A DNA stretch of 64,000 nucleotides from Scytonema tolypothrichoides VB-61278 (GTDB lineage: Bacteria > Cyanobacteriota > Cyanobacteriia > Cyanobacteriales > Nostocaceae), in NCBI RefSeq assembly GCF_000828085.3, contig NZ_JXCA02000019.1, forward strand, positions 392,504 to 456,503. Direction: 5' to 3'. The stretch's first letter is position 1. Each line of letters opens with the position of its first letter. A program made the translations under genes and the position numbers. Of the stretch, positions 1 through 64,000 are shown piece by piece. The notes under the pieces are model-generated. The model did not search any database. It was given only the letters and a program-made list of their open reading frames with translations, and had not been told where the DNA came from.

Positions 1-195
1 GTCAATAGTGTCGTGTTCAGCCCGGATGGCAAGACCATTGCCACTGGTAGTGATGACAACACAGTAAAACTGTGGAATTTGGATTTGGATGACTTACTAA
101 TACGTGGTTGTGCTTGGATTTCTGACTATCTGAAATACAACCCCAATGTTAAGGATGACAGTCACCTTTGTGATGATATTCTTAAAAGAAAGTAA
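1..195 (+). CDS. WD40-repeat protein, C-terminal end (partial)
   Basis: The frame is open from the first base of the window, so the gene starts upstream. The visible part is a last WD40 blade (VVFSPDGKTIATGSDDNTVK, then LWNL) followed by a tail with ISDYLKYNPNV. That tail is typical of the large cyanobacterial WD40 proteins that often carry an N-terminal NTPase or TIR-like signalling module. The blade would form part of a beta-propeller used for protein binding. Only about 64 residues are visible, so the N-terminal domains are unknown. Confidence 0.85.
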   Translation, partial: VNSVVFSPDGKTIATGSDDNTVKLWNLDLDDLLIRGCAWISDYLKYNPNVKDDSHLCDDILKRK

Positions 196-234
196 TGCCG
201 GATTCAAATCTCCAGCGATTTAGACAGTGATATC

Positions 235-313
235 TGTAGGTTGGGTTGAGGAACGAAACCCAACACTTGATTCTTGTTCATGTTGGGTTTCCCCACGGTA
301 AGCCCAACCTACA
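235..313. repeat. Nested dispersed palindrome
   Basis: Inner arms GAAACCCAACA / TGTTGGGTTTC are enclosed by outer arms that read GTAGGTTGGG on one side and CCCAACCTAC on the other. This is a common intergenic palindrome type in filamentous cyanobacteria. It lies 40 nt after the WD40 stop codon and could fold as a transcript-end hairpin, but there is no U-tract. Confidence 0.7.
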
Positions 314-369
314 TTAATAGATTTTATTATAAGTAATCACCCGAACTTGATATTACGCAAAAATAACGC

Positions 370-600
370 AACTCTGTCATTGCGATCAAAGGGAAGCAAT
401 CGGAAAGCATCCCAATTTTGCAAGAACATGTTTGTCATTGCGTTCGCCCTTGGCGTGCGCGAAGCGCTTACGAAGCGACAGCGTAGTGAAGCATAAGTCC
501 TTCGGACACGCTACGCGAACGCAAGATATGGGATTGCTTCGCTCCACTTCGTTGCGTATGCCCAAAGGGCACGCTACGCGAACGCAATGACAATTCATAA
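370..600. repeat. Cluster of dispersed GC-rich palindromic repeats
   Basis: Several copies of short motifs (TCATTGCG, GCGTTCGC, ACGCTACGCGAACGCAA, GCCCAAAGGGCA) are chained together on both strands between the WD40 gene and tRNA-Lys. The motif family recurs elsewhere in this window. No coding content is credible here; the open frame across it on the minus strand is a by-product of the repeats. Confidence 0.7.
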
Positions 601-614
601 CCTGGATTCAAAAA

Positions 615-687
<73 letters not shown>

Positions 688-861
688 TAAGCAACATTAG
701 GATTTATATCTTATCACCTCAAAGCAAAGCTTGTCTAGCAAATTCAGTCAAGTCGAGGCGATATACAATTGTTTTTATCGCGCTCGACTCCGCTTTGTTT
801 TACGTTCTTATTTCATTAGAGTCTTTGTTGATACTAATTGAAATTGGGGAATTTACGTCAA

Positions 862-1530
862 TTAACTGCTAGGAGTTGACTGCCGTAAATTCGCCGGAAT
901 TTGTTTTGGAACAGTCCAGAAAAAAACAGTTCTTCCATCCACTTGCTCGACTTTCTCAGGTTTCCATTCACCCATATCAAAAGCGTGCGACACGATACGG
1001 GTACCAGGTTTGAGTTTCAAGATCTGCGAACGCAATTTGACATTGAGTTCAGGTAGCAAGTAGAGAGTTACTACTGTTGCATCACTAAAATCAGTCTTAA
1101 ATAAGTCTTGTTGGAGAAACTGCACTTTGCCAGTGAGTCCAGCTTTTTGAGCATTTTCGTTAGCCTCTTTGATGCGTTGTGGGTCAATATCTATACCAAC
1201 AGCTTTCTTTACACCATACTTCTGTACTGCAGCAATAGGAATTCGTCCATCTCCACTACCAAGGTCATATAGAATATCATTTTTGCCAACCTTAGCAATT
1301 GTCAACATTCTATCGACGACTTCTGGAGGTGTTGGTACGTACACAACATCAGGTGTCCGTTCTGCAGGTTGGGCACTTGGTGTAGACTTTTGCTGGACTT
1401 CTACGGCAGAAAAAGACGCTTCATCCTGTGCTTGGGAATTCAGTTGCTCTTGCTGAGTGCAACCAGCCAACATTAGGCTACTTACACTCACTGTTGCAAA
1501 CAAAACCTTTAACATTGCCTGTAATTTCAT
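862..1530 (-). CDS. Lipoprotein-type class I SAM methyltransferase
   Basis: 222 aa. The N-terminus is a lipoprotein signal ending in the lipobox LAGC at about residues 21-24, followed by a Gln/Ser/Ala-rich linker. From residue 62 comes a Rossmann methyltransferase with motif I YDLGSGDGRIPI and the acidic strand VGIDID. The substrate is unknown. The gene starts 18 nt after the amino-acid permease gene on the same strand, so the two are probably cotranscribed. A SAM-binding fold behind a lipobox is odd, because SAM is not expected outside the cytoplasm. Either the protein is anchored with its domain inside, or the domain has another role. Confidence 0.8.
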   Translation of the reverse strand: MKLQAMLKVLFATVSVSSLMLAGCTQQEQLNSQAQDEASFSAVEVQQKSTPSAQPAERTPDVVYVPTPPEVVDRMLTIAKVGKNDILYDLGSGDGRIPIAAVQKYGVKKAVGIDIDPQRIKEANENAQKAGLTGKVQFLQQDLFKTDFSDATVVTLYLLPELNVKLRSQILKLKPGTRIVSHAFDMGEWKPEKVEQVDGRTVFFWTVPKQIPANLRQSTPSS

Positions 1531-1548
1531 GACTTATCTCTCCATGAA

Positions 1549-2877
1549 TTAAGGATTTGTGGAAGTGGTTCGTTGACGGTTGAGGAGCAGTAAAGGAATA
1601 CCTGTTAAAAGAATAATCACTCCAGTGATACCCCCAATACCTGCATAAATTAGGCTGGAGTATAGTAAATATGCACAAATTGCACAAAATAGCAATGGTG
1701 TCCAAGGGTAAAGAGGCACACGGAAAGGACGGGGGACGTTTGGCTCTCGGGAACGCAACACCAGTAATGCTACCCCAGACAGGAGAAAAAATAACCAAAA
1801 TACTGGGGCTGTGTAGTCTACCATCGTTTCAAAACCTTTGCGAGTTAAAGCACCGAGTACCACCAGTGCTAAGGAAATTGCCCCTTGAACCAGCAAGGCA
1901 TTCTTTGGGGTACCAGTACTTTCTTGCCAACGTCCCAGGAATGCAAAATTCCGAAAGTCGCGCCCTAAAGCGTAGTTAGTACGGGCACCAGTAAAAATGG
2001 TGGCATTGACTGCACCTAAGGCTGAAACCGCAATTAAGAAACTCACGAATCTTGCTCCGTTTTCTCCAACAGCGCGACGCATCAAATCAGCTGTTGGTGC
2101 TGACGATGAAGCCAAACCTGCAAGTCCCAAGCCGTAAATGAATGCTAGGTTAATCAATACAAAGATGACTGTGATGATGGCAATACTTCCTAACAAAACA
2201 CGCACCATATTGCGTTTGCCATTCCGTACTTCTGCTGAGATGTAGGCAGCTTCATTCCAACCACCATAGGTTAGCAAGACAAAAATCATTGCCTGACCAA
2301 AAGCGTTTTGAGTCGCTGTAGTCGATGCATTTGGCGGTACTTGTGGGGCAAAGAAAATACTAACAATAATTATTAGTGTTAAACCTATAACTTTTGCTGC
2401 CGTTAGCCAGTTCTGAGTCCACTTCCCTTGCTGCACACCTAGAATATTCAAACCTGTCAGGCAAATAATCACACCTATAGCGTAAATGGCTGAAGAGTAT
2501 TCTCCTAGAGGTAATAACCGAGAAGCATAATCCCCAAACACGAACGCTGGTAGAGCAATCGAACCAGTTTGAATAACAGTCATCCGCGCCCAAGCAAACA
2601 AAAAGGCAGGGCTTTTGCCAAAAGCACGCATGAGATAATGATAAGTCCCCCCAGCATCAGGATAAGCGGTGGTCAACTCTGCATAACAGAGTGCACCAAC
2701 CAAAGACATCCCTCCACCTAGTAACCATGCCAGTAGTGCAATACCTGCACTCTGTGTATTTGCTGCTACTAGGGCTGGTGTCTTAAATATGCCTACACCA
2801 ACCACCATGCCAACAATCAAGGCAATTGCGTCGATTGTTGACAGCGTAGGCTTTGGCGCTGTGACTTTTGTTGCCAT
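1549..2877 (-). CDS. APC-superfamily amino-acid permease
   Basis: 442 aa, about twelve hydrophobic segments with short loops. The N-terminal segment has the APC hallmark IVGMVVGVGIFKTP, where the helix-1 GxG motif binds the substrate backbone. The second segment region reads LCYAELTTAYPDAGGTY. This is a secondary amino-acid/polyamine transporter of the inner membrane; the substrate cannot be told from sequence. It is the first gene of a likely two-gene unit with the lipoprotein methyltransferase 18 nt downstream. Confidence 0.88.
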   Translation of the reverse strand: MATKVTAPKPTLSTIDAIALIVGMVVGVGIFKTPALVAANTQSAGIALLAWLLGGGMSLVGALCYAELTTAYPDAGGTYHYLMRAFGKSPAFLFAWARMTVIQTGSIALPAFVFGDYASRLLPLGEYSSAIYAIGVIICLTGLNILGVQQGKWTQNWLTAAKVIGLTLIIIVSIFFAPQVPPNASTTATQNAFGQAMIFVLLTYGGWNEAAYISAEVRNGKRNMVRVLLGSIAIITVIFVLINLAFIYGLGLAGLASSSAPTADLMRRAVGENGARFVSFLIAVSALGAVNATIFTGARTNYALGRDFRNFAFLGRWQESTGTPKNALLVQGAISLALVVLGALTRKGFETMVDYTAPVFWLFFLLSGVALLVLRSREPNVPRPFRVPLYPWTPLLFCAICAYLLYSSLIYAGIGGITGVIILLTGIPLLLLNRQRTTSTNP

Positions 2878-3298
2878 ATAGGAAACTACCTGGAATTTTG
2901 GTAATCAGCCAGGAGTAAACAACCTGAGTTAAAGCTTAAGCTGGTGTAAAACACTTTTAATCTGCTTTAGGTATCAGCTGTCGCGCCTATGAGTTGTACA
3001 TTTATGACTTTCGGGACAAAACTTACGCCGAAGAGCTTATTGACTCGTTACCAACCATAGAGATAAGCAATCAGGGTGCTATCCCCACTGCCGCGTTAAC
3101 CGATGGTCAACATAGGGAGGCAGCGCGTTGGACGGGTTCCCCGGCTTGGAGCGCCTGCCGTTCGGGGGATGCACCCTGATTGCCCCAAAATTCATCCCAG
3201 CACCAACACTTCGTGTATGGTGTGGGGCTTCTTTTGGTTCAAGCTAAAAAAACACAATTCTTCTTTTCCCCTACACCCCTACACCCCTACACCCCTTC
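2878..3298. other. Intergenic region with one large palindromic element
   Basis: This 420-nt gap separates the 5' end of the permease gene from the 3' end of the AI-2E-type permease gene. It contains the 117-nt inverted-repeat element at 3067-3183 and, at about 3272-3297, a short CTACACCCC tandem repeat. I see no convincing gene; the open frames here run through repeat sequence. Confidence 0.6.
3067..3183. repeat. 117-nt inverted-repeat element (structured, dispersed)
   Basis: The ends pair as GCAATCAGGGTGC on the left and GCACCCTGATTGC on the right, extended by ATCCCC/GGGGAT. The interior, read on the minus strand, contains AAGCCGGGGAACCCGTCCAA followed by CGCGCTGCCTC. That interior resembles the last 60 nt of the TnpB-like gene at 28253-29797. 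It looks like a non-autonomous dispersed repeat or a structured RNA rather than a gene. Confidence 0.65.
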
Positions 3299-4402
3299 TT
3301 AATCATTTGCTACATTTTCAGCAGATTTCTCTGTTTGTGGTTCATCAGAAACAAGCACAAACTCAGTCTCTCTATGAGATTTATCACCCCATTGATCCAA
3401 AACATCTTTGATCAATACTTCTTGTACCCAAATCTTAGCCACAACTGTTAGAGGTAGTGCAAGAAACAAGCCTAGAAAACCAAAAAATGTGACAAAAAAC
3501 AACTGAGCAATTAAGGTAACAGCCGGTAACAGCGACACTTGATGCGCCATGACAATGGGCGTGAGGAAGTTACTCTCAACCTGCTGAATGATAAAGTAGA
3601 GAATAAACACAGCAACAGATTTCCAGGGAGCATCTAAAAGGGCGATGGCCATTGCTGGAACCACACTCATCGTAGGACCAAGATTAGGAATCAAGTTCAA
3701 AAATCCTGCTAAAACTCCCAAAGCCAGTGCTGAACGCACACGCAAAATGGATAAACCAATCACGCTCATCAGTCCCACAACACTCATAGCAATAAAAGCG
3801 CCGGTTACCCATCCTTCCAATGACACCTCGCATTTATCTAAAATCCCATCCACTCGCCGTCGATAAAACGAGGGAAACAGACGCACAAAGACCTTTCGGT
3901 AAGCTGTAGGATCGGCAAGAAACATTCCTGTCAACACCAGCACCAGTAAAGTCTTGAGGAGAACTTCTAAGGAACCAGAGACTAAGGCTAAGGAATTTCC
4001 TAGCACACGATTGATAAAAGGCTGTGCTTGTTGAATCAAGCTATTCAAGTCCGGTACATAAGCAGTGAGTTGGGCAGGAATGCGGTCTTTTAAGTAATTC
4101 AGCCAAGTATTAAACCGCGCCAACCCTTGAGGAACCTGTTTGGTGAGTGCTTGAAACTCAACTGCAAAAGGCGGTACAACCACGAAGAAGAAAAGTACAA
4201 TCAAGCCTAGAAATATTGTAACTGACAATAAAACCGCAATTCCACGCTTCATTCCAGACCGCTGGAACCTTCGAGCCAGTCGATTTAAGGTAGTTGCTAA
4301 GACAACTGCGCCAAACATCAGCAACAGAACTTCTCGAATCTGCCACAGAATGTACAAAGAAAGAACTAAAGCGATTAAGCCGATCCATTGACCTAGATTC
4401 AC
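3299..4402 (-). CDS. AI-2E family (TqsA/PerM-like) membrane permease
   Basis: 367 aa polytopic membrane protein of the AI-2E transporter family. It has an N-terminal pair of helices, a central soluble stretch (about residues 85-150) and a C-terminal block with the conserved GFLNLIPNLGPTMSVVPA and FLGLFLALPLTVVAKI segments. Family members export small molecules or act as Na+/H+ antiporters, and the autoinducer-2 function is not general. A small two-helix protein lies 90 nt upstream on the same strand. A short acidic tail follows the last helix. Confidence 0.87.
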   Translation of the reverse strand: MNLGQWIGLIALVLSLYILWQIREVLLLMFGAVVLATTLNRLARRFQRSGMKRGIAVLLSVTIFLGLIVLFFFVVVPPFAVEFQALTKQVPQGLARFNTWLNYLKDRIPAQLTAYVPDLNSLIQQAQPFINRVLGNSLALVSGSLEVLLKTLLVLVLTGMFLADPTAYRKVFVRLFPSFYRRRVDGILDKCEVSLEGWVTGAFIAMSVVGLMSVIGLSILRVRSALALGVLAGFLNLIPNLGPTMSVVPAMAIALLDAPWKSVAVFILYFIIQQVESNFLTPIVMAHQVSLLPAVTLIAQLFFVTFFGFLGLFLALPLTVVAKIWVQEVLIKDVLDQWGDKSHRETEFVLVSDEPQTEKSAENVAND

Positions 4403-4492
4403 TACCTGACTCCTGGCTATTGACGAACTGCTACTTCTTGTCGCTGCAGCTAGGCTAGCTAATTCTAGCAGTTCCCGCTTAAATGTTTTTTG

Positions 4493-4681
4493 TTAATTTT
4501 GCCGTCGTTGCAATCGCCAGAAGAAAACACTTGCCAGAATGACGGTTGGCAAAAAAACGATTATCAGGGCGTTGGTTGCTGTCGCTGGAATATATAAATT
4601 CGGAAGAATATACTTAATCAAAGCTGAGAGTCCTGTCGAGAGAAGAAACACTTTTAAAACAAATCCAAGCTGATTTTGCAT
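4493..4681 (-). CDS. Small two-helix membrane protein
   Basis: 62 aa with two hydrophobic segments (about residues 6-25 and 37-54) and a basic tail RLQRRQN. I recognise no family. It is likely real because of its clean membrane-protein composition and its position 90 nt upstream of the AI-2E-type permease gene on the same strand. Confidence 0.5.
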   Translation of the reverse strand: MQNQLGFVLKVFLLSTGLSALIKYILPNLYIPATATNALIIVFLPTVILASVFFWRLQRRQN

Positions 4682-4798
4682 AACAAGTACGGCAATTCAC
4701 ATTTATCTGGGGGGGAGACACGAAATCGAAAAATATGTCTCATTCTTTAAAATAAATTCAAGCAGAGCAACAGACAACACTCTGCATTATAAATCGCC

Positions 4799-5467
4799 AT
4801 GATTTACTTGCCAGTGTCGCTGCTGCTATTTCTGGTGTTATTACTGCTGCTACCTTTTCTCTGGTTTGTTGTGGCAGTAGACGTGGTGGAAATTGCAGTT
4901 GCAAAATTAGGGTTTTCCCCATTGATCGCAACTTTATTATTTACGCTGGTGATATTGACCAGTACCATCAATATTCCTCTGTACCGCAGTGAATCCTCTG
5001 TGACAGTGGCAAATGACTTTGCTTCTTTGTGGGTGAGGGAATATTGGGGCATACCTTTAACAAAAGTACAGCGTTCTACTGTGATAGCTTTGAATGTGGG
5101 CGGAGGTTTGATCCCTGTCTTGTTAGCACTTTACCAATTTACACAAGGAAACGCTCTCGCTATTTTGTTAGTGACAGCTATTGTCACACTGGTTAGCTAT
5201 TATGCAGCACGTGTTGTCCCTGGAATTGGTATACAGATGAATCCGTTGCTGGCTCCTTTGACAGCTGCTTTGTCTGCAATGTTACTTGCCGCAAATCATG
5301 CGGCTCCTGTTGCCTTTGCGGGTGGCGTTCTTGGAACCTTGATTGGTGCTGACTTACTGCATCTAAAGGACATTCAAGCTATGAGTTCCGGAGTCTTGAG
5401 TATTGGTGGTGCTGGGGTATTTGATGGTATCGCTTTGTGTGGCTTATTTGCTCTTTTATTAACGTGA
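4799..5467 (+). CDS. DUF1614 family membrane protein
   Basis: 222 aa, about six to seven hydrophobic segments with the conserved STINIPLY stretch after the second helix and Gly-rich GVLGTLIGADLLHL and GGAGVFDGIALCG segments near the end. This matches the DUF1614 family of uncharacterised bacterial and archaeal integral membrane proteins. The gene lies 80 nt upstream of ftsH on the same strand. Its first bases follow the poorly conserved sequence AAATCGCC, so no strong ribosome-binding site supports the start. Confidence 0.8.
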   Translation: MIYLPVSLLLFLVLLLLLPFLWFVVAVDVVEIAVAKLGFSPLIATLLFTLVILTSTINIPLYRSESSVTVANDFASLWVREYWGIPLTKVQRSTVIALNVGGGLIPVLLALYQFTQGNALAILLVTAIVTLVSYYAARVVPGIGIQMNPLLAPLTAALSAMLLAANHAAPVAFAGGVLGTLIGADLLHLKDIQAMSSGVLSIGGAGVFDGIALCGLFALLLT

Positions 5468-5547
5468 AATAGTTACTTGTTATTTGTAAATAACAAAGGA
5501 CAAATAACGATAAATAGAGAATAAAATATTGGAGGGTAAATTAGAAA

Positions 5548-7488
5548 ATGCCAGTTGAAACTAATAATAAGAAACGCCAAATAAAACCACCAAAAATGCG
5601 TCAGTTTGGTGGTAGCTTGCTCATTCTATTGACCCTTCTTTTTCTTCTGAACGCGATTGTTCCTAGCTTTTTTGGTCCTAAATTACCGCAAGTTCCTTAT
5701 AGCGATTTTATCGCTCAGGTACAAACAGGTAAAGTAGATCGGGCGATTGTGGGGGGCGATCGCATTGAGTATGCCCTCAAAACTCAAACCCCAGATGGTC
5801 AAGCCACAGAACAAGTTTTCGCAACAACACCAGTGGCGATCGACCTAGATTTACCTAAAATTCTCCGTGACAATAAGGTAGAGTTTGCCGCACCACTACC
5901 AGACCAAAATGGTTGGATTGGCACTCTTTTAAGCTGGGTTGCACCACCGTTAATTTTCATTGCTATTTGGGGCTTTTTCCTCAATCGGGGCGGCGGTGGT
6001 CCCGCTGCGCTGACAGTGGGTAAAAGTAAAGCTCGCATTTACTCTGAAGGTAGCACTGGTGTAAAATTTCTTGATGTTGCTGGCGTAGATGAAGCGAAAG
6101 CCGAACTGGAAGAGATTGTTGACTTTCTCAAAAATGCTGATAAATACACCAAATTAGGAGCGAAAATACCTAAAGGTGTGTTGTTGGTAGGACCTCCAGG
6201 AACGGGTAAAACACTTCTAGCCAAGGCAATTGCTGGTGAAGCTGGTGTCCCTTTCTTCTCAATTTCTGGTTCTGAATTTATCGAACTCTTTGTTGGTGTC
6301 GGTGCTGCACGAGTCCGTGACTTATTCGAGCAAGCAAAACAACAAGCCCCTTGTATCGTCTTTATTGATGAATTGGATGCACTCGGTAAGTCTCGCGGTG
6401 GTGCTGGTGGGTTTGTCGGTGGTAACGATGAACGGGAACAAACCCTGAACCAGTTACTAACCGAAATGGACGGTTTTGATGCCAATACTGGAGTTATCAT
6501 CATCGCCGCTACCAACCGTCCGGAAGTTCTTGACCCCGCACTACGTCGTCCTGGTCGCTTTGACCGTCAAGTGGTCGTGGATCGTCCAGACAAAATTGGT
6601 CGTGAAGCGATTCTCAAAGTTCATGCCAGAAATGTCAAATTGGCTGAGGATGTGAACTTGGCAACCATCGCTATCAGAACGCCTGGATTTGCTGGAGCAG
6701 ATTTAGCTAATCTTGTCAACGAAGCTGCACTCCTTGCTGCACGGCAAAATCGGGAAGCAGTGATCATGGCAGATTTCAATGAAGCTATTGAGCGCGTTGT
6801 TGCTGGTTTGGAAAAACGCTCTCGCGTCCTCAATGAAACCGAGAAAAAGACTGTTGCTTATCACGAAGTTGGTCACGCCATTATCGGTGCTTTGATGCCA
6901 GGATCTGGTAAAGTCGAAAAAATCTCTGTTGTTCCTCGTGGTGTTGGTGCTTTGGGTTACACCATTCAAATGCCAGAAGAAGACCGCTTTTTGATGATAG
7001 AAGACGAAATTCGTGGTCGCATCGCTATCTTATTGGGTGGACGTTCCGCAGAAGAAACCGTCTTTGGCAAAGTGTCCACAGGTGCGAGTGACGATATTCA
7101 AAAAGCGACTGACCTTGCAGAACGCGCTGTGACTGTCTACGGTATGAGTGATAAACTTGGTCCGATCGCATTTGAAAAAGTTCAACAGCAGTTTATTGAA
7201 GGATATGGTAACCCGCGTCGTTCAATTAGTCCGGAAGTGGCAAAAGAAATTGACCGTGAGGTAAAGCAAATCGTAGATAATGCCCACCACATTGCTTTGA
7301 GTATTTTGCAAGAAAACCGCGATTTACTGGAAGAAACTGCACAGGATCTGTTGCAGAAGGAAATTTTGGAAGGCGCACAACTACGGGAACGCCTCAACCA
7401 AGCCAAAGCGCCAGATGAACTAGCGCAATGGTTGCGGACGGGTAAGTTATCGGAAGATAAGCCTTTGATGCAAACACTTCTTGTGTAA
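5548..7488 (+). CDS. ftsH: ATP-dependent zinc metalloprotease FtsH
   Basis: 646 aa membrane-anchored AAA+ protease that extracts and degrades membrane proteins; in cyanobacteria members handle photosystem repair and acclimation. Two membrane helices (about residues 22-44 and 125-147) flank a small lumenal/periplasmic domain. The AAA domain shows Walker A GPPGTGKT (from residue 215), Walker [11 protein letters not shown] and the second region of homology [19 protein letters not shown]. The zinc site is HEVGH (His439, Glu440, His443), with Val where most FtsH proteins have Ala, and the third ligand lies in [13 protein letters not shown]. Start supported by GGAGG 14 nt upstream. I do not assign which of the several cyanobacterial FtsH paralogues it is. 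Confidence 0.96.
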
Positions 7489-7511
7489 GTAAGATTTTTG
7501 AAACAATTGAA

Positions 7512-7548
7512 AAGCGATCGCTCAAAAGGAAGTGCGATCGCTTTTTTT
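7512..7548 (+). terminator. Rho-independent terminator of ftsH
   Basis: Arms AGCGATCGC and GCGATCGCT flank a 12-nt loop and are followed by seven T. Both arms are HIP1 octamers, so the terminator is built from two copies of the genome's abundant GCGATCGC motif. Confidence 0.85.
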
Positions 7549-7749
7549 AGCCTAAATTTTCTCACCTGCAACTTGCCTCAAATCACAGTTAACCAGCCAC
7601 AAATGTGTTCAACCGGTTAATTTATATAGATGTTATCCCTGTTAAATATCTGACTGATCTTGGAACGTATTTACTGATAAAAGTATTAATAGGTGATAGA
7701 CCAATCGCCCATTAGGGCGCTGCGCTACAACCAGCAGTCGCAACATTCG

Positions 7750-7974
7750 TTAAACATTTGTTTGTTTGACTTCTTCCTGTTCTACTTGTTGAGTAGTTGG
7801 TTCTGCATCCGTTGGTCTTTGGACAACAACCCCTAGCAAAACAGTAGCAATACCACTGACGCTACCGCCAACTTTTTGATCAATAACGCCTTGGGTAGTG
7901 AGGACAGTGGAAACACCTGCAACAAGACCTAAGACAGTGCCAAATAAATCAAGTTGATTTTTGTTGAGTTTCAT
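7750..7974 (-). CDS. Small hypothetical protein with two hydrophobic segments
   Basis: 74 aa. It has the amphipathic N-terminus MKLNKNQLDLFGTVLGLVAG, a second hydrophobic segment SGIATVLLGVVV and a Gln/Glu/Thr-rich tail. The size and two-helix layout recall holin-like or stress-induced small membrane proteins, but I do not recognise the family. It stands alone, and its 3' end faces the ftsH terminator. Confidence 0.5.
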   Translation of the reverse strand: MKLNKNQLDLFGTVLGLVAGVSTVLTTQGVIDQKVGGSVSGIATVLLGVVVQRPTDAEPTTQQVEQEEVKQTNV

Positions 7975-8129
7975 AGTAAATAATCGAAGTTAGTTAGAGT
8001 GTGCCGACAAAGTATGATACAGTCTCGACTCTTTCTATTCCGGAGAGATTGGCAACTCTGATTTTTCACGGGATGTGGAAAGTCAGGGGCATGAAACTCC
8101 CCTGCTCTTGTGCCACCCTGCTCCAACTA

Positions 8130-8168
8130 GGGGTATAAGGGTATAAGGGTGTAAGGGTGTAAGGGTAC
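8130..8168. repeat. Tandem GGGTRTAA octamer repeat
   Basis: About five tandem units of GGGTATAA or GGGTGTAA (often read as AAGGGTGT) lie upstream of the broken sugar dehydrogenase. A simple-sequence repeat of the kind scattered through filamentous cyanobacterial genomes. Confidence 0.75.
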
Positions 8169-8213
8169 AATCAGTTTTTGCTCTTCCAAGCACCCTCTAA
8201 GTTTATAATCTAA

Positions 8214-9673
8214 ATGAAAAGGTTCTACATTTTATTTTGTATCTGCTCTGTTTTGTTTTCAATTTTGGCTTTTTCAACTATTTCATCTGCCCAGATTACA
8301 AACCCCATTCCCGCCAAAATTGAAAAATAAAATCTCCGTGTAGGACTCAAAGAAGTTGTGCAAATTCCTATCAGTGGAGCAGGACGCGACAGAGTTGCGC
8401 GATTGAATCTTTTAACCCATGCAGGTGATGGTAGTGGAAGATTATTTGTTAATGATATGCGTGGGAAGCTTTATGTGATTATTAACAACAAAGCTTCTGT
8501 ATATATGGATTTTAAAAAATTAGTTTGCCCAGGTTTTAGCGATGAAACTTCACAACAGGGTTTTTCCTATTTTGCTTTTCACCCAGAGTTTGCTAAAAAT
8601 GGAATTTTTTACACTGCACATAGCGAAGACAAAAATAATCGCATTCCTGATTTTCCAGTCACGAAAACAATTTTTGATAGCAAAGGCAATATTATAGAAA
8701 GTTCTCATCACGAAGTAATTCGTGAGTGGAAAGCTACCAATTCTGCTGCCAATACTTTTTCTGGAACTTTTCGGGAAATTCTTCGTATTGAACAACCCTA
8801 CGCAGATCATAATACAGGGCAATTGAGCTTTAATCCTAATGCTAAACCTGGAAATCCAGATTATGCGATGCTGTATATTGCACTGGCAGATGGTGGGAGC
8901 GATGGCTTTCCTGTCAGCGATACAGATCCTCTAAATAATGGACAAGACCTCAGCACTCCCCTTGGTAAGATACTCCGTATTGACCCTTTTGGCAATAATA
9001 GTACTAATGGCAAATATGGCATTCCCAAAGACAATCCTTTTGTTAAAGATATTAGTCCAAATATTAGTCCAAAAAAACTAGGGGAAATTTGGGCTTATGG
9101 ATTGCGTAACCCCCATCGTTTTAGCTGGGATATGGGTGGCGAAGGCAAAATGTTGATTGTCGATGTTGGTCAAGCTTTTATCGAAGAAGTGAATCTTGGC
9201 GTCAAAGGTGCTAATTACGGATGGGGAAACCGTGAAGGAACTTGGGTTATTGATAAAAAAATGAGAATATTTTGTTTCCATTACCTAAAAATGATGCGGA
9301 TTATGGTTACACATATCCTGTTGCTCAATGTGATCATGACAAACCAGCTGATTGGTCAGGCTATTATGCGGTGGCGATTGCTGGGGGTTATATTTACAGG
9401 GGCAAAGCGATTCCAGAATTAATAGGTCAATATATTTTTGCGGACTTTTGCAATGATGGGCGCTTTTTTCATGTGCCTGTGAATCAACTCGTTAATGGTA
9501 AACAGGCAAAGATAAAAGAACTCAGACTCTTTGACGGCGAACGAGAAACTTCTTTTCTCAAAATCGTTGGCAGTGAACGTTCTGATGTCCGGTTTGGCAT
9601 AGACGAAGCAGGAGAAATCTATGTGACGTCTAAGAGTGATGGTAAAGTAAGAAAACTTGTTCCATCACTATAA
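8214..9673 (+). pseudogene. PQQ-type glucose/sorbosone dehydrogenase, broken by a stop and a frameshift
   Basis: A secreted beta-propeller sugar dehydrogenase (GSDH family). Translation from ATG 8214 gives a signal peptide (KRFYILFCICSVLF ... ISSAQ) and then meets an in-frame TAA at 8328-8330. The same frame continues directly with NLRVGLKEVVQIPISGAGRD and runs to about 9254. Conserved parts include EILRIEQPYADHNTGQLSF and EIWAYGLRNPHRFSWD. At a run of seven A (9255-9261) the reading moves to the next frame and continues NENILFPLPKNDADYGYTYP to the stop at 9671. One extra A would restore the frame. Two independent lesions point to a real pseudogene, although a homopolymer error could explain the second. 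Confidence 0.82.
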
Positions 9674-9745
9674 TCAGTGAACAGTGAACAGTAAACAAAA
9701 AACTGATAACTGATAACTGATAACTGATAACTGATAACTGAGTTG
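9674..9745. repeat. Heptamer repeat tract (AACTGAT)
   Basis: A block reading CAGTGAACAGTAAACA is followed by five tandem AACTGAT heptamers. Related tracts occur at 15400-15490, 22170-22230, 45050-45115 and 48140-48240, always between genes. This is the short tandemly repeated repetitive (STRR) class of filamentous cyanobacteria. Confidence 0.8.
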
Positions 9746-9840
9746 GTCATTATCAAAACCGCTATCAAAGAAGCAAATAACAAATTTTTAGGCAAAAGAA
9801 ACTAATCAAATGTTTGTTGACTTAAGGTGAGTAGGTGATT

Positions 9841-10782
9841 GTGAAACAATTTACTTTGCGAATAGCTGCCTGCAGTTTATTACTGAGCATTTTGACCGTA
9901 CAACAGAGTCAGGGAAAAGCGATCGCTAATTTACAAACCATCATCAGCAGCAACGCCAAGTTAGAAAAGTTGTCTGATGGTTTAAAGTTTACAGAAGGAC
10001 CCGTCTGGCATCCGCTTGGCTTTTTACTCTTTAGTGATATTCCCGCTAATACTATCTATAAGTGGACAACTGACAGTAAAATATCCATCTATCGTCGTCC
10101 TGCTGGCAATCCTAACGGCAATACGTTCGATAGGGAAGGACGGTTAATTACTGCTGAACATAACCGCCGGCTTGTGCGCACAGAAAAAAACGGTCAAATA
10201 ACCGTTTTGGCTGAACGCTACCAGGGTAAGCGTCTCAATAGCCCAAACGACGTTGTAGTCAAGTCAGATGGTAGCATTTACTTCACTGACCCGCCCTATG
10301 GTATTGGTAAGGAGAAGGAAGAACTTGGCTTTTATGGTATCTATCGCTTGAAACCAGATGGAACCTTGACTTTGCTCAACAAAGATATGGTGCGTCCTAA
10401 TGGACTCGCTTTCTCTGGTGATGAGAAAAAACTCTACGTTAGTGATTCTGAAAAAGGACACATCCGTGTTTTCGAGGTTAATTCAGATGGTACATTGACT
10501 AACACCAGGGTTTTTGCAGAGTTAACTGGACCCAAAGACAAAGGTGTACCCGATGGCATGAAGGTAGATGTCCAAGGCAATATCTATTGTAGTGGTTCAG
10601 AAGGGGTGTGGGTTTTCTCGCCAACAGGTCAGCTTCTGGGTAAGATTCTTGTGCCAGAGGTAGTCACAAATTTGGCTTGGGGTAACAAAGACTACAAAAC
10701 ACTTTACATCACTGCAGGTCAGGGTATTTATCGTATTCGCCTCTTGGTGGCGGGAGTGCAACCGCCGAAGGATGAACGATGA
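9841..10782 (+). CDS. Secreted SMP-30/gluconolactonase-type lactonase
   Basis: About 313 aa. A Sec signal peptide (KQFTLRIAACSLLLSILTVQ) is followed by a six-bladed propeller of the SMP-30/gluconolactonase/LRE-like family. Conserved stretches are FTEGPVWHPLGFLLFSDIP with a metal-ligand Glu, RLNSPNDVVVKSDGSIYFTD with a metal-ligand Asn, and YVSDSEKGHIRVFEV. The family hydrolyses aldonolactones such as glucono-1,5-lactone, the product of glucose dehydrogenases like the broken gene just upstream. The start is GTG at 9841 or GTG at 9835; purine-rich AAGGTGAGTAGGTG lies before both. Confidence 0.85.
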   Translation: MKQFTLRIAACSLLLSILTVQQSQGKAIANLQTIISSNAKLEKLSDGLKFTEGPVWHPLGFLLFSDIPANTIYKWTTDSKISIYRRPAGNPNGNTFDREGRLITAEHNRRLVRTEKNGQITVLAERYQGKRLNSPNDVVVKSDGSIYFTDPPYGIGKEKEELGFYGIYRLKPDGTLTLLNKDMVRPNGLAFSGDEKKLYVSDSEKGHIRVFEVNSDGTLTNTRVFAELTGPKDKGVPDGMKVDVQGNIYCSGSEGVWVFSPTGQLLGKILVPEVVTNLAWGNKDYKTLYITAGQGIYRIRLLVAGVQPPKDER

Positions 10783-11017
10783 AGGCTAAAACGTGGAATC
10801 TATTTTGCTTCGCTTTATTACTAGCGGTTTTTTTCGTCGTGTAAATAATAATTGATTGTTCGTCTGTGCCATTACGCTAGACGTTCGCTTACTTTTTGAG
10901 TTAAAGTACGGTAAGGAGATAGAATTATTGTATTTATCAAACAAAAGGGGTTTGGATCTACCAAGCTGACTTCCGGTCAGAGATAAAACACCTTCAACCC
11001 TTTCATAGAACAGCAAT

Positions 11018-11815
11018 ATGCACTACTCATTATTACCCTTATTGAGCTTCTTTATTGGTATTATCGTGGGCTTAACAGGCATTGGCGGAGCATCTTTGAT
11101 CACGCCAATGCTCATTTTTTTATTCCAGGTTCCTCCTTCCATTGCTGTGAGTTCTGATGTTGTGTCTGCCACGCTGATGAAGTTTGTCGGCGGCTATCAG
11201 CACTGGCAGCAAAAAACTCTCGACGTGCAAGTGGTAAAATGGCTGGCATTTGGTAGCGTTCCTGGCTCACTGTTTGGGGTAGGAATTTTGCACTTCGTCA
11301 AACGAACAGGGGAGCAGAACCTAGACGACATCCTGCTGCACTTGGTTGGAATGATGATTTTGTTTATGACTTTGTTAGCACTCACACAACTGCTGCTATT
11401 GTCGTTTTTCCCTGATTTTAAATTACCAGAACTACCAAAGTTTGACTTGACAACTAACCTGGGTCGTGTAGGTGCAATGAGCGTGGGAGCTGTTCTAGGC
11501 TGTTTGGTTGGTTTAACGAGTGTCTCCTCCGGTTCGATGTTTGCATTGGTGCTGATAGCCTTTTTCCAGCTAGAGACCCGTAAGTTAGTGGGTACAGATA
11601 TTTCACAAGCCGCAATTTTATTATTTTTCACTTCCTTGGGACATCTCACCCTTGGGACAGTTGACTGGAGTTTGGTCTTACCAATATGGTTAGGCTCTGT
11701 ACCTGGGGTACTGCTTGGTGCTAAACTTTGCCAACTTGCGCCTCAACGTCCACTGCGGTTTATCATTTACACAATCTTGCTCATGGCGAGTTACAAGTTA
11801 GTTGCCCCAGTGTGA
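11018..11815 (+). CDS. TauE/SafE family anion exporter
   Basis: 265 aa, about seven to eight membrane helices in two repeats. The family signatures appear in both halves: GLTGIGGASLITPMLIFLF after helix 1, and GLTSVSSGSMFALVLIAFF in the second half. Members move sulfite, sulfoacetate or other organosulfur anions across the inner membrane; the substrate here is unknown. The last 18 nt overlap tail-to-tail with the CadD-type gene on the other strand. Confidence 0.87.
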   Translation: MHYSLLPLLSFFIGIIVGLTGIGGASLITPMLIFLFQVPPSIAVSSDVVSATLMKFVGGYQHWQQKTLDVQVVKWLAFGSVPGSLFGVGILHFVKRTGEQNLDDILLHLVGMMILFMTLLALTQLLLLSFFPDFKLPELPKFDLTTNLGRVGAMSVGAVLGCLVGLTSVSSGSMFALVLIAFFQLETRKLVGTDISQAAILLFFTSLGHLTLGTVDWSLVLPIWLGSVPGVLLGAKLCQLAPQRPLRFIIYTILLMASYKLVAPV

Positions 11816-12496
11816 GTGTAATATCAAGCTGAATGTTCCTCTTTCATACATGATAAAAAGACCCAGGCAAATCAATACAAAAGGAACAACAGCTCTACCG
11901 TAGCGGCTTAAAATGTTAGCGTTAAGCGAAGCTCTGCCGAAGGCAATCGCTCTTTGACGACCTAATAGATAAGCAACAGCACACCAAACGCCTACCAAGA
12001 CAAAAAATACACTTAAAGTCACTCCCAAACTAGCAAAGCTCTTACCAGCAAATAAGGGTATATAAATACTGATATTATCACCACCATTAGCAAGTGTTAC
12101 CGCTGCAACTTGATAAGTTTGGGCGTGTAAAATACTCAAGAGAAAAGACAGTATGGGCTTACTATGTGAGGAGGGCTGAAAATCACTGGTGACTGTTTGA
12201 ACTTCTGTAGTTTCTTGTTCTTGATGCACTAATAGCTTTAAACCAATTGCTATGGGTAGTAATCCCAGAAATCCAATCCATTCTCGCGGAACAAACAGGC
12301 CACCCAAGAATCCTGGTAGGCTAGCAATGATGATAGCTACAAAACCAAGGTACTGACCAAATACAATATGTCGTCGCCGAAAATTGGCATTTACTTGTGA
12401 GAAAAATAACAACAGAATAAGGATATCATCAATATTGGTAGCAACGAAGGCAATGACAGCTTCCGTGAAAGCCGTCCAAAGTTGAGTTATGGTCAT
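11798..12496 (-). CDS. CadD-type cadmium resistance transporter (copy A)
   Basis: 232 aa with five to six hydrophobic segments of the CadD family. The signature ATNIDDILILLLFFSQVN lies in the first helix region, and NGGDNISIYIPLF lies at the middle. Family members are linked to cadmium tolerance or cation export. It is a paralogue of the divergent gene at 12707 (ATNIDDIVILLVFFSQVN). Near the C-terminus copy A has eight extra residues, FGRASLNA, between RQRAIA and NILSRYG. They are encoded by 24 nt at 11918-11941 that match a dispersed genomic palindrome. Reading frame is intact. Confidence 0.85.
   Translation of the reverse strand: MTITQLWTAFTEAVIAFVATNIDDILILLLFFSQVNANFRRRHIVFGQYLGFVAIIIASLPGFLGGLFVPREWIGFLGLLPIAIGLKLLVHQEQETTEVQTVTSDFQPSSHSKPILSFLLSILHAQTYQVAAVTLANGGDNISIYIPLFAGKSFASLGVTLSVFFVLVGVWCAVAYLLGRQRAIAFGRASLNANILSRYGRAVVPFVLICLGLFIMYERGTFSLILHSHWGN
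11918..11941 (-). repeat. 24-nt in-frame repeat insertion in CadD copy A
   Basis: The minus strand reads GCC then TTCGGCAGAGCTTCGCTTAA and CGCT, a member of the GCCTTCGGCAGAGGCTTCGCTAACGC repeat class common between genes in Nostocales. Aligning copies A and B (AYLLGRQRAIA...NILSRYG against AYKLTNQQEIAEIITQYG) shows the insertion is exactly 24 nt and leaves both flanks intact. Confidence 0.85.
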
Positions 12497-12618
12497 TGAT
12501 AAGAAAATATGATGTTAGAAAGCCTATAAATTATAAAAAATAAAATCATGATATACATATATAAAAATCTTATTTAATTTGTATGAAGCTAGATACAATT
12601 GCACATTCTTCTTTCTTG

Positions 12619-12652
12619 TTCCCTGTTCCCTGTTCCCTGTTCCCTGCCTCAA
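12619..12652. repeat. Tandem TTCCCTG heptamer repeat
   Basis: Four tandem TTCCCTG units lie in the 210-nt gap between the two divergent CadD-type genes. It is a simple STRR-type heptamer tract, followed by the repeat fragment GTATGGCTCCGCCACGC. Confidence 0.8.
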
Positions 12653-12706
12653 CGAGTTCGTATGGCTCCGCCACGCAAGCTAACATAAACCAAACCGGAT
12701 TCCTAT

Positions 12707-13378
12707 ATGAGCGGGTTAGTCTCTGGAATTAGCACGGGAATAGTTGCCTTCACCGCCACCAACATTGATGATATTGTTATCCTTTTGGTCTTCTTTTCTC
12801 AGGTAAATTCTACCTTCACTCGCAGGCACATTATTGTTGGTCAATATCTAGGATTTACAGCACTCATCTTTGCCAGTCTCCCTGGTTTATTTGGTGGATT
12901 CATCTTGTCGCCAAACTGGATTGGATTATTAGGTTTAATACCTATTGCTATAGGTATTAGTAGTTTGGTAAACCCAGAAGAAGATTCAGAAGAAGCAGCA
13001 GAAACGGAACAATCAGAAGATTCGACTTTTGCTAGTTTTCTTTCCCCTCAGACTTACAGTGTAGCTGCTGTCACTATTGCTAATGGTAGCGATAATATTA
13101 GCGTCTATGTACCATTATTTGCTAGTAGTGATTTCGGAAGTTTTGTGGTAATTCTAATCGTATTCTTTCTGTTAATAGGAGTTTGGTGTTATACCGCATA
13201 CAAACTAACAAATCAACAAGAAATAGCTGAAATCATAACTCAATACGGAAATTATGTTGTGCCTTTTGTTTTGATGGGATTGGGTGCTTTTATTGTTTTA
13301 AAAAGTGGCGCATTGAATCCAGTCAAACTTCTACTTAGCTGTCTATGTCTGATAGTTATTGTAAAAGACGAGCAATAG
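12707..13378 (+). CDS. CadD-type cadmium resistance transporter (copy B)
   Basis: 223 aa, same family and helix pattern as copy A, which is divergently transcribed 210 nt away. It carries ATNIDDIVILLVFFSQVN near the N-terminus, an acidic cytoplasmic loop (EEDSEEAAETEQSED), and NGSDNISVYVPLFASSDFGS. It lacks the eight-residue insertion of copy A and so gives the ancestral spacing. The last 15 residues after SGALNPVKLLLS may be a divergent tail. Confidence 0.85.
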   Translation: MSGLVSGISTGIVAFTATNIDDIVILLVFFSQVNSTFTRRHIIVGQYLGFTALIFASLPGLFGGFILSPNWIGLLGLIPIAIGISSLVNPEEDSEEAAETEQSEDSTFASFLSPQTYSVAAVTIANGSDNISVYVPLFASSDFGSFVVILIVFFLLIGVWCYTAYKLTNQQEIAEIITQYGNYVVPFVLMGLGAFIVLKSGALNPVKLLLSCLCLIVIVKDEQ

Positions 13379-13430
13379 AAATAACAACCTATAGCAATCT
13401 TATTTGATTTTGGAAAATTGAGAGACACAA

Positions 13431-13470
13431 ATCCCCGACCATTTTTGCGAAGTCGGGGATATTGTTTTTT
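13431..13470 (+). terminator. Hairpin terminator between convergent genes
   Basis: Arms ATCCCCGAC and GTCGGGGAT flank a loop of 12 nt and are followed by ATTGTTTTTT. It sits between the 3' ends of CadD copy B and the acsF paralogue and could serve the plus-strand gene. Confidence 0.8.
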
Positions 13471-13514
13471 ACAAATGATTTATGACTGCGATATTGGCAA
13501 GCTGTTTTTCGACT

Positions 13515-14591
13515 TTAAGAAACTGCTTGTCGAGATAATTCAGCATTAATTGGCTTAATGAAATAAAGCCGTAACAAATGCCCCATGATTGAAAGTATCA
13601 AGGGTAACTTTTGAAAAGACTTGACAATCTTTGGACTATTACTATTGTTAATCATCGTCAGCTTGAGATTAATATCAGAACACTCTTCGAGCCGCCGGAA
13701 AAACTCTGGGTGATCAGTATTCAATATCACAGGAAATGCCCGTGCAGCGGTTTCATTCGTCTTTTCAATCACTTGGATATTGTACTCGTATGGATTGATT
13801 CCAATAGAGCGATAAAATGACGCCCTCTCCAGCACTGTCAAAGTATGAGTCGCGAACACAGACAGCAGGAAAAACCGTACCCACAAACGCGCTTTCCAGT
13901 TGTTCCAGAGTTGGGGTTGCGATCGCAACAGCGCCTTAAAGAAATCTCCATGTCGATTCTCATCCTGACACCAACTCTCGAAATAGCCAAACAGAGGATA
14001 GAATTTCAGTTCTGGATGTTTCTCTAGGTGACGAAACATAATAATGTAGCGCCAGTAGCCAATTTTCTCAGACAGGTAAACTGTGTAAATAATCCACTCT
14101 GGTGGGAAAAAGGTATAGGTACGATTCTTTGTGAGATGCCCCAAATCCAGCGAGAGATTAAAATCCGCCATTGCTTTATTGAGAAATCCCGCATGGCGTG
14201 CTTCATCCCGCGCCATAAAATTAAAAGCTTCTGACAAAAGAGGATTTCGCTGTTTCAGTTTGCGCGATAACTCTTTGAACAGAAGAAACCCAGAAAACTC
14301 TGAAGTGCATGATCGTTCCAGAAAGTCAATAAAAGCGCGGCGCGTTTCCCCATCAATCTGTTCCCAACTTTGCTGAAACTCAGAATCACGCACGAAGTGA
14401 TGGCGGTTATAATCAGCCCGCAGTTCATCCACAATAGCTCTCAACTGGGCTTCATCTGCTGAAATGTCCAACTGCGCTACAGCATCAAAGTCAGTCGTGT
14501 AAAACCTGGGCGTTAACAATGTTTCTTGCACAGGTGCTTTCACACCGGGCTTTTGCAACTCAGGCTCTGGAGTTTGAAGAGGCTTAGCCAT
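13515..14591 (-). CDS. acsF: Mg-protoporphyrin IX monomethyl ester oxidative cyclase
   Basis: 358 aa diiron oxygenase that forms the isocyclic ring (E ring) of chlorophyll from Mg-protoporphyrin IX monomethyl ester. The iron-binding carboxylate/His motifs are visible as [17 protein letters not shown] and [15 protein letters not shown]. The N-terminus [17 protein letters not shown] is typical of cyanobacterial AcsF. It is divergent from a heme oxygenase and a hemN-type gene. That set matches the Synechocystis low-oxygen unit chlAII-ho2-hemN, so this is probably the microoxic paralogue (ChlA2 type), not the main aerobic enzyme. That assignment is by context. Confidence 0.93.
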
Positions 14592-14754
14592 GAGAATCGT
14601 TCAATTAATTTATCTTTTTAAAGCTATATAAGCATAAATTTTTCTTGAAATCTATCAAAAGTAAAAATATTTAAAATAATTTTTAAAAACTGATTTGCGA
14701 TTGCGTAACGGTGTGGCAATGTAGGGGAATATGGCACTAATATTTAGTACAAAT

Positions 14755-15163
14755 TCAATCAGTAATTATCACTACCAACTTGGCAAGTTATTGCGAGCGA
14801 ATCAGACAAACACAAGCCTCACTCTGCGGATTACTTTAATGAAGAAACTACTGGTGGAATTAGGACTTTCTAGAACTGATGGGAAAACGGTGGGGATTGG
14901 AAAAAGTCAGTACCGTGCTAGATGTTGGTTGCGGAATTGGTCATTGGGGACAGATGCTTGCTGATATTCTCCCCTCTAACGCCAAGCTAACAGGTATTGA
15001 TAAGGAAGCGCAATGGGTAGAACAAGCCAGTGAAAGGGCGAAGGCGTTGAATTTAGCAGCTTCCTTCTTGCGGAAAAAGCTCTTATTGATGAAAGCTTTC
15101 ATACAGGAGGCGGCAATATCTGCTATTTGGTATCAGGTTATAAGTAAGTCGTATATACCCTAG
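14755..15163 (+). pseudogene. Degraded class I SAM methyltransferase
   Basis: Frame fragments of one methyltransferase are visible. The first gives TLMKKLLVELGLSRTDGKTV and then loses the frame. The second, from 14879, gives VLDVGCGIGHWGQMLADILP (motif I) and TGIDKEAQWVEQASERAKAL (motif II). After about 15075 the reading deteriorates, and a short piece GGNICYLVSGYK appears in another frame at about 15110-15145. The whole is much shorter than a working enzyme of 200 aa or more. It lies between acsF and the heme oxygenase. Confidence 0.7.
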
Positions 15164-15586
15164 TTATAATAGTTGTATTTATGAGATAACTCTTGATTGC
15201 GACTCGCAGCCTGATGAGGGAAATCTTAATAAATATAAACCCTTTTATAATTACACAACTGTTTGATAGTTTAATAGATTAAATAGTCATCAATATGGTT
15301 TAGGGCGACAAGCGAGCGTGATAGTGTCTCGTTCAGTTCTGCTCTAAACCCAAGATAGCTATCTCTCCCTAACTCTGAGGTTAGCTGTGAACTACTTTTA
15401 TAAACAGTCAACAGTAAACAGTAAACAGTGAACAGAGTCAGCAATTTCTTGACCCTCCTTAACTTCGTAACTGATAACTGATAACTGTTAAAGCCTCACA
15501 CTGGGAATTCTGCGAAAATCCGAAACTTCAATAAATCAAACCCTGATTTGGGTACGTATTTTACTTGGACGAGAACCATTTTAACG
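15164..15586. other. Intergenic region with hairpins and heptamer repeats
   Basis: A 420-nt gap upstream of the heme oxygenase gene. It holds a set of three hairpins at 15297-15384 and an STRR tract at about 15400-15490 (CAGTAAACAGTGAACAG, then AACTGATAACTGATAACTG). The promoter of the heme oxygenase gene must lie here, but I cannot identify the boxes with confidence. Confidence 0.6.
15297..15384 (+). other. Three consecutive hairpins, possible structured RNA
   Basis: GGTTTAG (15297-15303) pairs with CTAAACC (15344-15350). GATAGCTATC (15354-15363) is a perfect palindrome. CTAAC (15369-15373) pairs with GTTAG (15380-15384). The three structures sit in 88 nt with no coding content, about 200 nt upstream of the heme oxygenase start. 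They could be a small RNA, a 5' leader or a decayed mobile-element end. Confidence 0.3.
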
Positions 15587-16261
15587 ATGAGTAGCAATCT
15601 AGCCCAAAAACTTCGCTGTGGAACACAACAGGCTCACACAGCGGCTGAAAATGTGGGATTTATGAAATGTTTTGTTAAAGGAGTTGTCGATAGAGACTGC
15701 TTTGCAAAGTTTTTAGGTAACTTGTATTACATCTATACCGCACTAGAAGCAGCATTAGAGCGTCACAAAGAGCATTCTTTGATAAGTATTGTATATTTCA
15801 GAGAGCTCAATCGCAAAGCTCATTTAGAAAAAGACCTAGAATTTTACTATGGTCAAGATTGGAGAGGGAAAATCGCACCTTCAAAAGCTGCTCAGACTTA
15901 CATAAGCCGCCTTCACGAAATCTCTACCAAGGAACCTGCATTATTAATAGGTCATACCTATACTCGCTACATGGGTGACTTGTCTGGTGGTCAAATGTTG
16001 CAAAAAGTTGCTCAATCAGTCTTGAACCTTTCTGGGTATGAAGGCACATCCTTCTATAATTTTGACCAAATTCCAGACAAGAAAGCATTCAAGGACAAGT
16101 ATCGTCAAACATTAGATGAGTTACCAATAGATGACATAACCGCCGACAAGATTGTTGCAGAAGCAAACAACGCATTTCACCTGAATATGCAAATAGTTCA
16201 GGAGTTAGAACAAACCCTGATTCAAGCGATTGGTCAAGCCATGTTCAATACCCTAGTTTGA
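15587..16261 (+). CDS. ho: Heme oxygenase (biliverdin-forming)
   Basis: 224 aa from the ATG at 15587 (SSNLAQKLRCGTQQAHTAAE); an earlier in-frame ATG at 15548 would add 13 unlikely residues. It opens heme to biliverdin IXalpha, CO and iron, the first step to phycobilins. The proximal heme ligand is His17, and the distal-helix signature is YTRYMGDLSGGQMLQKVAQ. Grouping with an acsF paralogue and hemN suggests it is the low-oxygen HO2-type enzyme. A terminator-like hairpin follows before hemN, so the two may have separate promoters or partial readthrough. Confidence 0.94.
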   Translation: MSSNLAQKLRCGTQQAHTAAENVGFMKCFVKGVVDRDCFAKFLGNLYYIYTALEAALERHKEHSLISIVYFRELNRKAHLEKDLEFYYGQDWRGKIAPSKAAQTYISRLHEISTKEPALLIGHTYTRYMGDLSGGQMLQKVAQSVLNLSGYEGTSFYNFDQIPDKKAFKDKYRQTLDELPIDDITADKIVAEANNAFHLNMQIVQELEQTLIQAIGQAMFNTLV

Positions 16262-16350
16262 AAATAGGGAACTCTTAACAGGAAACAAGTATTTTCATCC
16301 TTGGTTGTGGGGTTTTCCCGTGATTAACTGACTTGAAAATTAAACCACAG

Positions 16351-16382
16351 AAAAACACAGAGAAATCATCTGTGTTTTTTTG
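16351..16382 (+). terminator. Hairpin with T-run after the heme oxygenase gene
   Basis: AAAAACACAGA and TCTGTGTTTTT pair around a short loop, and the right arm merges into a run of T. An outer pair AACCACAGA / TCTGCGGTT surrounds it. This CAGAGAACACAGA-type palindrome is also a dispersed repeat, so termination is plausible but not certain. Confidence 0.6.
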
Positions 16383-16583
16383 CGTGCATCTGCGGTTAAA
16401 AATTACCCTAAATTAGATTTTGCGAACAAGAAAATCCACACATATAGATATGAATGCCTTGGGCAAAGTGCATGAATAACGGATTTTATGACGCGTATAG
16501 TAGATGATTTATCTGTTAGATTATCACCCTATTCGTTACCACCTCTGTACCCTTCATACATTTATTTTATTGGAAGCAACTCA

Positions 16584-17966
16584 ATGGTTTATCAAATTCC
16601 TGGCGTCAAATTTGATTTTGATATCATCAAAAAGTACGATGCCCCTGTTCCCAGATACACGAGCTATCCCCCTGCAACACAGTTAACGGAAGCATTTACT
16701 GCAAGCGACTTTCAAAGTGCGCTCGCCACATCAAATCAAAGAAAAACTCCCCTTTCTTTGTATTTCCACATACCCTTTTGTCAAAGTGCTTGTTACTTCT
16801 GTGGTTGCAACGTCGTCATTTCAAATAATAAGAATATTGCTCAACAATACGTTGAGTATCTGGTGCGTGACATCAAGAAAACAGCCACGATGATTGACTC
16901 AGATAGAAAAGTCGTTCAAATTCACTGGGGTGGTGGAACTCCTAATTATTTAAGCCTTGAACAAGTAGAATATTTATGGAAAAATATCAATAAACACTTT
17001 ACCCTGAGCCAAACAGCAGAAATTTCTATTGAGATTAATCCCCGGTATATCGATAAAAACTACATTTTCTTTTTAAAAGAAATTGGGTTTAATCGCATTA
17101 GTTTTGGTATCCAGGATTTTAATCGTCAAGTTCAAGTCGCAGTCAATCGCGTTCAGCCAGAAGAAATGCTGTTTGATGTGATGAACTGGATTAAAGAAGC
17201 GAAGTTTGACAGCGTGAATGTAGACCTCATATACGGTCTACCTTATCAGACCGTCCAGACATTTCAACAGACGGTGAAAAAAACAATTGAATTAAACCCA
17301 GACAGGATTGCTGTTTTTAACTTCGCCTATGTCCCTTGGCTGAAGGCTGTGCAAAAAAATATACCAGTAGAAGCTCTTCCGCCAGCCGAGGAAAAGTTAG
17401 AAATTTTGAAGATGACTGTTGAGGAGTTGACTCTTCATCAATATCTATTTATTGGTATGGATCATTTTGCCAAATCCAATGATGAATTGGCGATCGCGCA
17501 AAGCGATCGCACTCTCAAACGCAACTTCCAAGGCTATACAACTCAAGCACAAGCAGAACTCTTTGGTTTTGGTGCGACATCCATCAGTATGTTAGAAGAT
17601 ACCTACGCCCAAAACCACAAACAATTAAGGGATTACTATCAGGCAATTGACACAGATATCTTACCTATTAGTAAAGGTATCAAACTGAGTTGGGATGATA
17701 TTCTCAGACGCGATGTCATCATGAGTATCATGTGCCATTTTCAACTGTATAAGCAAGATATTGAAGACAAATACCATGTCATTTTTGACGACTATTTCTC
17801 TCAGGAATTAGAAGTATTGAAGAGTCTAGAAGCAGATGGATTGGTTAAGCTATCAAAAAATCACATTAGTGTTACAGAAATCGGCAGACTACTCATACGA
17901 AACATTGCCGTTATCTTTGATATGCACACCATCAAACAAGAGAAAAAGTTCTCTCGTGCAATTTAA
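16584..17966 (+). CDS. hemN: Oxygen-independent coproporphyrinogen III oxidase
   Basis: 460 aa from ATG 16584 (VYQIPGVKFDFDIIKKYDAP); the frame is open further upstream to 16488, but those residues are unlike the family. A radical SAM enzyme that decarboxylates coproporphyrinogen III without O2. The 4Fe-4S cluster cysteines are Cys66, Cys70 and Cys73 in PFCQSACYFCGCNVV. The SAM-binding GGGTPNYL and the HemN-type ISFGIQDFNRQVQVAVNR motifs follow, with the HemN C-terminal domain after residue 380. Full length supports HemN rather than HemW. With acsF and ho it forms a microoxic tetrapyrrole set. Confidence 0.93.
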   Translation: MVYQIPGVKFDFDIIKKYDAPVPRYTSYPPATQLTEAFTASDFQSALATSNQRKTPLSLYFHIPFCQSACYFCGCNVVISNNKNIAQQYVEYLVRDIKKTATMIDSDRKVVQIHWGGGTPNYLSLEQVEYLWKNINKHFTLSQTAEISIEINPRYIDKNYIFFLKEIGFNRISFGIQDFNRQVQVAVNRVQPEEMLFDVMNWIKEAKFDSVNVDLIYGLPYQTVQTFQQTVKKTIELNPDRIAVFNFAYVPWLKAVQKNIPVEALPPAEEKLEILKMTVEELTLHQYLFIGMDHFAKSNDELAIAQSDRTLKRNFQGYTTQAQAELFGFGATSISMLEDTYAQNHKQLRDYYQAIDTDILPISKGIKLSWDDILRRDVIMSIMCHFQLYKQDIEDKYHVIFDDYFSQELEVLKSLEADGLVKLSKNHISVTEIGRLLIRNIAVIFDMHTIKQEKKFSRAI

Positions 17967-18411
17967 TAGTTACGGAGAATTTTTCGTTCACTTATTGATA
18001 TGAATACCCTCAATCCAGCCGTCTATCTCAAGTCTTGAGAGAGTTGTCATCAGGCAGGATGGGGGTTTTTTTGTAAGGCTTTTTTGGAAATTAATTTTCG
18101 TAACAAGACACAACACATCCTCCTCGCATCAAGGTTGCCATTGCTTTTTTGATTTGTTGTGGATCACAAGCCACTGTTTTAAAGACTGACATAGGCAAGT
18201 TAAGGTTCCCAAAATTTTTTTGATGTGGAAAAGCCGTTGTTGATTTCAGCCATAACACAAACAAGTCAGTTTTCTGTTACTAAAGTCACTTGCTATAACG
18301 CAATTAATTCTGAATAATTACAGTTTGATGTACTTTTTTTCCGGACAAGACCATAAAAATCTGGAAAATTTGTGCATACCAATCCTACTATCGCTCACAA
18401 AAATCACACGG
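17967..18411. other. Intergenic region between hemN and the AMIN/serine hydrolase gene
   Basis: This 445-nt gap holds a small hairpin CTCAAGTCTTGAG at about 18029-18041, followed 30 nt later by GGGGGTTTTTTT; together they may end the hemN transcript. A 33-residue minus-strand frame lies at 18091-18192. The remainder shows no gene. Confidence 0.5.
18091..18192 (-). CDS. Possible 33-residue Cys-containing peptide
   Basis: ATG-to-TAA frame giving SVFKTVACDPQQIKKAMATL then MRGGCVVSCYEN. The composition is protein-like: a helical Lys/Ala segment, then a GGCxxSC tail, with no rare-codon bias seen. There is no strong ribosome-binding site. No family is recognised. The ending with two close cysteines after GG is reminiscent of a small metal-binding or precursor peptide, but that is a resemblance only. 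Confidence 0.35.
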   Translation of the reverse strand: MSVFKTVACDPQQIKKAMATLMRGGCVVSCYEN

Positions 18412-19725
18412 ATGAGACTTAGTTTCCTGTTAGCTAGCGTCGTCAGTATTGTACTGTTATCTTCTCCAGTCAAAGCGGCTCGCTTGCAATCTTGGCATTT
18501 CGACCCCGTTCAAAATCAACTAGATATAACTACTGATTCTGGAGTACAACCGAAAGCTTTTTTAATCAATAACCCGATGAGACTTGTTATTGATTTACCA
18601 GGAACAACGAATCTAGACGACAATACAATCCGTAAAAATCTTGGCTCAGCAGTTCGAGAAATTCGGCTTGGACAAGTAGACTCCCAGACAACCAGATTAG
18701 TTGTTGAATTAGCACCTGGTTACACAGTTTCTCCAGAGAAATTACTGATTCAGGGAGATTCTTCCTCACATTGGATCGTGAAATTCTCCTCAATTGACCG
18801 TGCAGCTTTTGGCGATTCGCAAGCAACAGTCGTCAACACCAGCGTTGGAGAAGAACAAATTCCCCTGCAAATCGGTGCTATTTCGACCTTTGCTGGAGTT
18901 GTCCCTTTAGGTCAAGAATTGTTGCAGCTCAGTTCTCAACTAAAAACACTAATCGCTCGCTACAGCTTTCTTTCACCAGGAATGTTTTTCCTAGATTTGG
19001 ATACAGGTAACTATTTGGACTTCAATGGAGAGAAGATATTTCCAGCTGCTAGCACCATTAAGTTTCCGATTCTGGTTGCTTTATTTCAGGAGGTCGATGC
19101 AGGCAGAGTCAAGCTGAATGAAACCTTAGTCGTGCGGCGTGACTTGAAAGCTGAAGCCCAAGGTTCTGGAGTCTTGCAATTCAAACCTGTGGGAACCAAA
19201 CTGAGTGTTTTAGATACTGCCACAAAAATGATTACTATCAGTGACAATACCGCCACTAATATGATTATTGACCGTTTAGGTGGTATAGCTAAGTTAAATC
19301 AGCGGTTTCGCAGTTGGGGGCTGCAAAACACCGTGATTCGTCGTCAGTTAGGAGACTTTAAGGGGACTAATACAACCAGTCCCAAAGACTTGGTCAGACT
19401 ATCAGCGTTAGTTGCAAATAATAAATTGCTTAGTAGTACAAGCCACTCCCAGGCTTTGGGAATCATGCGTCGCGTTGAGAACAAAAGATTGCTACCAGCT
19501 GGTCTTGGTAAAGGTGCGGTCATTGCTCATAAAACAGGAACTCTTGGAGTTCTCCTTGGAGATGCAGGAATCATTGAGTTACCATCCGGTAAGCGATATT
19601 TAGCAGGTATCTTGGTAAAAAGACCTTTTGGTGATAAAAGAGCTAGAGACTTTATTAGTCAAGTTTCTAAGCTGGTTTACGGCTATCTAGACCGACCGAA
19701 AGTGACTAGTAGTCTATCTCAATAG
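18412..19725 (+). CDS. AMIN-domain protein with class A beta-lactamase fold
   Basis: 437 aa from ATG 18412 (RLSFLLASVVSIVLLSSPVKA signal). Residues about 25-125 form an AMIN domain (QSWHFDPVQNQLDIT, RLVIDLPGTT), a cell-envelope targeting module. Residues about 180-420 are a serine hydrolase with the beta-lactamase/PBP triad: Ser214-xx-Lys217 (STIK), Ser277-Asp278-Asn279 (SDN) and Lys374-Thr375-Gly376. The Glu166 and Omega-loop region cannot be judged by eye, so lactamase, D,D-peptidase and esterase are all possible. The combination suggests a peptidoglycan-localised enzyme. A longer start at 18325 is less likely because it precedes the signal peptide. Confidence 0.85.
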   Translation: MRLSFLLASVVSIVLLSSPVKAARLQSWHFDPVQNQLDITTDSGVQPKAFLINNPMRLVIDLPGTTNLDDNTIRKNLGSAVREIRLGQVDSQTTRLVVELAPGYTVSPEKLLIQGDSSSHWIVKFSSIDRAAFGDSQATVVNTSVGEEQIPLQIGAISTFAGVVPLGQELLQLSSQLKTLIARYSFLSPGMFFLDLDTGNYLDFNGEKIFPAASTIKFPILVALFQEVDAGRVKLNETLVVRRDLKAEAQGSGVLQFKPVGTKLSVLDTATKMITISDNTATNMIIDRLGGIAKLNQRFRSWGLQNTVIRRQLGDFKGTNTTSPKDLVRLSALVANNKLLSSTSHSQALGIMRRVENKRLLPAGLGKGAVIAHKTGTLGVLLGDAGIIELPSGKRYLAGILVKRPFGDKRARDFISQVSKLVYGYLDRPKVTSSLSQ

Positions 19726-20244
19726 AAGTTATTGACCAAGAAAGTATTTGGAATTCGGAATTTGGAATTCGGAATTCCGAACTTATACGCGCGTTACATT
19801 CATACAGATAATTTACTCTTTGGGAATTAGTGTATAATATCGATTCTCTTTTACTTTGAAATAAATAAACCTAGAAAAATCAACAGTTACAGCCTCTGAT
19901 ATGTAGCAATCATTGGCGTAAACGATATAAATTATAGCTTTTACGAGAATTTTTGATATTTTCTTGTCTATAGGACTCCTCCAAAGATTTTTGAACATAT
20001 ACGTAGGGTGCGTTAGTCTACGGCGTAACACACCCTACAATTACTTAGATTTTTTCAAAATTTAAACCGGATTGCTCTAGCAGCCAAAATCTTACCAAAG
20101 GTATATTTATAAACTAACTAGGGATAGATACTTATTTCAAAAAAAAGACTAGATAATACCCTTGTTTGTAATAGCACATGATCCTTAAAAGTCTATTCAT
20201 CATGGGTCTGCAAACCTTATTTATGTAGGAATTTTCATTTTCAT
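19726..20244. other. Intergenic region with small repeats
   Basis: This 520-nt gap upstream of the amylase contains GGAATTCGGAATT-type short repeats at about 19749-19780 and a palindromic element at about 20002-20039 (GTAGGTGCGTTA-like arms around TCTACGGCG, with CACCCTAC at the end). A minus-strand frame of 72 codons across it is not protein-like. The amylase promoter must lie in the last 150 nt. Confidence 0.55.
20002..20039. repeat. Dispersed palindrome GTAGGGTGCGTTA...ACACACCCTAC
   Basis: The left arm GTAGGGTGCGTTA pairs imperfectly with TAACACACCCTAC around a TCTACGGCG loop. A related hairpin with the same GGTGCGTTA arm lies at 42055-42081 after lysS, so this is a dispersed family. Confidence 0.7.
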
Positions 20245-22173
20245 ATGGTAAATACCCCTCCTTCGCTGTTTTCAGAAGATCAATACAAGGTAGAAGATGT
20301 AGAGGCAGAAGTCTCAGCCATTATAGAAACACCGCCATCAGAGACAGAAATTGATCTAGAATTCCTTTACACCAGAGATATTGAATTTCGTCAGGAAACG
20401 ATTTACTTTGTTGTTGTGGATCGTTTTCATGATGGCGATCCAGAAAACAGCGAAGGTATTAATTCAGAACTGTATGACCCAACAAGACTTGATTGGGGCA
20501 AGTATTGGGGTGGTGACTTGCAAGGCGTCATCGATAAGTTAGACTATCTCAAGAGCATGGGAGTGACTGCACTTTGGTTAACTCCTTTGTTTGAGCAAGT
20601 TGAAGATTTGTTTGTTGGCAACGCAGCAATACATGGTTATTGGACAAAAGACTTTAAGCGGATTAATCCTCGCTTCATTGCAACAGGAGAAGAGCCTTCG
20701 TTAAACAAAACCCAGGAAACAAGAGATACAACATTTGATAGATTAATTGATGAACTGCACAAGCGCAAGATGAAGTTGGTGTTGGATATTGTTTGCAACC
20801 ACAGTTCACCCGATTTCAGTGGTAGCAAAGGCGAATTGTATGATGATGGAGTCAAAATTGCTGACTTCAATGATGATGAGCAGCACTGGTATCACCACTA
20901 TGGCGAAGTGCAAGACTGGGAAGACGAATGGCAAGTACAAAATTGTGAACTTGCAGGTCTTGCAACTTTTAACGAAAACAACATTGAATATCGTAATTAT
21001 ATCAAGTCAGCAATAAAGCAATGGCTAGACCGGGGTGTAGATGCACTGCGGGTGGACACTGTCAAACATATGCCCATCTGGTTTTGGCAGGAATTCACTG
21101 GTGATATGTACAATCACAAGCCAGATGTGTTTATTTTTGGTGAATGGATTTACAACCATCCCAATAATGACCGTTCTGTAGAATTTGCCAATCACTCTGG
21201 CATGACGGTTTTAGACTTTGGGCTGTGCGTAGCAATTCGGGAAGCGTTGGGACAAGGTGCAGAAAGTGGATTTCATCTTGTTCAAGATATTTTTGACCTA
21301 GATTATCGCTACAACGGGGCAACAGAATTAATTACCTTCATTGACAACCACGATATGCCCCGTTTCCAATCGCTGAACCCAGATCCAGTGATGCTGAGAG
21401 TGGCAATTGTTCTTATTATGACATGTCGTGGTATTCCTTGCATCTATTACGGTACAGAACAATATCTCCACGATGACACTAATGGTGGTAATGATCCTTA
21501 CAACCGCCCAATGATGGAAAATTGGGATATGGATAGTGAAATTTATCGCTACATTCGGCTACTTTCTGGCTTACGGCGATTGAATCCAGCGGTGTCAATG
21601 GGTAGCCAATGGCAAAAATACATTACACCTGATGTTTACTGCTACGTACGTAGATATCGTGACTCGTTATGCTTTGTAGTACTCAACAGAGGGGGAGAAG
21701 TCACGATCCCAGAAGTGGAAACAGAACTGCCTGATGGAGAACACACTTGTATAATAACTCGCAACAAGTATGAAGTGAAAGACGGTAAAATTTATGACTT
21801 GCACCTTGAAGAGCGAGGCGCTATCGTCTTAAGCCGTGTTGGAGAACGGGTGAAAGGGGAAACCATTGTACGAGTTCAACTCAATGGTGTGCAGACTCAA
21901 CCAGGTGAAACCATCGTCGTTACTGGAGATTGTCCGGAATTAGGCAACTGGGATATAAGCAAAGCATACCCTCTGGAGTATATTAACACGAACACTTGGT
22001 TTGCGGAAATTCCCTTTAACGAAAGTGCTGGTAAGCTCATCAGCTATAAATATGCTATGTGGCGAGAAGGGGGATCGCCTCTGCGCGAAAATCTGATGAA
22101 TCGTCGGTGGGTGATTGCCAAAGAAGGTACCGTCAAATGGCGTGATACTTGGGCTTCTGGACGCGAATCTTAA
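20245..22173 (+). CDS. GH13 alpha-amylase-family enzyme with CBM20
   Basis: 642 aa, cytoplasmic (no signal peptide). A TIM-barrel of family GH13 spans about residues 45-480. Region I is VLDIVCNHSSPD. Region II DALRVDTVKH carries the nucleophile Asp271. Region III IFGEW carries the acid/base Glu300. Region IV FIDNHD carries Asp370. Residues about 545-640 form a CBM20 starch-binding module (TGDCPELGNWDISKAYPLEY). It acts on glycogen or maltooligosaccharides by hydrolysis or transglycosylation. CBM20 at the C-terminus also occurs in cyclodextrin glucanotransferases, so the exact activity is open. The LuxR-GAF regulator is convergent 38 nt downstream. Confidence 0.9.
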   Translation: MVNTPPSLFSEDQYKVEDVEAEVSAIIETPPSETEIDLEFLYTRDIEFRQETIYFVVVDRFHDGDPENSEGINSELYDPTRLDWGKYWGGDLQGVIDKLDYLKSMGVTALWLTPLFEQVEDLFVGNAAIHGYWTKDFKRINPRFIATGEEPSLNKTQETRDTTFDRLIDELHKRKMKLVLDIVCNHSSPDFSGSKGELYDDGVKIADFNDDEQHWYHHYGEVQDWEDEWQVQNCELAGLATFNENNIEYRNYIKSAIKQWLDRGVDALRVDTVKHMPIWFWQEFTGDMYNHKPDVFIFGEWIYNHPNNDRSVEFANHSGMTVLDFGLCVAIREALGQGAESGFHLVQDIFDLDYRYNGATELITFIDNHDMPRFQSLNPDPVMLRVAIVLIMTCRGIPCIYYGTEQYLHDDTNGGNDPYNRPMMENWDMDSEIYRYIRLLSGLRRLNPAVSMGSQWQKYITPDVYCYVRRYRDSLCFVVLNRGGEVTIPEVETELPDGEHTCIITRNKYEVKDGKIYDLHLEERGAIVLSRVGERVKGETIVRVQLNGVQTQPGETIVVTGDCPELGNWDISKAYPLEYINTNTWFAEIPFNESAGKLISYKYAMWREGGSPLRENLMNRRWVIAKEGTVKWRDTWASGRES

Positions 22174-22229
22174 CAGTTAACAGTTAACAGTGATCAGTTA
22201 TCAGTGATCAGTTAACTGATCACTGATAC
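22170..22229. repeat. AACAGT/GATCAGT repeat and palindrome at the convergent 3' ends
   Basis: Tandem AACAGTT units are followed by TGATCAGTTATCAGTGATCA and AGTTAACTGATCACTGAT, which can fold back on itself. It covers the stop codon region of the regulator gene (GATCACTGATACC), so the repeat lies partly inside that coding sequence, and may act as a bidirectional transcript end. Confidence 0.7.
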
Positions 22230-22901
22230 CATGTCTTGTAGCTTGGCGACCATTTCAGCACGAGCTGAAACTTCCAGCTTGCGGAACATCCGTTTGAGCG
22301 CTTGCTTGACAGAATTTTGTGTAATCCATAGTTTTTCGCCAATTTCCGCATTCGTTAACCCCCGCGCCACCAACTCGGCAATTTCTAACTCACGGGGAGT
22401 CAGACGACTGACTAACGGGGAAACAGATGTTTTGGGTTTCGCGCGTAGAGTTGCGAGTTTTGCGGAAACATGAAGGCATAAAGCACTCATGTCCGCGAGA
22501 TCATTGACGTTAAAAGCAGGAGTTCCACTCGCACGAGCAAGATTAAGCGTTCCCACAAGACGACCATCACAGACAATAGGTCCACTCATCACGTGTTCGT
22601 GATCATGGCGCGAGCAAAAATGCTTCCAGTCTCCTGTTGGTAACACCAATTGCTCGTGGGCTGGTGCATGACGTTCAACGACGTAGCGTCCAACCGGGTT
22701 GCTTTCCATACACACACCAGGAACATCCTGAACATCAATCTCTGTTAGAAACGGCTCATCCAACAGATGGATTCCCCAATGCTGCACGCCAAAATACTCC
22801 GCGACTGTATCTATCAGAGCGAGTCGTAATTCTTGCTCATTGCTCACAGAAGCTATTTCATGAAATACAGTTTGGAGGGACTTTTCCATAGGTGTACCCA
22901 C
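22212..22901 (-). CDS. LuxR-type regulator with GAF domain
   Basis: 229 aa. Residues about 5-150 look like a GAF sensor domain. The C-terminal helix-turn-helix reads LTPRELEIAELVARGLTNAE, with TQNSVKQALKRMFRKL as recognition helix region. It is a one-component transcription regulator with an unknown ligand. The start may be Met5 (EKSLQTVFHEIAS). It is divergent from the DUF3386 gene across 90 nt, so it may control that gene and itself. The last codons lie within a dispersed repeat. Confidence 0.87.
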   Translation of the reverse strand: MGTPMEKSLQTVFHEIASVSNEQELRLALIDTVAEYFGVQHWGIHLLDEPFLTEIDVQDVPGVCMESNPVGRYVVERHAPAHEQLVLPTGDWKHFCSRHDHEHVMSGPIVCDGRLVGTLNLARASGTPAFNVNDLADMSALCLHVSAKLATLRAKPKTSVSPLVSRLTPRELEIAELVARGLTNAEIGEKLWITQNSVKQALKRMFRKLEVSARAEMVAKLQDMVSVIS

Positions 22902-22991
22902 TTGGGGTCTATGCGAAACTTAATAATTACTTCTATGCTAATAGCAGCAAAGGTAAAAAGCTAATATAACTGGTGATATATAGGAGAAACA

Positions 22992-23648
22992 ATGACAGTA
23001 ACACAAGTTTCCGCTCAAGAACTTTTTCGTGCTGCTTACGAAAACCGCTACACTTGGGATACAAACTTCCCTGGTTACACCGCAGATGTCACCTATAAGC
23101 AAGACGAGCAGGTGTTTACAGGTAAAATTCGTATCAACTCAAATCTCAAAGCAGAAGTTTTTGAGATAGAAGACGAGCAACCCAAGCAAGTGATTCACAA
23201 TCAAGCTTGGGAAATAGCGATTCACCGCATTCGTCGCTCCTTTGAACAAACCCACGGCGAGAATACATTTCGCTATGGTGCGACTGACGAAACTGGTGCA
23301 ATTGAAATTTTTCTAGGCGGAAAGTCTGAGGGCGATCACTACAAACTCCGCAATAATGAAGTGTGTCTCGTTCACCGTCATATCCACGGTGTTGTTGTGA
23401 CGATTAACACCTTCAGCAGTCATGATACAGGAGAGGGCTACCTGTCCCACCAATATGATTCTGTTTACCACGAGCCAAAAACAGGTGAACAAAAAGGCGG
23501 AAGAAGCGAGTTTACAGATGAGTACGAAAAGGTTGGTACTTACTTTATCCTAAATCGCCGAGAAATTCGTACTGAGACAGCAGGACAACCATCCATTCAG
23601 GAAATTATCTTTTCTAACATTCAGTTGTTGGAACCTGTTGCTGCTTAA
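22992..23648 (+). CDS. DUF3386 family protein
   Basis: 218 aa soluble protein. The N-terminal LFRAAYENRYTWDTNFPGYT and the later HDTGEGYLSHQYDSVY are typical of DUF3386, a family found almost only in cyanobacteria and plastid-bearing lineages and without known function. A good ribosome-binding site (AGGAG, 7 nt before the ATG) supports the start. It faces the LuxR-GAF regulator gene across a 90-nt shared promoter region. Confidence 0.88.
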   Translation: MTVTQVSAQELFRAAYENRYTWDTNFPGYTADVTYKQDEQVFTGKIRINSNLKAEVFEIEDEQPKQVIHNQAWEIAIHRIRRSFEQTHGENTFRYGATDETGAIEIFLGGKSEGDHYKLRNNEVCLVHRHIHGVVVTINTFSSHDTGEGYLSHQYDSVYHEPKTGEQKGGRSEFTDEYEKVGTYFILNRREIRTETAGQPSIQEIIFSNIQLLEPVAA

Positions 23649-23772
23649 GTTTTTTGATAGGGCTAATATAAGCAATCTGCATATATTAGCCTGTATTTTC
23701 ATAGAATTATTCTTTTACCAAGTTCTCTATAAGTTTTCCTTGGGTTTTGTAGAAAGAATCTAAATATAAAAA

Positions 23773-23868
23773 CTATTTACTTCTTCTTGTATTTTTCACC
23801 TCTGTTGTACGACAGATAACTGGTGCAGACAGAATCACAAAAGCAATCAAAGCCAAATTAGTAAACAT
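23773..23868 (-). CDS. Possible 31-residue single-helix membrane peptide
   Basis: FTNLALIAFVILSAPVICRT then TEVKNTRRSK: one hydrophobic helix of about 16 residues followed by a basic tail. A ribosome-binding sequence AGGGG lies about 9 nt before the ATG. The layout is that of small thylakoid-complex subunits, but it matches none that I know (PsbX, PsbM, PetN, PsaM and so on). Function unknown. Confidence 0.4.
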   Translation of the reverse strand: MFTNLALIAFVILSAPVICRTTEVKNTRRSK

Positions 23869-24007
23869 TGTTTAACCCCTGTTATGTTTCAAGTTCTTCT
23901 TGGTATAGGACTACAGATGGTTCCGGCAAAGTTCCAGAAATTTTCTTGCCTTTATGACACTTTTCAAACCTCCATATAGCAGTCGTAAATCATTTGTAAA
24001 AGGTGAG

Positions 24008-24037
24008 AAACCCGGTATCTCAAAAATACCGGGTTTT
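24008..24037 (+). terminator. Hairpin ACCCGGTAT/ATACCGGGT with T-run
   Basis: AAACCCGGTAT pairs with ATACCGGGTTT and is followed by T. It also has A on the other side, so it can work in both directions. It lies 50 nt before the HugZ-like gene, and may separate that gene from upstream transcription. Confidence 0.75.
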
Positions 24038-24087
24038 TAGGGTTTCACAATTTTTACCAATCATCTAATCTACAAATCGTATCATCT

Positions 24088-24588
24088 ATGTCCCAATTTG
24101 AAACCGCCCTCGCCGCCTATCAAGGCTTTACTGATTCTTTCCAAAGCCTTATTATTAGCACCGTGAGCGCTGATAACACTCCCAATGCGAGCTATGCTCC
24201 TTTTGTGATAGATAAAAGTAAAAATATTTACATTTATGTCAGTGGTCTTTCTACCCATACTCAAAATCTTCATGCTGTCCCTAAGGCAAGCGTATTATTT
24301 ATTGATGATGAGTCTCAAACTAAGCAAATCTTTGCCCGTCGCCGTTTAACCTTTGACTGTACAGCTACCTTAATAGAACGCGATACTGATTTATGGAACC
24401 AAATTGTGGATAGCTTTGAAGCGCGTTTTGGAGAAATGATTCAGCTATTACGAGATTTGCCAGACTTCCGGATTTTTAAGCTGACGCCAAGCAAAGGTCG
24501 CTTTGTCATCGGCTTTGGTGCTGCTTATGAAGTAGACCCGAATGATCTTAGCACCTTGACTCATGTCACAGGTGAGAGCAAACGATAG
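24088..24588 (+). CDS. HugZ-like heme-utilisation / PNPOx-fold protein
   Basis: 166 aa split-barrel flavin-reductase/PNPOx fold. The N-terminal half SLIISTVSADNTPNASYAPF and the C-terminal FKLTPSKGRFVIGFGAAYEV are typical of HugZ-type heme-degrading proteins and their relatives. The C-terminal tail carries the PSKGRFVIGFG loop; a heme-ligand His cannot be assigned. It could be a heme-binding or heme-degrading protein, or a general stress protein of the same fold. Confidence 0.8.
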   Translation: MSQFETALAAYQGFTDSFQSLIISTVSADNTPNASYAPFVIDKSKNIYIYVSGLSTHTQNLHAVPKASVLFIDDESQTKQIFARRRLTFDCTATLIERDTDLWNQIVDSFEARFGEMIQLLRDLPDFRIFKLTPSKGRFVIGFGAAYEVDPNDLSTLTHVTGESKR

Positions 24589-24724
24589 GAAAGGGATAAC
24601 CCAAAAATCGTTTTGTCATTTTTGGTCGGTTTTCCTGTCAATAGGTATCAGGGTTTAAACATTCAAAGCAAGTCGCAAGAAAGCTAAAATAGTACCCGAA
24701 AGAAGGATTGCAATTTGTGACTTT

Positions 24725-26224
24725 ATGACTTCTGCTGCTTTAGTAAAAACTGAGTACGAGGCGATTATTGGTCTAGAAACCCATTGTCAACTCAGCACCA
24801 AAACTAAAATTTTTTCTTCTAGCTCTACGGCATTTGGTGCTGACCCCAATACTAACATTGATCCAGTTTGCATGGGTTTGCCTGGTGTCTTGCCCGTACT
24901 GAATGAAAAAGTTCTAGAATACGCTGTAAAAGCAGGTTTGGCACTCAATTGTCAAATCGCTAAATACAGTAAATTCGACCGTAAGCAGTATTTTTATCCG
25001 GATTTACCCAAAAATTATCAAATTTCTCAGTACGACTTACCCATTGCTGAACATGGTTGGTTAGAAATTGAGTTAGTCGATGCTGACGGTAACCCTGTTC
25101 GCAAAAAGATTGGTATCACTCGTCTGCATATGGAAGAAGATGCAGGGAAATTGGTACATGCGGGGAGCGTTGGCGCAGCCTCTCGGAACGAGACTCGCCT
25201 TTCCGGTTCCACCTACTCCCTAGTAGATTACAATCGTGCTGGCGTCCCTTTAGTAGAAATTGTTTCTGAACCAGATTTGCGTTCTGGACAAGAAGCCGCT
25301 GAGTACGCCCAAGAGTTGCGTCGAATTCTACGTTACCTCGGCGTCAGCGACGGGAATATGCAAGAAGGTTCTCTACGCTGTGATGTCAACATTTCCGTAC
25401 GTCCAGTTGGACAAAAGGAATTTGGCACTAAGGTAGAAATCAAAAACATGAACTCGTTCAACGCCATCCAACGGGCGATTGAATACGAAATTGAACGGCA
25501 AATTGCAGCGGTAGAAGCTGGCGAACGCATCATACAAGAGACTCGTCTGTGGGAAGAAGGTTCTCAACGTACAATTAGTATGCGGGTTAAGGAAGGTTCT
25601 AGCGATTACCGCTACTTCCCCGAACCTGATTTAGCGCCCATCGAAGTTTCAGAAGAACAATTACTAGAGTGGCGTAGTCAACTTCCTGAACTTCCAGCAC
25701 TCAAACGCGATCATTATGAAAGCGAGTTGGGGCTGACTGCTTATGATGCGCGAGTTTTGACAGAAGAACGTGCAACTGCTGAGTATTTTGAAGCGGTTAT
25801 TGCTGCGGGGGGAAATCCCAAAGCTGCTGCTAACTGGATTACTCAGGATGTCGCCGCTTACCTCAACAAAAATAAACTCAACATCACCGAAATTGGCTTG
25901 ACACCCGCGAACCTGGCTGATGTGATCACTCGGATTGAGAAGGGGAAAATTAGCAATGCGATCGCCAAAGAAAAACTTCCAGACCTCCTAAACGGGACTT
26001 CTCCTGAAGAACTCTTTAAAGGTAAGGAACTCATCACCGATCCCAGCGTACTCGAATCTATCATTGATGAAGTCATGGCTGCCAATCCCAAAGAACTCGA
26101 AAAGTACCGTAACGGTAACACCAATCTCAAAGGCTTCTTTGTGGGACAAGTTCTGAAAAAAACCAATAAACTCGCAGAACCCAAACTCACAAACCAATTG
26201 GTGGAACAAAAGCTGAACGGCTAA
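24725..26224 (+). CDS. gatB: Asp-tRNA(Asn)/Glu-tRNA(Gln) amidotransferase subunit B
   Basis: 499 aa, full length. GatB recognises misacylated tRNA and phosphorylates its acid side chain. N-terminal EAIIGLETHCQLSTKTKIFS and the Yqey-like C-terminal tail are present. At residues 149-157 the conserved HAGS-D-RLSGSTYSLVDYNRAG loop is widened: HAGS is followed by VGAASRNET before RLSGS. The coding DNA GCGTTGGCGCAGCCTCTCGG is a standard dispersed repeat. The insertion is in frame (net about 24 nt), so the protein should still be made, with a longer loop near the active-site domain. Confidence 0.94.
   Translation: MTSAALVKTEYEAIIGLETHCQLSTKTKIFSSSSTAFGADPNTNIDPVCMGLPGVLPVLNEKVLEYAVKAGLALNCQIAKYSKFDRKQYFYPDLPKNYQISQYDLPIAEHGWLEIELVDADGNPVRKKIGITRLHMEEDAGKLVHAGSVGAASRNETRLSGSTYSLVDYNRAGVPLVEIVSEPDLRSGQEAAEYAQELRRILRYLGVSDGNMQEGSLRCDVNISVRPVGQKEFGTKVEIKNMNSFNAIQRAIEYEIERQIAAVEAGERIIQETRLWEEGSQRTISMRVKEGSSDYRYFPEPDLAPIEVSEEQLLEWRSQLPELPALKRDHYESELGLTAYDARVLTEERATAEYFEAVIAAGGNPKAAANWITQDVAAYLNKNKLNITEIGLTPANLADVITRIEKGKISNAIAKEKLPDLLNGTSPEELFKGKELITDPSVLESIIDEVMAANPKELEKYRNGNTNLKGFFVGQVLKKTNKLAEPKLTNQLVEQKLNG
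25169..25195 (+). repeat. In-frame dispersed repeat inside gatB
   Basis: Codons 149-157 read GTTGGCGCAGCCTCTCGGAA then CGAGACT. The motif GCGTTGGCGCAGCCTCTCGG is frequent between genes in Nostocales. Compared with the HAGSDRLSGS consensus of GatB proteins it adds eight residues. Confidence 0.75.
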
Positions 26225-26383
26225 ACTCTTTACAGACGTTGGGGTTCAACGTCTCCATTGCTGCGAGTGAGTACCTTCTTAACAATTCTTTACACAAATA
26301 TTCCTAAAAAATCAGGAAAAGGGGGTGACACCCCCCACCCCAAACAGTATATACTGTGTTTAGTAGATGCACCCTGATGATCT

Positions 26384-26413
26384 GGAGAGCTGCCCAAGTG
26401 GCTCTCCTTTTTT
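26384..26413 (+). terminator. Rho-independent terminator
   Basis: GGAGAGC and GCTCTCC flank a 10-nt loop and are followed by six T. It lies 160 nt after gatB and 97 nt before the second amylase gene. The sequence before it (GGGGGTGACACCCCCC and CAGTATATACTG) also folds, so a short independent RNA ending here is possible. Confidence 0.8.
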
Positions 26414-26509
26414 ATATCTTGTGAACAACCGTTAAATTTTCTACCACAAGTGTGAGTCGTAAGTACCAGAGATCTGCAACGATTGCTGTGGAGAAATAGA
26501 GAGTGATTC

Positions 26510-27973
26510 ATGGAGATTCAAACACCAGACTGGGTTAAACACGCTGTTTTTTACCAAATCTTTCCAGATCGGTTTGCCAGAAGTAAACAACCCCGCAAAC
26601 GGCTTTTACAAAATGCTGCTTGGGAAGATTGGGAAGCTATGCCTACACTCCAAGGTTATAAGGGAGGAGATTTGTGGGGCATTTTAGAGCAGTTAGATTA
26701 TATACAAGACCTGGGAATTAACGCCATTTACTTCACACCGATTTTCCAGTCGGCTAGCAATCACCGCTATCACACACACGATTATTATCAAGTAGATCCA
26801 ATGCTGGGGGGTAACCCAGCTTTTAAGGAATTGCTAGACGCTGCCCACGCGCGGAATATCAAAGTCGTTCTGGATGGGGTATTTAACCATTCGAGTCGTG
26901 GATTTTTCTTTTTCCACGATGTTTTGGAAAATGGTCCTCATTCACCTTGGGTAGATTGGTTCAAAATAGAAAGCTGGCCCGTTTCTCCTTATAATGGTGA
27001 GTTTCCTGCTAATTATGTGGGTTGGGATGGCAATCGAGCGCTGCCAGTGTTTAATCATGATAACCCGGAAGTACGAGAGTACATCATGGAAATCGCCGAA
27101 TATTGGGTTAAATTCGGCATTGACGGCTGGCGGTTGGATGTGCCATTTGAGATTAAAACTCCTGGTTTTTGGCAAGAGTTCCGTCAGCGAGTCAAAGCAA
27201 TTAATCCCGACGCTTATATTGTCGGCGAAGTTTGGGGAGACTCGCGTCAATGGTTGGATGGGACTCAATTCGATGGGGTGATGAATTATTTGTTTGCAGG
27301 ACCGACTATTGCTTTTACTGCGGGCGATCGCGTCGTCATGGAACAAGTACAAAGCCGCGACTACAAACCCTATCCACCCTTGTTCGCCGCTGAGTATGCT
27401 GAGAAAATTGAACAACTCTTGCAACTTTACCCGTGGGAGATTCAACTGACTCAACTAAATCTACTTGCGAGTCACGATACAGCACGCTTGCTGACTATTG
27501 CTGGTGGTGATAAAGCAAGTTCAGAATTAGCTACTTTACTGCTTCTTACCTTTCCTGGTGCTTCTAGTATCTATTATGGAGATGAAGTTGGTTTACCAGG
27601 AGCGATAGATCCAGACTCTCGTCGTGGTTTTCCACTAGAAGCTAATTGGGACAGGGAAATTTTCCAGACTCATCGCGAATTAATTGCCATAAGACATGCT
27701 TACCCATGTTTGCGTACAGGAGATTACAAAGTCCTATATGCTCAAGGAGCACTTTATATCTTTGTGCGAGTTTTGGGAACAGAAGAATTGATTGTTGCGG
27801 TTAACGTTGGTACTGCTGAGGCAAAAGGGAATGTTGAGATTACAAGTTTGAACACTCAACCTAATAAACTTTTGTATGGCGTTGCAGAGGTGGAGTGGAG
27901 TGTTGAGGGAGAATCTAAGAATCTGACTTTAACTGTTCCTCCACGCTCAGGCTCCATTATAGGTGTGGGGTAA
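26510..27973 (+). CDS. GH13 enzyme, neopullulanase/cyclomaltodextrinase-like
   Basis: 487 aa, no signal peptide. The N-terminus TPDWVKHAVFYQIFPDRFAR, without a long N-terminal domain, is typical of cytoplasmic GH13 maltodextrin hydrolases of the neopullulanase or cyclomaltodextrinase group. Catalytic residues are Asp210 (DGWRLDVPFE), Glu240 (IVGEVWGD) and Asp323 (LLASHDTARL). It would cleave small maltodextrins or branched dextrins from glycogen breakdown. With the CBM20 amylase 4 kb upstream it gives the region two alpha-glucan enzymes. Confidence 0.9.
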   Translation: MEIQTPDWVKHAVFYQIFPDRFARSKQPRKRLLQNAAWEDWEAMPTLQGYKGGDLWGILEQLDYIQDLGINAIYFTPIFQSASNHRYHTHDYYQVDPMLGGNPAFKELLDAAHARNIKVVLDGVFNHSSRGFFFFHDVLENGPHSPWVDWFKIESWPVSPYNGEFPANYVGWDGNRALPVFNHDNPEVREYIMEIAEYWVKFGIDGWRLDVPFEIKTPGFWQEFRQRVKAINPDAYIVGEVWGDSRQWLDGTQFDGVMNYLFAGPTIAFTAGDRVVMEQVQSRDYKPYPPLFAAEYAEKIEQLLQLYPWEIQLTQLNLLASHDTARLLTIAGGDKASSELATLLLLTFPGASSIYYGDEVGLPGAIDPDSRRGFPLEANWDREIFQTHRELIAIRHAYPCLRTGDYKVLYAQGALYIFVRVLGTEELIVAVNVGTAEAKGNVEITSLNTQPNKLLYGVAEVEWSVEGESKNLTLTVPPRSGSIIGVG

Positions 27974-28012
27974 GTATCTGTAACTTAATTCCTGCCCACC
28001 TCAACGAGATCG

Positions 28013-28198
28013 CTACTCATTTTTGGGTAGGTCTGATATGAGTTGGTCAACAAATTCCCTAAGCCGTTCTTTCCAGTCAGGAACGGCTTTTAATTTCTCC
28101 CGCACACCAACTCTTACGTTGAAACAAACAGGTGTCCGATCAAAAGGTTTGTCGTGCAATGGTTTTGCACCCAACCGATGGTTTTTCTGGAATGGCAT
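28013..28198 (-). CDS. Small protein divergent from the TnpB-like gene
   Basis: 61 aa from the second Met (PFQKNHRLGAKPLHDKPFDR, then TPVCFNVRVGVREKLKAVPD). The end WKERLREFVDQLISDLPKNE is a clear amphipathic helix. It is protein-like throughout and resembles a family of about 60-residue cyanobacterial proteins that end in a VREKLKAVPDWQERLR-type helix, whose function is unknown to me. The start is 54 nt from the TnpB-like start on the other strand, so they share a promoter region and may be partners. Confidence 0.55.
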   Translation of the reverse strand: MPFQKNHRLGAKPLHDKPFDRTPVCFNVRVGVREKLKAVPDWKERLREFVDQLISDLPKNE

Positions 28199-28252
28199 AC
28201 ACAACGCTGTAAATACTGCTATATTAATATATACCTGATCTAGCGGTCGAGA

Positions 28253-29797
28253 ATGGCAACTCTCACATATGTTAAAAGATTACCGACTCCAGCAGAAGAA
28301 TTGAATAGTTTAGGACTCACAGAGTTTGAGATGTTTCTTGCTGCTTACAGTCCGGTTTTCCACAAAGCAGCGTGCGAGACAGCCAACTATCTTCTAGCTG
28401 GAAATAGCTTCAGTAAATCTAGCTGGAACACGCATTTACAAACAACTTATGGGATATCAAAACGTCATGCCAATGGTGTAATCAGTCATGCTCAAGGTGC
28501 TGTTGACGCTTCCAAGGAACACCGAAAGCGGCACATCAGAACGTTAGAAGGTAAGCTGAAGTCCATCAATTCTTGGATTACCAAGTCAAAGAAAAAACTG
28601 ACAGATGCTGTCAAATTCTACGCTAAAAAGAATTGGCAGAACTCCAAAACAGGATGCAGGTTCCCGCTGTCTTGCTCTCTGCAATTTCATAAGACTAACT
28701 GGAAAAACCTTCGCTTTCAAATCCACAATAAGAAACGACGTGCTTATCAGTTAACAAAACAGATTGAGCATTTAAAGACCGCACCTATTCAAACAGTTAT
28801 TCTCAGAAACCAAGCATTTGTGGTTGGTTCCAAGGATGAAAATTTTGGGAATCAAGTTTGTCAGTGGGATGGCGAATACCTCAAGTTTCGCGTCCCTGCT
28901 TGTTTGGAATCAAAGTTTGGCAAGTACGTACAAACACGACTAGGCAACTTTGACCGCAACATCAATAGGTTGCCGTCATATGGTTCTAGGACGTGGCATT
29001 TCTACCGCAAGGACGGCGAATGGAATGCAGCAGTGCAATTTACTCCAGCGCCAGTCAAGCGCGTCTGGTGGCATTCTGCTTATGGCTGCATTGGAATTGA
29101 CATGAATCCTGGCTCAATCGGTTGGGCATACGTTGACCACGATGGCAATCTTAAAGCTCATGGTCAGATTCCTTTACAGATGGGACTGCCACAGGGCGCG
29201 CAAGATGCTCAAATTGTCGATGCTTGCTTGCAACTGGCAACATTGGTAGACACATTTGCTTGCCCTATAGTTTGTGTTCGCGCAGCGTCTCCGTCAGGAG
29301 AAGAATTAGACTTTTCTACCAAAAAAGAACAGCTAAAAGAGCGTGGCAGAAAATACGCTCGAATGCTTTCAGGTTGGGCATACAGCCGTTTTTATGAACT
29401 TTTGGAAAGCGTTTTAGCTAATCGTGGTATTTACCTGATGAAGGTGAATCCCGCATACACCAGCGTTATTGGTTTGGTGAAATATGCACGTCAGTATGGT
29501 CTAGCCAGTGATGAAGCTGCTGCTATGGTCATTGCTAGACGTGGTATGCGATTAAAAGAAAAAATTCATGGCTCCGTCTCCGCCTATCTCTCCGTGAAGG
29601 ATGGAAAGCACGTGTGGAGCCAGTGGAATCAATTGAATAAAGCTCTTAAGTCTCGTACTGATATTAGGAGTAGGCACTCTTATTACAGTATCTCTAACTG
29701 GGGATTAGTGGTCAACGCCAGTCGCCTCAAGTCGGGAAACCCGCCCATGGCGCTGGCTCAGGAACCTGAGTCACGGGGCAAGGGAACCAAGCCGTAA
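28253..29797 (+). CDS. TnpB-like RuvC nuclease without zinc finger
   Basis: 514 aa. The N-terminal 260 residues are basic and helical with TnpB-style WED/REC-like content. The RuvC-like core has Asp283 (GIDMNPGSIGWAYVD), Glu351 (EELDFSTKK) and Asp420 (SDEAAAMVIARRG). The CxxC...CxxC zinc finger that normally separates the last two motifs is missing: NPAYTSVIGLVKYARQYGLA leads straight into the third motif. Residues 342-349 (VRAASPSG) are encoded by a dispersed repeat, and the last 25 residues are encoded by another (29720-29775). There is no TnpA gene nearby. It may be an IS605-type accessory nuclease or a domesticated relative. Confidence 0.82.
   Translation: MATLTYVKRLPTPAEELNSLGLTEFEMFLAAYSPVFHKAACETANYLLAGNSFSKSSWNTHLQTTYGISKRHANGVISHAQGAVDASKEHRKRHIRTLEGKLKSINSWITKSKKKLTDAVKFYAKKNWQNSKTGCRFPLSCSLQFHKTNWKNLRFQIHNKKRRAYQLTKQIEHLKTAPIQTVILRNQAFVVGSKDENFGNQVCQWDGEYLKFRVPACLESKFGKYVQTRLGNFDRNINRLPSYGSRTWHFYRKDGEWNAAVQFTPAPVKRVWWHSAYGCIGIDMNPGSIGWAYVDHDGNLKAHGQIPLQMGLPQGAQDAQIVDACLQLATLVDTFACPIVCVRAASPSGEELDFSTKKEQLKERGRKYARMLSGWAYSRFYELLESVLANRGIYLMKVNPAYTSVIGLVKYARQYGLASDEAAAMVIARRGMRLKEKIHGSVSAYLSVKDGKHVWSQWNQLNKALKSRTDIRSRHSYYSISNWGLVVNASRLKSGNPPMALAQEPESRGKGTKP
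29276..29299 (+). repeat. 24-nt in-frame repeat in the TnpB-like gene
   Basis: The DNA reads GTTCGCGCAGCGTCTCCGTC then AGGA, a GTTCGCGTAGCGTCTC-type dispersed repeat. Removing it joins PIVC to EELDFSTKK, the usual RuvC motif II context. The insertion is therefore just before the second catalytic acidic residue. Confidence 0.7.
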
Positions 29798-29800
29798 GGC
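29716..29800 (+). repeat. Dispersed palindrome forming the 3' end of the TnpB-like gene
   Basis: CAACGCCAGTCGCCTCAAGT, CGGGAAACCCGCCC and GCGCTGGCTC follow each other across the last codons. The GCCAG and CTGGC ends pair, and CGGGAAACCCG is a tight hairpin. The minus strand of the element at 3067-3183 holds the same order of motifs. In TnpB systems a guide-RNA scaffold overlaps the 3' end of the gene, so this could be a structured RNA end. Confidence 0.6.
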
Positions 29801-29906
29801 ACTTCTAATTGAGCGAACTTATACCGTGGAGTTGGGTTTGTACAGATTTATCCACTTGTTGGTAGTTTTGTCCAGACTTTTAGAAGCAGTGCAATCTACT
29901 GCACCG

Positions 29907-30326
29907 CTACTTTCCAGCAACCATTGCTGGCATTAATACCGCATCAATAACATGAATGACGCCATTGTCAGTAATAATGTCAGTTTTCAGGACATTGGCG
30001 TCATTGACTTTCACTTTACCATTATCAGAATCAATTGCCACAATTGACCCCTCTAGTGTTTCTGCATGGTCAATTTGGATTAAATCGTCAGATCTAACAT
30101 CCCCGTAGGCTACATGATACATCAGAATCTTTTTCAATTTGGGGATATCTTGCAGCAATGATTCTATTGTTCCTGGTGCTAGGTTGTTAAATGCGTCATC
30201 CGTGGGTGCAAACACTGTATACGAACCAGGACTTTTCAGAGTCTCTACGAGTTCTGCAGCTTCAACAGCCTTCACTAGCGTGTTGAAATTTCCGGCGTTG
30301 ATAGCAGTTTCAACAAGGTCAGCCAT
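29907..30326 (-). CDS. Fasciclin (FAS1) domain protein
   Basis: 139 aa made of one FAS1 domain and no signal peptide. The conserved H1 box SYTVFAPTDDAFNNL and the H2 box TDNGVIHVIDAVLMP are both present, with the central YHV (ILMYHVAYGDV). FAS1 domains mediate adhesion or protein interactions. The cytoplasmic single-domain form is common in cyanobacteria, function unknown. The gene is divergent from rpoZ across 150 nt. Confidence 0.92.
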   Translation of the reverse strand: MADLVETAINAGNFNTLVKAVEAAELVETLKSPGSYTVFAPTDDAFNNLAPGTIESLLQDIPKLKKILMYHVAYGDVRSDDLIQIDHAETLEGSIVAIDSDNGKVKVNDANVLKTDIITDNGVIHVIDAVLMPAMVAGK

Positions 30327-30477
30327 GAGATAATGTTATGAAGTTACAAAATACTTATAAAGCGATAAAAAAGTATCAGCCTCTATCAAGAGAAAGGTTG
30401 GTTGTAACTAAAGAGGAGGCAGTAACCATGTTAGTACTGCTAAACTGAAAAGAATGACTTCACTGAACCAGTAATTT

Positions 30478-30714
30478 ATGCTAAAGCGTTCTAAGTTCGA
30501 CACGACTCAATCGCAAATTATGCACCGTGCTGAGGATCTAATTAGTGCAGCCTCAAATCGCTACCGGATTACAGTTCAAGTGGCAAATCGTGCGAAGCGT
30601 CGGCGTTATGAAGATTTTGACAGTGCAGATGATGCAATGATGAAGCCAGTCATGAGGGCAATTATTGAAATGTCTGATGAACTGACTCAACCAGAAATTA
30701 TTGGTGAAGTCTAG
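30478..30714 (+). CDS. rpoZ: RNA polymerase omega subunit
   Basis: 78 aa. The sequence [20 protein letters not shown] and [20 protein letters not shown] is the cyanobacterial omega subunit, which helps assemble beta' into core RNA polymerase. The start is the Met at 30478. It is followed with almost no gap by the secreted hypothetical protein gene, and the two could be cotranscribed. Confidence 0.95.
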
Positions 30715-30832
30715 AGTGATGTCTACCGGAAAGAAGCAGGAGAAAAGGAAGGTGGGGAAGAAAATACTCCCTCATCTCCTTGACTCCCTTACTTCCTTAC
30801 TCTCCCTACCTCCCCATCTTCCCTTCCGGGAC

Positions 30833-31372
30833 ATGATTAGGGGAGTAGGGATAGTACTAATTAGCTTACTTCTTTTGAGTTCTTCCCAAAGAGCTGACGC
30901 TCAAACAGTCAGTCCTGGTGATGTTTGGCAAGCAGTTTATCAACAATTACCCGACTTACCCCGAGAAAATCAGTACATTAGCAAAGAAACGGGGAAAGTT
31001 GCAGAAAATAACACCTTGGTCAGTCGTATGATACGGTATCACTCCTATTTGAAAGGACGTGCACCAAATTATCGACTGGATTGGAAGCTGACTTTGGCTG
31101 ATTACCTGAGTGCCAATGAAGTCATGTATGAAACGACTTATCCTGGGAAAGAGACTCTGAGAAAAAATCCTTTTGATGGTGATCGCGCTGCTATTGCACG
31201 CCTAAACCGTCGCCAGCGGGATGCGTTAGTGCAAGCTTTGGTAAATGTTTTTAGTCCGAAATCTCAAAAGACACCACCTTCTACCCCCACTCCCTCCTCA
31301 TCACAGCCAGAAGAAACAACCCCAACTCCCAGACGAGTACCCAAACAAGGGGGTGCACAGTTACTTAAGTAA
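30833..31372 (+). CDS. Secreted protein of unknown function
   Basis: 179 aa from ATG 30833, whose N-terminus IRGVGIVLISLLLLSSSQRADA is a good signal peptide. The mature part has the segment VSPGDVWQAVYQQLPDLPRE, then YLSANEVMYETTYPGK, and ends in a Pro/Thr/Ser-rich tail and QGGAQLLK. It is a conserved-looking cyanobacterial protein, but I know no function. The frame is open upstream to 30701 through a Pro/Leu-rich stretch that is repeat-like and probably not translated. Confidence 0.65.
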   Translation: MIRGVGIVLISLLLLSSSQRADAQTVSPGDVWQAVYQQLPDLPRENQYISKETGKVAENNTLVSRMIRYHSYLKGRAPNYRLDWKLTLADYLSANEVMYETTYPGKETLRKNPFDGDRAAIARLNRRQRDALVQALVNVFSPKSQKTPPSTPTPSSSQPEETTPTPRRVPKQGGAQLLK

Positions 31373-31517
31373 TTCAGTTGTGAGTGATCGGATTCCTATT
31401 TGATTTTTGAAATACACTTAAATTTTTAAAAATAAAACCGGATTGCTATATGAGTTATGAGTTCAAAAAGATTGTCAACTCAAAACTCACAACAAACTGA
31501 AAACTCAAAACTTTTTT

Positions 31518-31883
31518 ATGGAACGCGTTCTCAAAAGTGGACTTGGTTGGCGTATCGGCTGGAACCCAGCAGCGCCAGAGTTCAAAGGTTTGGTGGGTAC
31601 AGATGATTGGGCGATCGAGCTAACTGAAGCTGAATTGAATGATTTTTGTCGGCTACTAACGCAACTAGCAGACACCATCAGGCAAATTGCAACTGAATTA
31701 ATGGATGAGGAAAAGATTAGCTGTGAAGCTGAAAGCGATTTATTATGGATGGAAGTCGAAGGTTATCCTCATGCCTATAGTCTGCGTTTTATCGTGAAAA
31801 CAGGGCGTTGTGCAGAAGGTAAATGGGATGATTCCGCTGTTGGTGGTTTGTTGAAAGCCTCCCAGATGCTCAAAGTTTTTTAA
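31518..31883 (+). CDS. DUF1818 family protein
   Basis: 121 aa acidic soluble protein with ERVLKSGLGWRIGWNPAA and YSLRFIVKTGRCAEGKWDDS, characteristic of DUF1818, a small conserved cyanobacterial family. Function is not established. It ends 52 nt upstream of tRNA-Pro. A tract of CAAAACTCA repeats lies just before the start. Confidence 0.88.
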   Translation: MERVLKSGLGWRIGWNPAAPEFKGLVGTDDWAIELTEAELNDFCRLLTQLADTIRQIATELMDEEKISCEAESDLLWMEVEGYPHAYSLRFIVKTGRCAEGKWDDSAVGGLLKASQMLKVF

Positions 31884-31935
31884 ATCTAGACCTTGATCAC
31901 TGTGGTTTTTGATGTTATACTTGGAAAGTTGACTA

Positions 31936-32009
31936 CGGGGCGTAGCGCAGCTTGGTAGCGCGCCACTTTGGGGTAGTGGAGGTCGTGGGTTCGAATCCCG
32001 CCGCTCCGA
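31936..32009 (+). tRNA. tRNA-Pro (anticodon GGG)
   Basis: 74 nt. The acceptor strand CGGGGCG pairs with CGCTCCG (one G-T pair), followed by discriminator A. The D arm is GCGCAGCTTGGTAGCGC. The anticodon stem CCACT/AGTGG holds the loop TTGGGGT, giving GGG (codon CCC). The T arm GTGGGTTCGAATCCCGC is standard. It is also the target of the CAST guide next to it: the PAM GGTA lies at 31954-31957 and the protospacer at 31958-31974, from the end of the D arm into the anticodon loop. The insertion lies 8 nt beyond the tRNA and leaves it intact. Confidence 0.95.
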
Positions 32010-32017
32010 TTGATAAA

Positions 32018-32139
32018 TGTCGAATAACACATTATTTGTCGTCGTTAACAGATTAATGTCGTTATAAACATATTATCTGTCGTTTTAACAAATTAATGTC
32101 GTCGGGTCACTCCTGACAGCCGTTAACAAATTAATGTCA
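32018..32139. repeat. CAST end proximal to tRNA-Pro, five TnsB-site-like repeats
   Basis: Five copies of an approximately 20-nt motif begin at the terminal TGTCGAATAACACATTATTT. The others are GTTAACAGATTAATGTCG, TAAACATATTATCTGTCG, TTTAACAAATTAATGTCG and GTTAACAAATTAATGTCA. The spacing between copies four and five is larger, and holds CGGGTCACTCCTGACAGC. I cannot tell whether this is the left or right end of the transposon. Confidence 0.8.
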
Positions 32140-32215
32140 CTGACTGAGTTCAGAGTGAGGCATGTGGTTTTGAACTACATGCCTCATTTTAATTTACCTA
32201 TGAAAATTTTGTAAA

Positions 32216-32306
32216 ACTCCAAAGTGGCGCGCCTTTCAACCCTCCAAAAACTTTGAAACTAAATGAGATTCTACAACCCACCCCTAGCCGGAATGGTTGT
32301 TGAAAG
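32216..32306 (-). CRISPR. Delocalized CRISPR unit with tRNA-targeting spacer
   Basis: Read on the minus strand. Degenerate repeat 1 (32306-32270, 37 nt) has CTTTCAACAACCATTCCGGC then TAGGGGTGGGTTG, close to V-K repeats that end GGGTTGAAAG. A 10-nt spacer remnant follows, then the shortened repeat 2 (32259-32233, 27 nt: GTTTCAAAG ... GGAGGGTTGAAAG). The final 17-nt spacer (32232-32216) is GCGCGCCACTTTGGAGT. It matches tRNA-Pro 31958-31974 at 16 of 17 positions; the one mismatch is at position 15. No tracrRNA or cas gene is present. This is the form of guide that V-K CASTs use for homing to tRNA genes. Confidence 0.85.
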
Positions 32307-32631
32307 ATGCGTTGAGCATTCGATCAATGCGTATCAACAGTGATGGCAAAAAGTTATTATCCCAGTAGTTCCGTTTCTCCGGTTTCCCAAGTGGTCGATA
32401 TTTTTGGCAAAATCGTCGGTATTTGGCAGCACATTCAGACAAAGTTCTCCCCAGTTGTAAAAAAGCAGGATGCGATTGGCTAATACCATCATTACTCAAG
32501 CGGTCATGAGTACCATAATTACTAAAATCATAGAAAAACCCTTGCTGCATTTGGGCGGCTTTCGGGTTGGCATGAATGTACCGCAGCGTGTTTAATGCCC
32601 TCTTAATATTCTTGAAAGCAATACAAGTCAA
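32284..32631 (-). pseudogene. REP-associated IS200-like transposase, C-terminal fragment
   Basis: About 115 codons of a Y1-type (REP/RAYT) transposase. The stretch FKNIKRALNTLRYIHANPKA is the family's C-terminal region, and LGRTLSECAAKYRRFCQKYR follows. The HUH motif and the catalytic Tyr part are absent, so it is 5'-truncated. The last residues (RMLNASFNNHSG) and the TAG stop lie inside CRISPR repeat 1, so the original end of the gene was replaced by CAST sequence. Confidence 0.7.
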
Positions 32632-32764
32632 CCTGAATTACTTTTCTCTTGCGATCGCTAAAAAATTTCTCTGGGTACTTTTTCAATTCCACAGACCAAG
32701 CTGCAAATTTCAACAACGCTTTTGACGCTTCGCCATCGTTGCAAATGGTAAAAAACAATTTTGA
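32603..32764 (-). pseudogene. Unidentified C-terminal gene fragment in the mini-CAST
   Basis: An open frame enters from the distal CAST end and reads KLFFTICNDGEASKALLKFA, AWSVELKKYPEKFFSDRKRK, VIQVDLYCFQEY, then stop. It is protein-like but has no start codon and I cannot identify it. It overlaps the transposase fragment by 29 nt in another frame. It is probably the tail of a former cargo or CAST gene left after deletion. Confidence 0.45.
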
Positions 32765-32770
32765 TTAACT

Positions 32771-32816
32771 GGGCGACATTAATTTGTTAAGACGACATTT
32801 AATTAGTTACTCGACA
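32771..32816. repeat. Distal CAST end, two TnsB-site-like repeats
   Basis: On the minus strand from 32816: TGTCGAGTAACTAATTAAAT, GTCGTCTTAACAAATTAATG, TCGCCC. Two full motifs are visible, with a weaker third possible to about 32760. The terminal TGTCGA matches the other end exactly. The ends differ in repeat number, as do the left and right ends of Tn7-like transposons. Confidence 0.8.
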
Positions 32817-32900
32817 AAACACCAAAAGCAGAAAGCAAACACAGCTTAAGGATGTTTGAAAAGTATTATATGGAGTAGTTCACCAAATTAAACTCAATTC

Positions 32901-34247
32901 CTATATAAAAACTTTCGCTTTCTTTATCTGATTAGTAACAACCATTCCTACACCACCAGAGGGAACAATTGTAATTCCACGACGTACTGGACGGACTGGA
33001 CGCTTATCAGCAAGTGATAGTTGAACACGTGACAAAATAGTTGCTGTGACTAATTTCATTTCATACATAGAAAATGCTGCACCGATACAACCGCGATAAC
33101 CTCCCCCAAAGGGTAAATATTCGTAAGGCGAAAATTTTTGATTGAGAAATCTTTCTGGTTGAAATTTTTCTGGTTCTGGGTAAGTTTCTGCACGTCGATG
33201 GGCTAAATGAATGCTGGGAACTAAAACTGTCCCAGATGTAAATTTTTGACCACCAATTTCTACTTTATCTTTTACCATTCGTGGCGTACAAATCAGAGCA
33301 ATTGGATGAAGTCGCAGTGTTTCCTGACAGACAGCACTGAGGTATGGTAATTGAGTGATAGTTTCGGGATGAAGTGTCTCGCCTGAAGTCCTCAATTCCT
33401 GCGTCAGCTTATCTTTTACTTGTGGGTGGAAGTGAATTAAATAAAATATCCACGCTAAAACTGCTGCTGTTGTTTCATATCCTAAAAGCAACAGTGAAAC
33501 TAATTGGTCACGTAACTCTTTGTCTGTCATTTGCTGTCCGTTTTCGTCACGCGCCGATATCAGCAAACTAAGAATATCTGTACGTGAAGTATCATTAGAG
33601 AAACGTCGTTCAGAAATCTCTGCATAAATCAGTTTGTCAATGTCCTCGCGACGTTTTTTAAAATTTCCCCAAGGACTCCATGCACCGAAATCTTTTTGTA
33701 GTGGTGGAAAGAAAAATAAGGTAGAGTATAAAGGTTTTGTCACATCTTCTAACAAAGAACTCAGCAACTCTTTTAATTTTTCATAACGGAGACCGGGGCT
33801 TATCCCAAATACCACTTGTAAGATAATTTGTAAAGTAATATCTGGCATGACATGCTGCATAGAAACAGCGGTACCTTCTGTCCAATTTTTTGTGACTTCT
33901 TCAGTGATTTGGCAAATGACTTGACCGTAAGTTTTCATGTGCTCGCCATGAAAAGGTGGCATTAATAATTGGCGTTGGCGATTGTGCGATCGCCCCTCTT
34001 GCAAAACAATCGAATTCTCCCCAAACAAAGGCTCAAAAACATGAGTTGCCTTTTTAAAATCTAAATCTTTAGCAGGCACAGCAAAACACTCAGCTATCGC
34101 TTCCGGACTACCAAAAAACACCACTGGCGGCGAATTTATCCCTAATACTCGTACTGTGAATGTGTCACCGTACTCAGCAGCACAATCTTCTAAAAACTTT
34201 GTTGGATTAATAATTAATTGCAGTGTTTGTTTCAAAGAATTAATCAT
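32901..34247 (-). CDS. Cytochrome P450 (CYP110-like), copy 1
   Basis: 448 aa soluble P450. The I-helix is GYETTAAVLAW. The K-helix ExxR is in ETLRLHPIAL. The heme loop PFGGGYRGCIGAAFSMYE has the axial Cys. The N-terminal part VFGISPGLRYEKLKELLSSL and the C-terminus resemble cyanobacterial CYP110 enzymes, which oxidise fatty acids or terpenes. It is tandem with a second P450 whose gene ends 188 nt upstream on the same strand. Electron donors are not encoded here. Confidence 0.92.
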   Translation of the reverse strand: MINSLKQTLQLIINPTKFLEDCAAEYGDTFTVRVLGINSPPVVFFGSPEAIAECFAVPAKDLDFKKATHVFEPLFGENSIVLQEGRSHNRQRQLLMPPFHGEHMKTYGQVICQITEEVTKNWTEGTAVSMQHVMPDITLQIILQVVFGISPGLRYEKLKELLSSLLEDVTKPLYSTLFFFPPLQKDFGAWSPWGNFKKRREDIDKLIYAEISERRFSNDTSRTDILSLLISARDENGQQMTDKELRDQLVSLLLLGYETTAAVLAWIFYLIHFHPQVKDKLTQELRTSGETLHPETITQLPYLSAVCQETLRLHPIALICTPRMVKDKVEIGGQKFTSGTVLVPSIHLAHRRAETYPEPEKFQPERFLNQKFSPYEYLPFGGGYRGCIGAAFSMYEMKLVTATILSRVQLSLADKRPVRPVRRGITIVPSGGVGMVVTNQIKKAKVFI

Positions 34248-34435
34248 AATAGAACTTCAAATATTTTTTTGTTGTTTTATGCGCCTCTCCCAAATTGGGA
34301 GAGGGGATGGGGGTGAGGGCGATTCGTTTGCTTCAAATATCTCATGCCAAATTTATAGGTAAGACATATGCCTTACCTATAACTGCTCAGTTATTCTGCG
34401 TAGAAAACTATATCAAAATATTGTTTTTTAAAAAC
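34248..34435. other. Intergenic spacer between P450 genes with two palindromes
   Basis: CCTCTCCCAA-A-TTGGGAGAGG (34284-34304) is a perfect 10-bp inverted repeat of the dispersed GGGAGAGGGGATGGGGGTGAGGGC type. ATAGGTAAG/CTTACCTAT (34355-34380) is a second inverted repeat just after the upstream P450. Neither has a T-run. Confidence 0.6.
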
Positions 34436-35812
34436 TTAACCAGCGATAGATTGCAAAATTTTAGACTTCACCACTCGCTGACCTTTAACAACCATTTGGA
34501 TAGAACGGTTAGGACCTGTCACCAAACCACGGCGTTTTGGTCGCACATCACCCTCATCAACCAGCGCCAATTCCCAGCGCGACAGGATTGTAGCAAGTAC
34601 AACTTTCATTTCAAACTGGGCAAATGCCATACCTATGCAACGCCTGACACCACCACCAAACGGCAAATACTCATAAGCTGAAAATTGCCTTTCCAGAAAA
34701 CGTTCTGGCTTAAACTGTTTGGGTTGGGGGTATAAATCCTCACGCTGATGAGTCAGATAAATCGAGCCCATGACAAGTGTACCGGGTTCAAGTTCGTGTC
34801 CACACAACGATACGGGTGTTCTCACCACTCGTGTAAAGGTAAGCATCGCCACTGGATAAATCCGCAAGGTTTCACAGCACACAGCATTTAAATAAGGTAA
34901 TTTGAAAATTGTGCTTGGGTCTGGGTTATCGCCTAAAGTATCAAGTTCCTCTAGAAGTTTTTCTCGTACTGCTGGCAGTTTGTGAATCCAGTACAATGCC
35001 CAGGTTAACGCAGTGGCTGTAGTTTCGTGACCTGCTACTAACAAAGTCATTAACTCATCACGTAATTCCTCATCAGTCATTGGCTGGTTTGCTTCATCCT
35101 TCGCCGCCATCAGCAAGCTGAGGACATCTGTCCGCGATGAGTCTGGTTGTTCTCGCCGTTCGCCAATTTCCGCGTACAGCATTTGGTTAACTCGTTCCCG
35201 GCGGCGCAAGAACTTTCCCCAAGGCGTGAGTGGTCCTAAATCCCGTTGTAGGGCTGGAAAATAAAGGATGAGCGCCCTTGCAGGAGAACGCGCCCCTTCA
35301 TCCATCATCAGACTTAAAACTTCCTCCAATTCTTGGGCGCGTGAACCTTCATATAAGCCAAACACGGCTTGCATCATCACCCGTAGGGTGATAGCTTGCA
35401 TTGCAGAACGTGCGCAGAAGGGTTTGTCTATTTGCCACTGGCTGCTAATTTCCTCTGTAATATTGCCAATAACCTGACCGTAGGTTCGCATTCTATCACC
35501 ATGAAAGGGAGGCATTATCAACTGTCGTTGACGCTGGTGTGCCTTACCACTAAGAGTGATGACAGAATTCTTGCCAAGCATAGGTTCAAAAGGAGTGTTC
35601 CAGTCACTGGGAGCCTCAAACTCCTTTGTATCACTTGTCAACATCTGCTGCATCGCCTGAGGATTGCTGACAAAAACCACCGGACGACTGAGCTGTAATG
35701 TGAAGATATCCCCATAGCGTTTGGTACAAGCTTCCATCAATGACATAGGGCTGAAAACCCATTGGAGCATTTGTACCAGCCCTGGGGTTTGGGGTCCATT
35801 TGGTAGTTTCAT
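34436..35812 (-). CDS. Cytochrome P450 (CYP110-like), copy 2
   Basis: 458 aa. The I-helix is AGHETTATALTWA with the acid-alcohol-like HET. The ExxR is ETLRIYPVAM. The heme loop is PFGGGVRRCIGMAFAQFE with the axial Cys. N-terminal LPNGPQTPGLVQMLQWVFSP is the CYP110 start. It is a diverged tandem duplicate of copy 1. The start at ATG 35812 is followed by the usual MKLPNGP. The phosphoketolase-family gene is divergent across 200 nt. Confidence 0.93.
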   Translation of the reverse strand: MKLPNGPQTPGLVQMLQWVFSPMSLMEACTKRYGDIFTLQLSRPVVFVSNPQAMQQMLTSDTKEFEAPSDWNTPFEPMLGKNSVITLSGKAHQRQRQLIMPPFHGDRMRTYGQVIGNITEEISSQWQIDKPFCARSAMQAITLRVMMQAVFGLYEGSRAQELEEVLSLMMDEGARSPARALILYFPALQRDLGPLTPWGKFLRRRERVNQMLYAEIGERREQPDSSRTDVLSLLMAAKDEANQPMTDEELRDELMTLLVAGHETTATALTWALYWIHKLPAVREKLLEELDTLGDNPDPSTIFKLPYLNAVCCETLRIYPVAMLTFTRVVRTPVSLCGHELEPGTLVMGSIYLTHQREDLYPQPKQFKPERFLERQFSAYEYLPFGGGVRRCIGMAFAQFEMKVVLATILSRWELALVDEGDVRPKRRGLVTGPNRSIQMVVKGQRVVKSKILQSIAG

Positions 35813-36011
35813 AAGCTTTGTTTTTTACTTTTATTCTTTTTTGGCACTGAAATCAAAAAAATAAAATTAAATGTTTTTGAAGTAAAATTGAATATCTTTA
35901 TATTTATGTTGCGAAAGAACAATAAACTGTTACAACCTGAAAGTTGTAAAATCTTTGTTAAATTGAAGAGCATCTCCAATGTCTCCTCATACTTAGATTA
36001 AGGTACTTAGC

Positions 36012-38237
36012 ATGACGGCAACAACCCCAAAGGAAACTTTAGCGGCTCCTAATTTTTGTGAAGGTATTCAATACTTTGGTGAAGCAATCCCCGGTTTTGA
36101 AAAATATGGTGGAACATCTGCCATAGGTTCAGGTGGGAGTGCCAATCCAGGTGATCCAGCCGCCGCCTTCCAAACCTTACTTGCTGCCGACGCTTTGCGC
36201 TACCTAACACTGCAAGTCACAGGAAGTAAAGCTTCTGGGCACCCAGGCGGTTTTGCTTCTCAAGCGGAAGCTTATGCAGCGCTTGTCATGCTCGGTTACA
36301 AAAACATTATTACGGAAGTGGGACACCATGCCCCTGGATTTTATAGTGCCATGTTCTTGGATCGATCGCTAGAGGACATGGGAATTTATACAGTGCAGCA
36401 ATTGCGCGATCGCTTCCGAGAAAAACACGGGCTTTTAGGACACCTTTCTGGCTACATTCCCGGTATTCTCGCACCCGCAGGTCCTTTAGGACAAGGTCAA
36501 CACTTTGCAATGTCAGCCGCATTGCTGCACAAAGACAAGCTTTTCCCCTTCACCATTGGCGATGGTGGATTGGGTGAACCGTATATCATCAGTTCAATAG
36601 CACACTTTCACACCGCTTTCCCTGGTGTCACCAACTTCTTACCAGTGTTGGTGTGGAACGGTTATAGCCAAGAACACCACAGCATGGTGTCTCTCAAAAC
36701 CAATGAACAAATGATGGCATACTGGCACGGTAACGGTTTTGAACAAGTCGTGTTAGTCGATGCCAAAGACTTTGATGATGCGAACCAAACCGGGGATTAT
36801 GTTGATAGTACCGCCTTTTCGTTTGAGCAGCGGCTAGCTTTTACCAAAGGTGTACTTATAGGTATGGATGAAGCAGCGCGTTCTGCACTCAGTGGTAAGC
36901 TAACAGTATTTATCATCAAACAACTCAAAGGTGCAGGAGTCCATGCACGAGGTGCCAAGTCTCACAACCTGTATCCTAAAGACACTTTGGATGCTCCTCA
37001 TATTGTAAGTGCCCTGAAAGAACGTGCCTTACCACCAGAAGTTTGGCAACTCGTGCGGACAAACTGTGAACGCGCAGGTGGTGGTCCAGCGGCGAAGACA
37101 GTTGTGACAGAATTTGAATATGAGTTACCAGAATTAGGCGAATTGCCTTTAGAAGAATATCCCGTAGGTGGCGAACCGAAAGTTTCCACCACAGCGATGG
37201 GAAGATTGGTGGGAAAAGTTGGACAGATAGATCGCAACTTCCTAGTCACCAACGCCGATGGTAACGAAGCATCTGGTATTGCCAATATCAACTCTGCACT
37301 CAAAATTATCCACCCCACGACAGATGACTTATACAACCAAGCACCAAAGGGACAAGTGTACGAACCTTTGAGTGAAGATGCTTGTGCAGGTTTAGCTGCT
37401 GGTTTGTCGTTGATGGGTGCTAGAACTTTGTGGTGTTCTTACGAATCTTTTGCCATCAACGGTTTACCAATTTGGCAAACAGTCACGCAAGCAATGGCAG
37501 AATTGCGGCGTCGTACTCCCTCAACTATTACATTATTCACTGCTGGTGCATTAGAGCAAGGACGCAACGGTTGGACTCACCAACGTCCAGAAATTGAAGC
37601 TTATTTTGCTTCGTTAATGCGCAATGGTAATGTCTTCCCATTGTTTCCCCCTGATGCTAACAGTATTCAGGTTTGTTATGACTGGGCGTTGACGACTAAG
37701 AATAAGGGAATTGTGATTACTGCGAGTAAGTCACCATTGCCAATTCGCACCACTTTTGAGCAAACGAGTCAAGCTTTGCGCGATGGTGCAATCGTATTGC
37801 ACCCCTCTCAATCCCCCCGGAGTTCGGGGGATTCCAAAACAGTTGTGTTTGCTGTTATTGGGGATATGACATTAATACCAGTCTTTGAAGCTGCTGCTTT
37901 ACTAGAAAAAGAAGGTATTGGTGCAAGAATTGTTTCTGTTATCAACCCCCGTCGTTTGTATCGTCCTCATGATACTGCTTGGGATACTTGTTCTGAACCT
38001 GATGGTGATTTTGTGGATGATGCAAAATTTGCTGAACTATTTGATGGGGATGCACTCATTGGTGTAACTGGTGGCGCTGCAGGGATGCTAGAACCCATCA
38101 TGTTACGCAGTACCAGCAAGCGCGATACTTTCGCCTGGAGGCGTGGGGAAACGACGGCGAGTGCTGGCGAGTTGATGGCGTTTAATGGTTTGACTGCGCA
38201 GGCGTTGGTGAAGCGGGGAATTGAATTGGTGGGTTAA
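36012..38237 (+). CDS. Phosphoketolase/transketolase-family ThDP enzyme
   Basis: 741 aa. The N-terminal half is a ThDP-binding domain with SKASGHPGGFASQAEAYAAL and HLSGYIPGILAPAGPLGQGQ, and a ThDP motif reading TIGDGGLGEPY instead of the usual phosphoketolase GDGEAETGP. The middle has WNGYSQEHHSM. The C-terminal domain carries KSPLPIRTTFEQTSQALRDG. The enzyme probably splits xylulose-5-P or fructose-6-P to acetyl-P, but the shorter length and altered motif leave room for a related activity. Residues 598-608 (PSQSPRSSGDS) are encoded around a palindromic repeat and widen a surface segment between ALRDGAIVLH and KTVVFAVIGDMT. Confidence 0.8.
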   Translation: MTATTPKETLAAPNFCEGIQYFGEAIPGFEKYGGTSAIGSGGSANPGDPAAAFQTLLAADALRYLTLQVTGSKASGHPGGFASQAEAYAALVMLGYKNIITEVGHHAPGFYSAMFLDRSLEDMGIYTVQQLRDRFREKHGLLGHLSGYIPGILAPAGPLGQGQHFAMSAALLHKDKLFPFTIGDGGLGEPYIISSIAHFHTAFPGVTNFLPVLVWNGYSQEHHSMVSLKTNEQMMAYWHGNGFEQVVLVDAKDFDDANQTGDYVDSTAFSFEQRLAFTKGVLIGMDEAARSALSGKLTVFIIKQLKGAGVHARGAKSHNLYPKDTLDAPHIVSALKERALPPEVWQLVRTNCERAGGGPAAKTVVTEFEYELPELGELPLEEYPVGGEPKVSTTAMGRLVGKVGQIDRNFLVTNADGNEASGIANINSALKIIHPTTDDLYNQAPKGQVYEPLSEDACAGLAAGLSLMGARTLWCSYESFAINGLPIWQTVTQAMAELRRRTPSTITLFTAGALEQGRNGWTHQRPEIEAYFASLMRNGNVFPLFPPDANSIQVCYDWALTTKNKGIVITASKSPLPIRTTFEQTSQALRDGAIVLHPSQSPRSSGDSKTVVFAVIGDMTLIPVFEAAALLEKEGIGARIVSVINPRRLYRPHDTAWDTCSEPDGDFVDDAKFAELFDGDALIGVTGGAAGMLEPIMLRSTSKRDTFAWRRGETTASAGELMAFNGLTAQALVKRGIELVG
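37805..37835 (+). repeat. In-frame palindrome inside the phosphoketolase-family gene
   Basis: AATCCCCC (37810-37817) and GGGGGATT (37826-37833) form a hairpin with an 8-nt loop. The palindrome AATCCCCC/GGGGGATT is a dispersed repeat; a longer relative lies at 48315-48346. It inserts a Ser/Pro-rich peptide without changing the frame. Confidence 0.7.
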
Positions 38238-38255
38238 GTCAGGTTTTTTGACGCT

Positions 38256-38327
38256 CCCACGGCTACCACATTCTCGCTGGGCTGCCTACGGCACGCTACG
38301 CTAACAAATGTGGCAAAAAGCCGTGGG
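38256..38327. repeat. Dispersed hairpin between the phosphoketolase-family and RNB genes
   Basis: CCCACGGCT (38256-38264) pairs with AGCCGTGGG (38319-38327), with CCACATT/AATGTGG inside it. The loop is the ubiquitous GCCTACGGCACGCTACGCTA repeat. A second small hairpin (CCAATCCCCGTGGATTGG, about 38345-38362) follows. Together they separate the convergent genes. Confidence 0.7.
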
Positions 38328-38367
38328 ATTCTGGCATAAGCGTCCCCAATCCCCGTGGATTGGGTGT

Positions 38368-40158
38368 TCATCCAGTCGCAGGCATCAGCGTACTCAATGC
38401 GTCAAGAACAGATTTAGCTGCTAATTGCTTAGCTCCCTTCTTTGAGTTAAAAATTCCCTGCCCGGTGTACTTCTCTCCTTGCCAAGTCATTGTGCAAGTG
38501 CAAACAAACAAAGACATTTCGCTTGCCTCAAATGAATAAACAGGAAGCGGTTGTTTTGACTTGTTTGCTATTTCCTGAAGAAGTCCAACATGATTGTTAG
38601 TATTCTCAATCTCAGTCACATCGACAACAGGGGTGCTGCTGGCTTCAAGGGCAGGGGCAACAGAGGCAGAAGGAATCCATCTTTTGGAAGGAGAAACTAA
38701 AGCACGATTAACATATGCTTTCAAAAATTCAACAGCTGCCAAACTTTTTGCATCTTGCTTTGCTTGCGCTTGCCCAGGATAAACGCTTGTCAGTTCTTCA
38801 CCACTCACCACCGCGATCGCCCAAGCATTAAAAGAATTTTTTCCCGAATCAACAGTCCATCTGTACTCTGCCCAATCAGCATCAATTTGACATTTCATTG
38901 TCAGAATGGTGATGGCAATATGAGGTAATGCCGCAACTGCGGTTAAAGCTCGCTGTATAAGGTCTTTGTCGTTTGCTTTGAATAAAAGCAAACAATAATC
39001 CATAGGCTGCAACAATTTTAACTCTAATCTTCTAATAATTTCCGTCTTGATTTGAGCAGTCGCGCTGTTTAATAACCCAAACTTAAGGACTTTACTAAAA
39101 TCCTTCTGGTTCATTTCATCCAGAAGATGCTGACTTTTGATGATATTTTCTGTGGCTTTTTCGTCCCTTTTCTTCTGCCTTTCTTCCGCAATCTCCTTTA
39201 ATTCAATTTTCTTGGTATTAATGTGCTCTGCTAGAGCTTCTAGTTCAGATAATGTATACGGCAGTGGCTGATTCTGTAAGCAAGCTTTTAAAATTCGATG
39301 ATTGACCAGATCCACATATCTTCTAATAGGAGAGGTAAAATGACAATAAGCATTTAGAGCTAGAGCAAAGTGCCCGATTATGTAAGGATTATAAGTAGCT
39401 CTCTCAAACCAGTTAGAAACCATCCCAACCAAAAAAGTAACTTCAGAAGCACCTGCAACAGCTGAAGCGATCTTTTCTCTAGGAGGAGTGATGGATTTAG
39501 GGCATTGGTTCCTGTACAGGAATGGTATACTCCCTTTAACAGCAGTTTGAGCAGCAATTGTGTTAGCCAAAATCATAAATTCACAAACGACTTGCTCTGA
39601 GCGGAAGTTATACACCACCACTCTCCCGTCCTCATCTATACAAGTGTTTGCAAGCAGTAAGTCAATACCTGATAACGCGCCGGTTTCTTTGCGTGCAAGT
39701 TGTAACTTCTGCGCCCACACGTTGCAAAGTCTCATTTGCTGACGCAACGAGTGACAAGAATCATGTTTCAGCAATTCATCAGCTTTTGCATAGCTAAACT
39801 TTTCTTCACTGACTAAAACTGATTCAAATATTCTTGAAGACTTGAGGTTATCGTGTTCATCAAACACGCACTCAATAGTTAACGTATCCCTTGGTTCCCC
39901 TGGTAAAAGACTTAGCTTGTCTTCTGCCAACTCCCTAGGAATCATCGGTTTATTCCCACGGACGAAATAAATCGTCTCTGTTAGAGAGTAAGCCGTTTGA
40001 TCGATTTGTGAGCCAAGTTCAACATAATTAGAGACATCAGCTATATGAATTGAGATAGTCGTTGTTCTATCGAATTGATTCTCTTCTATCCATAAGGCGT
40101 CATCTAAGTCCTTGGAATGCTCGCCGTCTATTGTAAAACCTTTTACTGGTACACGCAT
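38368..40158 (-). CDS. RNB-domain exoribonuclease with two dsRNA-binding domains
   Basis: 596 aa. Residues about 1-300 are an RNase II/R catalytic domain: FTIDGEHSKDLDDALWIEEN has the metal-binding Asp cluster, and YCHFTSPIRRYVDLVNHRIL is the family signature. There is no N-terminal cold-shock domain and no S1 domain. The C-terminal half holds two segments with dsRBD character. The first is weak (about 415-475, FNAWAIAV ... AKQDAKSLAAVEFLKAYV). The second is clear (about 520-590, GLLQEIANKSKQPLPVYSFE ... KYTGQGIFNSKKGAKQLAAK). RNB plus dsRBD suggests a 3'-5' exonuclease tuned to structured RNA. The start at ATG 40158 is immediately before the catalytic motif. Confidence 0.88.
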   Translation of the reverse strand: MRVPVKGFTIDGEHSKDLDDALWIEENQFDRTTTISIHIADVSNYVELGSQIDQTAYSLTETIYFVRGNKPMIPRELAEDKLSLLPGEPRDTLTIECVFDEHDNLKSSRIFESVLVSEEKFSYAKADELLKHDSCHSLRQQMRLCNVWAQKLQLARKETGALSGIDLLLANTCIDEDGRVVVYNFRSEQVVCEFMILANTIAAQTAVKGSIPFLYRNQCPKSITPPREKIASAVAGASEVTFLVGMVSNWFERATYNPYIIGHFALALNAYCHFTSPIRRYVDLVNHRILKACLQNQPLPYTLSELEALAEHINTKKIELKEIAEERQKKRDEKATENIIKSQHLLDEMNQKDFSKVLKFGLLNSATAQIKTEIIRRLELKLLQPMDYCLLLFKANDKDLIQRALTAVAALPHIAITILTMKCQIDADWAEYRWTVDSGKNSFNAWAIAVVSGEELTSVYPGQAQAKQDAKSLAAVEFLKAYVNRALVSPSKRWIPSASVAPALEASSTPVVDVTEIENTNNHVGLLQEIANKSKQPLPVYSFEASEMSLFVCTCTMTWQGEKYTGQGIFNSKKGAKQLAAKSVLDALSTLMPATG

Positions 40159-40524
40159 CGTTGCTACTGTAAAAATTCCACTGGTTATAATTAAGAATAG
40201 AAGTCTTGAGTACAGCCAAATATAGCACGAATGCCATGTCGGAGAACGAGTGCGGGCATTAAAATTATTCTGACTAGTATTATATCAGGGATGTTGTGGA
40301 TGACTGTACTTTTCAAAAAAGATACCAGCTTTTTGCCAGATATTATCCAAGCTCATTCTAAGAAGCTATATTTAACACTCCCACAGATGGTTCTTGCTAA
40401 GCGCTAAGCGCACTGTGCTTTGAAAATCAGAAGATAAGCTAACTAGTTTGTCCTCTGACAAAGCTACAGCTACTCTTACAATTACATACAATAATGAAAT
40501 CTTGCCCTATTTAGTTCGTCAACC
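40159..40524. other. Intergenic region between divergent RNB and lysS genes
   Basis: A 366-nt divergent promoter region, AT-rich. A small GCGCTAAGCG/CGCTTAGC-like motif lies near 40399-40411. I see no gene or clear box in it. Confidence 0.5.
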
Positions 40525-42048
40525 ATGTCGGAAGAAGATATCCGTGCTACACGGCTAGAAAAAGTAGAACAGCTAAGGCAATTGGGGATGAACCCCTATG
40601 CCTATCATTGGGAATCCAGCCATCACGCGGCTCAATTACAGGAAAAATACGCTGATTTACCCAACGGTGAAGAAGTTGATTTAGAGGTGACTGTGGCTGG
40701 ACGCATTATAGCGCGTCGTGTTTTCGGGAAACTCGCTTTCTTCACTTTGGAAGATGAAACCGGCACAATTCAGCTTTATTTGGAAAAAAACCGCATTCAA
40801 GAAAGCATGGCAGATGTTGATGCTGATGCTTTCAATCACCTCAAGCAACTCACAGATGTCGGTGATATCTTGGGGGCTAGTGGGACAATTAAACGGACTG
40901 AAAAGGGCGAGCTATCTGTCTTTGTAAAAAAATACACTATTTTAACCAAATCCCTTTTGCCTTTACCTGATAAATGGCATGGGTTGACAGATGTTGCTAA
41001 ACGATACCGTCAGCGTTATGTTGACTTGATAGTGAACCCTGAAGTCCGCCAAACTTTTCGCCGTCGTGCGCTCATTACTGCTGGTATTCGTCGTTACTTG
41101 GAACAGCGTGGTTTTATTGAATTTGAAACTCCCGTTTTCCAAAGAGAAGTGGGTGGTGCAGACGCGCGTCCGTTCATTACATACCACAATACTTTAGAGA
41201 TGAAGCTGTATCTGCGAATCGAGACAGAACTCCATCTTAAGCGCTTAATTGTCGGTGGGTTTGAAAAGGTGTTTGAACTGGGGCGGATTTTCCGCAATGA
41301 GGGGATTTCTACCCGCCACAACCCGGAATTTACCACAATTGAAATTTACCAGGCTTATGCCGATTACAACGACATGATGGCGCTGACGGAAGCTATTATT
41401 ACTACCGTTGCCCAAGAAGTTCTCGGCACGCTACAAATTACCTACCAAGGCACACCAGTAGATTTGACTCCCCCTTGGCGACGTGCGACAATGCACGATT
41501 TGGTAAAAGAATATACAGGTTTGGATTTCAACTCGTTCCAAAGTTTGGAAGAGGCAAAAGTAGCTAGTAAAAACGTTGGACTAGAAAATATAGAAGATTG
41601 CCCTTCAATCGGTAAGCTGCTGAATGAAGCGTTTGAGCAAAAGGTTGAGGAAAACCTGATTCAGCCTACCTTTGTTACCGATTTTCCAGTGGAAATTTCA
41701 CCACTGGCAAAGCCGCACCGTTCTAAGCCTGGTTTGGTGGAACGATTTGAGTTATATGCTGTTGGGCGGGAAACTGCCAACAGTTTTTCAGAGTTGACTG
41801 ATCCTGTTGATCAGCGCCAACGTTTGGAAGCGCAAGTCGCAGCAAAAGCTGGTGATGAGTTGGAAGCGCAAGTGGATGAAGACTTCTTGACAGCGTTGGA
41901 GTATGGTATGCCTCCCACAGGCGGGTTAGGAATTGGGATTGACAGGTTGGTGATGTTATTAACAGACTGCGCGAGTATTCGGGATGCGATCGCATTCCCA
42001 TTACTCAAACCTGAAAAATCCGAATCATCCTCAGAATCACAGACATAG
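40525..42048 (+). CDS. lysS: Lysyl-tRNA synthetase (class II)
   Basis: 507 aa, full length. The N-terminal OB-fold anticodon domain (about 50-150) carries [20 protein letters not shown]. The class II core has motif 2 [20 protein letters not shown] and motif 3 [19 protein letters not shown]. It charges tRNA-Lys, one gene for which is in this window (616-687). A stem-loop and the convergent cupA gene follow. Confidence 0.97.
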
Positions 42049-42054
42049 CGCTAA

Positions 42055-42081
42055 GGTGCGTTAGGCTTTGCCTAACGCACC
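42055..42081. terminator. Perfect 12-bp hairpin between lysS and cupA
   Basis: GGTGCGTTAGGC (42055-42066), loop TTT, GCCTAACGCACC (42070-42081). It has no long T-run (CTACTTCT follows). It sits 7 nt after the lysS stop and 14 nt from the cupA stop, so it may mark both ends. It belongs to the same dispersed family as 20002-20039. Confidence 0.65.
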
Positions 42082-42094
42082 CTACTTCTATAGA

Positions 42095-43408
42095 TTATCT
42101 ATAATCTTGCGTTTGAATATCCCGCAGGCGAGCAGCATCACGAATACCATACTCAGGACGAGTAAAACGATTTAACTGAGACTCAAAAAAGTCTCGATTT
42201 GCTTGTAAATGTTCAGGATCTGGATCATCTAAAGGATGACAAAGTACAGTCCGTAATGCTTGAATAACTGCAGAAGTGACGCAGTACATTGAACGTTGGA
42301 AACTAATTCCCAACTGAATCAACGTATCTTCTTCTCCTCGGCAATATTGCTTGTAGTAATCAACAAGATAAGGTGGCAAGAAATGCAACATATCTTGCAT
42401 TAATAGTGTTGGTGGAATACCTGCAGTACCTACTGGAAAGACATCCGCATAAAGAATTCCGTAGTGAAAGTCTTTTTGGTCTGTTGGTACTTGTCCTGCT
42501 TGAGCATTATAAGATTTTGTACCCCGGAAAGGAGCCGTACGATAAAAAACAGCTTCCACATAAGGTAATGCTGCTTCGTGCAGCCAGACAAAACCTTTAG
42601 ATTTGGGAACGATTTCGTAGCATTCGCCACGAATATAAACGTTATGGTAAATAGGACGATTTGCTACCGCAAAAATTCCATTTACTATAAAATTCATTGC
42701 TTCTGGGACACTCGTAATTTTCCCTTCGTCATATAAGTCTGACATTTCAAAAAATACGGGAGCCATCACTTCCCAGAACAAACCCAGATTTGCGTAGTAA
42801 GACATCTGACGGCACTGTTCTATAAACATATCTGGGAACAGTTTGTAGAGTCCTAACATGAATGGGTTACCTTTGAAGTAAGCTTTGATTGCTCTATCGG
42901 CATTAGCTTTGTATTCTTCAGTATCTAGGTAAGGGTCAAATTTTCCACCCATTCCTCTATGCCAAAGCATTGCTCGCATACAAGCTTCGGCAAATTCCAT
43001 GTTGATTCTGTCATGGAATAAGTGATGCAATAACTTAGGCATTTTAAAGGTTTCACCCTTTTCCATAAATGCTAAGAGTTCTGGATGAGCAGTCGCCTCA
43101 CCGCGCCAAACTCTCAACTCAGCATCATCACCAGCATAATGATTGTGACGCTCTAAATACTCCTGAGAAATGAAGTATTTGAAAAAGGGAAATGGATCTA
43201 AAAATACCTGCTCAGCAATATATAATAAGTCGCGCCAGTAAAAGTCCATCGGCACAGCATAAGCTTTATAAAGACCGATAATTTGCATTAAATTTTCTGG
43301 CGTATCGGGCAACATTGCACCGCCTGCTTCTAACCGATGAATCACTTCTGCAAATTCATGAGTAGAAGGAGGTAATTTAGCTTGAACCTTATCTGGAGTT
43401 TGTACCAT
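42095..43408 (-). CDS. cupA: CO2 hydration protein CupA (ChpY type)
   Basis: 437 aa hydrophilic protein with the Cup/Chp signatures LPPSTHEFAEVIHRLEAGGA, PMDFYWRDLLYIAEQVFLDP and MLWHRGMGGKFDPYLD. CupA sits on the NDH-1MS complex and hydrates CO2 to bicarbonate using electron-driven alkaline conditions. The neighbouring ndhD3 and ndhF3 genes show this is the high-affinity inducible CupA, not CupB. It is the last gene of the operon, 38 nt after ndhD3. No cupS follows, because lysS converges at its end. Confidence 0.93.
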   Translation of the reverse strand: MVQTPDKVQAKLPPSTHEFAEVIHRLEAGGAMLPDTPENLMQIIGLYKAYAVPMDFYWRDLLYIAEQVFLDPFPFFKYFISQEYLERHNHYAGDDAELRVWRGEATAHPELLAFMEKGETFKMPKLLHHLFHDRINMEFAEACMRAMLWHRGMGGKFDPYLDTEEYKANADRAIKAYFKGNPFMLGLYKLFPDMFIEQCRQMSYYANLGLFWEVMAPVFFEMSDLYDEGKITSVPEAMNFIVNGIFAVANRPIYHNVYIRGECYEIVPKSKGFVWLHEAALPYVEAVFYRTAPFRGTKSYNAQAGQVPTDQKDFHYGILYADVFPVGTAGIPPTLLMQDMLHFLPPYLVDYYKQYCRGEEDTLIQLGISFQRSMYCVTSAVIQALRTVLCHPLDDPDPEHLQANRDFFESQLNRFTRPEYGIRDAARLRDIQTQDYR

Positions 43409-43446
43409 TTTGATTTCCTCAAATAAAGTAGATTTTTAAAGGAAGT

Positions 43447-44949
43447 CTATTGATTGAGCGCGACTTGAGTCGTTACGGTTTTTTCAACAGGAGGAATAAC
43501 AGCAACCATTGCTGTACTTGTTGTCTCACTCCAACGCACTAACCAACTCGGTTGTACTCCCAAGAATAAGATGAGGGCTGCTAAAATAAGAGCTGGCATT
43601 TTCTCAGACAACAGAACTTTAGGATAGTAAGCTAAGTCGTTGTCAAGTCTGCCAAAACAGGTGCGATTAAGGAGGATGACAAAGTAAACTGCGGTTAAGC
43701 CACTGGCGACGACACACAATAGTGTTGGTATTGGAAAGACAGAGAAACTGCCTTGAAACACGATAAATTCAGCAATAAATCCCGTCATACCAGGAATACC
43801 AGCGCTTGCCATGCCTCCTAAAATGAGTAAAGCACTTGTTAGGGGTAAACCTCGTATCGGACTCATTAAGCCATTGAGTTTATCTAACTCACGGGTTCCC
43901 ACTTTGGCTTCCACAACTCCTACCAAATGGAAGAGGATGGCGAGGATAATACCGTGACTGAACATTTGGGCGATCGCACCAATGAGTGCTAAGGGAGTGC
44001 TGGCGGCTGCAGCTAGCAATATATACCCCATGTGTCCAATGGAACTGTATGCAACCATGCGCTTAATGTCTTTTTGAGCGATCGCAGTCACAGCCCCGTA
44101 TATAGCACTGATTGCCCCCCAAGTTGCTAAACTGGGTGCAAGAATACTCCAAGCTTCAGGAAACAGCGCCATCCCAAATCGTAAAACGCCATAAGTTCCT
44201 AACTTTGCCAGCACTCCACCAAGAAGAATCGCAATCGGGGCTGAAGCTTCAACGTAAGCATCAGGTAACCAAGTGTGTAAGGGAACAAGGGGAATTTTGA
44301 TTCCAAACCCTAGCACGATTCCTACAAGTAGAATGATTTGTAATGTCGTGGATAAAGCTTGAGTCGAGAGTGTATTGTAATCAAAACTAGTTGAACCAGT
44401 GAGCCAAACTGTACCCAGAAATGTTGCTAGAATTAATGCTCCTGAAACGGCAGTATAAATCAGAAACTTCATGCCAGCATAAGTCCGCTTTTCACCTCCC
44501 CATATGGAAATCAGGAGATAAAAAGGTATTAATTCTAGTTCGTAGAACAGGAAGAAGAGCAACAAATTTTGTGCGGCGAACGCACCTGCAACTCCTCCAC
44601 TCACTAATAAGATGAGGGAATAGAAAAACCGGGGACGTTCTGTCTGTTGGTTGCTGCTGTAAATAGCAATCCAGGTGAGCAAACTATTTAATAGCAGCAT
44701 CAGTATGGAAAGTCCATCAACCCCTAAGTGGTAACTTAAACCAAGGGTTTCATTCCAAGGTAGAGATTCCTGCAATTGCATCCCAGGAAGAGAGATATCA
44801 AATTTAAACAGGAGGAAAATATTCCAAAGAAGAACTAATCCAGCAACGGTTAGGGCTGTTAAACGAACATTAATTGCGGGAATGGCACGAGGCAGTAAAC
44901 TAATAACAGCGGCACCTAAAATAGGTAGCCAAATTAAGGTACTGAGCAT
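43447..44949 (-). CDS. ndhD3: NADH dehydrogenase-like subunit NdhD3
   Basis: 500 aa from Met at 44949 (LSTLIWLPILGAAVISLLPR); the 15 residues upstream in frame are not NdhD-like. About 14 membrane helices of the antiporter-like subunit, with the conserved YELELIPFYLLISIWGGEKR, LPDAYVEASAPIAILLGGVL and KDIKRMVAYSSIGHMGY (the helix with a proton-channel Lys). NdhD3 is the NDH-1MS paralogue that works with NdhF3 and CupA in CO2 uptake. A dispersed-repeat tract lies just upstream. Confidence 0.94.
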   Translation of the reverse strand: MLSTLIWLPILGAAVISLLPRAIPAINVRLTALTVAGLVLLWNIFLLFKFDISLPGMQLQESLPWNETLGLSYHLGVDGLSILMLLLNSLLTWIAIYSSNQQTERPRFFYSLILLVSGGVAGAFAAQNLLLFFLFYELELIPFYLLISIWGGEKRTYAGMKFLIYTAVSGALILATFLGTVWLTGSTSFDYNTLSTQALSTTLQIILLVGIVLGFGIKIPLVPLHTWLPDAYVEASAPIAILLGGVLAKLGTYGVLRFGMALFPEAWSILAPSLATWGAISAIYGAVTAIAQKDIKRMVAYSSIGHMGYILLAAAASTPLALIGAIAQMFSHGIILAILFHLVGVVEAKVGTRELDKLNGLMSPIRGLPLTSALLILGGMASAGIPGMTGFIAEFIVFQGSFSVFPIPTLLCVVASGLTAVYFVILLNRTCFGRLDNDLAYYPKVLLSEKMPALILAALILFLGVQPSWLVRWSETTSTAMVAVIPPVEKTVTTQVALNQ

Positions 44950-45052
44950 AAATTTGTTAGCGATGTGATTGACAAAAAGAGTAAAAAACCGCACAGACGC
45001 AGAGAACGCAGAGGAAGGGAGAAGAGAGACAAGTTTTTGCTTATCTTTTTAT

Positions 45053-45116
45053 CAGTTATCAGTTATCAGTTATCAGTGTCGTGTCTCCTTGTTCATTGTT
45101 TACTGTTCACTGTTTT
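45053..45116. repeat. TTATCAG heptamer repeat tract
   Basis: Four tandem TTATCAG units are followed by TGTTTACTGTTCACTGTTTT. It is an STRR tract located between ndhD3 and the carbonic anhydrase gene, inside a probable operon. Confidence 0.8.
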
Positions 45117-45129
45117 AATGGGTATATTG

Positions 45130-45840
45130 TTAACTCAATATAGTGACTTTTCCATTGTCTAAATCGTAGTAAGCACCGACAATTGTTAATTGTTTGGCAT
45201 CAATTAACTGAGAAAGAACTGTTGATGCTTTCAATTTTTCAACCTGTACTAAAACATTTGCTTTACAGGCATTTTCTACCTTGTCGCCTGGGACGTTTTT
45301 TGACCTTTCTACACCTAGTTTAATGGCATCAAGCAAACTAGAAATGTGACCTGGAACTTGAGCGCCTTTTATTGTGGCATCTACTGCACCACATCTTTTA
45401 TGACCAAGTACCATAATGATTTTGGAACCCAATACTAAACTACCAAATTCTAAGCTGCCAATCTCCTCTGAGGTGGCGATATTACCAGCTACACGACAGA
45501 CAAATAAGTCCCCAAATCCTTGGTCGAAAACAATTTCAGCAGGAACTCTTGAATCTGCACATCCAAGAATAGATGCAAAGGGTTTCTGACTTTTTGCGAC
45601 TTCAACAATACGTGCAGGAGTTTGGTTAGGGCTGCGACGTTTTCTTGCTACAAAGCGTTGATTTCCTTCTATTAACGATTGCAGAGCCTCCTCGGAAGTT
45701 AGATCTTTTTTGTCTTCTTGTGCTACGGCTCGTTCAGAAACAATTAAGTTGGATCCAATTCCTGCTGTTAGGACTCCTGTTCCTACTGCACCGGCACCAA
45801 ATTTGAATAAAAATCTTCTGGAAATATTTTTCTTGATCAT
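45130..45840 (-). CDS. Tat-exported beta-carbonic anhydrase
   Basis: 236 aa. The N-terminus has a Tat signal (ISRRFLFKFGAGAVGTGVLT ... VAQ). The zinc site is intact: Cys in GCADSRVPAE, with the Asp-Arg pair, then His and Cys in VLGHKRCGAV. It converts CO2 and bicarbonate on the far side of a membrane. Its place between ndhF3 and ndhD3-cupA on the same strand is notable. In Synechocystis the extracytoplasmic enzyme EcaB is reported to interact with CupA/CupB, so this gene may supply CO2 to the NDH-1MS complex. The operon link is inferred. Confidence 0.9.
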   Translation of the reverse strand: MIKKNISRRFLFKFGAGAVGTGVLTAGIGSNLIVSERAVAQEDKKDLTSEEALQSLIEGNQRFVARKRRSPNQTPARIVEVAKSQKPFASILGCADSRVPAEIVFDQGFGDLFVCRVAGNIATSEEIGSLEFGSLVLGSKIIMVLGHKRCGAVDATIKGAQVPGHISSLLDAIKLGVERSKNVPGDKVENACKANVLVQVEKLKASTVLSQLIDAKQLTIVGAYYDLDNGKVTILS

Positions 45841-46027
45841 TGTTTTTTCCTGAGATTTCTAATCGGTATTTTTTGAGGTTTTTAAAAAATCAAAAATTAA
45901 AGTTTTTAAAAACGCAGATGGACGAGTTTTGGGTGTAGAAAATTTGGCTTGTTAGTTCTTGATTGTGAGTTTACTACTTTTTTCGGGCGCAAGACTTTGC
46001 GCCCCACGTTACTAAGGGGTATGGAAA

Positions 46028-47890
46028 CTAAAACATTAAATTTAAAAGATGAGAACCCCAGTATTGCCAACTTACTACCATTCCTAAAATACCTACTCCC
46101 AATAGCACGGTGAATGCATAAAACTGAGTTTGTCCGGATGTGCTATATTTCAAACTTTCTCCACTCAATATGGAAACTAAGCCAACTAAGTTCACAATTC
46201 CATCGAATATGAGGCGGTCGATCATGTCTGCTAGTTTTGAAATGAGGTCAACGCTGAAAACTATGCTCACCCGATACAGTTTTGGAGTGTAAAAGTCGTA
46301 TGCTAGCAAGTCTTGCAAAGGTTTCAAAGGCAAGCGAATTGGTTTGGGAATGATATTTCCCAGATAAATAACGCCACTAATGCTGCAACCAAAAATACTT
46401 GACCACATCAACAGGAGTCCGACATCTTTGTTAAGAGTTTCCCAAGTTGGTAGGAGTGATAAGCTTTGTAACACTAAGGGTAAATGGAGGGTAAAGCTAA
46501 TCAAAATGATCGTGGGTAGAGCCATTTGCCAACTGACTTCAGGTGAGCGATCGCTCATTTGCTTTGGTTTTCCGCCAAATATTAAACTAAATTCCCTGGT
46601 TAAGCTAAAAGCGGTCAAAGCGTTGACTACAATAATGACTCCTACAAGCCAAGGTTGTGTTGTCCACAGTCCTGAAGCTAATTTCAGCAATGCCCAAAAG
46701 CCGCCTAACGGTGGAAACCCAATTAATCCTAGAGTTCCTACTATATATGCTATGCCTGATACTGGACGGCGTGACCAAAGTCCCCCCAAAAGGCTGACAT
46801 CTTGAGTGATGCTGTTCCAAACAATTGCACCAGTACTCATGACTAGGAGTGCTGAGGCTAAGGCGTGGGTGAGGACTAACAACAGTGCTGCTTCATCTTG
46901 TTGTGTTCCTACGGCGATAAATACTAAACCCATGTATGTACTGACGGAGTAAGATAAGCAGCGTTTGATATCAACTTGGGCGATCGCAATTAAAGAACCA
47001 CCCACTGCTGTCACAACACCGATAGCTACCATTGCAGAAGTCGCTATTGGCGACAAGCTGAAAACAGGTTGCAGTTTAATCAGTACCCAAGCACCAGTCG
47101 CAACGACTACAGAATTCCGTAAAATTGTACTCGGAACAGGTCCTTCCATTGCCTCATCCAACCACAGATGCAAGGGAAATTGAGCACACTTACCCATCGG
47201 ACCTGCCATTAATGCCAGACATGTTAACGTTATTAAGGTTGGGTTGACATTGGCAGTAGTCGCCCATTGAGCTAAATCGGTGTAGTTCCAAGTCCCAGCT
47301 TGTGACCATATTGCCAGAACTCCCATCAGCAGAAATAAATCTCCCACCCGCTTGGTTAAGAAAGCATCTCTAGCGCCTGTGACAACCAAAGGCTGACTAA
47401 ACCAAAGTCCTACTAATAAGTAAGTTCCTAAAGTTAGAATTTCCAAAATCACGTAACTGAAAAACAAAGAATTGCATAACGCAAGGGCGCATAACCCCGC
47501 TTCAAACAATCCCAACAGAGAGTAAAAGCGTGCCCAACCCCAGTCCATCTCCATATAGCCGACAGCAAAAATTTGTGCAAGCAAATTTAAGCCAGTAATG
47601 ACGACCATCGCGCCAACACTTAATGAGGAGATTTCTAAATCAATAGAAAGGTTTAAACCAGCAGTATTCAGCCAAGGTATAGATATCTCATATGACGCTT
47701 GATTCCAGGCGATTGGTAAGACCAAAGCAGAATGAACAAACGCAAGAAATGTCATGACCAAGTTAATGTAACCTGCTGGTCTTGGTCCTGTGCGTTTGAT
47801 AATTCCTGGAGACCAAGGGACGGCTAAAATCCCGCCCATTAAAGCATAGCAAGGAACTAACCAAACGGTTTCAAGCAGAAAATGACTCAT
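46028..47890 (-). CDS. ndhF3: NADH dehydrogenase-like subunit NdhF3
   Basis: 620 aa from Met at 47890 (SHFLLETVWLVPCYALMGGI). The start is fixed by GGAGGAG just upstream; a longer frame begins at 47914 before that site. The antiporter-like core has GKCAQFPLHLWLDEAMEGPV and VDIKRCLSYSVSTYMGLVF, with the long amphipathic C-terminal region typical of NdhF. NdhF3 and NdhD3 define the inducible high-affinity CO2-uptake complex NDH-1MS. It is the first gene of the cluster. Confidence 0.94.
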   Translation of the reverse strand: MSHFLLETVWLVPCYALMGGILAVPWSPGIIKRTGPRPAGYINLVMTFLAFVHSALVLPIAWNQASYEISIPWLNTAGLNLSIDLEISSLSVGAMVVITGLNLLAQIFAVGYMEMDWGWARFYSLLGLFEAGLCALALCNSLFFSYVILEILTLGTYLLVGLWFSQPLVVTGARDAFLTKRVGDLFLLMGVLAIWSQAGTWNYTDLAQWATTANVNPTLITLTCLALMAGPMGKCAQFPLHLWLDEAMEGPVPSTILRNSVVVATGAWVLIKLQPVFSLSPIATSAMVAIGVVTAVGGSLIAIAQVDIKRCLSYSVSTYMGLVFIAVGTQQDEAALLLVLTHALASALLVMSTGAIVWNSITQDVSLLGGLWSRRPVSGIAYIVGTLGLIGFPPLGGFWALLKLASGLWTTQPWLVGVIIVVNALTAFSLTREFSLIFGGKPKQMSDRSPEVSWQMALPTIILISFTLHLPLVLQSLSLLPTWETLNKDVGLLLMWSSIFGCSISGVIYLGNIIPKPIRLPLKPLQDLLAYDFYTPKLYRVSIVFSVDLISKLADMIDRLIFDGIVNLVGLVSILSGESLKYSTSGQTQFYAFTVLLGVGILGMVVSWQYWGSHLLNLMF

Positions 47891-48006
47891 TAATTCTCCT
47901 CCGATTTGCTGCATAACAGGACACGGTTGTCAATGAACAACCGTTTTTTTTGACAACACAGATATGCGAATTGAAAATTTTAAGTTTTATTTTATTTTCG
48001 TTAAAT

Positions 48007-48028
48007 CATAGATTACCCTATATCTATG
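48007..48028. promoter_or_regulatory. Possible LysR-type operator upstream of ndhF3
   Basis: CATAGAT and ATCTATG are a perfect 7-bp inverted repeat spaced by 8 nt, and lie 117 nt upstream of the ndhF3 start. LysR-type regulators such as NdhR/CcmR control this operon in other cyanobacteria and bind spaced dyads. This site is a candidate on position and symmetry only; no regulator gene is in the window. Confidence 0.35.
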
Positions 48029-48101
48029 TCAAAGGGGAATAAATTAGCTAAATCATTAGTCTATCATGACTCTAAGAAATTCTTATAGCTTGAAAATTTC
48101 C

Positions 48102-48261
48102 AATAGTTACTATTGTTTCTTATCTATAGGTGCTTGATTTAACAGTTATCAGTGAACACTGAACAAGGGGTGGACGAGTCCGTTTCCTGCCTGGTAACTG
48201 ATACGAGTGGTACTTGATAACTGATAATTGATAACTGTTCCGTGTTTGAATAGTTACTATT
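48102..48261. repeat. Two copies of palindrome AATAGTTACTATT
   Basis: Identical perfect 13-bp palindromes at 48102-48114 and 48249-48261, 147 bp apart, with an STRR tract between them. Both are followed by a T-rich stretch. They may be paired operator sites or the flanks of a small inserted repeat. Confidence 0.6.
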
Positions 48262-48314
48262 ATTTTTTCTCTACATACCAATTTGTTGGGGAGTTGTGAG
48301 AATTGAAAAACTAA

Positions 48315-48346
48315 GATCCCCCACTTCTGGTGAGAAGTGGGGGATC
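48315..48346. repeat. Perfect 14-bp inverted repeat
   Basis: GATCCCCCACTTCT, loop GGTG, AGAAGTGGGGGATC. Dispersed palindrome; the outer CCCCC/GGGGG part resembles the one inserted into the phosphoketolase-family gene. It may terminate transcription of the small membrane protein gene downstream of it on the minus strand. Confidence 0.7.
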
Positions 48347-48458
48347 AAGTTTGCTCACGTTCGCTCATAGCGTGCCCGTAGCGACTCAGGATTTAGGACT
48401 GCCATAGCAGTTTTAGAAACAAACACACACGCAATTCGTTGTGTTCCTGTTACTCTAG

Positions 48459-48659
48459 TTAGTAGATTTTTTCTACTATTGCTTGCCCATTTGCTGGTAC
48501 AATATATGCGACTACTGATGACTGGTGCGACGACTCACTGATAGGAGCAGGTTTCATTTCGCCCCTAAAGTCTAGCAGTTGTACAAGCAGCAGGTAGCCA
48601 AGTGCCAAAATTATGGAAACCGCACCTGTGATAATTGCAACTATTTTCCCACGATTCAT
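48459..48659 (-). CDS. Small single-helix membrane protein
   Basis: 66 aa from Met at 48659, preceded by AGGTGG 5 nt upstream; an in-frame Met three residues earlier lacks such a site. N-terminal helix KIVAIITGAVSIILALGYLL and a short tail ending VPANGQAIVEKIY. A conserved-looking cyanobacterial protein of unknown function. Confidence 0.6.
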   Translation of the reverse strand: MNRGKIVAIITGAVSIILALGYLLLVQLLDFRGEMKPAPISESSHQSSVVAYIVPANGQAIVEKIY

Positions 48660-48765
48660 CAATTCCACCTGTAATGTTAAGATATGAGAATATCCCTATA
48701 TTAAAATTGCAGTACCACATAATGGTGCAGCTAGCAGATAAATAAGCATACCATCCCAGACAGCC

Positions 48766-48790
48766 AAAAAGCCGGAAAAACAGGCTTTTT
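48766..48790 (-). terminator. AAAAAGCC/GGCTTTTT hairpin
   Basis: The two 8-nt arms pair around a 9-nt loop and carry their own A/T-runs, so it can work in both directions. It lies 15 nt after the acylase stop on the minus strand. Confidence 0.8.
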
Positions 48791-48804
48791 GACCCTGGTT
48801 ACAT

Positions 48805-50919
48805 TCAGAATGCCTTACGCTCCTCTAAATGCGCCAGAATATCTTGACGGTCACGCCAAACTGGACGCAACTGTTTGCTGGCAAACATCTGCAATTGATC
48901 CTCAGTATGAGGCGAGCCGCTTTGAGTTGCATTACCATAGCCAATCAACGCCATAGCCTTTACTGGTTGAGAAAACTCAATAGCAGCAACGAACGAATCA
49001 CCAGCAACTGCTTGGAAGCGACCACCCGAAGCTGGTGCAAAATTGAGAACGCGGAAAATACCAAGACTTCCATCACCACCGTTAGCAGGTAAATCCTTAT
49101 TGCCCACATGCACCCGGAAAACATCCCCCCACGCGATATCTAGCTTTCCATAAGCTTTTTCTACTTTACCAGCGACAGCTTCCAGTGTTGCAACTGCACC
49201 TTTAGGATCGGCTAAACCATCTGGGGTGGTGCGTGGAGAGTCGTCACTCCAAGGTTTGCTGAACGATTTATCATCTAAGTCCATCTGTTGTGCCCAAAAG
49301 GCAAAAAGTACAGCACCTTTAGAATCTGCATTGGCTTGTCTATCCCACGCTTCTAGGACATCAGCTGCTCGTCGTGCTAATTCACCCCCCTGCTTTCGGG
49401 AAGCGGGAATTAAGTCATCCAAGATGCGATCTGCTAATTCCATGCGGGTCGAATGTTTGTATTCTACCATCTCATCGAAAGAAATTTTGTCATCCTCAGA
49501 TAGCATTCTTATAGAATGCTGGGTCCGAAAATCCTTGGGAAAAATTAGGCCAGTCGGTGTCATGTAAGCAGGGTAATTATCTGCTTTAATAGCAGTAGCA
49601 TATGTCGTTGTCCAAGGTGGGTCATTAGTATTTTGCAACCAACCGCTTTCTGGGTCAATGACACGCGGTAAATCTTCATAGGGATGGATTTTTGTCCATA
49701 GTGTTTTAGAGGTGTCACCAGGAATAATCCCTTGCCAGTATTTAAAATCACCTTGAGAACGAACCGGAACATCACCGTTGAACAGGTGCATGATGTGCCC
49801 ATCTTTGTCTGCATACATCACCGTAAACATAGGTAGTTGCAAACGCTTGAGAACAGATTGAAACTGGGTGAGGTTTTGGGAACGCCCCATATCCCACCAT
49901 TGTTCAAGCACACCAGGTCGATCAAGACCAGCAACCCGCAACGCCACAGCAAAACCATCTTTTTCTGTCACAACAGGACCGTGAACAGAACGTTTGACGA
50001 CGAGGGGTTGTTCGCTTAACGTACCGTCTTTTTGTTTTACCTTCAAGGAGACGGTTGTAGTCTCGAAGGGACGAACTTTGCCATCGAAGCGATAACCATT
50101 GTCAACTAATTTGAGTGAGTAGGTATCCCAACCATCGTAAATGTTGACGGTGTGAGTCCAGCCTAAATTTTCGTTGAAGGCGATCGCCAACACCGGAACT
50201 CCAACAAGTGTTGCACCATAAGCATCAATATCGGGAGTCGAGAGTTGTGCTTCGTACCACAAAAATAAATCCGACCAAGGCAAATGTGGATTTGCCAGCA
50301 GCATCGCTTTGCCACTTGCAGAACGAGAGGGTGCTATGGCCCAACCATTAGACCCTGCTTTTGATTCTTGTTTGGCGACGCCTGCAATGTCCTGTGGGTT
50401 GACAATAAAAGTAAAATGCAGGACTCTGTTTAGGTGAGCTAGAACATCTTCTGGCTTGACTGGCAACACTGCCTCTACTTCATCATCAATCAGTTCGCTA
50501 TGCTCCTTAGCGTAAGCATTAATCCCCGCAGCAAACGCATCCAGGTAGTTGCGAAAAGTTGGATTTTGTGCTTGATACCAAGAACTCGCACGTTCTGGGA
50601 TTCCTGCCGTGAGAACCCAACGGTCTGAGTCTAAATATTTCTCTCCCCAGTATTCGGCAGCACGTCCCCGCGCTTGACCGTAAAGACGCAAAAGCAAGTT
50701 ACCGTGACTTTGCATCTGTGCCCAACCAAAGGCTTGAAATGCACTCCGGGTATCCTTGCCGTAGATGTGGGGTATTCCATAAGTATCCCAGAGTATTTCA
50801 GTGGATTTTGTTATCTGTGCAGAAGTCTGACATCCCAAAACTAAAGCAAAGATCATACCAAATACAAATGCGAAAACTCGGAATGGTTTTCGCCGGAAAG
50901 TTTTATGTAGGTAGTTCAT
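48805..50919 (-). CDS. Ntn-hydrolase acylase (penicillin/AHL acylase family)
   Basis: 704 aa. The N-terminus has a lipoprotein-like signal (FVFGMIFALVLGCQTSAQ, lipobox LVLGC). The alpha chain begins ILWDTYGIPHIYGKDTRSAF. Autocleavage is predicted before Ser in AGSNGWAIAP, giving the N-terminal nucleophile. HLPWSDLFLWYEAQLS follows as in the family. Such enzymes remove acyl chains from acyl-homoserine lactones or from lipopeptides (PvdQ in pyoverdine maturation; AiiC in Anabaena). It lies 140 nt downstream of the TonB receptor gene on the same strand and near a FAAL-NRPS, so lipopeptide deacylation is attractive but unproven. Confidence 0.88.
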   Translation of the reverse strand: MNYLHKTFRRKPFRVFAFVFGMIFALVLGCQTSAQITKSTEILWDTYGIPHIYGKDTRSAFQAFGWAQMQSHGNLLLRLYGQARGRAAEYWGEKYLDSDRWVLTAGIPERASSWYQAQNPTFRNYLDAFAAGINAYAKEHSELIDDEVEAVLPVKPEDVLAHLNRVLHFTFIVNPQDIAGVAKQESKAGSNGWAIAPSRSASGKAMLLANPHLPWSDLFLWYEAQLSTPDIDAYGATLVGVPVLAIAFNENLGWTHTVNIYDGWDTYSLKLVDNGYRFDGKVRPFETTTVSLKVKQKDGTLSEQPLVVKRSVHGPVVTEKDGFAVALRVAGLDRPGVLEQWWDMGRSQNLTQFQSVLKRLQLPMFTVMYADKDGHIMHLFNGDVPVRSQGDFKYWQGIIPGDTSKTLWTKIHPYEDLPRVIDPESGWLQNTNDPPWTTTYATAIKADNYPAYMTPTGLIFPKDFRTQHSIRMLSEDDKISFDEMVEYKHSTRMELADRILDDLIPASRKQGGELARRAADVLEAWDRQANADSKGAVLFAFWAQQMDLDDKSFSKPWSDDSPRTTPDGLADPKGAVATLEAVAGKVEKAYGKLDIAWGDVFRVHVGNKDLPANGGDGSLGIFRVLNFAPASGGRFQAVAGDSFVAAIEFSQPVKAMALIGYGNATQSGSPHTEDQLQMFASKQLRPVWRDRQDILAHLEERKAF

Positions 50920-51061
50920 ATTTCTATTTAGGAATTAAGTTACTCATCACTGTTGGATATCAATTTTGGAGGATGGATTTTGGGAGATTTAGTTGTCAGT
51001 TAAGTTCAACGTTCCTCCTCTGATTCAACAACGCCCATTTCCGAACCACAGACAATAGCAA

Positions 51062-53785
51062 TCAAAATTCCCAGCCAATTGTTCCTTGTACAGTCAAAGG
51101 TGCTCCTGGATAGACACGCAGGTTACTATTAGCTGATTCAAAATATGTGATGTCAAACAGGTTTTTGATGTTCACAGCGGCTCGGAAATTATTTCGCTTG
51201 TAGAACAGAGCAGCATCCGTCCGCAGATAATTCGGTAACTCAAAAGTGTTTGCTAAATCTCCTTGGCGATCGCCCACATAAAATAATCCCAAACCAAACC
51301 CCAAACCCTGCAAAAAGGAGCTTTGCAGGGTGTAGGTTGTCCACACGCTAAAAGAGTGTTTCGGGATGTTATTCAACTGGTTGTCTACCAGCAGTGGTCT
51401 GGTGTCTTTGGTGACGATGGCATCGGTGTAAGCATAGGCAGCAATGATGTTCCATCCGGGTAGGACTTCGCCTGCGATGTCGAATTCGATGCCTCGACTG
51501 CGTTGCTCTCCAGTAACGATAAAGAACCGCGTATTGTTTGGATTAGGGACTATCACATTAGAGCGGGTGAGGTCATAGAATGCCAAGGTTGCAGAAACCT
51601 TATTGCTCAAGTCTGCCTTGACGCCGACTTCATATTGGGTCCCCCGTTCTGGTGTGAATAGCGTCTCGTCAAGGGTGGTGCCGTAGTTCTGCTGAAAGGC
51701 TTTACCATAGCTGGCGTAAAGTGAAATCTCGGGGATCGGTTGATAGACAATCCCGACACGAGGCGTGAACGCTTCATCTTGTTGAAAGGTAGTTCTTGCG
51801 GCGACAAAGTTCTCTTGTTTCTGATTGACAAGGTCAAATCGTCCACCGAGGAGCAGTTTCAGGTTGTCGGCAAAGGTAATCTGATCTTGAATGTAAATGC
51901 CTAAAGCTTGAGATGTGATACCACTATCAGACCTGCTCACAGCTCCTTGAGGGCGACCGTAAACCGGATTAAATAGGTCAAGGGGAGCCTGAGAGCTGTT
52001 CAATCCATCAGGCGTAAAATCAGTTTGTCTAAACAGATCAAAGCCAGTCACCAGTTGGTGTTGAATGCTCCCGGTCTTAAATTTACCCACAACGTAGGTA
52101 TCCATCGTGTAGGTATTGGTAGAAGTACTTCCCTGGCTGTCGAAGAAAGCTCCTCTTTGTAAGGTGCGGTTGTTTGCCAGAAGAGCGGTTGGTGAAGTGA
52201 ATTTCTGGTCAACTTTGGAAAACGTACTTTGAAACGCATTGCGGATTTGCCAGTTCTCACTGAAGCGATGCTCAAAGTTGTAGCCAACTCGCAAAGCAGT
52301 GCGGTTATCTTTGTCGTCCGGTTCGTTGATATTGCGATTGAGCGGAATTTTGCCATTTGGATTGGGCAGCACCGTACCAACCGCTGGCAGTCCATTATCA
52401 TCTTGCAGTTGACTGTCCAGATATTCAGCTTCCAGGGTTAGCTTTGTATTCTTGCCAATTTGCCAGGATAAAACCGGAGCAATAAAGTAACGCTGGGTAT
52501 CGAAGAAGTCGATAAACGTGCCGGATGATTCCACCGAAGCATTTAAGCGATAGAGCAGGGTTTTATCGCTAGTTAGGGGACCAGAAAGGTCAACCGCACC
52601 GCGATAAAAGTCGAAATTGCCAAATGTTCCTTCGATGGAATAGTAAGGATCCTGACGGGGTTGCTTTGTAATCAGGTTGAGTGCACCACCCAGAATGCCT
52701 TGACCGTAAAGCACAGACCCCGGACCTTTGAGCACTTCGATGCGTTCTAAGTTCGCAGTTTCCGAGGGAACTCGGCTACCAATTCGATCTCTCAGACCAT
52801 TTCGCAAAACACCATCATTAACATTAGAAAAACCTCGGAAATAGAATCGATCAAATGTGCTGCGAGATCCACCCGCTTGCACTTGAACGCCACTCACATT
52901 CCTCACGGCATCGCCGACGCGAGTAATTTGTTGGTCTTGGATCACCTGTCGCGGCACTACTTGAATCGCTTGCGGAATATCACGCTGATTCGTATCGACT
53001 TTCGTCCCAGTGGTCGATACAGATGAATTGTATCCATCTTGCTCCCCTGTTACCACCAACTCAATTGGTTCATCACCACTAACGGATGGTTGAGTTGGCA
53101 TTTTCTGACTGTCTGGCTGCTGTGCAGGTGATTGTTGTGTTTGAGGTTGCCCCTGTTGCGCTCTTTGTGATGTACTCGCGACGCTGAAAATAATACCTTC
53201 GTTGGGACTGTCATACAACTCGACAATTGGTGCACCCGACTCACCCGTTACCGTCACCCGGATAGTCTTGGCATCAAAGTTAGTAACCGTTATTTCAGTA
53301 ACACCTGTAATTGGCTTGGTGGAGCGAAATGTGAATGCATCGCCACTGGGTAGTTGTAGTTGAGCATTAGGAATATCAACGACAAAGTTATTGCCAGCAC
53401 TACGATTCACCAGTTGTAACGCCTGACCTTTGGAAGTCTGTAAAATCACCTCCACGCCTTTTTTGGTGGGATTGGCCTTCACTCCGGTCACTTGAATAAC
53501 TTCTGAGGTGGGTGTTGCCTGTGGTGTTGGTGACTGCACAAGCATTTGAGCACTGGTGATTGGGCGTTCTATCTCTGAGAGTGACCGAATCTCTGTTATG
53601 GGTTTAACGAACCGGGAATTGGTGACCAAACGTGGTTGTTGAGTAGAACGAGCACTCTTTTCACCAGATGCCGTACTCTTGTCAACTCCAATTGATGATT
53701 TTTCTTCACTTAATGTGGGAGTTGTGAGCAACCCCACTATTGCGCCTGTCAGCAACAGACTGGGAACAAGCCGCTTATATTTCAT
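51062..53785 (-). CDS. TonB-dependent siderophore receptor with AMIN domain
   Basis: 907 aa from Met at 53785 (KYKRLVPSLLLTGAIVGLLT). An N-terminal AMIN domain (about residues 90-200, VTGVKANPTKKGVEVILQTS) is typical of cyanobacterial receptors. The plug follows (DTNQRDIPQAIQVVPRQVIQ, RIEVLKGPGSVLYGQGILGG) and then a 22-strand-type barrel that ends in GTIGWEF with the terminal Phe. It imports ferric siderophores across the outer membrane. The longer frame upstream of Met28 is probably not used. Its position beside the FAAL-NRPS-PKS genes and an acylase suggests uptake of the cluster product, by inference. Confidence 0.92.
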   Translation of the reverse strand: MKYKRLVPSLLLTGAIVGLLTTPTLSEEKSSIGVDKSTASGEKSARSTQQPRLVTNSRFVKPITEIRSLSEIERPITSAQMLVQSPTPQATPTSEVIQVTGVKANPTKKGVEVILQTSKGQALQLVNRSAGNNFVVDIPNAQLQLPSGDAFTFRSTKPITGVTEITVTNFDAKTIRVTVTGESGAPIVELYDSPNEGIIFSVASTSQRAQQGQPQTQQSPAQQPDSQKMPTQPSVSGDEPIELVVTGEQDGYNSSVSTTGTKVDTNQRDIPQAIQVVPRQVIQDQQITRVGDAVRNVSGVQVQAGGSRSTFDRFYFRGFSNVNDGVLRNGLRDRIGSRVPSETANLERIEVLKGPGSVLYGQGILGGALNLITKQPRQDPYYSIEGTFGNFDFYRGAVDLSGPLTSDKTLLYRLNASVESSGTFIDFFDTQRYFIAPVLSWQIGKNTKLTLEAEYLDSQLQDDNGLPAVGTVLPNPNGKIPLNRNINEPDDKDNRTALRVGYNFEHRFSENWQIRNAFQSTFSKVDQKFTSPTALLANNRTLQRGAFFDSQGSTSTNTYTMDTYVVGKFKTGSIQHQLVTGFDLFRQTDFTPDGLNSSQAPLDLFNPVYGRPQGAVSRSDSGITSQALGIYIQDQITFADNLKLLLGGRFDLVNQKQENFVAARTTFQQDEAFTPRVGIVYQPIPEISLYASYGKAFQQNYGTTLDETLFTPERGTQYEVGVKADLSNKVSATLAFYDLTRSNVIVPNPNNTRFFIVTGEQRSRGIEFDIAGEVLPGWNIIAAYAYTDAIVTKDTRPLLVDNQLNNIPKHSFSVWTTYTLQSSFLQGLGFGLGLFYVGDRQGDLANTFELPNYLRTDAALFYKRNNFRAAVNIKNLFDITYFESANSNLRVYPGAPLTVQGTIGWEF

Positions 53786-54512
53786 TCTTTTCGTTGTTAC
53801 TCCCTCACGCCACGAAATCTCTAGTTGATGACGCCAGTATAGGAGATTATTGAAATTCATTTGCACTGAGAAAGCAAGAAGACTGAAACTATAACAAACA
53901 AAAGTTTACATTTGGTTGGTCAACTTTAAACACACTATTGCTACATCTTGAGACTAATTCATTCATAAAACTTCATGATGTCAAGTCGGTATTTAGAAAA
54001 CCTTCATGGTGCATGTTCATTTCGACATCATGCTATTAGCTGTATGAACACAGACAGCATTGACCAGTAAACACTTTTGGGTGAGTTGACATGATTTGAC
54101 TGAGACTACACACAATCATGTGAGATGAATAAAAGATAAGTATTGTTGATATCTGTTTTTAACATCTATCAATAGTAAGATTTTTTTCCAGATAGTTGCA
54201 ACTCATAACTATAAAGATTATTGATAAGTCTTATCTATTAATCTAGGGTTGCTAAACACAATACATTTCCTCTAGAGTAAAAGGTGCTAATCAAAAATAA
54301 CTTTCAATACATCTGAGTAACACCTTACTTGACAAACCAAACAATTAGGGGTTTGATATAACGCAACAATTGAGGTTTATCCAAAAAACTTCTCATAATT
54401 GAATAGCGTGCAGGTATAAAGACAGTACTATAACTTGCACAGAGTTAAGTTTGCTATTTAGCTTTCCTGATTCCAGGATTATTTGCGTGCATCTAATTGC
54501 CCGAGGCGGAAA
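53786..54512. other. Divergent intergenic region, receptor and NRPS promoters
   Basis: This 727-nt AT-rich gap separates the TonB receptor from the FAAL-NRPS gene. It shows no gene. The segment GATTATTGATAAGTCTTATC at 54216-54235 resembles a Fur box (GATAAT hexamers). Other short imperfect dyads are present (AGATAAGTATTGTTGATATC at about 54136-54155). Confidence 0.5.
54216..54235. promoter_or_regulatory. Weak Fur-box candidate
   Basis: GATTATTGATAAGTCTTATC resembles the GATAATGATAATCATTATC Fur consensus in its outer hexamers. A Fur site would make sense between a siderophore receptor and an NRPS gene, but the match is loose and the region is AT-rich, so chance is possible. Confidence 0.25.
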
Positions 54513-57500
54513 ATGACTCCAATTCTCAATAGATTTCCAGAAATTCCCCACCAATGTGCGACAGTCGTTGATATTCTGCGTTATCGTACTTTCAAAACGC
54601 CGCACAAACAAGCGTTCACCTTCCTGGAAGATGGGGAAACCAAAGAATTAACCCTGACTTATCAAGAGTTAGATCGACGCTCTCGGGCTGTCGCATCTCA
54701 ACTTCAAGCTCTTGGTTTAAGTGGAGAACGAGCCATATTGCTGTATCCTCCGGGACTTGATTACCTCACTGCATTTTTTGGTTGTCTATACGCGGGAATT
54801 GTCGCAGTTCCAGCTTACCCACCGCGCAATCAACGCAATACGCCTAGGATTCAGGCAATCATCACAGATGCACAAGCAGCAATTATCCTGACGACAACAA
54901 CGATTCTTTCCACCATACAATCTTTACTTGCAAAAGAAACAGACCAAGGACATCTACGTTGGCTAACTACTGACAACCTGGCACAAGGAATAGAAGATTC
55001 TTGGCAACAACCTACAGTCAATGCACAGACGTTAGCATTCCTGCAATACACATCTGGTTCTACAGGCACACCCAAAGGTGTGATGCTCAGTTACAGCAAC
55101 TTGCTGCATAACGCTGCTGTAACTTATCAAGTGATGGAGCATTCGCCCGAGAGTCAATTTGTCTCTTGGCTTCCCGTCTACCACGATATGGGATTGATAG
55201 GTGGAATACTACAACCATTGTATGGGGGATTTCCTTGTATCTTGATGTCTCCAGCATCATTTTTGCAACGTCCATATCGATGGCTACAGGCAATTTCTCG
55301 CTACAAAGGTACCACGAGTGGTGGTCCTAACTTTGCTTATGAGTTATGCATTCACAAGATTACTCAGCAGCAAAGGTCAACTCTCGACTTAAGTAGTTGG
55401 AGTGTGGCATTTAACGGTGCTGAGCCTGTCAGACAAGAGACTTTAGAGCAATTTTCAGCAACCTTTAGAGAGTGTGGTTTTCGTCCGGAAGCATTTTATC
55501 CCTGTTACGGCATGGCGGAAGCAACTCTGATAGTTTCTGGTGGCGTCAAGAAAGCCTTACCTCCTTGCAAAACAGTTGCAAAATCTGCACTCTCAATAAA
55601 CCAGGTCATTGAAGCTAATACAGAGAGTGATGATATCCAAACCTTTGTCAGCTGCGGTCAAACTGTACCACAACAGCAAATTTTCATTGCACATCCAGAT
55701 ACTCTCAAGAATTGTCACAGTAACGAAGTTGGAGAAATTTGGGTTTCAGGACCTAGTGTTGGTCAAGGTTATTGGAATCGAAAAGAAGAGACAGAGCAAA
55801 CATTCCACGCCTATCTTCAAGATACAACGGAGGGACCATTTCTCCGCACTGGTGACTTAGGCTTTTTGCACAATGGAGAACTCTTTATTACAGGGCGAGT
55901 CAAAGATTTAATCATTATTCGAGGTCGCAACCTCTATCCACAAGACATAGAGTTAACTGCAGAACGTAGCCATTCCTCATTGCGTTCAGGTAGTAGTGCA
56001 GCTTTTGCAGTGGAAGTAGACGGTGAGGAACGACTGGTTGTCGTTCAAGAGTTAGAGTTTCGTGCCAAACCAAATCTTGAGGAAGTCATTGCAGCAATTC
56101 GTCAAGCAGTTGTCGAAGAACATGAGGTACAAGTCTATGGAGTAGTACTCATTAAACCAGGTACTATTCCCAAAACCTCTAGTGGCAAAATTCAACGCCG
56201 TGCCACAAAGGCAGATTTTCTTGCAGGCAAACTGGAAGTCGTTAGTAGCAGCATTCAGAAAACTGTTGATATTGATGGAAACGATCAGAGGTTGCAGCGT
56301 GAAACTCTCTTAGCCCTGACTCCACGTGAGTGTCAGCCGCTGTTAGAGTCTTATTTTCAGCAACAAATAGCACGAGTGCTTTTAATTCCACTCGATGAAA
56401 TCAACCCTGAACAGGCATTAAGTTCCTTGGGACTCGATTCTATAAAAGTCTTTGAGTTAAAAAATCGAATTGAGGTTGACCTAGAAGTTATCGTTTCAGT
56501 GGCTGACTTCTTTGAAGGCTTGAGTTTGCGATCGCTAGCGACCAAAATAATTGCAGAACTGACAACTGTAGCTTCTCAATCGTCAGTGTCCCTCAGTCCA
56601 GTTCACAAAAGCACCCAAATCCACCCTCTATCTTTTGCACAGCAGCGATTGTGGTTTATCAATCAACTAGCTCCTGATACTCCTACATATAACATTCCTA
56701 TAATCATTGACCTCACAGGGCACGTAAATGTAGCCTTGTTGGAGAGAAGTCTCAACGAAATCATCAGACGTCACGACATCTTACGGACAAACTTTATTAT
56801 CAGCGAAGGTAAACCCGTTCAGGTTATCAAATCAGATGCACCCTTAACTCTGTCAGTTGAGGATTTGCAAGAATTTTCAGAGAGCGAACGCACAAAACAA
56901 GTACAAAGTCTAACCACTGAAATAGCTCAACAGCCCTTCGACCTATCGTGTCAACTGCTTTTACATGCAAAACTTTTGCGTTTAGCCTCACAAAAGTATA
57001 GGCTGCTATTAACACTGCATCATATTATTGCAGATGGTTGGTCTATGGGGGTTCTCATCAGAGAACTAGCAACACTGTATGAAGCATTCTCTCAAGGAAA
57101 ACCCTCCCCACTTCCTGAGTTACCCATACAATATGTTGATTTCACATATTGGCAACACCAGTGGTTACAAAGCGAGCGTATTCAACCCCTGCTGGAGTAT
57201 TGGAAGCAGCAGTTAGGTGGTAATTTGCCTGTATTGAATCTGCCTACTGACCGTCCGCGCTCGTCAATTCAAAACTTCAAAGGCGCTCAAGCTAAATTAG
57301 TCCTGTCTCAAACTCTGACAAAAGCACTGAAAAAGCTGAGTCATCAAGAAGGCGTAACCCTGTTCATGACTTTGCTTGCGGCGTTCAAAATTTTACTTTA
57401 CCGCTACACAGGACAGACAGATATCCTAGTAGGTTCCCCAATCGCCAATCGCAGCCGAGCCGAAATAGAACCATTAATCGGATTTTTTGTCAATATTTTG

Positions 57501-59852
57501 GTATTGCGTACTAACCTTGATAGTAAACTCAATTTTAGAGATTTGCTTTTCCGGGTGAAGTCAACAGCCTTAGAAGCCTATGTGCATCAAGACCTGCCCT
57601 TTGAGAAGTTAGTGGAGGAGCTACAACCAGACCGAGATCTCAGTTGTAACCCATTATTTCAGGTGATGTTTGTTCTCCAGAATATGCCGTTGCCAGCTCC
57701 GAAGTTATCTAATATATCGATAATTGGTCAGGAAGGTTACAGTGGTACGGCAAAGTTTGACCTGACTCTGTTTATGGAAGACTCTGAACAGGGCTTGATT
57801 GCAACTGCTGAGTACAACACGGATCTGTTTCATGGTGATACTATAACTCGAATGCTGGGACATTTCCAGACAATGCTTGAAGGTATTATTGCTAATCCCG
57901 ATCATGCAATTGTAGATTTGCCCTTACTGACTGCATCTGAAAAACATCAACTCATAGTTGACTGGAATGATACAAAGATAGATTATCCGTATAGTCAGTG
58001 CATTCATCAGTTGTTTGAGCAGCAGGTAGAACGAACACCAAATGCGATCGCAGTTGTCTTTGAAAACCAGCAACTGACTTACCGCGAGTTGAACAACCGA
58101 GCGAACAGAGTCGCGCACTACTTACAAAAGTTGGGTGTTAAACCAGAGGTGCTTGTCGGTATCTGCATGGAGCGATCGCTCCACATGGTCATTGGACTGT
58201 TGGCCATCCTCAAAGCTGGTGCTGCTTATGTACCACTAGACCCTATTTATCCCCAAGAGCGATTAAGTTTTATACTAGAAGACGCCCAAGTGCCAGTACT
58301 GCTGACTCAAGGGCTTTGTGTAGAGACAATGCCTTTACACAAAGGCAAAGTCATTTGTTTAGATACTCATTGGCAGACTATTTGCCAACAGAGCCAGGAA
58401 AATTTAGTCACTGAGGTAACTCCTAATAACCTGGCGTATGTCATCTACACCTCTGGCTCAACTGGCAAACCAAAGGGTGTGCAAATTTCCCACAGCGCTT
58501 TGAGCAACTTCTTGCACACGATGCAGCAAACGCCAGGGCTGACTGAGCAAGATACCTTACTAGCTGTTACCACCTATTCCTTTGATATTGCTGCATTAGA
58601 ACTTTTCTTGCCAATCATAGTGGGAGCTCGCCTGGTAGTCGTTAGTCGGGAAATTGCCTCGGACGGAACACGCCTTAAGGCAAAACTAACTGATTCAAAT
58701 GCTACAGTCATGCAAGCGACACCAGCGACATGGCAGCTACTTTTAGCAGCTACTTGGCAGGGGAATCATCAATTGAAAATCCTGTGTGGCGGAGAAACCT
58801 TATCTGGACAATTAGCAAATCAGTTACTCAAGCGGTGTGGTTCCCTCTGGAATATGTACGGTCCTACCGAAACCACCATTTGGTCAGCAGCGTGTCAAGT
58901 AGAAAAAGACAGCAGCGTTGTGCCAATTAGTCAACCGATTGCTAACACACAGTTCTATATCCTAGATCAACACGCTCAGTTAGTCCCTATTGGTGTACCA
59001 GGTGAGTTGCACATAGGTGGGGATGGACTAGCACGTGGCTATTTAAAGCGCCCCGAACTGACTGCTGAAAAATTTATCCCCAACCCCTTTAGCGACAAAC
59101 CAGCAGCGCGTTTATACAAAACAGGAGATTTGGCACGTTATTTAGCTAATGGACAGATAGAGTACATTGGACGTATTGACCACCAAGTCAAAGTCCGTGG
59201 TTTCCGCATTGAACTGGGAGAGATTGAGGAAGTACTGCGACAACATCCAGAAGTGCAAGAAACTGTGGTGCTGATACGCGAGGATGTACTAGAAGTTCGT
59301 CGCTTGGTAGCTTATTTTGTATCTAAAGCAGAAACAGCAGTCTTGATTGATGATTTGCGGAATCTTCTCAAACAGCAGCTACCAAACTACATGATCCCAT
59401 CAACATTTGTGCAAATACAGGCACTACCATTGACGGCAAATGGCAAAATAGATCGCTCTCGCTTACCTGTACCAGATGCCAATCGCCTAGAGTTGACTGA
59501 AGGTTATCAAGCTCCTTGTTCTGAGGTAGAACGAACCATAGCCACTGTTTGGCAACAGGTGCTACATTTAGAAAAAGTGGGCGTTAATGACAATTTCTTT
59601 GACCTCGGCGGTCATTCATTACTGATAGTTCAGGTTAATAGCAAACTACAAGAAATTTTTAAACGGAATTTATCAGTTGTAGAAATTTTCCAAAATCCAA
59701 CTATTAAATCACTAGCCCAATATTTAAGTCAAAAATCTGAGGATGTACCTGCTTTTGGGTTAATGCGTGATCGCGCTCAAAAGCAAATTCAGGCTATCAA
59801 CCACCGCCAAAAACAACAATTAAGCAAGCAAGGTAAAAAGATTCATGGCTAG
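54513..59852 (+). CDS. FAAL-ACP-C-A-PCP nonribosomal peptide synthetase
   Basis: About 1779 aa from ATG 54513 (TPILNRFPEIPHQCATVVDI), with GAGG 9 nt upstream. Modules in order: fatty-acyl-AMP ligase (about 10-580, LQYTSGSTGTPKGVMLSYSN); ACP with phosphopantetheine Ser in SSLGLDSIKVFELK (about 640); condensation domain (about 700-1130, HHIIADG); adenylation domain (about 1165-1660, YTSGSTGKPKGV); PCP (about 1670-1745, FFDLGGHSLLIVQV). The adenylation pocket reads D-I-L-Q-L-G-M-I-W-K by manual alignment to GrsA, which fits glycine. It would load a fatty acid, couple it to Gly and hand it to the downstream PKS. The stop overlaps the PKS start by 8 nt. Confidence 0.93.
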   Translation: MTPILNRFPEIPHQCATVVDILRYRTFKTPHKQAFTFLEDGETKELTLTYQELDRRSRAVASQLQALGLSGERAILLYPPGLDYLTAFFGCLYAGIVAVPAYPPRNQRNTPRIQAIITDAQAAIILTTTTILSTIQSLLAKETDQGHLRWLTTDNLAQGIEDSWQQPTVNAQTLAFLQYTSGSTGTPKGVMLSYSNLLHNAAVTYQVMEHSPESQFVSWLPVYHDMGLIGGILQPLYGGFPCILMSPASFLQRPYRWLQAISRYKGTTSGGPNFAYELCIHKITQQQRSTLDLSSWSVAFNGAEPVRQETLEQFSATFRECGFRPEAFYPCYGMAEATLIVSGGVKKALPPCKTVAKSALSINQVIEANTESDDIQTFVSCGQTVPQQQIFIAHPDTLKNCHSNEVGEIWVSGPSVGQGYWNRKEETEQTFHAYLQDTTEGPFLRTGDLGFLHNGELFITGRVKDLIIIRGRNLYPQDIELTAERSHSSLRSGSSAAFAVEVDGEERLVVVQELEFRAKPNLEEVIAAIRQAVVEEHEVQVYGVVLIKPGTIPKTSSGKIQRRATKADFLAGKLEVVSSSIQKTVDIDGNDQRLQRETLLALTPRECQPLLESYFQQQIARVLLIPLDEINPEQALSSLGLDSIKVFELKNRIEVDLEVIVSVADFFEGLSLRSLATKIIAELTTVASQSSVSLSPVHKSTQIHPLSFAQQRLWFINQLAPDTPTYNIPIIIDLTGHVNVALLERSLNEIIRRHDILRTNFIISEGKPVQVIKSDAPLTLSVEDLQEFSESERTKQVQSLTTEIAQQPFDLSCQLLLHAKLLRLASQKYRLLLTLHHIIADGWSMGVLIRELATLYEAFSQGKPSPLPELPIQYVDFTYWQHQWLQSERIQPLLEYWKQQLGGNLPVLNLPTDRPRSSIQNFKGAQAKLVLSQTLTKALKKLSHQEGVTLFMTLLAAFKILLYRYTGQTDILVGSPIANRSRAEIEPLIGFFVNILVLRTNLDSKLNFRDLLFRVKSTALEAYVHQDLPFEKLVEELQPDRDLSCNPLFQVMFVLQNMPLPAPKLSNISIIGQEGYSGTAKFDLTLFMEDSEQGLIATAEYNTDLFHGDTITRMLGHFQTMLEGIIANPDHAIVDLPLLTASEKHQLIVDWNDTKIDYPYSQCIHQLFEQQVERTPNAIAVVFENQQLTYRELNNRANRVAHYLQKLGVKPEVLVGICMERSLHMVIGLLAILKAGAAYVPLDPIYPQERLSFILEDAQVPVLLTQGLCVETMPLHKGKVICLDTHWQTICQQSQENLVTEVTPNNLAYVIYTSGSTGKPKGVQISHSALSNFLHTMQQTPGLTEQDTLLAVTTYSFDIAALELFLPIIVGARLVVVSREIASDGTRLKAKLTDSNATVMQATPATWQLLLAATWQGNHQLKILCGGETLSGQLANQLLKRCGSLWNMYGPTETTIWSAACQVEKDSSVVPISQPIANTQFYILDQHAQLVPIGVPGELHIGGDGLARGYLKRPELTAEKFIPNPFSDKPAARLYKTGDLARYLANGQIEYIGRIDHQVKVRGFRIELGEIEEVLRQHPEVQETVVLIREDVLEVRRLVAYFVSKAETAVLIDDLRNLLKQQLPNYMIPSTFVQIQALPLTANGKIDRSRLPVPDANRLELTEGYQAPCSEVERTIATVWQQVLHLEKVGVNDNFFDLGGHSLLIVQVNSKLQEIFKRNLSVVEIFQNPTIKSLAQYLSQKSEDVPAFGLMRDRAQKQIQAINHRQKQQLSKQGKKIHG

Positions 59853-62800
59853 CGCTACAAATTTCGATTCCTTGGAAGGCATAGCTATCATTGGCATGGC
59901 AGGACGTTTTCCTGGTGCCAAAAATATTGAGCAGTTTTGGCAAAATTTGCGATCTGGGGTGGAGTCAATTTCTGACTTCACAGATGAGGAGTTAATATCT
60001 TCTGGGATAGATCCTGCTGTAGTGAGTAATCCCAACTATATCAAAGCCGGTGCTGTAGTAGAAGATATCGATTTATTTGATGCTTCTTTCTTTGGCTTTA
60101 ACCATAGAGAAGCTGAAATAACAGATCCGCAACACCGTCTGTTCTTAGAGTGTGCGTGGGAAGCACTTGAAAATGCTGGTTATGACTCCACTCGGTGTGA
60201 AAGTCGGATTGGAGTGTATGCCGGGGCTGGTCTAAATAACTATTTGTCCTTTGATATAACTCGTGACAGAATAGGCTCAGCCAGCTGTTACCAAACGTTG
60301 ATTGGTAATGATAAAGATTTCCTCACTACCCGTGTCTCTTACAAATTAAATCTAAAAGGACCGAGTGTTACGCTTCAAACCGCCTGCTCCACATCATTAG
60401 TTGCCACAACTCTTGCTTGCCAAAGTTTGTTGAATTACCAATGTGATATGGCGTTGGTGGGTGGGGTTTCGATTCGGGTTCCACAAAAAGTCGGCTACTT
60501 GTATCAAGAAGAAGGAGTTTTATCTCCTGATGGTCACTGTCACGCTTTTGATGCAGAAGCTAGGGGAACTGTTCTCGGTAATGGTGTGGGAGTGGTGGTT
60601 TTAAAGCGGCTTGCAGATGCTCTAGCTGATAGGGACTGTATTCATGCTGTAATTAAAGGTTCAGCAATCAACAATGACGGTTCACTTAAAGTTGGCTACA
60701 CAGCACCCAGCGTGGATGGTCAAGCCGAGGTTATAGCAGAAGCTCTAGCTCTAGCTGGAATTGAACCTGAAACAGTCTCCTATATTGAAGCTCACGGAAC
60801 CGGAACATCTTTGGGAGATCCTATAGAAATCGCAGCGCTCTCCAAAGTTTTTCGTGCCAGCACACAGAAAAAGAGATTCTGTGCGATTGGTTCAGTGAAA
60901 ACTAATATTGGTCATTTGGATACAGCGGCTGGAGTAACAAGTCTCATCAAAACCGTCCTAGCCCTCAAAGGCAAGCAAATACCACCTAGTTTGCATTTCG
61001 AGAAGCCGAATCCCCAGATTGACTTTGCTAACAGTCCTTTCTACGTCAATACTACACTTTCCGAATGGAAAACGAATGGCACTCCCCGACGTGCAGGAGT
61101 CAGTTCCTTTGGTATTGGTGGAACTAATGCCCATGTTGTTCTTGAAGAAGCCCCGGTTGTCGAAGCTTCTAGCCCCTCTCGTCCTTGGCAGGTGTTAATG
61201 CTATCTGCCAAGACAAGTTCAGCACTGGAAACTGCTACGACAAACCTAACTAATTACCTCCAACAGCATCCAGAGTTAAAGCTCGCTGATGTCGCTTACA
61301 CATTGCAGGTTGGGAGACAAAGTTTCGACCATCGGCGTACGGTTGTTTGCCGTTCAATTGAAGATGCTGTGAATGCACTTGTTGATCCAAAGCGAGTTCT
61401 CACCAGTATTCAGGAAACTCAGGAGCGCTCTGTTGCCTTTATGTTTCCTGGACTAGGAACTCACTACGTCAATATGGCGATTGAACTTTATCAAGCTGAG
61501 CCCACCTTCAGGGAGCAAGTTGATCGCTGTTGTCTGCTCATTCGACCTCACCTTAGTCTTGACCTGCGAGATGTGCTGTATCCCAATAAAAACCGCGCAG
61601 ATGCAGGTAATCAAAAACACAATACGCCCTCGGCTGATCTTGATTTGCGAAAAATGTTAGGTCGTAGTGAGCAACAAGAGGATGCCGCAACTCAAAAACT
61701 TAATCAAACCTTTCTCACACAGCCAGCCATATTTGTCATTGAATACGCCCTAGCTCAGTTGTGGATATCATGGGGAATTCGTCCTGCGGCAATGATAGGC
61801 TACAGCATTGGTGAATATGTAGCAGCAACTCTTGCGGGGGTTTTGTCTCTGGAAGAGGCTCTTACTCTGGTCGCTAAAAGAGCGCAAATGATTCAAGAAT
61901 TGCCTTCAGGCGCAATGCTTGCTGTTCCCCTGTCAGAAAAACAAGTGCAGCCCTTCCTGAATGAAAAACTCTCCTTGTCTGCTGTTAATGGGTCATCTTT
62001 GTGTGTGGTTGCGGGTTTTACAGATGCTGTCGAGGAATTGGAACAACAGTTGACTCAAAAGGGTTTGGTTTGTCGGCGGATTGTCAGTTCTCATGCTTTT
62101 CATTCTGTGATGATGGAGGCGATCGCACAACCTTTCATCGACCTGGTTAAAACATTCAATCTCCAACCACCCAAAATTCCCTACTTATCCAACGTTACAG
62201 GAACTTGGATTACAGCTGAGGAAGCAACAGATCCAAACTATTGGGTGAAGCACCTATGCCAAGCTGTGCGTTTTGCTTCGGGAGTGCAAGAGTTGTCTAA
62301 AAAAGACAATCCAATTTTATTGGAGGTTGGTCCCGGACAAACGTTAAGCAGTTTGGCACTGCAATGTATGGAAAGTGACCAGGCGGCTCAGCAAATTGTA
62401 CTGCCCTCCCTGAGACATTCTTACGATCAACAGCCGGATTTAGCATTCTTGCTGAACACGTTAGGTCGTTTATGGCTTGCAGGAGTCCAGATAGATTGGT
62501 CTAGCTTTTATGCCGCAGAGCGTCGTTATCGTATCCCCTTACCAACATATCCTTTTGAGCGTCAGCGTTACTGGATTTCACCACAAAAAAATACACGCGA
62601 TGTCAATCTGAACCAAGCAGCATTAGAACAAAAGCTCGATATTAAAGACTGGTTCTACATTCCTTCCTGGAAACGCTCCGTACCACCCGTATCTTTTGAA
62701 CCCAGAAGATTAACAGTTGAAAAGCAATGCTGGCTGGTGTTTATGGATACCTGTGGTATAGGAACTCAAATCCTAGAAAAACTAAAACGCGAGAATCAAA

Positions 62801-64000
62801 ATGTCATAACTGTCAAAGTTGGAGAGCAATTTTGTGACACCGGCGAGTGGGAATATACCATTAATCCTCAAAACAGAAATGACTATGATACATTACTAAA
62901 AGCCATTCGTAACTTAGGTCAATTCCCCACAATTATTGCTCATTTATGGAACATCACACTCAGTGAGTATGTATTATCAAGACTTGAGAGTTGTGAAAAA
63001 GCTCAAGATATCGGCTTCTGGAGTTTGTTGTATCTGGCGCAAGCACTTGGAGAACAGAATATTACTGACACTATCCAAATTGGTGTTGTCTCCAACAATA
63101 TGCAGCAGTTGCTTGACGAAGACGAGTTGTGTCCAGAGAAAGCGACTATTCTAGGACCATGTAAAGTCATTTCTCAGGAATATTCAAACATCACCTGCCG
63201 TAGTATTGATATTAAGCTTCCCCAATTAGGTACTAGGCAATGGGAGCAACTGATAAACCAACTTTTAGCAGAACTTGCAGCCTCAACATCTGAGCAAGTG
63301 ATCGCATATCGTGGTAATCAGCGATGGGTGCAGTGTTTTGAAGCGTTAGCAATAGAAAGTCAAACCATTACCACAGCCAGGTTACGGGAAGGAGGGGTTT
63401 ATGTGATAACAGGTGGATTAGGGGGGATTGGACTTGCAATTGCAGAACACTTGGCAAAGACAGCCCAATCAAAACTTGTACTGATTGGCAGAAAGGGATT
63501 ACCTCCAAAATCTGAGTGGAATCAATGGTTGTCAACCCATGACGAGCAGGATCTGCTGAGTACAAAAATCAAAAAAGTTCAGGTTTTAGAGGAATTAGGT
63601 GCAGAAGTTTTAATCCTGACAGCAGATGTTGCCAACCTTGAACAAATGCAAGGTGTAGTTAATCAGGTAGGCGATCGCTTTGGCAAGATTCATGGAGTGA
63701 TTCACGCCGCAGGAGTTCCAGGTGCAGGTTTAATTCAACTCAAAACAACCGAATTAGCAACAAGTGTTCTTGAGCCTAAAGTGAAGGGAACACTTGTGTT
63801 AGATGCTGTATTGCGGGATGTCAATTTAGATTTTCTGGTCTTGTTTTCCTCAAACACTGCGATCGCAGGTGGATTTGGTCAGGTAGATTACTGTGCAGCG
63901 AATGCTTTTCTTGACGCCTTCGCTCATTACAATTTTTACCAACAGCAAATTCCAACTGTTTCTATTAACTGGGATTGGTGGCAAGGCAACAACTGGGCAG
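59845..64000 (+). CDS. Type I polyketide synthase, KS-AT-KR (partial)
   Basis: The frame is open from ATG 59845 to the end of the window (1385 codons seen). Ketosynthase: residues about 9-430, active Cys181 in LQTACSTSLVATT, His in EAHGTGTSLGDP and KTNIGHLD. Acyltransferase: about 530-835, GYSIGEYVA (active Ser) and the SHAFHS motif, which predicts malonyl-CoA. Ketoreductase: from about 1183, VITGGLGGIGLAIAEHLAKT, with LVLFSSNTAIAGGFGQVDYC AANAFLDAF holding the Ser-Tyr-Asn set. The part from 850 to 1180 is the KR structural half. Later domains lie outside the window. It would extend the fatty-acyl-Gly intermediate by a reduced acetate unit. Confidence 0.94.
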   Translation, partial: MASATNFDSLEGIAIIGMAGRFPGAKNIEQFWQNLRSGVESISDFTDEELISSGIDPAVVSNPNYIKAGAVVEDIDLFDASFFGFNHREAEITDPQHRLFLECAWEALENAGYDSTRCESRIGVYAGAGLNNYLSFDITRDRIGSASCYQTLIGNDKDFLTTRVSYKLNLKGPSVTLQTACSTSLVATTLACQSLLNYQCDMALVGGVSIRVPQKVGYLYQEEGVLSPDGHCHAFDAEARGTVLGNGVGVVVLKRLADALADRDCIHAVIKGSAINNDGSLKVGYTAPSVDGQAEVIAEALALAGIEPETVSYIEAHGTGTSLGDPIEIAALSKVFRASTQKKRFCAIGSVKTNIGHLDTAAGVTSLIKTVLALKGKQIPPSLHFEKPNPQIDFANSPFYVNTTLSEWKTNGTPRRAGVSSFGIGGTNAHVVLEEAPVVEASSPSRPWQVLMLSAKTSSALETATTNLTNYLQQHPELKLADVAYTLQVGRQSFDHRRTVVCRSIEDAVNALVDPKRVLTSIQETQERSVAFMFPGLGTHYVNMAIELYQAEPTFREQVDRCCLLIRPHLSLDLRDVLYPNKNRADAGNQKHNTPSADLDLRKMLGRSEQQEDAATQKLNQTFLTQPAIFVIEYALAQLWISWGIRPAAMIGYSIGEYVAATLAGVLSLEEALTLVAKRAQMIQELPSGAMLAVPLSEKQVQPFLNEKLSLSAVNGSSLCVVAGFTDAVEELEQQLTQKGLVCRRIVSSHAFHSVMMEAIAQPFIDLVKTFNLQPPKIPYLSNVTGTWITAEEATDPNYWVKHLCQAVRFASGVQELSKKDNPILLEVGPGQTLSSLALQCMESDQAAQQIVLPSLRHSYDQQPDLAFLLNTLGRLWLAGVQIDWSSFYAAERRYRIPLPTYPFERQRYWISPQKNTRDVNLNQAALEQKLDIKDWFYIPSWKRSVPPVSFEPRRLTVEKQCWLVFMDTCGIGTQILEKLKRENQNVITVKVGEQFCDTGEWEYTINPQNRNDYDTLLKAIRNLGQFPTIIAHLWNITLSEYVLSRLESCEKAQDIGFWSLLYLAQALGEQNITDTIQIGVVSNNMQQLLDEDELCPEKATILGPCKVISQEYSNITCRSIDIKLPQLGTRQWEQLINQLLAELAASTSEQVIAYRGNQRWVQCFEALAIESQTITTARLREGGVYVITGGLGGIGLAIAEHLAKTAQSKLVLIGRKGLPPKSEWNQWLSTHDEQDLLSTKIKKVQVLEELGAEVLILTADVANLEQMQGVVNQVGDRFGKIHGVIHAAGVPGAGLIQLKTTELATSVLEPKVKGTLVLDAVLRDVNLDFLVLFSSNTAIAGGFGQVDYCAANAFLDAFAHYNFYQQQIPTVSINWDWWQGNNWA

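Follow-up and report, generated by a model that had tools for sequence, protein, structure and literature searches.

The window, by which we mean the whole 64,000-nucleotide stretch of Scytonema tolypothrichoides VB-61278 DNA analysed here, contains a tRNA-Pro(GGG) gene followed by 799 bases that run from TGTCGA at 32018 to TCGACA at 32816. The features that we recognise in and beside these 799 bases are collected in Table 1. Both the left and the right end are present and have TnsB-type repeats, and one 37-nt copy of a V-K repeat is retained. The anchor unit of type V-K elements, a truncated repeat with a 17-nt spacer near the left end, is recognisable together with GGTA and a distance of 60 nt. 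Judged from the DNA, the surviving pieces appear in V-K order: left end, anchor spacer, truncated repeat, one repeat, tniQ tail and right end.

Table 1. Features at the tRNA-Pro(GGG) gene, with positions in the window, strand and basis of assignment
Feature	Position	Strand	Basis
tRNA-Pro(GGG), attachment-site gene facing the element	31936..32009	+	ARAGORN; Rfam 61.7 bits
PAM GGTA, fits GTN	31954..31957	+	sequence
Protospacer within the tRNA-Pro gene, GCGCGCCACTTTGGGGT	31958..31974	+	16/17 to anchor spacer
Transposon left end, terminal TGTCGA and TnsB-type repeats	32018..32139	+	repeat analysis; G001 identity
Anchor (homing) spacer, 17 nt, GCGCGCCACTTTGGAGT, mismatch at position 15	32216..32232	-	identical in G001
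Truncated repeat R*, 12 nt, GAGGGTTGAAAG	32233..32244	-	precedes many anchors of cas12k loci
Spacer-like stretch, about 25 nt, between R* and full repeat	32245..32269	-	same in G001
Sole remaining V-K CRISPR repeat, 37 nt, 3' end degenerate	32270..32306	-	Rfam CRISPR-DR15 (RF01329), 37.1 bits (cut-off 36 bits)
IS200-type Y1 transposase frame, fragment	32335..32646	-	49-86% protein identity to ORFs of own genome and relatives
tniQ 3' tail (32760-32713) and DNA downstream of tniQ	32650..32760	-	86% DNA identity to G011 CAST
Transposon right end, terminal TCGACA	32763..32816	.	94% over 47 bases (32770-32816) to G011 V-K CAST

The first-pass annotation had proposed that a guide inside the element targets the tRNA gene beside it, and our results confirm every feature it named, with one refinement of the repeat. 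Spacer (minus strand, 32232-32216) and tRNA gene match at 16 of 17 bases, and the pair forms inverted repeat I3 (17 nt, 94%). The spacer does follow a repeat end, namely the 12 bases of R*; the four bases preceding the protospacer are GGTA, as claimed for the PAM; and the spacing from PAM to left end is confirmed as 60 bases (31958-32017). The reading of 32233-32306 as a repeat holds in part: a repeat is present there, but the stretch is not a single one and consists of R*, the spacer-like stretch and the full repeat. A promoter search for the orphan guide returned 2 promoter-like sites against 2.4 expected from shuffles, that is, nothing above the shuffles.

From the remaining repeat to the right end, we recognise nothing but the Y1 fragment and, with their downstream DNA, the final 16 codons of tniQ. 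The tniQ tail shares 14 of its last 16 residues with that of the CAST of genome G011 (tblastn, 87.5% over 16 residues, E 2.7e-4). A Pfam search of the Y1 fragment gave no domain match, and a related ORF, L013, is assigned to Y1_Tnp (E 3.8e-19). The 115-aa ORF at 32284-32631 was considered as a gene and rejected; it has no Pfam match and is a fragment of the Y1 transposase frame. The element has lost cas12k, tnsB and tnsC as well as the greater part of the array and of tniQ, with the Y1 piece lying in the gap; no trace of tnsB, tnsC or tniQ was detected in it beyond the last 16 TniQ residues.

The missing functions were not found elsewhere in the strain. A search for Cas12k (NF038191, E ≤ 0.001) gave no match in the strain's own genome, whose assembly is 99.97% complete, and the closest TnsB-like matches there are 27-32% identical. 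In the search for a tracrRNA, the stretch from cas12k to the left end of the related CAST in genome G001 matched only end and first-repeat DNA in the strain's genome. On these results, the lack of matches to Cas12k and to the tracrRNA region and of any close TnsB, we reject an active element in the strain, although a diverged tracrRNA or a cas12k below the threshold may have escaped the searches. In strain VB-61278 the guide is a leftover without a detectable effector. Because the element lacks its protein genes, the guide explains a past landing and likely has no present function; it would account for the landing site of the ancestor, and present action of the element is unlikely.

An orthologous insertion is found in Brasilonema angustatum HA4187-MV1 (G001, JAHHGV010000019.1, loci L058/L059; the genome of VB-61278 itself is G000). 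The alignment of window and G001 spans 804 bases (31502-32305) at 97.6% identity and extends from the upstream neighbour gene of the tRNA as far as the first repeat of the array; the two have in common the upstream gene, the tRNA, the insertion base and the anchor including its mismatch. G001 retains a 640-aa cas12k frame and, beside it, an array with six CRISPR-DR15 hits, of which the orthologous one scores 42.3 and the other five 50.8 (Rfam RF01329). The repeat of the window aligns with this array, as the earlier annotation had expected of repeats from related V-K CASTs. The right side of the G001 element is damaged: its TnsB match begins at residue 293 (1-292 missing), TniQ stops at 72, and tnsC is present with an open frame that ends after 229 of 278 residues. 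A right end was not found in G001, where xisH/xisI border the right flank instead; this flank begins at the same base as that of the window, yet is joined to xisI/xisH. A hairpin with 14-nt arms lies between left end and anchor (window 32156-32186), with one stem mismatch in the window and a perfect stem in G001.

The tRNA-Pro(GGG) gene is orthologous in all seven genus genomes searched, our strain included. In G004 the left end stands at the same insertion base and the anchor has 3 mismatches; Rfam finds no repeat there, and a search of 14 kb gave no match to TnsB, TnsC or TniQ. The G004 copy is the more decayed one. No left end follows tRNA-Pro in G002, G003, G005 or G006, the G002 locus ending 24 bases past the tRNA. 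We infer that the insertion occurred once, before the lineages of G000, G001 and G004 split, and would then have decayed differently in each.

To place the guide among related elements, we surveyed cas12k loci. In the family, a cas12k search gave a match in 124 of 192 genomes, 105 of them over the cut-off. The survey set comprised 83 stretches downstream of cas12k matches, 80 taken down the score list plus L058, L084 and L092; the 80 leave out one duplicate, two contig-end rows, several partial genes and lower-scoring rows, and include a few partial genes. Anchors were sought as a repeat end followed by 17 bases recurring on the opposite strand within 1.5 kb. They were found in 71, 74 and 75 loci at ≤1, ≤2 and ≤3 mismatches. 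Reversed, complemented and shuffled controls (83 each) gave 0, 0 and 0 at both ≤1 and ≤2 mismatches, and 5, 8 and 1 at ≤3. No candidate was obtained at 8 of the 83 loci, one of which (L094) is only 815 bases long. GT occupies the PAM positions in 74 of the 75 candidates; the remaining one, L160, is probably a false positive, with 3 mismatches and no left end called. The PAM-to-left-end distance, called in 73 of the 75, ranges from 52 to 67 (the farther one being taken wherever two left-end calls were made), which puts the 60 of the window in mid-range. The same place is occupied by an anchor in 74 of the 83 loci, the targets being diverse tRNA genes and, in some cases, other sequences. This placement and the repeat alignment support the earlier proposal that the spacer is the homing guide of a V-K CAST and is directed at the neighbouring tRNA.

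Imperfect guides are common in such loci: among 44 distinct spacer-target pairs, 21 are imperfect. With L160 left out, the remaining 20 contain 23 mismatches, 20 at PAM-distal positions 11-15 and nine at position 15 itself. Five of these nine concern the tRNA-Ala(CGC) target and involve three different spacer bases. Among anchors for tRNA-Ala, A, G and T all occur at position 15, set against an invariant C; two of the tRNA-Ala anchors are perfect. We do not claim a special peak at position 15, over half of which comes from tRNA-Ala anchors, leaving the cluster at 11-15. As imperfect guides occur at cas12k-bearing loci, a mismatch by itself is no mark of decay. The position-15 mismatch of the window probably predates the decay, because G001, with its open cas12k, carries the same one.

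Other V-K-type ends were seen in our strain and its relatives. In its own genome, remains of a second left end lie in L063 near 9175, directly beside tRNA-Pro CGG (9205-9280), and of a third in L064 near 7465, directly beside tRNA-Thr TGT (7496-7567). A left-end-like sequence is located directly past the right end of the G011 element (L085), as if belonging to a tandem element. Small elements with V-K-type ends on both sides occur in the same genus (L061:5921-6157 in G004, 237 bp; L086:1338-1553 in G003, 216 bp), neither with a 5-bp duplication. G045, of the same order, holds a 238-bp MITE family (L089:765-1002 and L206-L216) with V-K-type ends, TGTCAGATAACAAATTATTTGTCG and a second site, on both sides. 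Of its 14 matches, 6 cover 234-238 bases at 84-100% identity to the query; a 5-bp duplication was not seen at the 6 complete copies, and a scan of three complete copies (L089, L186, L191) called no tRNA. G045 has a full-length cas12k, and a nearby end-like sequence (L218) starts with TGTACA, unlike the MITE. A palindrome at L004:2873-2910 (contig C6 of our strain) lies between duplicated genomic sequence and resembles two joined sequencing-adapter (Tn5 mosaic) ends; it is likely a library or assembly artefact.

We consider it very probable that the 799 bases beside tRNA-Pro (32018-32816) are what is left, still in its original place, of a type V-K CRISPR-associated transposon (CAST). In the ancestor, by analogy with V-K biology, Cas12k carrying an anchor crRNA composed of the truncated repeat and the 17-nt guide would have bound at GGTA in the tRNA-Pro gene; TniQ, TnsC and TnsB would then have inserted the element some 60 bp downstream, with the left end leading and the tRNA kept whole. 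Decay in place would afterwards have removed the protein genes, the guide staying behind.

It is exceedingly improbable that the 17-mer is a duplicated tRNA fragment or a chance repeat, unrelated to a CRISPR guide. Integrases are known to duplicate tRNA fragments, and the match extends through the central part of the tRNA as far as the anticodon loop, but the 17-mer immediately follows the end of a V-K repeat, and both PAM and spacing fit. Copies of such a fragment at many sites, a possibility raised in the first-pass annotation, are not present: when the 17-mers of the 64-kb window were compared with either tRNA strand at ≤2 mismatches, none was found beyond the anchor and its one-base-shifted windows. 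We reject a chance match on this search and on the controls of the 83 loci (74 of 83 against 0 of 83 in each control at ≤2 mismatches), as had been judged before, and tRNA-fragment duplication on the position and targets of anchors across cas12k loci. Insertion of a type V-K CAST produces a 5-bp target-site duplication. None is seen at the element of the window, which has ATAAA on the left and AAACA on the right. The lack of a matching duplication would suit a sub-case of the relic reading in which two neighbouring V-K insertions were merged by a deletion, so that the ends stem from different elements, and tandem V-K ends do occur, as past the G011 right end. We hold this for unlikely, as tniQ tail and right end are both of one type, that of G011, and a single decayed element takes fewer steps. 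The right side of the element may also have been shuffled.

Cas12k-bearing G001 has its insertion at the same base, with the same left flank and an almost identical left end, as decay in place predicts. This speaks against a quite different history, in which the element is a non-autonomous mini-CAST that has two working ends, brings its own homing guide and depends for movement in trans on a complete V-K CAST as the source of Cas12k, tracrRNA, TnsB, TnsC and TniQ. A second copy with the same deletion is absent from the strain's own genome and among the matches listed for 58 relatives, the host has no Cas12k match, and the tniQ tail and Y1 scrap resemble deletion products. Even so, both ends look intact (the right one by its identity to G011, the left one within the stretch nearly identical to G001), the anchor still matches at 16 of 17 bases, and small elements with V-K-type ends on both sides form a multicopy family in a relative. 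We regard a protein-gene-less mini-CAST, in effect a guided MITE that carries its own address between two V-K ends, as very unlikely. If it were true, a full V-K CAST entering the cell could re-mobilise the element to tRNA-Pro(GGG).

As an attachment site, tRNA-Pro(GGG) looks rare. The first-pass annotation had suggested asking whether other V-K CASTs carry the same tRNA-Pro spacer; G001 does, and each of the other 74 candidate anchors of the 83 cas12k loci targets a different site. A spacer matching tRNA-Pro(CGG) is present in 12 of the 75 candidates, and ARAGORN called that tRNA at all nine that were scanned. The exact 23-nt anchor core has one record in GTDB 220 contigs, that of G001, in a set from which the window's own or near genomes may be excluded; among 388 genomes of the order the 23-nt pattern is found only in our strain, with G001 outside the set and the diverged anchor of G004 not expected to match. 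Neither pattern search is a complete census.

The relic provides a natural example of V-K homing at tRNA-Pro(GGG). It indicates that the address label can outlast the machinery, so that relics are recognisable from ends and anchor without any cas gene. The comparison also yields two testable points, the PAM-distal mismatch cluster at 11-15 and the multicopy V-K-ended MITE in a cas12k-bearing relative. The titles and abstract openings searched, together with passages of PMC10293859, contain no report of MITEs derived from V-K ends or of anchor mismatch positions, with Saito 2021 and bioRxiv outside that scope.

Homing of V-K CASTs by anchor spacers has been published (PMC9938897, PMC11406308; Saito et al. 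2021 Cell and Hsieh & Peters 2021 bioRxiv, cited there). According to PMC9938897, a truncated repeat (about 12 nt) is followed by an anchor spacer of 17 nt; the PAM is GTN, and the protospacer usually lies in a tRNA gene that faces the left end, at a PAM-to-left-end distance of 46-82 nt with one exception of 147. The homing mechanism is already known, and the present case is set apart by the state of the element. The window agrees with the published systems in its truncated repeat, spacer length, PAM, tRNA protospacer facing the left end and distance of 60 nt, and differs from them in an element without protein genes save the tniQ tail, with one repeat, and with tRNA-Pro(GGG) as attachment site. 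The V-K CAST of G001 has the insertion base and the anchor with its mismatch in common with the window, but keeps cas12k and array next to damaged tnsC, TnsB and TniQ and shows no right end. The V-K CAST of G011 (L084/L085) is of the same type as the window in left end, right end and tniQ tail; by contrast, it spans about 22 kb with cas12k, tnsB, tnsC, tniQ and both ends, and its anchor is directed at tRNA-Pro(CGG).
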